From the IMG/VR virus record IMGVR_UViG_3300009068_000230, positions 1-21,105 of that record: DNA of 21,105 bases; one strand, given 5' to 3'. This DNA comes from a virus. The position numbers and the translations under genes were made by a program. The notes under the pieces were generated by a model. That model did not search any database, was not told the DNA's origin, and was given only the letters and a program-made list of their open reading frames with translations. Shown piece by piece: positions 1 to 21,105 of the stretch. Position 1 is the stretch's first letter. Each line of letters begins with the position of its first letter.

Positions 1-227
1 TCTTCTTCTTCTTGTGAAAGAACTGTGTTCTCATCGTCTGTAGTCGCTTCAACTTCTACAGGGTCTGCTGTATTTGTAGCGTCAGTTTCCGCTTGTTCTT
101 CACCGCCTAAGAACTTCCTGCTAATTAGATTAGCAAGATTTGACTCGTCAATAGCAAGGGGTTTGCTATTATTATTCGTGGGGTTATTTGATTCCGTCCC
201 AAGGTCGGATGATTCTTCTGTATTCAT
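1..227 (-). CDS. Scaffold/capsid-assembly-like acidic protein, N-terminal part (cut by window edge)
   Basis: An open frame starts at ATG 227-225 and runs off the left edge, giving 75 codons without a stop. The visible part is strongly acidic and low in complexity: an MNTEESSDLG start, an Asn/Ser-rich stretch, then many Glu, Asp and Thr and a terminal Glu run. It lies just downstream of terminase, portal and an 84-aa gene on the same strand. That is where many tailed phages place the scaffolding protein before the major capsid protein, and such proteins are often acidic at the N-terminus. The role is inferred from position and composition, not from a motif. The opposite-strand frame here is only a low-complexity shadow. 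Confidence 0.6.
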   Translation of the reverse strand, partial: MNTEESSDLGTESNNPTNNNSKPLAIDESNLANLISRKFLGGEEQAETDATNTADPVEVEATTDDENTVLSQEEE

Positions 228-308
228 TAGATAAAGGTCTAAAGTCCGTATTTATAGGCAAGGTTTTGTGATAGTCCCAGAACTATTAAAGGTGAGTTAG
301 TTTACATA

Positions 309-324
309 ACTTGCTAATGCAAGT
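309..324 (-). other. Short hairpin in the 122-bp gap before the scaffold-like gene
   Basis: ACTTGC and GCAAGT form a perfect 6-bp inverted repeat with a 4-nt loop, between the 84-aa gene (ends 350) and the scaffold-like gene (starts 227). No T-tract follows on the minus strand, so it is not a classical terminator. It could be an RNA processing site or an element controlling high-level capsid expression. A TATAAAT stretch lies about 25 bases before the next start codon, but no good -35 is visible. Confidence 0.3.
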
Positions 325-349
325 CCTTTTGTAACCTAAAACCAATTAC

Positions 350-604
350 TTACGAATTATAATCTTCTGAAGGCTTTCCTTGGTCACGCAATACATCGTT
401 GCGTGTATTAACAAGTATCTCTTTGAAAGCAATAAGTGCGTCTGCTCGTCCAGCAAACCACGCTCTATCTTCGCCTTTATTGTCCTTTGAAATTGCAGAT
501 GCAACCTCAGAGTCAATAGAAGCATCGAGTAAAGCGTGTACGGCTTTCCACAATGGGTCTTTAGGTTCAAACGATAATCCGTGAATTATTTCTTGAGGTA
601 ACAT
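350..604 (-). CDS. Conserved-looking phage protein next to portal, 84 aa, unknown function
   Basis: The gene starts 3 bases after the portal stop, so it is probably cotranscribed and translationally coupled. The 84-aa product is acidic and apparently helical, with DPLWKAVHALLDASIDSEV near the N-terminus and AWFAGRADALIAFKEIL in the middle. Small proteins with such a DPLWKAV...AWYAGRAEAL-like pattern are, from memory, common next to portal genes in environmental podovirus-like genomes; this was not searched. No catalytic motif, signal peptide or membrane segment is visible. A structural accessory or head-assembly role fits the position but is not shown by the sequence. Confidence 0.75.
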   Translation of the reverse strand: MLPQEIIHGLSFEPKDPLWKAVHALLDASIDSEVASAISKDNKGEDRAWFAGRADALIAFKEILVNTRNDVLRDQGKPSEDYNS

Positions 605-607
605 AAA

Positions 608-2803
608 TTATTGCATCTGTGCTTTTTCAGCCTCTGCTTGCATTTGGTCAGCCTGTTGGATTTGTCCTTGGACTGCTCCACCTGCTTGTTGAGAAACAGG
701 TGTAACACCTGTTCTTCCAATTTGTTTATTCTGTTGTTGTGAAACCGACATTTGTAGGTTTTTAACATAATTCTCTAGCAATGCTCGGAAGTGTTTATCT
801 CCTTGCATTGATTGTTGAGCCTTTGGATTCTTGCTGATAATGTCTTGCAGGTATTGTAATTTAGTTCCTGCTGATGGGTCATTCTCAACATAGTTAGCCT
901 CGTTACCAAGCATCATCAATCCAATGTCTGATTGAATATCTTTATATAGTAACTGAGAAGCAGTACCAGTATTGATAATAATATCCTTAGCCTTGTCTGG
1001 GTCAATAGCCTCAATAGCGGCTTTGACGAGTTTGTTCTTGTCAATAACACCACCAGAATCTAACGGCATAACGAACTGCATAATAGCCTTTAATTTTTCA
1101 ATAACAAAGTTGGTGTCTAATTCACGCACATCGTATTTAATTCTAAAATCAAACTGACTTGAAATGTTAGAAATATTTTGTGGAAGCGGAGTTCCAGTAA
1201 TTCCCTCAATCTCAGCAGGGTCTAAATATTGTAGCATTAAACTAAAGGTCATACTAAACGCTTCAGACCAAACATCTAACCAGTTATTAACAATGTTTTG
1301 TTGTGTAACTTGTGTGAGTTGTGGAGAGGCTTGAGGATGGAATAAACCAAAGTATTGAGCGTTCTCAAGTTCAACCCTATCAATAAGATTAAACGCAATC
1401 GCTGGATTTCCAGTAGGTGCTGGCATAAAGCGGTAATCATCTGGAGATGTTACAGGTAAGTGCATAGCAGGTGCTACTTTGTTAATTCCACCAAGACGCT
1501 TCTTAACAAGGATAGGAGGCATTGTTTCAAACGCAGTTCTGTCACGGATAGAGTCACGCTGTGCTTTAATCTCATATTGATTAGTCATACAGAGTTCTGG
1601 AACTCCACGAGACTCATAGATAGGTCTGCGGAGACGCTCTCTGCGATACACTACAAACGGATACTTATTGTGTGCGTATCCAAGCAAGCCGTGTTCTGCG
1701 TAAATTTCTGAGCCAGAACGAGGGCAGAAAATAGTTTGATAAATGCCTTGAATACCATCTTTGTCTAACTGACGGCTATAAGCATAAACTAATTCAATCA
1801 AGTGGTCGTTACGATGAACTTGATAATTAACTAATGAAGCCGCAGGTATTAAGTTAGGGTCGTGGAACTGACTGTGCATACCAGCCATAGCAACTGCTTC
1901 TTCTACGAACTCATCAGACCAATCGTGCAACTTAGCAAGTCCACGGAGTTCTACTTCAGAAATAAATACTCGTCTAAAGATTACTCGTGCTTGTTGAATG
2001 TTAATTGTTTCTGGAGGAAAAGCAACTTCTTCGTAAGGCTTTAATGCAACCATACTAGGAAGGTTTTTAGAAATATAAGTTTCTGGGATTTCAGCCTTAC
2101 CTTCTTCACGAAGTTGTTTAATTGCTTTCTTAACTTGTTTAATGTCTAAGGTTTTAATATACTGAGAAATTAAATCTGCGGCATAATCATCTTTATCGCC
2201 AGCCATAATAGCATCTGGCAATTCACGCAGAGCAGTATTAGGATTTTGTTGCATTGCTTGTTGAACAACTGCAACTAACTCATCCATACGAATAGTTTGG
2301 AATCTAGTTCCCATTTCTTGCTCCCATACAATGTGCATAGCAGAGAAGCCGTATTGTTGTGTGTATTGAGCGAGCAACTCAGCCTCGTTACGCAACTCTG
2401 TGCGTAATTTGTTCTGAGTAAGCCAAGACATAAGCACATTAGCACTTGCCGCAAAATCACCATCGTTGATTTCAGTTCCAGATACCTTAACTTGGCATCG
2501 GTCAAATGTAGTCATTAACATACCAACTAGTTCGTTGATTGTTTTATCAGTTAAACGACAGCGTACATCTGAAGCACCTTCGAATGGGAACGCTGGTTCG
2601 CCATCTGGCAAACTTTCAGAATGTTTCTTGCCGTCAGAAGTCTGACCAGCCCATCGTGCTAATCTGATATCGTCATTCTCAGCAATATTAGCAGTATTTC
2701 CACCATTCTGAGTAGAGCGTTGAAACTCGTCATAAAGGTATCCGATGTCTGGGGTTTCTGAAGCAAAAACTAGTTTGTCTTTATTAGATGCGTATTTATC
2801 CAT
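608..2803 (-). CDS. Phage portal protein
   Basis: At 731 residues this is close in size to the large P22-type portal proteins. It lies immediately downstream of the large terminase and upstream of a scaffold-like gene, the classic portal position. The N-terminal third has FPFEGASDVRCRLTDKTINE and a helical segment typical of large portal families. The middle has YRRERLRRPIYESRGVPELC followed by NQYEIKAQRDSIRDRTAFE, which matches my recollection of P22-like portals where the subunit meets the stem helices. The last 60 residues are Gln-rich and probably disordered or barrel-like. The product would form the dodecameric DNA channel at one capsid vertex. Its start overlaps the preceding HTH gene by 8 bases. 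Confidence 0.88.
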   Translation of the reverse strand: MDKYASNKDKLVFASETPDIGYLYDEFQRSTQNGGNTANIAENDDIRLARWAGQTSDGKKHSESLPDGEPAFPFEGASDVRCRLTDKTINELVGMLMTTFDRCQVKVSGTEINDGDFAASANVLMSWLTQNKLRTELRNEAELLAQYTQQYGFSAMHIVWEQEMGTRFQTIRMDELVAVVQQAMQQNPNTALRELPDAIMAGDKDDYAADLISQYIKTLDIKQVKKAIKQLREEGKAEIPETYISKNLPSMVALKPYEEVAFPPETINIQQARVIFRRVFISEVELRGLAKLHDWSDEFVEEAVAMAGMHSQFHDPNLIPAASLVNYQVHRNDHLIELVYAYSRQLDKDGIQGIYQTIFCPRSGSEIYAEHGLLGYAHNKYPFVVYRRERLRRPIYESRGVPELCMTNQYEIKAQRDSIRDRTAFETMPPILVKKRLGGINKVAPAMHLPVTSPDDYRFMPAPTGNPAIAFNLIDRVELENAQYFGLFHPQASPQLTQVTQQNIVNNWLDVWSEAFSMTFSLMLQYLDPAEIEGITGTPLPQNISNISSQFDFRIKYDVRELDTNFVIEKLKAIMQFVMPLDSGGVIDKNKLVKAAIEAIDPDKAKDIIINTGTASQLLYKDIQSDIGLMMLGNEANYVENDPSAGTKLQYLQDIISKNPKAQQSMQGDKHFRALLENYVKNLQMSVSQQQNKQIGRTGVTPVSQQAGGAVQGQIQQADQMQAEAEKAQMQ

Positions 2804-2990
2804 TGTTTTGTTTTGTTAAAGTTGTTGTGTATTTTGATAAGTCATCACGGAAATAACGATTGTGTTTTCCAGATGTTTTAAAAGTTCGTACTGAATTTTC
2901 TTGAACTAGTTTTTCTAGTTCAGTTCTTGTGCAGTTCAGCATCTGCATCGCTCTTTGTCGAGTTAATAAGTTAGGGTAGTATGTTTTCAT
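2796..2990 (-). CDS. Small HTH (excisionase/MerR-type) protein between terL and portal
   Basis: The 64-aa product has LTRQRAMQMLNCTRTELEKL followed by a short wing-like segment ending in KHNRYFRDDLSKY, the arrangement of helix-turn-helix excisionase or MerR-type DNA-binding domains. I chose ATG 2990-2988 because it overlaps the TerL stop as TAATG, the same coupling seen before TerL; a start 7 codons upstream is possible but lies inside terL. Its 3' end overlaps the portal start. A DNA-binding protein here could be a packaging cofactor, an unusual small terminase, or a regulator. The HTH call is fairly secure, the role is open. Confidence 0.72.
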   Translation of the reverse strand: MKTYYPNLLTRQRAMQMLNCTRTELEKLVQENSVRTFKTSGKHNRYFRDDLSKYTTTLTKQNNG

Positions 2991-4597
2991 TAGTAAGAGC
3001 CTCCACCCCAACCTTGCAGGGATGTTCTGTTGTTATAGTCTGGGTTCATTACCATCAAATAGCGTAAACAGTCGATAGGGTCTTTAGTTGCACCTTTTTC
3101 TCCGTCTTGTCCAGTCCATTCTTTCAGACAGTAGATTAAATTCTTGCAGTTCTCGCTGATATAAAGTTTTGGTTTGTTAAGCGGGCTTAGTTCTTGGTTC
3201 ATATCGTAACTAAAACCATCGTTGATTAAAGCAACACCTTGTTCGATGCGGATACCAGCCGCAGGTGTGAAGTGCATAGGTTGTTCACCATCATCTAGCA
3301 TATCAATAAGGGTAACACCGCCCTCATCGGTTACAGCCTTAGAGCCACCTGCTCTGGGGTCAATATAACGCTCAAAAATCTCATCTCCGTCCTCTAAATC
3401 AAGTATTAAATTTTTATAATCCGCAAGAGAGCGTCCAGCACCATTACGCTGGGCGATACCAGCCTTTCCATCTGCATCAGCCGCAGGTAAAGCCCACTCT
3501 CCCTCATTTGAGTCTGGAAACTCCCTATAAACAAACATATCTCCGTCTTTAGATACTCGCATCCAGAGCATAAACCAGTTTCTTGCTCCAGCAGGGTCAA
3601 CAACCATATAGTTCGTTCCTTCTTCTGGGACTTGGGTTTCTTTGACAACATTGATTTCTTCTGTGAACCTAGGGAATTGCGAGCCAGATATATTATCTGC
3701 CCATCCGTACGCTCTGATTTTGATTTCATAAGGTTTCTTTCCAGCGAGCGTCTTTTTTAACTGCTCAAATGGATTATAAGGGTTAAGTTGACTATGAAAC
3801 CACATAACTGCGGCTGGTCTTACATAAGATTTTGCTTTAAATGGCATAGTACCACGCTTACAGCCATTAACATTCAAGGTGTCTGGAAGCATTGTGGCTT
3901 CTTTAGTTTCTATAATCTTTGCACCCGATACATATTCCTTAACAACGGAACTATATCCAGTAATAGGTGTAAATGTAACAATAAGTTTACCGCCACGAGT
4001 AACTGTTCGGTATCTCAGCGTCTCAATCCAGTCTAACGGCACTAATTCATCGCACCAAATCAAATCAACCTCACCACCCTCAATAACATCACGCTTTTGA
4101 GCGTAATTCATAAAGAAGCATTGAGACTTGTTAGGCAAAATAAATGTATTATCAGAAAAACCGTTTTTTTGCGTGTATTGCACATTCTGAACCTTGTTCT
4201 TTTTGAGTTCTTTGTACTCAGACGGCAGATACTTGTATATTACATTCTGTTGCATCTGAATAGACGATTGATTAGTCGTGTGTAAGCACCAAACACGAGC
4301 ATCTTTTAAATTAATTAGCGTTTGTACAGCCCTTTTAGCCGCCCACTCAGTTTTTCCTGCACGATTACCGCCAAGCACAAGAAGTTCATTGTTTTCTTTA
4401 AGCAGTTCGTCTGCTTCTGCCCAATGAGGCAAGTCAAAGCCGTGGCGATAAGGGTCAAGTTTCTCTGCAAGGATTTTATCCTCACGGAGATTAAGTATCT
4501 CTGTTACCTTCTCTGCTCCTACCTTTTCAACCAAACGCTTGATATCGTCCTGTGTAGGACTAATAAGTATTGGATGTTGGGTCGGAGTAAAAGCCAT
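2990..4597 (-). CDS. terL: Terminase large subunit (packaging ATPase and nuclease)
   Basis: The 535-residue protein carries both terminase domains. The N-terminal ATPase has Walker A GGNRAGKT (about residues 76-83), Walker B LIWCDE (about 179-184) and a VTFTP coupling motif (about 207-211). The C-terminal RNase H-like nuclease shows MVVDPAG (Asp about 334), ERYIDPRAGG (Asp about 413) and TKDPIDCLRYL (Asp about 509), the expected acidic metal-binding set. It would pump DNA through the portal and cut concatemers. The longer frame begins at a TTG; I prefer ATG 4597-4595 because it forms a TAATG overlap with the previous gene. Confidence 0.96.
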   Translation of the reverse strand: MAFTPTQHPILISPTQDDIKRLVEKVGAEKVTEILNLREDKILAEKLDPYRHGFDLPHWAEADELLKENNELLVLGGNRAGKTEWAAKRAVQTLINLKDARVWCLHTTNQSSIQMQQNVIYKYLPSEYKELKKNKVQNVQYTQKNGFSDNTFILPNKSQCFFMNYAQKRDVIEGGEVDLIWCDELVPLDWIETLRYRTVTRGGKLIVTFTPITGYSSVVKEYVSGAKIIETKEATMLPDTLNVNGCKRGTMPFKAKSYVRPAAVMWFHSQLNPYNPFEQLKKTLAGKKPYEIKIRAYGWADNISGSQFPRFTEEINVVKETQVPEEGTNYMVVDPAGARNWFMLWMRVSKDGDMFVYREFPDSNEGEWALPAADADGKAGIAQRNGAGRSLADYKNLILDLEDGDEIFERYIDPRAGGSKAVTDEGGVTLIDMLDDGEQPMHFTPAAGIRIEQGVALINDGFSYDMNQELSPLNKPKLYISENCKNLIYCLKEWTGQDGEKGATKDPIDCLRYLMVMNPDYNNRTSLQGWGGGSY

Positions 4598-4839
4598 TAC
4601 CAAGCCTTACAACTCCAGTATCGTGCAGAGGTTTTATCTTTAGCAGTAGAACACTTGTGCCTCGCTCGGAATGATTTGCGTCTGGCAGGGATGTCCTTTT
4701 TGATGCTCATATTCTTGTCACCAAAACGGACGATAACAGTTTTACCACCAGATTGAACATACACAGCAGATTTCTTAGCCGCAGATGGAGTTCTGAATGG
4801 TTTATTGAGCGTTACTTTTCTTCCTTTGTATGTTGCCAT
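4597..4839 (-). CDS. Small basic phage protein with RARHKC...YWSC C-terminus, 80 aa
   Basis: The N-terminal part has YKGRKVTLNKPFRTP and VIVRFGDKNMSIKKDIPARR. The C-terminus has RKSFRARHKCSTAKDK then ARYWSCKAW, with two cysteines and many basic residues. I recognise this RARHKC...YWSC ending as a widespread domain of unknown function in environmental and marine phages (DUF6321/DUF5872-like naming, from memory). The basic, Cys-containing end may bind metal or nucleic acid, which is inference. Its stop overlaps the TerL start, so it belongs to the packaging operon. The 80-aa length agrees with what I recall of the family. Confidence 0.82.
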   Translation of the reverse strand: MATYKGRKVTLNKPFRTPSAAKKSAVYVQSGGKTVIVRFGDKNMSIKKDIPARRKSFRARHKCSTAKDKTSARYWSCKAW

Positions 4840-4840
4840 A

Positions 4841-4945
4841 TTAAATGTTAATTAGTTCATTCCACTCCCACATATCTTCTTCTGTATCGCAATCTTCATC
4901 TTCCCATTCTGGAGTGAGTACATTAGGCGAGTGAGGGTCGTACAT
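4841..4945 (-). CDS. Very small acidic protein, 34 aa, overlapping the lysozyme 3' end
   Basis: ATG 4945-4943 opens a 34-codon frame ending TAA 4843-4841, one base before the ATG of the 80-aa gene. It overlaps the last seven codons of lysozyme in another frame and fills what would otherwise be an 83-bp gap. The product is highly acidic: MYDPHSPNVL, then a run dominated by Glu and Asp with three Trp. Tight packing and strong charge bias favour a real gene. No family is recognised. Because it is below 60 codons it is easily missed by automated calling. Confidence 0.5.
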   Translation of the reverse strand: MYDPHSPNVLTPEWEDEDCDTEEDMWEWNELINI

Positions 4946-5549
4946 CGAATGTAGGCAACCCATTATCTCCTTTAATCATTAATCCTAAAGGTACAGACGA
5001 AACTGGTTGTGGTTGAGGTGAAGGCGGTGGTGGCGGTGGAGTGTACGGAGTATTAAACAATTCTACTCCTCGTTCCCTGCGATTAACTAAACCTTGAACA
5101 ACTTTGCCTCCAGCCTTTGTATATTTACGCATAGCGTCTGGCAAATTAACAAGTTTTTCTTTTGAAGATGTAGCATCTAATAGACTAGCGTTTTTAGCCT
5201 TAGTCCAGTTATATCCGATGTTGAATGTTAAGTCTAAAGCAGATGCAATCTGATTAGGGTTCATATCCTTATAAGCAGGTCGTTTTTTAAGAGCCTCGTG
5301 TCCTTTTTGTAGATAGTTATATAACTCTTTGTCATTCTGCTCTTTAGTGATTGTGTCACCTTGCTTAACTGGAGTTCCGTCTGAATAGCGTGTAATCCCT
5401 GTTCCAATAGTCCACACTTTACCTAATTTATCATAATAGGCTTTCTCCTTATATCCTTCATTCTGAACGACTAATGGAATAGCAATTTTAATAGGGTCAG
5501 TTTCTACCTGTTTTGGTTGTGGTTTAGTTTCTTTTTTTGCTTCTGGCAT
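4923..5549 (-). CDS. Endolysin, GH24 (T4/P22-type) lysozyme
   Basis: The 208-aa protein has the GH24 signature near its N-terminus: NEGYKEKAYYD followed by KVWTIGTGIT, giving a catalytic triad of Glu31, Asp40 and Thr47. LDLTFNIGYNW (about 106-115) and NRRERGVELF (about 157-166) match conserved later segments. It would cut the MurNAc-GlcNAc bond of peptidoglycan at lysis. A tail after residue 170 has six prolines in a row and a Pro/Gln linker leading to a short unassigned end. The longer GTG-started frame adds a hydrophobic segment mimicking a signal anchor, but those bases encode the 48-aa gene at 5554-5700. ATG 5549 follows that stop by 4 bases and is the likely start. Confidence 0.9.
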   Translation of the reverse strand: MPEAKKETKPQPKQVETDPIKIAIPLVVQNEGYKEKAYYDKLGKVWTIGTGITRYSDGTPVKQGDTITKEQNDKELYNYLQKGHEALKKRPAYKDMNPNQIASALDLTFNIGYNWTKAKNASLLDATSSKEKLVNLPDAMRKYTKAGGKVVQGLVNRRERGVELFNTPYTPPPPPPSPQPQPVSSVPLGLMIKGDNGLPTFDVRPSLA

Positions 5550-5553
5550 AACT

Positions 5554-5700
5554 TTATTTTCGTTTTGATTTAGAACCAGAAGCCCTACGCTTAACAGAGT
5601 AAGCAATAGCAAGAGCCTGCTTAAGTGGTTTACCAACTCCAAGTTCAGTACGAAGGTTCTTTGTAAAGGCTTCTTTAGATGCACTTTTTTTTAGGGGCAT
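5554..5700 (-). CDS. Small basic protein, 48 aa, upstream of lysozyme
   Basis: ATG 5700-5698 opens 48 codons ending TAA 5556-5554, just before the lysozyme ATG. The product is very Lys/Arg-rich: MPLKKSASKEAFTKNLRTEL, then GVGKPLKQALAIAYSVKRR and a Ser/Lys tail. I recall similar short proteins with MPLKKS..AF..N...E and QA(L/V)AIAYS..R motifs from many phage genomes, where they often sit beside lysis or structural genes (compare DUF6496-like naming). The function is unknown; the charge suggests nucleic-acid binding. Recognising this gene decides the lysozyme start. Confidence 0.82.
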   Translation of the reverse strand: MPLKKSASKEAFTKNLRTELGVGKPLKQALAIAYSVKRRASGSKSKRK

Positions 5701-5738
5701 ATTTTGTTTATAAGGTAAATTTTAAAAATTTTTTTTAT

Positions 5739-6203
5739 TCAGTACTTTCCGTTAAATCGAGGATGTCGCAAGATACACCATCTTGCTCCGTCCCAACGGA
5801 CTTCTACTGGCATATTAACATTGAACTTATTAGACTCTCTGCACAGAACATTGTGTTCTTTGTCTGGCTCGTCATCGAGGACAATACCGATGATGCGAGG
5901 ATTAACATACTTGCGAACTACCTTGCCCTTCTTGCGTTCTGGGAGAGCGACCTGTTCTGGCTCGTTAAAGCCGAGATTTTTCTTAAGAAGTTTAATTCCT
6001 TCTTCAGTCCAATTTACTTCCCAGAGTTGTTCTGGGCGGTTAGTAGGGATTTTATTCCAATGAACACCTTGTTCGTACAAGTCACGAATCTCCTTGAACA
6101 TTTCACGAGATAGTCCAATAGCAATACATAAATCCTTTTCTTTCATAGAACTACCAAAATCAGATAATTTATGAATGTCAAGCGTGTGTTTAATTTTGTG
6201 CAT
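5739..6203 (-). CDS. Unknown 154-aa protein directly downstream of tRNA-Arg
   Basis: The frame from ATG 6203 encodes 154 residues. An N-terminal half (MKEKDLCIAIGLSREMFKEI) resembles a small HTH-like helical domain. A short basic linker (PERKKGKVVRKYVNPRIIG) follows, then a beta-rich C-terminus ending VRWDGARWCILRHPRFNGKY. No family is recognised. The ATG lies one base after the tRNA discriminator base. An internal ATG at 6146 (MKEKDL) is an alternative start and would begin exactly at the HTH-like part. It is the first protein gene of the leftward late operon. Confidence 0.75.
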   Translation of the reverse strand: MHKIKHTLDIHKLSDFGSSMKEKDLCIAIGLSREMFKEIRDLYEQGVHWNKIPTNRPEQLWEVNWTEEGIKLLKKNLGFNEPEQVALPERKKGKVVRKYVNPRIIGIVLDDEPDKEHNVLCRESNKFNVNMPVEVRWDGARWCILRHPRFNGKY

Positions 6204-6204
6204 C

Positions 6205-6276
6205 TCGGTCTGCTAGGAATTGAACCTAGATTAACCGCTTAGAAGGCGGCTGTTCTATCCGTTGAACTACAGACCG
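6205..6276 (-). tRNA. tRNA-Arg (anticodon UCU)
   Basis: Read on the minus strand the 72-nt segment folds as a standard cloverleaf. The acceptor CGGTCTG pairs with CAGACCG and the discriminator is A. The D stem is GTTC/GAAC. The anticodon stem GCCGC/GCGGT encloses CTTCTAA with anticodon TCT. The variable loop is 4 nt, and the T arm CTAGG/CCTAG has loop TTCAATT. CCA is not encoded. It reads AGA/AGG arginine codons and may supplement the host pool during late expression. It sits at the head of the packaging operon, one base before the next start codon. Confidence 0.95.
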
Positions 6277-6283
6277 AAAGAGG

Positions 6284-6399
6284 TAGGTGGGACTGCGAGC
6301 AGTCAAGGAGTGTATTCTGTAAAACGCTTATGAACTAATACTGTTTGCTAGGTTGTTACTCAATCACTTCTCCCAGTATCCGAGGATACCAGCCACCTA
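6284..6399 (-). ncRNA. Candidate structured RNA with tRNA-like cloverleaf topology
   Basis: On the minus strand TAGGTGG (6399-6393) pairs perfectly with CCACCTA (6290-6284). Inside are hairpin GTATC-CTCG-GATAC (6389-6376), a central arm closed by GGAG/CTCC (6373-6370 with 6310-6307), and hairpin GACTG-CTCG-CAGTC (6304-6291) abutting the closing helix with no gap. This is a 7-bp acceptor-like stem with a T-arm-like 5-bp stem beside it, but with CTCG loops and no TTCRA sequence, so it is not a normal tRNA. It lies 7 nt upstream of tRNA-Arg on the same strand. No known RNA family is recognised. Confidence 0.45.
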
Positions 6400-6465
6400 A
6401 ATTCAAAGAACATATTCACATTTATCACTAGAAATTAAATGTCAATCTCAAAGCAATAATCCCAT

Positions 6466-6481
6466 CCCCCAATATTGGGGG
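6466..6481. repeat. Perfect 16-bp palindrome CCCCCAATATTGGGGG
   Basis: A perfect dyad with a central AATATT lies downstream of the leftward promoter candidate and upstream of the structured RNA. It has no T-tract, so it is better read as an operator or protein-binding dyad than as a terminator. Further G-runs (gactgaggggg, aggggggc) follow on the plus strand. Confidence 0.5.
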
Positions 6482-6511
6482 ACTGAGGGGGTTAAGCCAC
6501 AGGGGATACAT

Positions 6512-6538
6512 AAGGGGGGCTATTAAACACTTGTCAAG
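6512..6538 (-). promoter_or_regulatory. Candidate leftward promoter for tRNA/late operon, with CTTGACAAG
   Basis: On the minus strand TTGACA (6537-6532) sits within CTTGACAAG, the near-palindrome that also occurs before the accessory block (13141-13149), between the divergent genes (13644-13652) and before the RHH gene (16695-16703). A -10-like TATGTA follows after 19 bases, which is a long spacer, so the -10 assignment is weak. It points toward the structured RNA, the tRNA-Arg and the packaging genes. Confidence 0.45.
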
Positions 6539-6586
6539 TTAAATCGTCAGAAATCGGTAATAAATTTATTAACATACAAATTACGC

Positions 6587-6617
6587 TTGACAGACTACTT
6601 TTTAAACCCCCTATAAC
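6587..6617 (+). promoter_or_regulatory. Candidate rightward promoter into the non-coding region
   Basis: TTGACA at 6587-6592 is followed after 19 bases by TATAAC. It is divergent from the leftward candidate 50 bp away. No plus-strand gene lies downstream, so a real transcript would be non-coding and antisense to the accessory block. The spacing is longer than ideal. Confidence 0.3.
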
Positions 6618-6733
6618 CCCCTTACCGCTTCGCTACGCAAAAGACAATGCTACGCTCGCTACACGACAGTAACGCTTTTTGGTATAAAAAAAGTGTTTGA
6701 GTGAACCAGTTGAAGTTTCGGGGTTGGTTTTCT

Positions 6734-6761
6734 GGGGCTATGCCCCCCCCCTGTTGGGGGG
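6734..6761. repeat. Two adjacent GC-rich hairpins
   Basis: GGGGC-TAT-GCCCC (6734-6746) is followed by CCCCCC-TGTT-GGGGGG (6746-6761). Both are perfect inverted repeats and they compete for the same C-tract. They directly abut the three GTGAAC-type repeats. No T-tract follows on either strand, so they are not typical terminators. A structural role in replication, recombination or regulation is possible. Confidence 0.5.
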
Positions 6762-6811
6762 TGAACAGGTGTTCAGTAGGTGAACGCTTGTTCAGTAGTG
6801 AACAAATGTTC
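6761..6811. repeat. Three tandem palindromic operator-like repeats (GTGAAC-N4-GTTC)
   Basis: GAACAGGTGTTC (6763-6774), GAACGCTTGTTC (6782-6793) and GAACAAATGTTC (6800-6811) recur with starts 19 and 18 bp apart. Each is preceded by GT, and the first two are followed by AGTAG. The arms GAAC/GTTC are invariant while the central four bases vary. This is the pattern of binding sites for a dimeric repressor or an iteron-binding initiator. Two further GTGAAC half-sites lie nearby, at about 6695 (less regular) and within GGTGAACGGATTTTCACC at 6834-6851. Confidence 0.7.
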
Positions 6812-7072
6812 TTTTAGGGGGAGGAAAGCAGGGGGTGAACGGATTTTCACCTATTGCCTGTCGATTGGGGCTTGTTGAGAATGGATTGAGAACAAGGGGA
6901 TTTGATTGCCGAAAGAGGCAGGTAGGGCTTGGGGTGGGTAGGCGATTTAAGGGGCTTGGCTGGGCTGTGGCTGGGGGTAGGGGGTGGGTGTGGATAGGGA
7001 GGTAGCGGTGAGCCGTCAAAGGGCTGGCAGGGAGGCAACAGGATAGGCAGAACGCTAAAACCGAATAGGCAC
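6812..7072. other. G-rich intergenic region without a convincing gene
   Basis: Together with 6400-6760 this is the longest stretch without a supported protein gene. The plus strand is rich in G runs, with GGTGAA/TTCACC dyad arms at 6834-6851 and a G-quadruplex-like cluster (GGGGG, GGGGG, GGG, GGG) at 6973-6999. Two overlapping minus-strand frames of 75 codons exist, but both are Pro-rich low-complexity readings of the C-rich strand. I see no tRNA or other RNA gene here. A replication, packaging or control region is the best guess. Confidence 0.5.
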
Positions 7073-7096
7073 AAAAAAGCCCAGCGTGGGCTGGGC
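7073..7096 (-). terminator. Rho-independent terminator of the 110-aa gene
   Basis: On the minus strand GCCCAGC-CCAC-GCTGGGC is followed by TTTTTT, then the conserved GTGCCTATT tail. It lies 27 bp downstream of the stop of the 7123-7455 gene. Confidence 0.85.
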
Positions 7097-7122
7097 GATT
7101 TCGGGTGATAGTTGGCGGGGGT

Positions 7123-7455
7123 TTAGTCGTTGCTCGCCCAATAGCCCGAAGCGTAGAGGATTTGCTGGGCTTCGGTTAGCAGGTCATTGAACTTTTCGGC
7201 TTCGGCTTCAAGGGCTGACGCTGTGAACAAAACAGAGCAAGGTGTCGCATAATTAAAAACGGCTTCCGTTCCAATTAAGCGATAGACAAGCGGGTTGCCT
7301 TCGCTTTCAAGAGAAGCGATTTCGTTAATGGCTTGCAGGGCTTCGTTTGCCTTCGCCTGTGCCTTCACGAAAGCGTTGAGGTGCTTCCGCAAAATGGCTT
7401 GTTGGCGGGCGTGGGTGAGTGTTGAGGGTGAGGATTGGGTGCGTGTTTTTGGCAT
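7123..7455 (-). CDS. Accessory protein, 110 aa, helical, with T/P/S leader
   Basis: The first residues, MPKTRTQSSPSTLTHARQQA, form a low-complexity Thr/Ser/Pro leader related to those of the next accessory genes. The body is mostly helical and Ala/Glu-rich (AFVKAQAKANEALQAINEIA and SALEAEAEKFNDLLTEAQQ), consistent with a small coiled-coil or helical bundle. No family is recognised and no signal peptide or membrane segment is visible. The gene appears monocistronic, with terminators on both sides (7073-7096 and 7525-7549). The start context (CACGCTATG) lacks the TGTTATG seen in its upstream neighbours. Confidence 0.75.
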   Translation of the reverse strand: MPKTRTQSSPSTLTHARQQAILRKHLNAFVKAQAKANEALQAINEIASLESEGNPLVYRLIGTEAVFNYATPCSVLFTASALEAEAEKFNDLLTEAQQILYASGYWASND

Positions 7456-7524
7456 AGCGTGGTGACTATCGGAAAAGGTGACGCTCTACGCAAGCGAAAA
7501 AAACAGAGCGAAAAAAACAGGCAC

Positions 7525-7549
7525 AAAAAAGCCCGCTTGTGAGGCGGGC
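7525..7549 (-). terminator. Rho-independent terminator of the 106-aa gene
   Basis: On the minus strand GCCCGC and GCGGGC pair around a 7-nt loop, followed by TTTTTT and the conserved GTGCCTGTT tail shared with the terminators at 7073 and 8571. Confidence 0.85.
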
Positions 7550-7570
7550 TTGTTCGGTATCTTGGGCGGG

Positions 7571-7891
7571 CTATTCGCTATCCTCAATAGAAAGCGAGGG
7601 GCAATAAACTACATAGTTCCTTCCAAGATTGTCTATGCTTGCGTATGCTTTCCCGCCTGTGACTTTTCCAACAGCGTATTGGACGGCTTTGGCTTCGGAA
7701 TAGTTTTCGAAGATATAAGCCACGCAAGAGTCACCATACATTCCGCGACCCGAATAATCTCTATCTACACTTGAAGGGCTTGTGTCTTGCATATCGCAAG
7801 CGAGGTCAAGGACAGAGCGTCCTCCGTCTTTTGCGTTGATAGCGTTGAGGGTTGCGGTTGAGGGTGAGGTGGGTGTGTTTTGTTTTTTCAT
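7571..7891 (-). CDS. Accessory protein, 106 aa, with PSTAT leader
   Basis: I chose ATG 7891-7889 because it has the shared CCCTGTTATG context and begins the leader MKKQNTPTSPSTATLNA, which matches neighbouring genes; the longer frame adds 12 hydrophobic residues from the upstream region. After the leader come GGRSVLDLACDMQDTSPSS, DYSGRGMYGDSCVAYIF and a short alpha/beta-looking end. Three cysteines are scattered without a zinc-finger pattern. No known family is recognised. It has its own terminator downstream at 7525-7549 and is preceded by the terminator at 7945-7978, so it is a stand-alone cassette. Confidence 0.75.
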   Translation of the reverse strand: MKKQNTPTSPSTATLNAINAKDGGRSVLDLACDMQDTSPSSVDRDYSGRGMYGDSCVAYIFENYSEAKAVQYAVGKVTGGKAYASIDNLGRNYVVYCPSLSIEDSE

Positions 7892-7944
7892 AACAGGGTT
7901 GAATAAATACAGAGCCACAGGGAACACAAGAAAAAAAAGAAAAT

Positions 7945-7978
7945 AAAAAAGCCCCCAAGAGCGGGGGCTTAATTTTTA
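7945..7978 (-). terminator. Terminator of the 98-aa gene, possibly bidirectional
   Basis: GCCCCC/GGGGGC form a stem (7951-7968). On the minus strand TTTTTT follows; on the plus strand TTAATTTTT follows, so it may also stop any rightward antisense transcript. It lacks the GTGCCTRTT tail of the other three. Confidence 0.8.
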
Positions 7979-7994
7979 GAGGTTAGGGGTTCGG

Positions 7995-8291
7995 TTAAGC
8001 GTTGATAAGTTTAATGAGTTCAGCCGTAGGCATTGAGTGCATTTTTTCACCTGCAAGCGGTTGCAAGAGCGTTTGGTGCTTGCTGGTTGTTCGGCTGTAT
8101 TTTTCGCTGTTGCGATACCATTGACCGTCCTTGAAAGCAAAGAGGGGAAAATGGAAGCCGTAGGAATAGACAGCGTAGGTTGAGCCGTTGCGAACCCCGA
8201 AAGTGTTTGACCCTGTAAAGGGTGTTAGACTTTGGACAAGTTGGCGGGCGGTTGCGTTGTTGGTTGATTTGGTGAGGGTGTTAGTGTTCAT
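7995..8291 (-). CDS. 98-aa protein with YSYG-HFP...QWY...YS-TTSKH motif (unknown-function phage/plasmid family)
   Basis: After a polar leader (MNTNTLTKSTNNATARQL) the body reads FGVRNGSTYAVYSYGFHFPL, then FAFKDGQWYRNSEKYSRTTS and KHQTLLQPL. I recognise the combination of YxVYSYG-HFP, an aromatic QWY segment and YSxTTSKHQ as a small domain widespread in phages and plasmids (DUF8033-like, from memory). Its function is unknown to me. The fold is probably compact and beta-rich. The start has the shared CCCTGTTATG context, and a terminator lies 17 bp after the stop. Confidence 0.82.
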   Translation of the reverse strand: MNTNTLTKSTNNATARQLVQSLTPFTGSNTFGVRNGSTYAVYSYGFHFPLFAFKDGQWYRNSEKYSRTTSKHQTLLQPLAGEKMHSMPTAELIKLINA

Positions 8292-8565
8292 AACAGGGCA
8301 GAGCGTAGAGCGTCCCCTTACAAGGGCAAGAGCAAAGGATAAAAAAAACGGCTCAAAAGATTTTTTTTCGCTTGACTTACCTTTTTTATTGACGGCTGGA
8401 AAAAAGTCACAAAACCCTTGATTTCATTGGGTGAAAACGCTGTCTTATTTGCAGGGCTTTGGCGGGGGGTTTGGCGGGGGTGTGTGATACAATAGACAGG
8501 AACAGGGCAAAGCGTCACAGCGAGGCAGGGAAGTGCCTTAAATAGCGTCTGCCGATTTATGAACA
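8292..8565 (-). other. 274-bp gap, possible remnant of a decayed accessory cassette
   Basis: No intact gene is supported. On the minus strand, CTTTGCCCTGTTCCTG at about 8512-8497 resembles the start context of the 98-aa gene (CTCTGCCCTGTTATG), but with the ATG destroyed. The frame that follows reads a Pro/Ala/Thr-rich stretch (SHTPAKPPAKALQ) before stopping after about 30 codons, reminiscent of the shared leaders. An 84-codon frame at 8318-8572 has no protein-like features. The rest holds A/T-rich sequence before the 98-aa gene, probably its promoter region. Confidence 0.35.
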
Positions 8566-8570
8566 GGCAC

Positions 8571-8594
8571 AAAAAAACCCCGCACTTGGCGGGG
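8571..8594 (-). terminator. Rho-independent terminator of the 246-aa gene
   Basis: On the minus strand CCCCGC and GCGGGG pair around a short loop and are followed by TTTTTTT and the conserved GTGCCTGTT tail. It lies 22 bp after the stop of the 8617-9357 gene. Confidence 0.85.
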
Positions 8595-8616
8595 CTTGTC
8601 TTGGGCTTGCGTGGTC

Positions 8617-9357
8617 TTATTCGCTTGCTTCGCTTTCTTCGTCCTTAGTTAGTTCTTCAATTTTGGCTTGTAACGCTTCATCAAACGCTTGCGTTTGGGT
8701 TGACACGAAATCGGCTTTTTGTAAGCACTCTAAAAGCGTGTCCATAAAGTCGCAAGCCACAGCAAACTCTTTAAGTTCGGCAGGTGTCTTAAAAGTCATA
8801 GACCACGCTTTAACCTCATATTGGTTTATCGGTTCACCTGTGACATAGTGCATAAAATTGCCGTAAGCCGTAAGCAATCCGTTATGCTTTGTTTCCTCTG
8901 TATATAAACAAACTTTGCTCACGCTTCCGTCAAAATGCGTGTGAATGTCCACAAAGAACCAAACCCCGTTTTTCATAACGCTTGACTTACAAATGACATT
9001 TTGAGAGTTTTTGATTGCTTCTAAGACCTTGTTGCATAGTTCCTTGTTGCTGTCACTTATCAGCGTGGAGGTTGGCAACGCTTTCTTAAAGCGTTCCGCA
9101 TTGTTGCAATAGTCCTTAACAAACTCCATCTTAAATAGTTTTTTGCACTCATAAAAATCATTGTGCAAAGAAGTATTAACAACAATGGCTTGTTCTACTA
9201 ACTCCGCTTTGTTTTTCGTGCGTGGCGGTAGGTCTTTAAGTTTAGCAAGCAAGTCCGCTTGCTGTTCTTTAAGAGCCCTTGCTTGCTTGTAAGCAATAGC
9301 GAGTTCTTTAATAGTTGCGGTTGAGGGGTGGGAGGGTGTGGTTTGTGCGTTGGGCAT
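8617..9357 (-). CDS. Largest accessory protein, 246 aa, unknown, with PSTAT leader
   Basis: ATG 9357-9355 has the shared CCCTGTTATG context and starts the leader MPNAQTTPSHPSTATIKEL. A longer frame upstream adds 26 hydrophobic residues, but those bases overlap a separate small membrane ORF. The leader is followed by a long helical, charged segment (about residues 17-105), a central beta-looking part (KNGVWFFVDIHTHFDGSVSK, then VCLYTEETKHNG) and an acidic helical C-terminus ending in Glu/Asp/Ser. Seven cysteines do not form an obvious metal site. The fragment VDIHTHFDG is not enough to call a hydrolase. It has its own terminator. Confidence 0.8.
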   Translation of the reverse strand: MPNAQTTPSHPSTATIKELAIAYKQARALKEQQADLLAKLKDLPPRTKNKAELVEQAIVVNTSLHNDFYECKKLFKMEFVKDYCNNAERFKKALPTSTLISDSNKELCNKVLEAIKNSQNVICKSSVMKNGVWFFVDIHTHFDGSVSKVCLYTEETKHNGLLTAYGNFMHYVTGEPINQYEVKAWSMTFKTPAELKEFAVACDFMDTLLECLQKADFVSTQTQAFDEALQAKIEELTKDEESEASE

Positions 9358-9382
9358 AACAGGGTAGAGATTGAGGGGTGGG

Positions 9383-9502
9383 CTATTTAAGGCAAGCAAA
9401 AAAAGTGCAAAAATCGCCAAGTAAAAAAGCGACAAAGCACAGCGAGAAAAAAAGCACAGCGAGCGTGACGCAAGCGAGGGCTGTGAGATTTAGCAAGGTC
9501 AT
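9383..9502 (-). CDS. Small single-pass membrane protein, 39 aa
   Basis: ATG 9502-9500 opens 39 codons ending TAG 9385-9383, placed exactly between the stop of the 129-aa gene (9506) and the start of the 246-aa gene (9357). The product starts MTLLNLTALACVTLAVLFFS and continues hydrophobic, with four cysteines, ending FFACLK. It could be a holin-like, antiholin-like or superinfection microprotein. The start context AAGTTATG resembles neighbouring starts. Caution: the DNA is repetitive and T-rich, and another frame also reads hydrophobic. Confidence 0.45.
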   Translation of the reverse strand: MTLLNLTALACVTLAVLFFSLCFVAFLLGDFCTFFACLK

Positions 9503-9505
9503 AAC

Positions 9506-9895
9506 TTAAACGCTTGGATTGTTTTTGAGATAATGGACAGCGTTGCAAACTACCCTGTATGCCTCAAAGCGTATTTCAGTAGGGGTATATTGCCCTGTGG
9601 TGTAGTTCCATTTTTGGTGGGTAGCGTCAAAGTTCAAACGCTCGCCTTTGGAAGCATTGAGCAAAGCGGTTGCTACGCTTGCGTCACTTCGCCAAAATAG
9701 TTCCCTTGTGGCTTTATCAAGCAAGCGGGTTTGCCGTCTTATGCGGTTGCGGTCTTGTAGGTAAGACTCACGCTCTCCGTAGTCACGGAAGTCAAGACGA
9801 ACCATTGAGCGACTATAAGCCATTGACTTAAAGCCGTTCACGATTTCGGCAGGGGTTGCGGTTGAGGGTTGGGTTTGTTGGGTTGTGTTTGGCAT
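9506..9895 (-). CDS. Accessory protein, 129 aa, basic, with PSTAT leader
   Basis: The leader MPNTTQQTQPSTATPAEI is almost the same as that of the 246-aa protein although the bodies are unrelated. The body is rich in Arg and Asp (MVRLDFRDYGERESYLQDRN, then RIRRQTRLLDKATREL), followed by KWNYTTGQYTPTEIRF and a helical end. The basic helical centre could bind nucleic acid, but no family is recognised. The start has the conserved element at 9896-9915 with TTTTTGTTATG and no Shine-Dalgarno. Confidence 0.78.
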   Translation of the reverse strand: MPNTTQQTQPSTATPAEIVNGFKSMAYSRSMVRLDFRDYGERESYLQDRNRIRRQTRLLDKATRELFWRSDASVATALLNASKGERLNFDATHQKWNYTTGQYTPTEIRFEAYRVVCNAVHYLKNNPSV

Positions 9896-9915
9896 AACAA
9901 AAACAAGTAAAGCGT
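9896..9915 (-). promoter_or_regulatory. Conserved 20-bp start element, copy 1
   Basis: On the minus strand the 20 bases before the ATG run from ACGCTTTACTTG to TTTTTGTT. The same ACGCTTW box lies exactly 20 bases before the ATG of the genes ending at 10209 and 10700. It may be a promoter -10 region for a leaderless mRNA or an SD-independent translation signal. Confidence 0.6.
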
Positions 9916-9936
9916 AAGATTTAGAAAAAGCGAGTT

Positions 9937-10209
9937 TTATTTTTGCAAGTTTTCAAAGTTTGTTCCAGCAAACTCGCAAGCACTTTTTACGCTGTAAAAA
10001 CAAAAACGGCTAAAAATCCGTTTTGGGTTGTTTTCTGTTTTTCGAATAAACCAAGCACCGCTTAAAGTGTTTTTTTCTATAACCGCTTTAACAAGCGGGG
10101 AAGAATAAAAAGTTGAGCCAATAAACGGCTTTGTGGTTGCGTATGTTTGTTTTATAAAACCAAAGGGAAGTTTGGTTTTGCTGTGTGTTTGTTGTGTGGT
10201 TGTGGTCAT
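9937..10209 (-). CDS. Accessory protein, 90 aa, basic, unknown
   Basis: The N-terminus MTTTTQQTHSKTKLPFGF is again Thr/Gln-rich. The body is basic and aromatic: STFYSSPLVKAVIEKNTLSG, AWFIRKTENNPKRIFSRFCF and YSVKSACEFAGTNFENLQK. The pattern suggests a compact alpha/beta domain with a C-terminal helix resembling the YxTLxxA...A endings of other small proteins in this block (compare YRTLTEAKKALKS in the gene at 10440-10700). No family is recognised. The start carries the conserved ACGCTTW...TTTTGTTATG element. Confidence 0.75.
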   Translation of the reverse strand: MTTTTQQTHSKTKLPFGFIKQTYATTKPFIGSTFYSSPLVKAVIEKNTLSGAWFIRKTENNPKRIFSRFCFYSVKSACEFAGTNFENLQK

Positions 10210-10229
10210 AACAAAATTAAGTTAAGCGT
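10210..10229 (-). promoter_or_regulatory. Conserved 20-bp start element, copy 2
   Basis: On the minus strand ACGCTTAACTTAATTTTGTT directly precedes the ATG. It is preceded by AAATCAC, close to AAATCTT before copy 1, so the similarity extends to about 30 bp. TAATTTTG within it matches the Bacteroidota -7 consensus TAnnTTTG. Confidence 0.6.
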
Positions 10230-10253
10230 GTGATTTGTAGAGAGCAAGAAAAA

Positions 10254-10418
10254 TCATTCACTTGCTAAAAAGTTGTTTATCTCACGCTTTATGCCTTGCA
10301 AGGTGTCAGCCCGAATGAAGCCGAACCCTTCACCTAAAAAGGTTTCATAATAGCCCGAAGGGAAAAGGCGAGTCACTAAATGCCCACGATAAACTAACGA
10401 AGTTGTGGTTGTAGTCAT
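10254..10418 (-). CDS. Small accessory protein, 54 aa, unknown
   Basis: ATG 10418-10416 opens 54 codons ending TGA 10256-10254. The ATG follows TTTTTTGTT, the same context as its neighbours, and the N-terminus MTTTTTSLVYRGHLVTRLF has the Thr-rich leader. The body (SGYYETFLGEGFGFIRADTL, then QGIKREINNFLASE) looks like a compact beta-beta-alpha domain and is protein-like rather than random. Without it a 230-bp hole would break the regular gene series. It is below the usual 60-codon cut-off. Confidence 0.7.
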   Translation of the reverse strand: MTTTTTSLVYRGHLVTRLFPSGYYETFLGEGFGFIRADTLQGIKREINNFLASE

Positions 10419-10439
10419 AACAAAAAAGGTTAAAGGTTT

Positions 10440-10700
10440 TTAATCTATGCTTTTAAGGGCTTTTTTTGCTTCCGTTAATGTTCTGTAAGTTTCCCAAGAC
10501 AAGCGATTGTCTGTCTCTTTTTCAAAGACTCTAACATTATAGCAACAATGCGTCCAATCAAGTTTTGCGTGGTTTTTATTTCCTTCGTAGAGTTGGACAT
10601 AGCCACAACGAAAAGCGTAAGAGGTTAAATCGCCCCTTGCGTTTTGAAGTTTTGGCATTTCGTTGAAGGTTTTGTTTTTTGTTTGAGTTGTGTTTTGCAT
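10440..10700 (-). CDS. Accessory protein, 86 aa, unknown
   Basis: The leader MQNTTQTKNKTFNEM is Thr/Asn/Lys-rich. The body contains DLTSYAFRCGYVQLYEGNKN, DWTHCCYNVRVFEKETDNRL and a C-terminal helix YRTLTEAKKALKSID. The beta-strand-then-helix pattern, with an Arg/Tyr-rich sheet, resembles many small single-domain accessory phage proteins, but I recognise no family. The start has the conserved element at 10701-10720. Confidence 0.75.
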   Translation of the reverse strand: MQNTTQTKNKTFNEMPKLQNARGDLTSYAFRCGYVQLYEGNKNHAKLDWTHCCYNVRVFEKETDNRLSWETYRTLTEAKKALKSID

Positions 10701-10720
10701 AACAAAAATAGACTAAGCGT
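10701..10720 (-). promoter_or_regulatory. Conserved 20-bp start element, copy 3
   Basis: On the minus strand ACGCTTAGTCTATTTTTGTT directly precedes the ATG, with the ACGCTT box at exactly the same distance as in copies 1 and 2. TATTTTTG fits TAnnTTTG. Upstream lies TTGCAA, 22 bases before TATTTTTG; in copy 2 TTGCTC lies at the same 22-base distance. Confidence 0.6.
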
Positions 10721-10747
10721 ATTGTTTTATTTTTGCAAGGTTTATTT

Positions 10748-11068
10748 TTAGAGGTCGCTGACAAACTCCGAATAGAAGCGGAAATCCCCTTCGGTTGGGT
10801 GCGTGACTTTGCCCTGCAAGCCCCAAGAGGCAGAGCGTGTAAAGCGGATAGCGTGAACCTCAAAGGTTGTTGCCTCGCTGTCCGTAACCTTGATAGTTGC
10901 TTCGGCTGTGAAATCTTCCTCTTGCTCATTGTCGAGGGCTTGCACAAGTTCCGCATAAAGTTTTTGCGGGTCTTGCAAAGCGTAGAGCGTCCCCTTGCTG
11001 TCAACAGGTTTGCCCCTGTCATTCAGTTCGGTTAAGTTAATGGTGATTGGGAGTGGTAGGTTTATCAT
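10748..11068 (-). CDS. Accessory protein, 106 aa, beta-rich, unknown
   Basis: I prefer ATG 11068 (MINLPLPITINLTELNDRGK), which lies beyond the stop of the upstream gene; the frame is open to 11128, but that extension overlaps the 83-aa gene. The sequence alternates hydrophobic and polar residues (EATIKVTDSEATTFEVHAIR, then FTRSASWGLQGKV) and ends FRFYSEFVSDL, suggesting a small beta-sandwich or barrel. Position 10980-10996 inside the gene repeats 17 bases found in the leader of the 98-aa gene. No family is recognised. Confidence 0.72.
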   Translation of the reverse strand: MINLPLPITINLTELNDRGKPVDSKGTLYALQDPQKLYAELVQALDNEQEEDFTAEATIKVTDSEATTFEVHAIRFTRSASWGLQGKVTHPTEGDFRFYSEFVSDL

Positions 11069-11093
11069 TTTATTTATTTGGTTGGGTGAAAAG

Positions 11094-11345
11094 TTATTGA
11101 AACTTGATAACGCAATCAACACAAGCAAAAACTACGGGAATAGTTAGCGGGTGTTGCTGTGTGTCTAAAACAGGGTCGCACTCATAGCGGTCGCCCGCCA
11201 AAAAAGAGTTGCAACAATCGCAAGGGGCTGTTGAAAAGAATGAGTAGTAGTCATCTATTTCGCCCGACTTTGTATAAGTGGCAACTTGATTTAATCGCAC
11301 AAGTTTAGGGTGAATATAGTTTTTTTGGTATTTGGTTTTAGGCAT
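11094..11345 (-). CDS. Small Cys-rich (zinc-binding-like) protein, 83 aa
   Basis: The basic N-terminus (MPKTKYQKNYIHPKLVRLNQ) is followed by APCDCCNSFLAGDRYECD and near the C-terminus by VFACVDCVIKFQ. The two CxxC-like pairs, CDCC and CVDC, about 45 residues apart are the expected arrangement of a single treble-clef or knuckle-type zinc site. Proteins with a CDCC..LAG.RYE segment and a terminal CxxC are, from memory, common in phages and plasmids, without an assigned function. The start lies in TATCTTTGTTATG. The role may be nucleic-acid binding, by inference. Confidence 0.78.
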   Translation of the reverse strand: MPKTKYQKNYIHPKLVRLNQVATYTKSGEIDDYYSFFSTAPCDCCNSFLAGDRYECDPVLDTQQHPLTIPVVFACVDCVIKFQ

Positions 11346-11392
11346 AACAAAGATAATAAAATCAAGTGTTTGGAAAAAAGCGAGTTTTATTT

Positions 11393-11668
11393 TTATTTAT
11401 TTTTTGGTTCAAGTTCCGTTAGTGAGTCTTGGATAAGTTGCTCATAACTATAAGTAGTTTTAGTGATATAACAATCGCAAAGCACTTCAATAACAGAAAT
11501 AGAATAAATAAAGTCCTCAAAATCGTGAAAATGCTTTTTCCAATCGTCAATGCAACCTTTGGCGTTTTCGGGGTCGCTTAAAATAATTTCGTGTAGCAAT
11601 GGCTCGCCGCCGTGAAACTTAAAATAGCGGTTGAGCAAATAATACTTTTTTGGTTTTAGTTTTGTCAT
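11393..11668 (-). CDS. Accessory protein, 91 aa, acidic, unknown
   Basis: After a Lys-rich start (MTKLKPKKYYLLNRYFKF) the protein becomes acidic: GGEPLLHEIILSDPENAKGC, DDWKKHFHDFEDFIYSISVI and a Glu-rich end. The organisation suggests a small alpha/beta fold. No motif or family is recognised. The next gene upstream ends 5 bp before this ATG, so the two are probably one transcript. Confidence 0.72.
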   Translation of the reverse strand: MTKLKPKKYYLLNRYFKFHGGEPLLHEIILSDPENAKGCIDDWKKHFHDFEDFIYSISVIEVLCDCYITKTTYSYEQLIQDSLTELEPKNK

Positions 11669-11673
11669 AGTGT

Positions 11674-11940
11674 TTATTTTTTATTAGCGTTAATGATTTC
11701 TATGGCATTGTCCATAACATAACCAACATTTTCGCCTATTTGTTCAACAGACCATTGGACAGCGTCCCTTATATTTTTTTCAGTCCAATCCTCAGTCCCC
11801 ATTTGTTCTGCAAAATCTTCTGTACTTACTGACACAAAAAGTATGCCATATTTTTTACCTACTTTGTAAAGATAGCCGTGGGCTTCCATTTGTGTTTTGA
11901 AGTTAGGGATTGCAGGTTGTTTAGTTTTTTTAGTTTTCAT
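11674..11940 (-). CDS. Accessory protein, 88 aa, unknown
   Basis: The Lys/Thr-rich start (MKTKKTKQPAIPNFKTQMEA) leads into HGYLYKVGKKYGILFVSV and then an acidic helical part (TEDFAEQMGTEDWTEKNIRD, AVQWSVEQIGENVGYVMDNA). The alternation suggests two beta strands followed by helices. No catalytic residues stand out and no family is recognised. It pairs with the gene at 11393-11668 in a short operon. Confidence 0.72.
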   Translation of the reverse strand: MKTKKTKQPAIPNFKTQMEAHGYLYKVGKKYGILFVSVSTEDFAEQMGTEDWTEKNIRDAVQWSVEQIGENVGYVMDNAIEIINANKK

Positions 11941-11961
11941 TGTGGTTGGGTTAAGTTAAAA

Positions 11962-12222
11962 TTAGTCTAATCTTCCTTTTCTATCTGGTTTTCTATCATC
12001 TTTAATGATGTATGTTTCCTCGATTTCCTCTATGCTTTCAATCTCATAATTGGATTGAGCAAGGGCTGATTGGTATTCGGGTTCATTGTTAGGGTCGGTA
12101 TCAAAGTTGTTCACTATGTCACGAAGTTTTTTTTCTGCACCTTGTGGTGAAAGGGCTTCTATGTTCATAATCACATAAATAACTTGTGTGACTTGGTAGG
12201 TTTTGAGTTTTGGTTTTGGCAT
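11962..12222 (-). CDS. Accessory protein, 86 aa, acidic, unknown
   Basis: MPKPKLKTYQVTQVIYVIMN begins with a basic leader and a beta strand, followed by the helix SPQGAEKKLRDIVNNF, then a Glu-rich strand (YEIESIEEIEETYIIKDDRK) and a basic tail. This strand-helix-strand shape, with the phrase YxVTQVxYxI, resembles the start of the gene at 12564-12773 (YLITQIAYDF), so the two may share a distant fold. The function is unknown. The leader contains a GTAATACAATAG motif at 12249-12260. Confidence 0.72.
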   Translation of the reverse strand: MPKPKLKTYQVTQVIYVIMNIEALSPQGAEKKLRDIVNNFDTDPNNEPEYQSALAQSNYEIESIEEIEETYIIKDDRKPDRKGRLD

Positions 12223-12248
12223 TGGTTTTATTGGGTGAGAATGAAGTT

Positions 12249-12260
12249 GTAATACAATAG
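12249..12260 (+). promoter_or_regulatory. GTAATACAATAG motif in the leader of the 86-aa gene
   Basis: This is one member of a GTAATACmATwG motif group also seen at 8484-8495 (GTGATACAATAG), 12789-12800 (degenerate), 13130-13141 (minus strand), 14161-14172 and 16703-16714. All lie in intergenic or promoter-like positions. Confidence 0.4.
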
Positions 12261-12297
12261 AGAATAAAAGTAAAGCGTAAAGTGAAATTATTTTAAG

Positions 12298-12567
12298 TTA
12301 TTTTTTAATGGGTAGATAAGAGCAAAGTTCGTAATCCTCATTCAAGGCATTTACGGCAAGTTGCTCTATGTGCTTGTGGTCTTGGTCTGTGAACCCTTGT
12401 AGTTCCATCGGGGTATCATACACCCTGTGCAAGTTAGTTATCTTGGCTTGCTCGAAGTTCGCCCTGTCGAGGTTCTCTTGCTTAATGACAGAAAAATCAG
12501 CGTGACCCGAAACTATTAAAGTCTCTTGTCCGTAAGTGAGGAACAGGTTTTCAAAATCGTATTTCAT
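12298..12567 (-). CDS. Accessory protein, 89 aa, paralogue of the 12836-13096 product
   Basis: MKYDFENLFLTYGQETLIVS and GHADFSVIKQENLDRANFEQ align along their length with the 86-aa protein at 12836-13096 (YRFKNLNIKCGGQDFLVNGS, then ASYTIEKF...GFEQASL). Both end in a helix with the pattern ALNEDYELCSYL / HLNQDSHLCRSL. Two diverged copies separated by one gene imply an old tandem duplication. The shape is a beta-rich domain with a C-terminal helix; the function is unknown. Its ATG overlaps the previous stop as ATGA. Confidence 0.78.
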   Translation of the reverse strand: MKYDFENLFLTYGQETLIVSGHADFSVIKQENLDRANFEQAKITNLHRVYDTPMELQGFTDQDHKHIEQLAVNALNEDYELCSYLPIKK

Positions 12568-12773
12568 TTTTGTTTCTTGAAAATAAAGTGTTCAACGCAA
12601 AAACCTGTGCGGTCGCTGATAGCGTTAGCAAGATAGTCCTCTAACTCAATAGGGCTTGCGGTTATTTCTTGGGGTGCTTCTATAATTAGTTTAGCAGGAA
12701 CATCTGGCTTATCAAAGCCCTTGTGTTCGCTACCAAAATCATAAGCAATTTGTGTTATTAGGTATGTGTTCAT
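12564..12773 (-). CDS. Accessory protein, 69 aa, unknown
   Basis: I chose ATG 12773 (MNTYLITQIAYDFGSEHKGF), which lies 19-27 bases after a TTGTATTAC motif and removes eight hydrophobic residues of a longer frame. The remainder is acidic (DVPAKLIIEAPQEITASPIE, then LEDYLANAISDRTGFCVEHF) with a basic end. It looks like a strand-strand-helix-strand domain. It sits between the two paralogues at 12298 and 12836, and its stop overlaps the next start (ATGA). No family is recognised. Confidence 0.72.
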   Translation of the reverse strand: MNTYLITQIAYDFGSEHKGFDKPDVPAKLIIEAPQEITASPIELEDYLANAISDRTGFCVEHFIFKKQK

Positions 12774-12835
12774 TGTGGTTAGGTAAATGTAATACAAGTA
12801 TGTTTAAGAGGGGTTTGCTTGAAGTCAACAATAAA

Positions 12836-13096
12836 TCAAATTATTTTATTTCCAAGACTACGGCACAAGTGGCTGTCTTGGTTTAGGTGTGCTATCGTTG
12901 CTTCGGCTATGTAGCCCAAGCACTCTGCCGAAGTCACCAATCCGTCTTTGCTCAAAGCGTCTATAAGACTCGCTTGCTCGAACCCTGCTTCGTTGCCTTC
13001 GTCAAACTTTTCAATAGTATAAGACGCAGAGCCATTAACTAAAAAGTCCTGTCCACCGCATTTAATGTTAAGGTTCTTGAAGCGATAAGTGAGCAT
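12836..13096 (-). CDS. Accessory protein, 86 aa, paralogue of the 12298-12567 product
   Basis: First gene of the leftward accessory block. The sequence MLTYRFKNLNIKCGGQDFLV, NGSASYTIEKFDEG and IAEATIAHLNQDSHLCRSL pairs with the 89-aa protein two genes downstream. The block is preceded by the promoter candidate at 13120-13149, so this gene may be expressed early and strongly. The shared core is YxFxNL...G...V.G.A.(F/Y)(S/T)(V/I), a GFEQA/NFEQA segment and a LNxDxxLCxxL helix. The function is unknown. Confidence 0.78.
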   Translation of the reverse strand: MLTYRFKNLNIKCGGQDFLVNGSASYTIEKFDEGNEAGFEQASLIDALSKDGLVTSAECLGYIAEATIAHLNQDSHLCRSLGNKII

Positions 13097-13119
13097 AGTG
13101 TTAGAGGGTCATTAAAGAA

Positions 13120-13149
13120 CCAATAAACACTATGGTATTACTTGTCAAG
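13120..13149 (-). promoter_or_regulatory. Leftward promoter/operator of the accessory block
   Basis: On the minus strand TTGACA (13148-13143), a 17-base spacer and TATTGG (13125-13120) form a plausible sigma70-type promoter in the 48-bp gap before the 86-aa gene. The 18 bases CTTGACAAGTAATACCAT (13149-13132) are identical, in opposite genomic orientation, to 16695-16712 before the RHH gene. Confidence 0.6.
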
Positions 13150-13627
13150 CGTCAAGTTTAGGTTGGTCGGGGTTGCTCGGTATGTCTATAACCTCGCCCT
13201 TTATCATAGCGTTAATGTCATTGTGGCTGACCCGCAATCTATGCTCAACGACAATGGTGGGTGCGTCCTGTAAAGCCATAACCTTATCAGCCATAATAGC
13301 GATTGCGAGGGGCAGAGAGGCAGGGCTTATGTTATCTATTTCGGACAACAAACGCTCACCGCCCTTTGACACGATTTGGCTCAATGTCATAGCGGTTTGC
13401 TTCTTCCAAGTGCCAAGATTAAACTCCTTATTATCTTCCATTTCGTTGCGGACACCCCTAATGGTTGTGCGGGGGATACCTGTTTCTTTTTCAATGGCTC
13501 GAAGGGCTGTGCCATTTTGTAGTAGTTCTTTTACCTTTGTCTTTTTGTCTTTGGCTAATTTTGACGCAATCCTTCTACCCTTGCTTGGGTTGGTTGAAAG
13601 TCTTTCGGGGTCTGATTTATAATCCAT
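13145..13627 (-). CDS. HTH DNA-binding protein, possible small terminase subunit, 160 aa
   Basis: Residues about 31-61 (KVKELLQNGTALRAIEKETG, then IPRTTIRGVRNEM) form a clear resolvase-like helix-turn-helix. The C-terminal half has SLPLAIAIMADKVMALQDAP followed by TIVVEHRLRVSHNDINAMI. I recall the ALxxGIxxDKxxxLxGxPTxxVEHR pattern from phage proteins of small-terminase type or unassigned HTH proteins. If it is TerS it would bind the pac/cos site, but it lies about 8.5 kb from terL. A role as repressor is the alternative, since it faces the divergent control region at 13628-13682. Confidence 0.72.
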   Translation of the reverse strand: MDYKSDPERLSTNPSKGRRIASKLAKDKKTKVKELLQNGTALRAIEKETGIPRTTIRGVRNEMEDNKEFNLGTWKKQTAMTLSQIVSKGGERLLSEIDNISPASLPLAIAIMADKVMALQDAPTIVVEHRLRVSHNDINAMIKGEVIDIPSNPDQPKLDA

Positions 13628-13643
13628 ACTTATACCTTATGGG

Positions 13644-13671
13644 CTTGACAAGGAAAAGCAAGCACTATTTA
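13644..13671 (+). promoter_or_regulatory. Operator/promoter between divergent genes
   Basis: CTTGACAAG (13644-13652), the near-palindrome seen at three other sites, lies between the leftward HTH gene (start 13627) and the rightward microprotein (start 13683). TTGACA with a 15-bp spacer gives TATTTA (13666-13671), so transcription would begin a few bases before the GTG. The -10 is weak. Confidence 0.4.
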
Positions 13672-13682
13672 GGGGAATTGTT

Positions 13683-13787
13683 GTGCAACTTATCATTATC
13701 TTCTTCTTTTTAGCAATCCCTACCATTATCTTTGTAAATGTAGTTTCCTTCGTTGTAGGGCTATTTATGGAGGATAAAAACAAATGA
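13683..13787 (+). CDS. Small membrane protein, 34 aa, coupled to endonuclease VII
   Basis: GTG 13683 opens 34 codons ending TGA 13785-13787, overlapping the next gene's ATG as ATGA. The product begins MQLIIIFFFLAIPTIIFVNV and stays hydrophobic (VSFVVGLF) before a charged MEDKNK tail, a single membrane span with a cytoplasmic-type polar end. No family is recognised. The perfect stop-start coupling and the promoter-like TTGACA just upstream support it. It is the first gene of the rightward early module. Confidence 0.6.
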   Translation: MQLIIIFFFLAIPTIIFVNVVSFVVGLFMEDKNK

Positions 13788-14155
13788 GGTTAAAGCCCAA
13801 AGACATACCCCTGTTAAGGGACAAGTTAGCCAAAGAGCAGGGCAACTTTTGCCGTCTTTGTAGCATAGACTTAAACAAAGTAGTTCCTTGTTTAGACCAC
13901 GACCACATAACAGGGAAGATAAGGGCGGTGCTATGCGGTAACTGCAACGGCATAGAGGGTAAGATTTTTAATCTTGTGCGTAGAGCCAAGCGTGAAGCAA
14001 ATGCTATTGAGTTTATTAACAGGATAAGAAGTTATTGGATAACCTATACTGACAATCCAAGACAGGAAGAACACCCCTTGCATAGAACCAAAGATGAGAA
14101 GCGAATAGCCCGAAACAAGAAGGCAAAGTTAAGACGGCAGAAAAATAAAGTTTGA
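13784..14155 (+). CDS. Recombination endonuclease VII (HNH, Holliday-junction resolving)
   Basis: The 123-aa protein shows the endonuclease VII zinc and catalytic pattern: C23-x2-C26, DHDH at 38-41, TGKIRAVLCGNCN with C51 and C54, and Asn55. T4 gp49 has the corresponding Cys pairs and an Asp40/His41 site, so the fit is close. The C-terminus is very basic (KDEKRIARNKKAKLRRQK), suited to DNA binding. It resolves branched DNA before packaging, or may act as a smaller HNH nuclease. GGAGG lies 12 bases before the ATG, but those bases are also codons of the microprotein. Confidence 0.92.
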   Translation: MRLKPKDIPLLRDKLAKEQGNFCRLCSIDLNKVVPCLDHDHITGKIRAVLCGNCNGIEGKIFNLVRRAKREANAIEFINRIRSYWITYTDNPRQEEHPLHRTKDEKRIARNKKAKLRRQKNKV

Positions 14156-14179
14156 CATAGGTAATACATTGAATACATT
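14152..14179 (+). promoter_or_regulatory. Rightward promoter of the recombination/replication operon
   Basis: TTGACA (14152-14157), a 16-base spacer and TACATT (14174-14179) give a good promoter; transcription would start about 5 bases before the ATG at 14191. The spacer contains GTAATACATTGA, related to the GTAATACCATTG spacer of the RHH promoter. Confidence 0.6.
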
Positions 14180-14190
14180 GACTTTTCCTT

Positions 14191-14985
14191 ATGAACAACA
14201 CTAATACTGACCCTGCATTTATTGCAGAAATTAAAGACGCTGACTACCGCAAGGCAACAGGACTCTCGCAGTCCTCGCTTAAAAAGTTCATCGTTCAATC
14301 CCCTGCTCATTATTTGGCTTCTCTCGAAGAAGTGCAAGAGCCGACAAAGGCAATGCAGTTCGGCACAGCGTTCCACGCTCAAATGCTACAAGCGAACCCA
14401 GAAGAACATTTTGCCGTGAAGAAGAAGATGGACGGACGCTCTAAGGAAGGCAAACTTTACAACGAGTCATTCGCCCTTGAAAATCAAGGTAAGGTTATTA
14501 TTGACGAAGAAGAACACAGCAGGATTATTGCTATGGCTGACTCTGTTATGGGTCACGGCTTTGCTGGTGAAGCAATGAAATCTTTGACGCACAAAGAGTT
14601 TGCTGTGTTCGGAACAAACCACGGAATTAGACTCAAAGGTTTGATTGACGGCTACAACGAAAAGGAAGGGATAGTCATAGACCTCAAAACAGCCGAGGAT
14701 AGTTCGCCAAGTGGTTTTCGCAAAGCGTGTTGGGACAGGGCATACGCTATACAGCAGGTGCATTATACTTGGTTGCTAACTAACGCTGGCAAACCTGTTA
14801 ATGCCTTTTACTTTATTGCCGTAGAGAAAGAGCCACCTTATGCTGTAGGAGTGTATAAGATTAACGCAGATAGTTTAACTAAGTCGTTTAAGATTTGGGA
14901 CGATGCCTTAGATAGTTTCTTTGTCTGTCAAGCGTCTGGTGTTTATCCTGCTTACTCAGAAGAACCCATTGAATTAAATCTATGA
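14191..14985 (+). CDS. RecE/lambda-exonuclease-like PD-(D/E)XK exonuclease
   Basis: The 264-aa protein has the motif order of the PDDEXK-like phage exonuclease family (PF12684/exonuclease VIII type). It has GLSQSSLKKFIVQSPAHYL at the N-terminus, GTAFHAQML with His62, and KEFAVFG with Glu136. GIRLKGLIDGY with Asp153, VIDLKTAED with Asp164 and Lys166, and QQVHYTWLL around Tyr192 follow. It would degrade one strand of double-stranded DNA to give 3' overhangs for the ERF annealing protein at 16929-17729. The start has no Shine-Dalgarno (CTTTTCCTTATG). The stop overlaps the next ATG (ATGA). Confidence 0.92.
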   Translation: MNNTNTDPAFIAEIKDADYRKATGLSQSSLKKFIVQSPAHYLASLEEVQEPTKAMQFGTAFHAQMLQANPEEHFAVKKKMDGRSKEGKLYNESFALENQGKVIIDEEEHSRIIAMADSVMGHGFAGEAMKSLTHKEFAVFGTNHGIRLKGLIDGYNEKEGIVIDLKTAEDSSPSGFRKACWDRAYAIQQVHYTWLLTNAGKPVNAFYFIAVEKEPPYAVGVYKINADSLTKSFKIWDDALDSFFVCQASGVYPAYSEEPIELNL

Positions 14986-15662
14986 GCGACAACCCAAAGT
15001 TCACAGGAGTCTGGATACCGAAGGAGGTATTTCAGATGGCAACCCTGTCACCCTGTGCAAAGTTCGTGTATGGCATTGTGGACTCACTTGATAACGAAGA
15101 TGGGTGCTATGCCTCTAATGGGTATCTGGCTCGCTCCTTGGGGCTATCAGAGCGTCAAATTCGCAACCTCTTGAAAGAGTTAGATGAGTTTAACCTCATT
15201 GTAAGAGCCGACCACAACGGACAGCGTATCATTCGGACTATTGAAAAGGTAGCCCTATGTAGCGTTTTAGCCGTGTCGGGGGGTGGCAATAAATTGCCTA
15301 GGGGGAGGAAAAAAACTTCCACGGGGGGAGGAAATAAATTGCCTACATATATAAAAGAATATAATAAAGAAGATAAAGATACAAGGAGCGATGCTCCTTT
15401 GGTTGGTAATCCTCTGCCATTTAGTTCAGAGAAGTTCAGTAAAGCGTGGTTCAGTTGGATAGACTACCGCAAGGAGATTAAGAAACCAATCAAGCAATCT
15501 ACCATAGACTTTCAATGGAGACAATTTGTTTTATGGGGAGAGCAGAAATCTATTGACAGCATAAATCAAAGTATTACTAATGGCTGGACAGGACTATTTG
15601 AAACCAAACATTCACCAACCACAAAACAACCACTAACCGCAAAAGACCACGATGGCTTCTAA
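14982..15662 (+). CDS. Replication initiator-like HTH protein (lambda O analogue), carries origin repeats
   Basis: Residues about 1-85 form a winged-helix/HTH domain: FTGVWIPKEVFQMATLSPCA, then YASNGYLARSLGLSERQIRN and LLKELDEFNLIVR, as in phage replication proteins of the O/DnaD type. A linker (about 98-121) has two GGGNKLP repeats encoded by tandem DNA repeats, followed by a charged stretch. The C-terminal domain (KAWFSWIDYRKEIKKPIKQS, then a Trp/Gln-rich helix) is a typical DnaT/DnaD-like tail. The gene is immediately upstream of the helicase loader, as O is of P in lambda. Confidence 0.8.
   Translation: MSDNPKFTGVWIPKEVFQMATLSPCAKFVYGIVDSLDNEDGCYASNGYLARSLGLSERQIRNLLKELDEFNLIVRADHNGQRIIRTIEKVALCSVLAVSGGGNKLPRGRKKTSTGGGNKLPTYIKEYNKEDKDTRSDAPLVGNPLPFSSEKFSKAWFSWIDYRKEIKKPIKQSTIDFQWRQFVLWGEQKSIDSINQSITNGWTGLFETKHSPTTKQPLTAKDHDGF
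15278..15382. other. Candidate replication origin inside the initiator gene
   Basis: Three contiguous repeats of 23, 22 and 23 bp (15278-15300, 15301-15322, 15323-15345) each begin with a G-run. The first and third end in AATAAATTGCCTA; the first holds the dyad GGCAAT-AA-ATTGCC. The second is more diverged, with a GGAA...TTCC dyad. An AT-rich tract of about 37 bp (15346-15382) follows directly. Tandem initiator sites inside the initiator gene next to an AT-rich unwinding region is exactly the lambda ori arrangement. Confidence 0.65.
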
Positions 15663-15924
15663 ACAAGCAGACACAGAGTTTGAAATAACTCACAACGGAA
15701 TAACCTACATCGTAGGTATTAACTACGATACAATAACCATAGATGACTCATTTGACGGACACCTCGGAGGTTATGTCCACACATTTGAAAGTAGCCACAC
15801 GGCAATAGATGAGGACAGCATTGAAATAGTTTATTGCGAAACCGAAGAAGGCGAGATAGACGAAGAAGAAGTAGATGGTCTTGTTGAGCATATCATTGAA
15901 ACAGCAAAAGAGATTGAGTTATGA
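15652..15924 (+). CDS. Acidic protein, 90 aa, between initiator and helicase loader
   Basis: The ATG overlaps the last codons of the initiator and the stop overlaps the loader ATG (ATGA), so it is embedded in the replication operon. The sequence is beta-rich at first (EFEITHNGITYIVGINYDTI, then TIDDSFDGHLGGYVHTFESS) and ends in an extremely acidic helix with about 18 Glu/Asp in 40 residues. It may mimic DNA or bind a basic partner of the replisome, which is inference. No family is recognised. Confidence 0.78.
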   Translation: MASKQADTEFEITHNGITYIVGINYDTITIDDSFDGHLGGYVHTFESSHTAIDEDSIEIVYCETEEGEIDEEEVDGLVEHIIETAKEIEL

Positions 15925-16592
15925 GCGACATTATTTGCCATTGTGGTAAGCGTGGTGCATTGCTCGCTAACCCAGACGGAACGCTTCATCGCTGGCACGA
16001 GTGCCGTGGGCATTTAGACCAAGAGCGTGTTAAGGCAAGGGGACTCACGGACTCTACAATCCCGCCACAGATGCCAGCAATCTTCAAGGACACAGATATA
16101 ACCAGACTCCACAAACGCATACAGGATAGTTTAGATTGGAAGCCAGAGGGCGATAAGACAGGGTTATTATTCCACGGACTAACAGGGATTGGAAAGACTC
16201 GTGGTATTTGGGAAATCGTCCGCAGACTATGGGAACAAAAGACTTCTAACGACAAGCAGTTAAATTACAAGTTCTTAACTATGCGTAAGTTAGAGGGTAT
16301 GATTGAGAAGTCATTTGATGACCGCCAACACGCAGGAATGATAGATAGTCTTATCGAGGTAGAGTTATTGGTGCTTGATGACTTTGGCAAAGAGCGTCTA
16401 ACACAGCGTATGGCTTCCGACCTGTTCAGTATCATTGACGAGCGTTCTACGAACCGCAGAACTACAATTATCTCTACGAACTTTAACGGAACATCTTTGC
16501 TTGAACGATTTGATAACAGGGACAAGGAAACAGGTGTAGCAATGATTAGACGCTTCAAGGACTATTATACCATAGTTGGAATAAGCACTTGA
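15921..16592 (+). CDS. DnaC/IstB-like helicase loader ATPase
   Basis: The 223-aa AAA+ protein has Walker A GLTGIGKT (86-93), Walker B LLVLDDFGKERL (149-160), sensor-1 STNF (185-188) and an arginine pair (210-211) at the usual arginine-finger position. The N-terminus has a possible zinc knuckle (ICHCGKRG, then HRWHECRGH, with Cys6, Cys8, Cys28 and His residues), as in some DnaC-type loaders. It would load the host DnaB helicase onto the origin in the gene just upstream, the role of lambda P or E. coli DnaC. Confidence 0.92.
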   Translation: MSDIICHCGKRGALLANPDGTLHRWHECRGHLDQERVKARGLTDSTIPPQMPAIFKDTDITRLHKRIQDSLDWKPEGDKTGLLFHGLTGIGKTRGIWEIVRRLWEQKTSNDKQLNYKFLTMRKLEGMIEKSFDDRQHAGMIDSLIEVELLVLDDFGKERLTQRMASDLFSIIDERSTNRRTTIISTNFNGTSLLERFDNRDKETGVAMIRRFKDYYTIVGIST

Positions 16593-16654
16593 CAAAAATA
16601 AAAAAAGTCTTTTTGTAAAAATTGTCAGTCGTGGTTGAGTGACGCATAACAACT

Positions 16655-16690
16655 GGGGGAGCAGGAGAAATCTTGCTCCTCCTTTCATTT
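16655..16690 (+). terminator. Terminator after the replication operon
   Basis: GGGGGAGCA (16655-16663) pairs with TGCTCCTCC (16674-16682) with one G-T wobble, enclosing a 10-nt loop, then TTTCATTT. It lies 60 bp after the loader stop and just before the RHH promoter. Confidence 0.7.
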
Positions 16691-16694
16691 GTGA

Positions 16695-16723
16695 CTTGAC
16701 AAGTAATACCATTGTCTTACTCT
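16695..16723 (+). promoter_or_regulatory. Promoter/operator of the RHH-ERF operon
   Basis: TTGACA (16696-16701), a 16-base spacer and TACTCT (16718-16723) place transcription start about 8 bases before ATG 16738. The 18-bp CTTGACAAGTAATACCAT (16695-16712) recurs in opposite orientation at 13132-13149. The CTTGACAAG core is a near-palindrome suited to a dimeric repressor. Confidence 0.65.
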
Positions 16724-16737
16724 GTGATTTCTACCTT

Positions 16738-16908
16738 ATGAAAACTAAACTAATCTCTAAACGAACAATCAAAACATCAGAGGATATGCTCACGCTTCGC
16801 TTGCCAGCACAACTGATGAAGTCAATAACAATCATTGCAAAAAAAGCAGGACTAACAAGGTCTAACTTTTGTAGAACTATTTTGCAAAAGGCTATTGACA
16901 ATAAATAA
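16738..16908 (+). CDS. Ribbon-helix-helix (CopG/Arc-type) DNA-binding protein, 56 aa
   Basis: I chose ATG 16738, right after the promoter; the longer frame starts before the terminator and promoter. The protein has a basic tail (MKTKLISKRTIKTSED), a beta strand MLTLRLPAQ, helix 1 MKSITIIAKKAG, the turn residues LTRSN and helix 2 FCRTILQKAI. That is the strand-helix-helix order and length of CopG/Arc repressors. As the first gene of its operon, under a palindromic promoter, it is a good candidate for autoregulation and for control of the inverted copy at 13132-13149. Target binding is inferred. Confidence 0.85.
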   Translation: MKTKLISKRTIKTSEDMLTLRLPAQLMKSITIIAKKAGLTRSNFCRTILQKAIDNK

Positions 16909-16928
16909 TTGTGTTACTTACTAACGAA

Positions 16929-17729
16929 ATGAATCACGAACTATTACATTATACAAACCCTATGAACCTAAATACACCAGAACAACAAGTCGCATTAAAC
17001 AAAGCCTTAATCAAAGTCCTCGCTGAGACTAAGGACATCGTTGCTGACTCCACCAATCCGTTTCATAAAAATTCTTATGCAAGCCTATCCAAGCACCTCG
17101 AAAGTCTTAAACCAATCTTTGCTAAACACGGACTTGGTATCCTCCAAATGCCTATTGGTGATGGAGAGTCAGTTGGAGTCAGAACAATCATCATTCACAA
17201 TGAAGGTGGTTCAGTTCGTGCAGATGCTCTCATTCCTGCTGAAAAAGGAATGTCTGGTCAGAACGCTGGGTCTATCTATTCTTATCTTCGCAGGTATGCT
17301 TTGGCTTCTGTGGCTGGTTGTGCTACTGAGGACAATGACGCTGAAACTAATCGTGTGGAGTCACCTGTTCCTGCTAAGAATTATGTGAACCTTAATGCCA
17401 AAGGAACTAAGTATATTCCAAACCCCAATGCAGAAAAAGCGGTGCAAGGTAAGGGTACAACAGATGTTGTAGCACCTTTCGGAGACGCTAAGGGAACTCC
17501 ATTATCTGCCCTGCCATTACGCTCTACTGACCGCAGTAAGAAGTGTGCTGACCTTAACTATTGGGCTAACGCTTGGACTCCTAAGCCTTTCGGTGACTCT
17601 GGTGTAATTTCTAAGCGTGACCTGCATACTAAGGCTGAGGCTCAACGCTTATGGGGTGAGGCTAATGGAGATACTACTCCTAAGTTTGAACCAGCACAAG
17701 AAGAACCTGTTGACGAAATTCCGTTCTAA
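16929..17729 (+). CDS. erf: ERF-family single-strand annealing protein with SSB-like C-terminal tip
   Basis: Residues about 15-140 match the ERF superfamily: a LNKALIKVLAETKDIV helix, NPFHKNSYASLSKHLESLKP, FAKHGLGILQMP, GVRTIIIHNEGGSVRADALI and QNAGSIYSYLRRYALASVAG followed by DNDAE. It anneals complementary single strands and would act with the RecE-like exonuclease. The C-terminus ends EEPVDEIPF, closely like the DDDIPF tip of bacterial SSB. The start is uncertain: GTG 16911, ATG 16929 and ATG 16962 are all in frame, and the ERF similarity begins after the last. No separate ssb gene is seen nearby. Confidence 0.9.
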   Translation: MNHELLHYTNPMNLNTPEQQVALNKALIKVLAETKDIVADSTNPFHKNSYASLSKHLESLKPIFAKHGLGILQMPIGDGESVGVRTIIIHNEGGSVRADALIPAEKGMSGQNAGSIYSYLRRYALASVAGCATEDNDAETNRVESPVPAKNYVNLNAKGTKYIPNPNAEKAVQGKGTTDVVAPFGDAKGTPLSALPLRSTDRSKKCADLNYWANAWTPKPFGDSGVISKRDLHTKAEAQRLWGEANGDTTPKFEPAQEEPVDEIPF

Positions 17730-17731
17730 TA

Positions 17732-18124
17732 ATGGCAGACTATCCTAAGTCATCTGGTGTCTCACACATAAAAAGATTACTTAAAAAGTCATTAAAAGAT
17801 AACAGAATAAAACACATAGCATTAACACTCGAACAAGCACAAGACATTATGAACGAATTAAAAATAGATAACAAACTACCAGAGTGGTCGCTTAAATCTA
17901 ATAGCCTAAAGGCTGGTGCTACAATCTTGTGCATTGACCCCAAAGAACTCCTTGAGCGTTTGACTTGTGATAAACCTTCTAAACTTCGGAACGACCTTGC
18001 TGAAGCCAGAAACAAACTTAACTCAATGGAGAAATTTGGTAACTATATGTTTAATTCTTTGAGTCTTAAAGAACAAGAAATATACGGAGACGAATGGGTA
18101 AAAGTAAAAAACCTGTACAAATGA
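17732..18124 (+). CDS. Unknown helical protein, 130 aa, in the early operon
   Basis: The gene starts 2 bases after the ERF stop. It is basic at the N-terminus (SHIKRLLKKSLKDNRIKHIA) and has helices (LTLEQAQDIMNELKIDNKLP, EWSLKSNSLKAGATILCIDP) and a long charged C-terminal helix (KLRNDLAEARNKLNSMEK) that may form a coiled coil. No family is recognised. Its stop overlaps the next ATG (ATGA). Confidence 0.75.
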   Translation: MADYPKSSGVSHIKRLLKKSLKDNRIKHIALTLEQAQDIMNELKIDNKLPEWSLKSNSLKAGATILCIDPKELLERLTCDKPSKLRNDLAEARNKLNSMEKFGNYMFNSLSLKEQEIYGDEWVKVKNLYK

Positions 18125-18360
18125 AAAAGAAAACAGCGACCATTGTAGATAAACCTGTAGTGTGGAAAAACCTAAAAGAACTCAATGGAGAGTCTTTTTT
18201 GTTAAAAATGAAACCTAAGTTCAAGGGCTGTGATTATGTTATTGAAAACAACTACAAAGAAGAAATTACTGTTCTCAATGCTGACGATAAAGGTAAGGTG
18301 ATAGATTGGAAAGCAGTATCTAAGCAAGCCGTTGAGGAAGATGGCTACGAAATACTATAA
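18121..18360 (+). CDS. Unknown basic protein, 79 aa
   Basis: ATG 18121 is favoured because it overlaps the preceding stop as ATGA; ATG 18094 would add nine residues inside the upstream gene. The protein has a basic start (MKKKTATIVDKPVVWKNLKE) followed by a beta-rich body (LNGESFLLKMKPKFKGCDYV, then IENNYKEEITVLNADDKGKV) and ends with a helix. The shape suggests a small beta-barrel, but no family is recognised. The stop overlaps the next start (TAATG). Confidence 0.72.
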   Translation: MKKKTATIVDKPVVWKNLKELNGESFLLKMKPKFKGCDYVIENNYKEEITVLNADDKGKVIDWKAVSKQAVEEDGYEIL

Positions 18361-18581
18361 TGGCTAGAACTAAAAAAGCAGATAAACTAGCAATGAGTCC
18401 TAAGCGTAAACAGATGTGGGTATTTGCAGACAAGTGGGTTGAACTTCATAACAAGGTTGAACAACTAGAACAACAAGTTAAATATTGGCAGATTGAAGCA
18501 AATTGTGATAACGCTAGATGGATTTCTGCTCTTGAAGAACTAGACAAAGTTAGAAAACAAATCCAAGAAAAACAAAAATGA
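18360..18581 (+). CDS. Small coiled-coil protein, 73 aa
   Basis: After a basic segment (MARTKKADKLAMSPKRKQMW) the protein is one long helix with heptad-like hydrophobics: VELHNKVEQLEQQVKYWQIE and ISALEELDKVRKQIQEKQK. A short coiled-coil oligomer is likely. It is linked to both neighbours by stop-start overlaps (TAATG before, ATGA after), so expression is coupled. No specific family is recognised. Confidence 0.75.
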   Translation: MARTKKADKLAMSPKRKQMWVFADKWVELHNKVEQLEQQVKYWQIEANCDNARWISALEELDKVRKQIQEKQK

Positions 18582-18778
18582 AACGCAGACCTTGGGGTTC
18601 AGTAAAGCAGATAGTATCAGTTTGCCAAGAAGCAGGAATGACTTGTGCAGAAATACACTTCGGAACTAGGATACCTATATCAAGCATTAAGTATGCGGCT
18701 AGACAACTTAAGGTAAAACTTCGTGACCCAAATAAACCACTAATCCAATACTATGTACAACCACAACAACAAGTTTGA
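18578..18778 (+). CDS. Small HTH-like protein, 66 aa
   Basis: KQIVSVCQEAGMTCAEIHFG then TRIPISSIKYAARQLKVKL reads as a helix-turn-helix: first helix, turn at Gly, second helix through the Ser-Ser recognition segment. The C-terminus is Gln/Pro-rich (KPLIQYYVQPQQQV). It may be a regulator or a terminase-like HTH accessory protein. It overlaps the coiled-coil gene (ATGA) and the nuclease gene (26 bases). Confidence 0.72.
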   Translation: MKRRPWGSVKQIVSVCQEAGMTCAEIHFGTRIPISSIKYAARQLKVKLRDPNKPLIQYYVQPQQQV

Positions 18779-19157
18779 TGTTGACCTGCAATACGGACAG
18801 GAAGGTGAACGCTGGCTTACTTGGCTCGGAACTGACCAAGCAAAGGTTGAGGTTAAAACAGAGCGTGACACTTGGTCTGATACAGGTAATGCCGTATTTG
18901 AATATAGTTCTAGAGGCAAGCCTTCTGGTGTTGCGGTAACTGAGGCTGACTATTGGTTGCATATCTTTAAAGAGAAAGACCAAGCGGTGATGTGCTTTAT
19001 GTTTCGAGTTGTAGAATTAAAAGAATTTTTAAGGCTTGTGTTTAAACACCCAGAGAAATATGGTGCTAGAATATGCAACGGAGGAGACGAAAACACATCA
19101 TCTGTAATACTCTTGCCCATCGCTCAACTTTACAGAATAGGAAAAATATATGAGTAA
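18753..19157 (+). CDS. PD-(D/E)XK nuclease-like protein, possible resolvase
   Basis: The 134-aa product has FDVDLQYGQEGERWLTWLG (Glu17/Glu19), then DQAKVEVKTERDTWSDTGNA, where D28...E33-V-K35 fits the PD-(D/E)XK active site. It continues AVFEYSSRGKPSGVAVTEAD YWLH. I recognise the EVK...TGN..(I/F)EY..RGKPSG(V/I)..T.ADYW pattern from small phage nucleases and Hjc-like resolvases, from memory. It may resolve junctions, nick replicating DNA or degrade host DNA. It is a second junction-type nuclease beside endonuclease VII in the same module. The next gene overlaps its end by 8 bases. Confidence 0.82.
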   Translation: MYNHNNKFDVDLQYGQEGERWLTWLGTDQAKVEVKTERDTWSDTGNAVFEYSSRGKPSGVAVTEADYWLHIFKEKDQAVMCFMFRVVELKEFLRLVFKHPEKYGARICNGGDENTSSVILLPIAQLYRIGKIYE

Positions 19158-19899
19158 ACTAATTAAATTTTGTGCCGTTGGTGACAGCCACGGAGATATG
19201 ATAGACGCTGATGTAGCCAAAGAGTTCTACAAGTTCTTACGCTCGTACCAGCCCCACCAAATCATAATGCTCGGAGATGCCTTCGATTTCCGTTCTATCC
19301 GTAAGGGTGCTTCTGGACAAGAAGAAGATGAAAGCCTTGTCGAAGATGTGAAGGCTGGTAAAGAGTTCATCAAGCGTCTAGGTCAGCATAACCTGTCAGC
19401 GTTCTTATACGGAAACCACGAGGACAGACTCAGCCAGATTATTTCCTCGCATACAAACGGAATGGTTAAGGACTATTGTATGGACTTAGATAACGACATC
19501 AAGAACACCTTGAAGTCAGTAGGTTGCAAGAGCATCTATGACTACCACGCAGAGGACGGAGTGCATACCCTAGGCAAAGTGAAGTTCGTCCACGGCTATA
19601 CCTGTGGTGGTAAGGCAGTAGAGGAACACGCTATTCATTACGCTGACAGGGGTGGTGCTTTGATTATGGGTCACCTTCACAGCATCCAGCAGACTAACGC
19701 TAGGAGGCACGGAGGGGCTGTTGGATTTTCGGGTGGATGCCTATGTCGGAAAGAAGATATGGGCTACGCTAAGAACCGCCTAGCCACCTCTAAATGGGGT
19801 CACGGCTGGCTCTATGGATTTGTGCAGGGTAACGATTGGAAGGTCTGGCAAGCCCACAAGGTAGGCAAACAATTTATCTACTCTGTTAAAGGACTATGA
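19150..19899 (+). CDS. Calcineurin-like metallophosphoesterase
   Basis: The 249-aa protein has the complete metallophosphoesterase signature in order: GDSHGD (11-16), LGDAFD (41-46), GNHEDR (88-93), VHGYTCGG with His148, and GHLHS (174-178). These residues bind the two metals of phosphodiesterases and protein phosphatases in this superfamily. The substrate cannot be told from sequence; phage members include lambda-type protein phosphatases, nucleases and cyclic-nucleotide hydrolases. The late operon position next to a nuclease fits DNA processing or disarming of a host second messenger, both only inference. The stop overlaps the next ATG (ATGA). Confidence 0.9.
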   Translation: MSKLIKFCAVGDSHGDMIDADVAKEFYKFLRSYQPHQIIMLGDAFDFRSIRKGASGQEEDESLVEDVKAGKEFIKRLGQHNLSAFLYGNHEDRLSQIISSHTNGMVKDYCMDLDNDIKNTLKSVGCKSIYDYHAEDGVHTLGKVKFVHGYTCGGKAVEEHAIHYADRGGALIMGHLHSIQQTNARRHGGAVGFSGGCLCRKEDMGYAKNRLATSKWGHGWLYGFVQGNDWKVWQAHKVGKQFIYSVKGL

Positions 19900-20093
19900 T
19901 TTATGAGTTCCGCAATCCAATGCCTGTTAATACCCCTCTTGGGGGTGGTATGCTGGTCTATGTACGAGATGGTGGGGTGTTCTCTAACGACACTTTCGCA
20001 ATCGTTCTTATTGACTCTGGTGAACTTCGTCACTTCGATAGCACTCAATTTACTTTCCTAGAAAATCCTACTCACGAAATAAAGAACAAATGA
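19896..20093 (+). CDS. Small beta-rich protein, 65 aa, unknown
   Basis: The sequence MIYEFRNPMPVNTPLGGGML, VYVRDGGVFSNDTFAIVLID and SGELRHFDSTQFTFLENPTH alternates short strands and turns, suggesting a small beta-barrel of SH3- or OB-like size. It resembles the many phage proteins that begin YEF..P(M/I)PV.TP.G.G.A.YV, known to me as unassigned. It is coupled to both neighbours by ATGA overlaps. Confidence 0.78.
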   Translation: MIYEFRNPMPVNTPLGGGMLVYVRDGGVFSNDTFAIVLIDSGELRHFDSTQFTFLENPTHEIKNK

Positions 20094-20179
20094 AAACATT
20101 TGAAAACATAGTAATTGTATTAGTAGGTTTAACAATAGTTGCACATATAATTCAATTATTAATTATATTTTTAAAATAA
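20090..20179 (+). CDS. Membrane microprotein, 29 aa
   Basis: ATG 20090 overlaps the preceding stop as ATGA and opens 29 codons ending TAA 20177-20179, filling the gap before the gene at 20183 almost exactly. The product is one hydrophobic span: MKTFENIVIVLVGLTIVAHI followed by IQLLIIFLK. Coupling and exact packing make it likely to be translated. Function is unknown; phage single-span peptides include holin antagonists and superinfection factors. Confidence 0.6.
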   Translation: MKTFENIVIVLVGLTIVAHIIQLLIIFLK

Positions 20180-20182
20180 AGA

Positions 20183-20365
20183 ATGAACAAAAAAGAACTA
20201 CATAACCGACCTCATACATTTGCTAACGCTTTATCTAAAGCCAAGAGCAACATCAAAGAGCCGTATCTGTTCAAGCACTACCTAAGCCTAGCCCTCGCTT
20301 GGGCTAAGTCTAGTAAGGATATTGACCAAGTAAGCAAACTTTATGAACAAAGCAAAACTGCTTAA
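20183..20365 (+). CDS. Small helical protein, 60 aa, unknown
   Basis: The product is basic and helical: MNKKELHNRPHTFANALSKA, KSNIKEPYLFKHYLSLALAW and AKSSKDIDQVSKLYEQSK. Two helical halves and no motif are seen. It starts 3 bases after the microprotein stop and its 3' end overlaps the next gene by 23 bases, as is usual in this operon. Confidence 0.68.
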   Translation: MNKKELHNRPHTFANALSKAKSNIKEPYLFKHYLSLALAWAKSSKDIDQVSKLYEQSKTA

Positions 20366-20588
20366 ACTCGCTCGCTTGATTAGAGAGCCTGTTGAAGATG
20401 AAGTTCCAAAGGGGTACTTCAGCAGAGAACAACTTCAAGAAGCCCTTGGTATGGGTAAAGAACAAACCTGTAAAGTTATCAGAGATTTTATACAAGCCAA
20501 TCAAAGTAAAGTTGCTATGATAAAACTTAGACGCAAGAACTTATCTGGCACTATCAGCATAATCCCTTACTACAAAATCGATTTATGA
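20343..20588 (+). CDS. Small winged-helix-like protein, 81 aa, unknown
   Basis: KGYFSREQLQEALGMGKEQT followed by CKVIRDFIQANQSKVAMIKL reads as a helix-turn-helix with a recognition-like helix, and the end (RRKNLSGTISIIPYYKI) could form a wing. This is a common build of small phage DNA-binding proteins, but no family is recognised. Its stop overlaps the next ATG (ATGA). Confidence 0.72.
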   Translation: MNKAKLLKLARLIREPVEDEVPKGYFSREQLQEALGMGKEQTCKVIRDFIQANQSKVAMIKLRRKNLSGTISIIPYYKIDL

Positions 20589-20878
20589 TTAAAAAACGAA
20601 CTGATGCTGAAAAACTCAAAGCGTTCCTTGCTCAATTCGATGAGAACATAATGCTCATAGACGGACACGAGAACGCATTTATGGGTATAATAAATGACTC
20701 TAAGAATGGTTATGTAGCGGTGTATTCGTCAGCCATAATCATAGATAACTTAATGCGTGACGATATGATGCACTACGATACAGCAGAGGAGTTCTTTGAT
20801 TACAACATCAAAGGTGCGTATGTAGGCACTAAGACACCATTGCTAATAGATGTTATCCCTCGGTCTTTTTGGAAATAA
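20585..20878 (+). CDS. Unknown 97-aa phage protein, last gene of the rightward operon
   Basis: The protein has KLKAFLAQFDENIMLIDGHE, NAFMGIINDSKNGYVAVYSS and TAEEFFDYNIKGAYVGTKTP. I recall the AVY(S/D)...II..(L/M)M..D.M....A.E(F/Y)F.(Y/F)NI.GAYVG..TP(I/L) pattern as a widespread unassigned phage protein found near replication genes. The function is unknown. Its 3' end overlaps, on the opposite strand, the end of the membrane protein gene at 20853. Confidence 0.8.
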   Translation: MIKKRTDAEKLKAFLAQFDENIMLIDGHENAFMGIINDSKNGYVAVYSSAIIIDNLMRDDMMHYDTAEEFFDYNIKGAYVGTKTPLLIDVIPRSFWK

Positions 20879-21105
20879 ATATAACTAAATCTACAGCAAG
20901 AAATAAAATAAATCCTCCAGCAATCCAGTTGAACCATTCTGAGTTAAGGATAAAAGGAAAAGCCATAAGCCCAGCACCAGACGCAGTAACGATTAGTCCA
21001 GATGTAATTTTAGGTGTGAACGCAAGCATTGCTACACCAGCAAGCACTAACGCTACACCAGCGTAAGCATAAGTCCTAGAAGTTTCAGCCTTAATCTGGC
21101 TATCA
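20853..21105 (-). CDS. Membrane protein, C-terminal part (start beyond right edge)
   Basis: The frame is open from the right edge to the stop at 20855-20853. An ATG exists at 21047, but the coding frame continues upstream of it with a plausible SQIKAETSRTYAYAGVALVL segment, so the start lies outside the window. Three hydrophobic stretches (around AYAGVALVLAGVAMLAF, GLIVTASGAGLMAFPFIL and WIAGGFILFLAVDLVIFI) and a short KKTEG tail make a small multi-span membrane protein. A holin is possible but not shown. It is convergent with the rightward operon. Confidence 0.72.
   Translation of the reverse strand, partial: DSQIKAETSRTYAYAGVALVLAGVAMLAFTPKITSGLIVTASGAGLMAFPFILNSEWFNWIAGGFILFLAVDLVIFISKKTEG

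Follow-up and report, generated by a model that had tools for sequence, protein, structure and literature searches.

A putative in-gene iteron origin in an environmental phage and its covariation with the recognition helix of the initiator

Results

The linker-coding segment of the replication initiator gene is, with high probability, an in-gene origin of theta replication in the viral DNA analyzed here, as judged from sequence comparisons (IMG/VR record IMGVR_UViG_3300009068_000230; the whole stretch of 21,105 nt is called “the window”). A first-pass annotation had proposed a lambda-type origin at this site, and the homologues argue for it: three dyads, their spacing, and an adjoining AT-rich tract are kept, and the synonymous sites are constrained. 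Lambda has long provided an example of an in-gene origin, and the module is a further case of this known kind. New in comparison with the first reading are the dyads, an argument from their reading frames, the synonymous constraint, the covariation of initiator residues with half-site bases, and the G/C-tract spacers.

The initiator and its gene neighborhood

The features of the module are compiled in Table 1. In the Pfam search, the initiator matched PF13730 (HTH_36) with 38.5 bits (cut-off 25), and no match to RepA_N was listed at E 0.5. The AlphaFold model was built on 50 homologues (mean pLDDT 74.6) and used instead of a poor model from six sequences (pLDDT 56.2). The top structural match of the DNA-binding domain was the N-terminal domain of a plasmid initiator, 4pql (Z 9.2, rmsd 3.9, 88 aligned), and further matches were 4pt7 (Z 8.5), 5kbj (a Rep-DNA complex, Z 8.0), and 4pta. 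Winged helix-turn-helix (HTH) domains commonly give middling Z values, so these matches are taken as supportive only. Direct matches of the initiator sequence to solved structures were weak. The literature search covered open-licence papers in PubMed Central (subscription papers were outside its scope), and none of them described this initiator family.

Table 1. Features of the putative origin module and a tRNA gene of the window (positions refer to the window, unless residues are given)
Feature	Position	Strand	Basis or remark
tRNA-Arg (anticodon TCT)	6204-6277	-	
PD-(D/E)XK exonuclease (exonuclease VIII-like), conserved, upstream of initiator	14191-14985	+	profile matches, neighbor comparison
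O-like replication initiator, 226 aa	14982-15662	+	phrog_678 2e-23, HTH_36 1e-9
Winged HTH of initiator, with recognition helix (residues 57-69)	about residues 14-86		AlphaFold model, confident
Predicted disordered linker of initiator	about residues 100-141		stretch encoded by putative origin
Helical C-terminal domain of initiator	residues 150-200		AlphaFold model
G-tract before iteron 1	15278-15283	.	homopolymeric tracts in homologues
Iteron 1, dyad TGGCAATAAATTGCCT	15284-15299	.	dyad/identity scan, recoding test
Spacer 1, AGGGGG	15300-15305	.	spacer comparison in homologues
Iteron 2, dyad AGGAAAAAAACTTCCA, reading frame other than that of 1 and 3	15306-15321	.	scan, recoding test
Spacer 2, CGGGGGG	15322-15328	.	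spacer comparison in homologues
Iteron 3, dyad AGGAAATAAATTGCCT, frame shared with iteron 1	15329-15344	.	scan, recoding test
AT-rich tract, presumed DNA unwinding element, 37 bp	15345-15381	+	stability rank, synonymous constraint, conserved abutting unit 3
90-aa ORF between initiator and loader	15652-15924	+	homologue in two relatives only (L002, L004)
DnaC/IstB-like AAA+ helicase loader	15921-16592	+	phrog_50 2e-20
Erf-like ssDNA annealing protein, conserved, downstream	16911-17729	+	profile matches, neighbor comparison

The order of exonuclease, initiator, loader, and Erf-like gene is kept in nearly all relatives, and a loader homologue lies 3′ of the initiator at every locus tested except the three most distant ones (L104-L106). 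The DnaC-like loader noted just downstream at first reading was confirmed, with the 90-aa ORF in between. Because of its narrow distribution, this ORF is probably dispensable to the module. No DnaB-type helicase was recognized among the window proteins scanned (a subset of the ORFs of a fragmentary record), and thus the host helicase is presumably used.

Dyads and AT-rich tract within the initiator gene

Three units with a period of 22/23 bp occupy positions 15277-15345 of the initiator gene. A repeat search yielded 92% identity for the outer repeats (15277-15300 and 15322-15345), with greater divergence in the middle copy (about 15300-15321). Dyad score and mutual identity were combined in a scan at spacings of 16-31 bp, which returned precisely 22 and 23 bp. 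The units are 16-bp dyads such as GGCAAtaaaTTGCC, and the three dyads read, in order, GGCAATAAATTGCC, GGAAAAAAACTTCC, and GGAAATAAATTGCC. They are situated, in the window and in the homologues, in the coding sequence between the DNA-binding and the C-terminal domain. The three G-run-led repeats of the first-pass annotation are thus retained in number and spacing, but the G-run is not their defining element: the conserved part is the dyad, and the G-runs are spacers. The unit score of the window is 50, which none of 100 synonymous recodings reached (mean 38.1, sd 3.0, maximum 47).

One alternative is that the repeats are a by-product of selection for the linker peptide GGGNKLP, and indeed the peptide occurs twice in the window protein (about residues 100-106 and 115-121), as had been noticed before. 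However, the frame of unit 2 differs, its product is GRKKTST, and GGGNKLP results from just two of the three units. In homologues the units are in frames 2,0,2 or 1,0,2, and genes with 23/23-bp spacing have all three in different frames (1, 0, 2), which rules out a repeated peptide as their source there. In addition, the synonymous sites are constrained, and the peptide, which belongs to a linker predicted to be disordered, differs between relatives. We therefore regard selection at the protein level as an extremely improbable source of the repeats.

As described in the earlier annotation, the AT-rich tract follows the repeats directly; 86% of its positions are A or T (24 A and 8 T, counted on the + strand). 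No 37-mer of the initiator gene is less stable than that at 15344-15380, and in the whole 21-kb window just one separate stretch of this length is weaker. In the codon frame, the tract consists mostly of purine-A-W triplets (AAA GAA TAT AAT AAA GAA GAT AAA GAT). A hairpin right after the tract (15383-15399) is present in the window and L001; it was not counted as part of the origin because it is absent from L002-L004.

A GC-skew peak near 15.3 kb, which had been suggested as a check, is absent, and the cumulative skew simply climbs across 14-16.5 kb. Skew is uninformative as an origin marker here because the 21-kb fragment contains divergent gene blocks.

Conservation and synonymous constraint

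Scans of viral contigs yielded 54 distinct homologous genes, of which 52 were intact enough for analysis, whereas searches of genome contigs and plasmids for relatives of the initiator returned distant ones only. Two genes (L107 and L108) have an interrupted initiator frame, in which the first stop comes after 109 and 163 aa, respectively, owing either to sequencing error or to genuine decay.

Throughout the intact homologues, three dyads spaced by 22/23 or 23/23 bp are directly followed by an AT tract, mostly (A/C)CATATA. Homologues that keep the linker protein and lose the DNA repeats had been named as the case that would speak against an origin. The opposite was found: dyads, dyad spacing, and AT tract are retained even as the linker peptide diverges. 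In 48 of the 52 genes, the units score higher than every one of the 100 synonymous recodings, the exceptions being L029, L061, L098, and L106. In L029, L030, and L164, units were found only with restricted spacing, with L029 inside the null range, and several relatives (L028-L032, L102) have imperfect dyads.

For comparison, we estimated synonymous differences in 19 disjoint pairs of genes. They amount to 34-43% for the flanking sequence, 22% for the iterons, and 10% for the AT tract, which is under the strongest synonymous constraint in the initiator gene. A residue-matched control gave the same picture: 53 differences were observed versus 96.6 expected in the iterons, and 18 versus 46.6 in the AT tract, and none of 5000 simulations was as low as observed. 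The segment is thus under selection at the DNA level.

Homopolymeric G or C tracts, on either strand, lie before and between the units in nearly all 52 genes. Spacer 1 is a G-tract in 38 and a C-tract in 14 genes, and spacer 2 in 47 and five, respectively. A role of the G-runs as G-quadruplexes was considered and is unlikely, since spacer 1 is a C-tract in 14/52 genes and G and C tracts mix strands across the genes, which argues against a single-strand quadruplex.

In the distant initiators L006-L014 (26-29% identity over whole-gene alignments), the in-gene repeats are different ones, e.g. ACCCAAAAACGGGT or GTGAAAAATCTGCAC; for L009 and L014 the match to the window initiator is confined to the C-terminal part. 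Repeat number differs between near-identical proteins in this set (L007 vs L008, L012 vs L014).

Covariation of the recognition helix and the half-sites

About 50 environmental phage genes keep one layout, yet they use at least eight types of half-sites. The classes are GGCAA, GGAA/GGGAA, GTGCA, TGCAA, TGCGG, TGTA, GGAAG, GCCGA, and (A)NGAAA. The half-sites of the window are mixed (three GGCAA and three GGAA), and mixtures also occur in the intermediates L028-L032, L095, and L101.

For each base of the half-site, the association with 149 non-linker columns of the protein was scored. Residue 61 came out on top for bases 1 and 2, as did residue 62 for bases 5 and 6. All 108 half-sites with R61 carry G as base 2. 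Among the 120 half-sites with Q61, 118 have T or C there, and K61 is accompanied by G in 51 half-sites and by T in 21. At the gene level, all 50 genes follow the rule that R/K at residue 61 goes with G at base 2 and Q with non-G. Within the R61 group, base 4 is A in 14/18 half-sites with S56 and C in 82/90 with other residues at position 56; this rule is post hoc and the weakest of the three. This covariation supports, indirectly, a binding of initiator dimers to the iterons.

On a tree that was built without the helix and the linker, about 10 changes between Q and other residues occur at position 61. Traits simulated on the best tree agreed with residue 61 in at most 40 of 50 genes, compared to 50 of 50 for the real base 2. 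Because branch support is modest, only two independent pairs that test residue 61 against base 2 lie on strongly supported branches, and the best tree contains 10. In the near-pair L077/L101, the helix differs at E57V, R61Q, and L63I, and the half-site changes from GGCAA to TGCA. Between L058 and L096, the C-terminal part is 99% identical and the helix 57%, which looks like a block swap of helix, wing, and linker. Since some switches appear to be such swaps, the covariation partly reflects co-inheritance of the module.

The dyads might instead form hairpins in RNA or single-stranded DNA (for attenuation, translational control, or primosome assembly) and not be protein-binding sites at all. A 5-bp stem with a short loop is possible in each unit, and both dyad arms change together between relatives. 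In K61 genes, however, 17 of 36 base-2 pairs are non-pairing, with G in one half-site and T in the other, each of which is an allowed half-site; the helix residues track half-site identity, and the origin segment had no match to an Rfam family. Hairpins therefore appear very unlikely.

The same covariation between protein and site would be seen if the dyads were operators, with which the initiator controls solely the transcription of its own operon while replication starts elsewhere, and binding within the gene could serve as a roadblock. Yet operators would need neither a strictly abutting, synonymously constrained AT-rich tract nor a conserved neighboring helicase loader. Copies at promoters would be expected, but the window and the contigs of close relatives contain no second iteron array, just scattered single matches (the record is a fragment). 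We consider this explanation unlikely, and an origin remains the preferred reading. One isolated match, GGCAACTTTTGCC at 13841-13853 in the endonuclease VII gene, consists of initiator half-sites with a center of 3 bp instead of 4 bp and may be due to chance.

At an in-gene origin, dimers of the N-terminal winged HTH would bind the three dyads, with one half-site per recognition helix. Because the dyads are spaced by about two helical turns, the dimers would lie roughly on one face of the DNA. This nucleoprotein complex may help to open the adjoining A-rich tract, at which the C-terminal domain and the DnaC-like loader would deliver a host DnaB-type helicase, and the origin would fire.

The initiator family may represent a set of self-labelled specificity pairs with a helix-base code (residue 61 to base 2, residue 62 to bases 5-6, and possibly residue 56 to base 4), and with the G/C tracts as a structural element of the origin; we lean slightly towards this view. 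To our knowledge, joint change of initiator and origin specificity has been studied in few phages; a pairing of O protein and origin specificity among lambdoid phages was reportedly described by Furth and Yates in 1978. The uniform layout with many half-site types, near-pairs that differ by few helix residues, and mixed intermediates make the evolution of origin specificity directly testable. The results also provide simple rules for spotting such origins in uncultured phages.

Comparison with known systems

The module resembles lambda O/ori-lambda in that the origin lies inside the initiator gene, between the DNA-binding and the C-terminal domain, and in that iterons are followed by an AT-rich tract. 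Each lambda iteron is an inverted repeat to which a dimer of O binds (PMC6022878), and the lambda tract has about 39 bp (PMC6022878, PMC7466680). Four iterons are annotated in lambda, at 20, 24, and 23 bp, and they lie in mixed reading frames inside O, as do the units of the window family. However, the lambda iterons have 18 bp, in comparison with three of 16 bp and different sequences here. Lambda O and the window initiator both match phrog_678, 345, and 391, but a direct profile match between lambda O and the window initiator family was not found. The lambda O/P module requires a P-like loader downstream, i.e. phrog_109, which is not the gene that follows in the window. There the loader belongs to the DnaC-like phrog_50, and hence the O/ori part of the lambda layout suggested at first stands, while P has to be replaced: the layout is O/ori/DnaC.

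In SPP1, oriL comprises direct repeats and an AT-rich unwinding element within gene 38, which encodes the initiator gp38, and the helicase loader gp39 is phage-encoded (PMC6316719). The window shares this arrangement of repeats and AT-rich element in the initiator gene together with a phage-encoded loader. In contrast, SPP1 possesses oriR as a further origin and encodes a DnaB-type helicase of its own, and a second array was not seen in the window.

The staphylococcal RepA_N plasmids pSK41 and pPR9 are comparable cases, and the top structural matches mentioned above include N-terminal domains of initiators. In pSK41, the Rep boxes are central in rep, and the origin-encoded linker is dispensable in the protein (PMC5703833). 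The N-terminal domain of the pPR9 Rep is HTH_36 (pfam13730), the same Pfam domain as in the window initiator, and it differs from pSK41 together with the origin (PMC5703833), a block exchange of the same kind as in L058/L096. Both differ from the window module in being plasmids of Firmicute hosts with antisense RNA copy control, and the C-terminal domain of pSK41 Rep binds DnaG primase. By analogy, the window origin would work like lambda O/ori, SPP1 gp38/oriL, and pSK41/pPR9 Rep.

Additional features of the window

Three tandem GTGAACnnnTGTTCA dyads (GAACnnnnGTTC, similar to LexA boxes) were found at 6761-6849, with a fourth, partial one at 6835. They lie in a noncoding G-rich stretch, with the tRNA-Arg gene on one side and leftward small ORFs on the other, and are likely operators. 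Several small leftward ORFs at 7123-10209, in DNA with a strong positive GC skew, start with a similar Thr/Gln/Ser/Pro-rich stretch, e.g. MPNTTQQTQPSTAT and MPKTRTQSSPSTLT, which could be a repeated leader or indicate duplicated small genes. The gene at 13145-13627 has weak similarity to the small terminase subunit, and the large terminase gene is located at 2990-4603, so that the two putative terminase genes are about 8.5 kb apart, with small ORFs between them.
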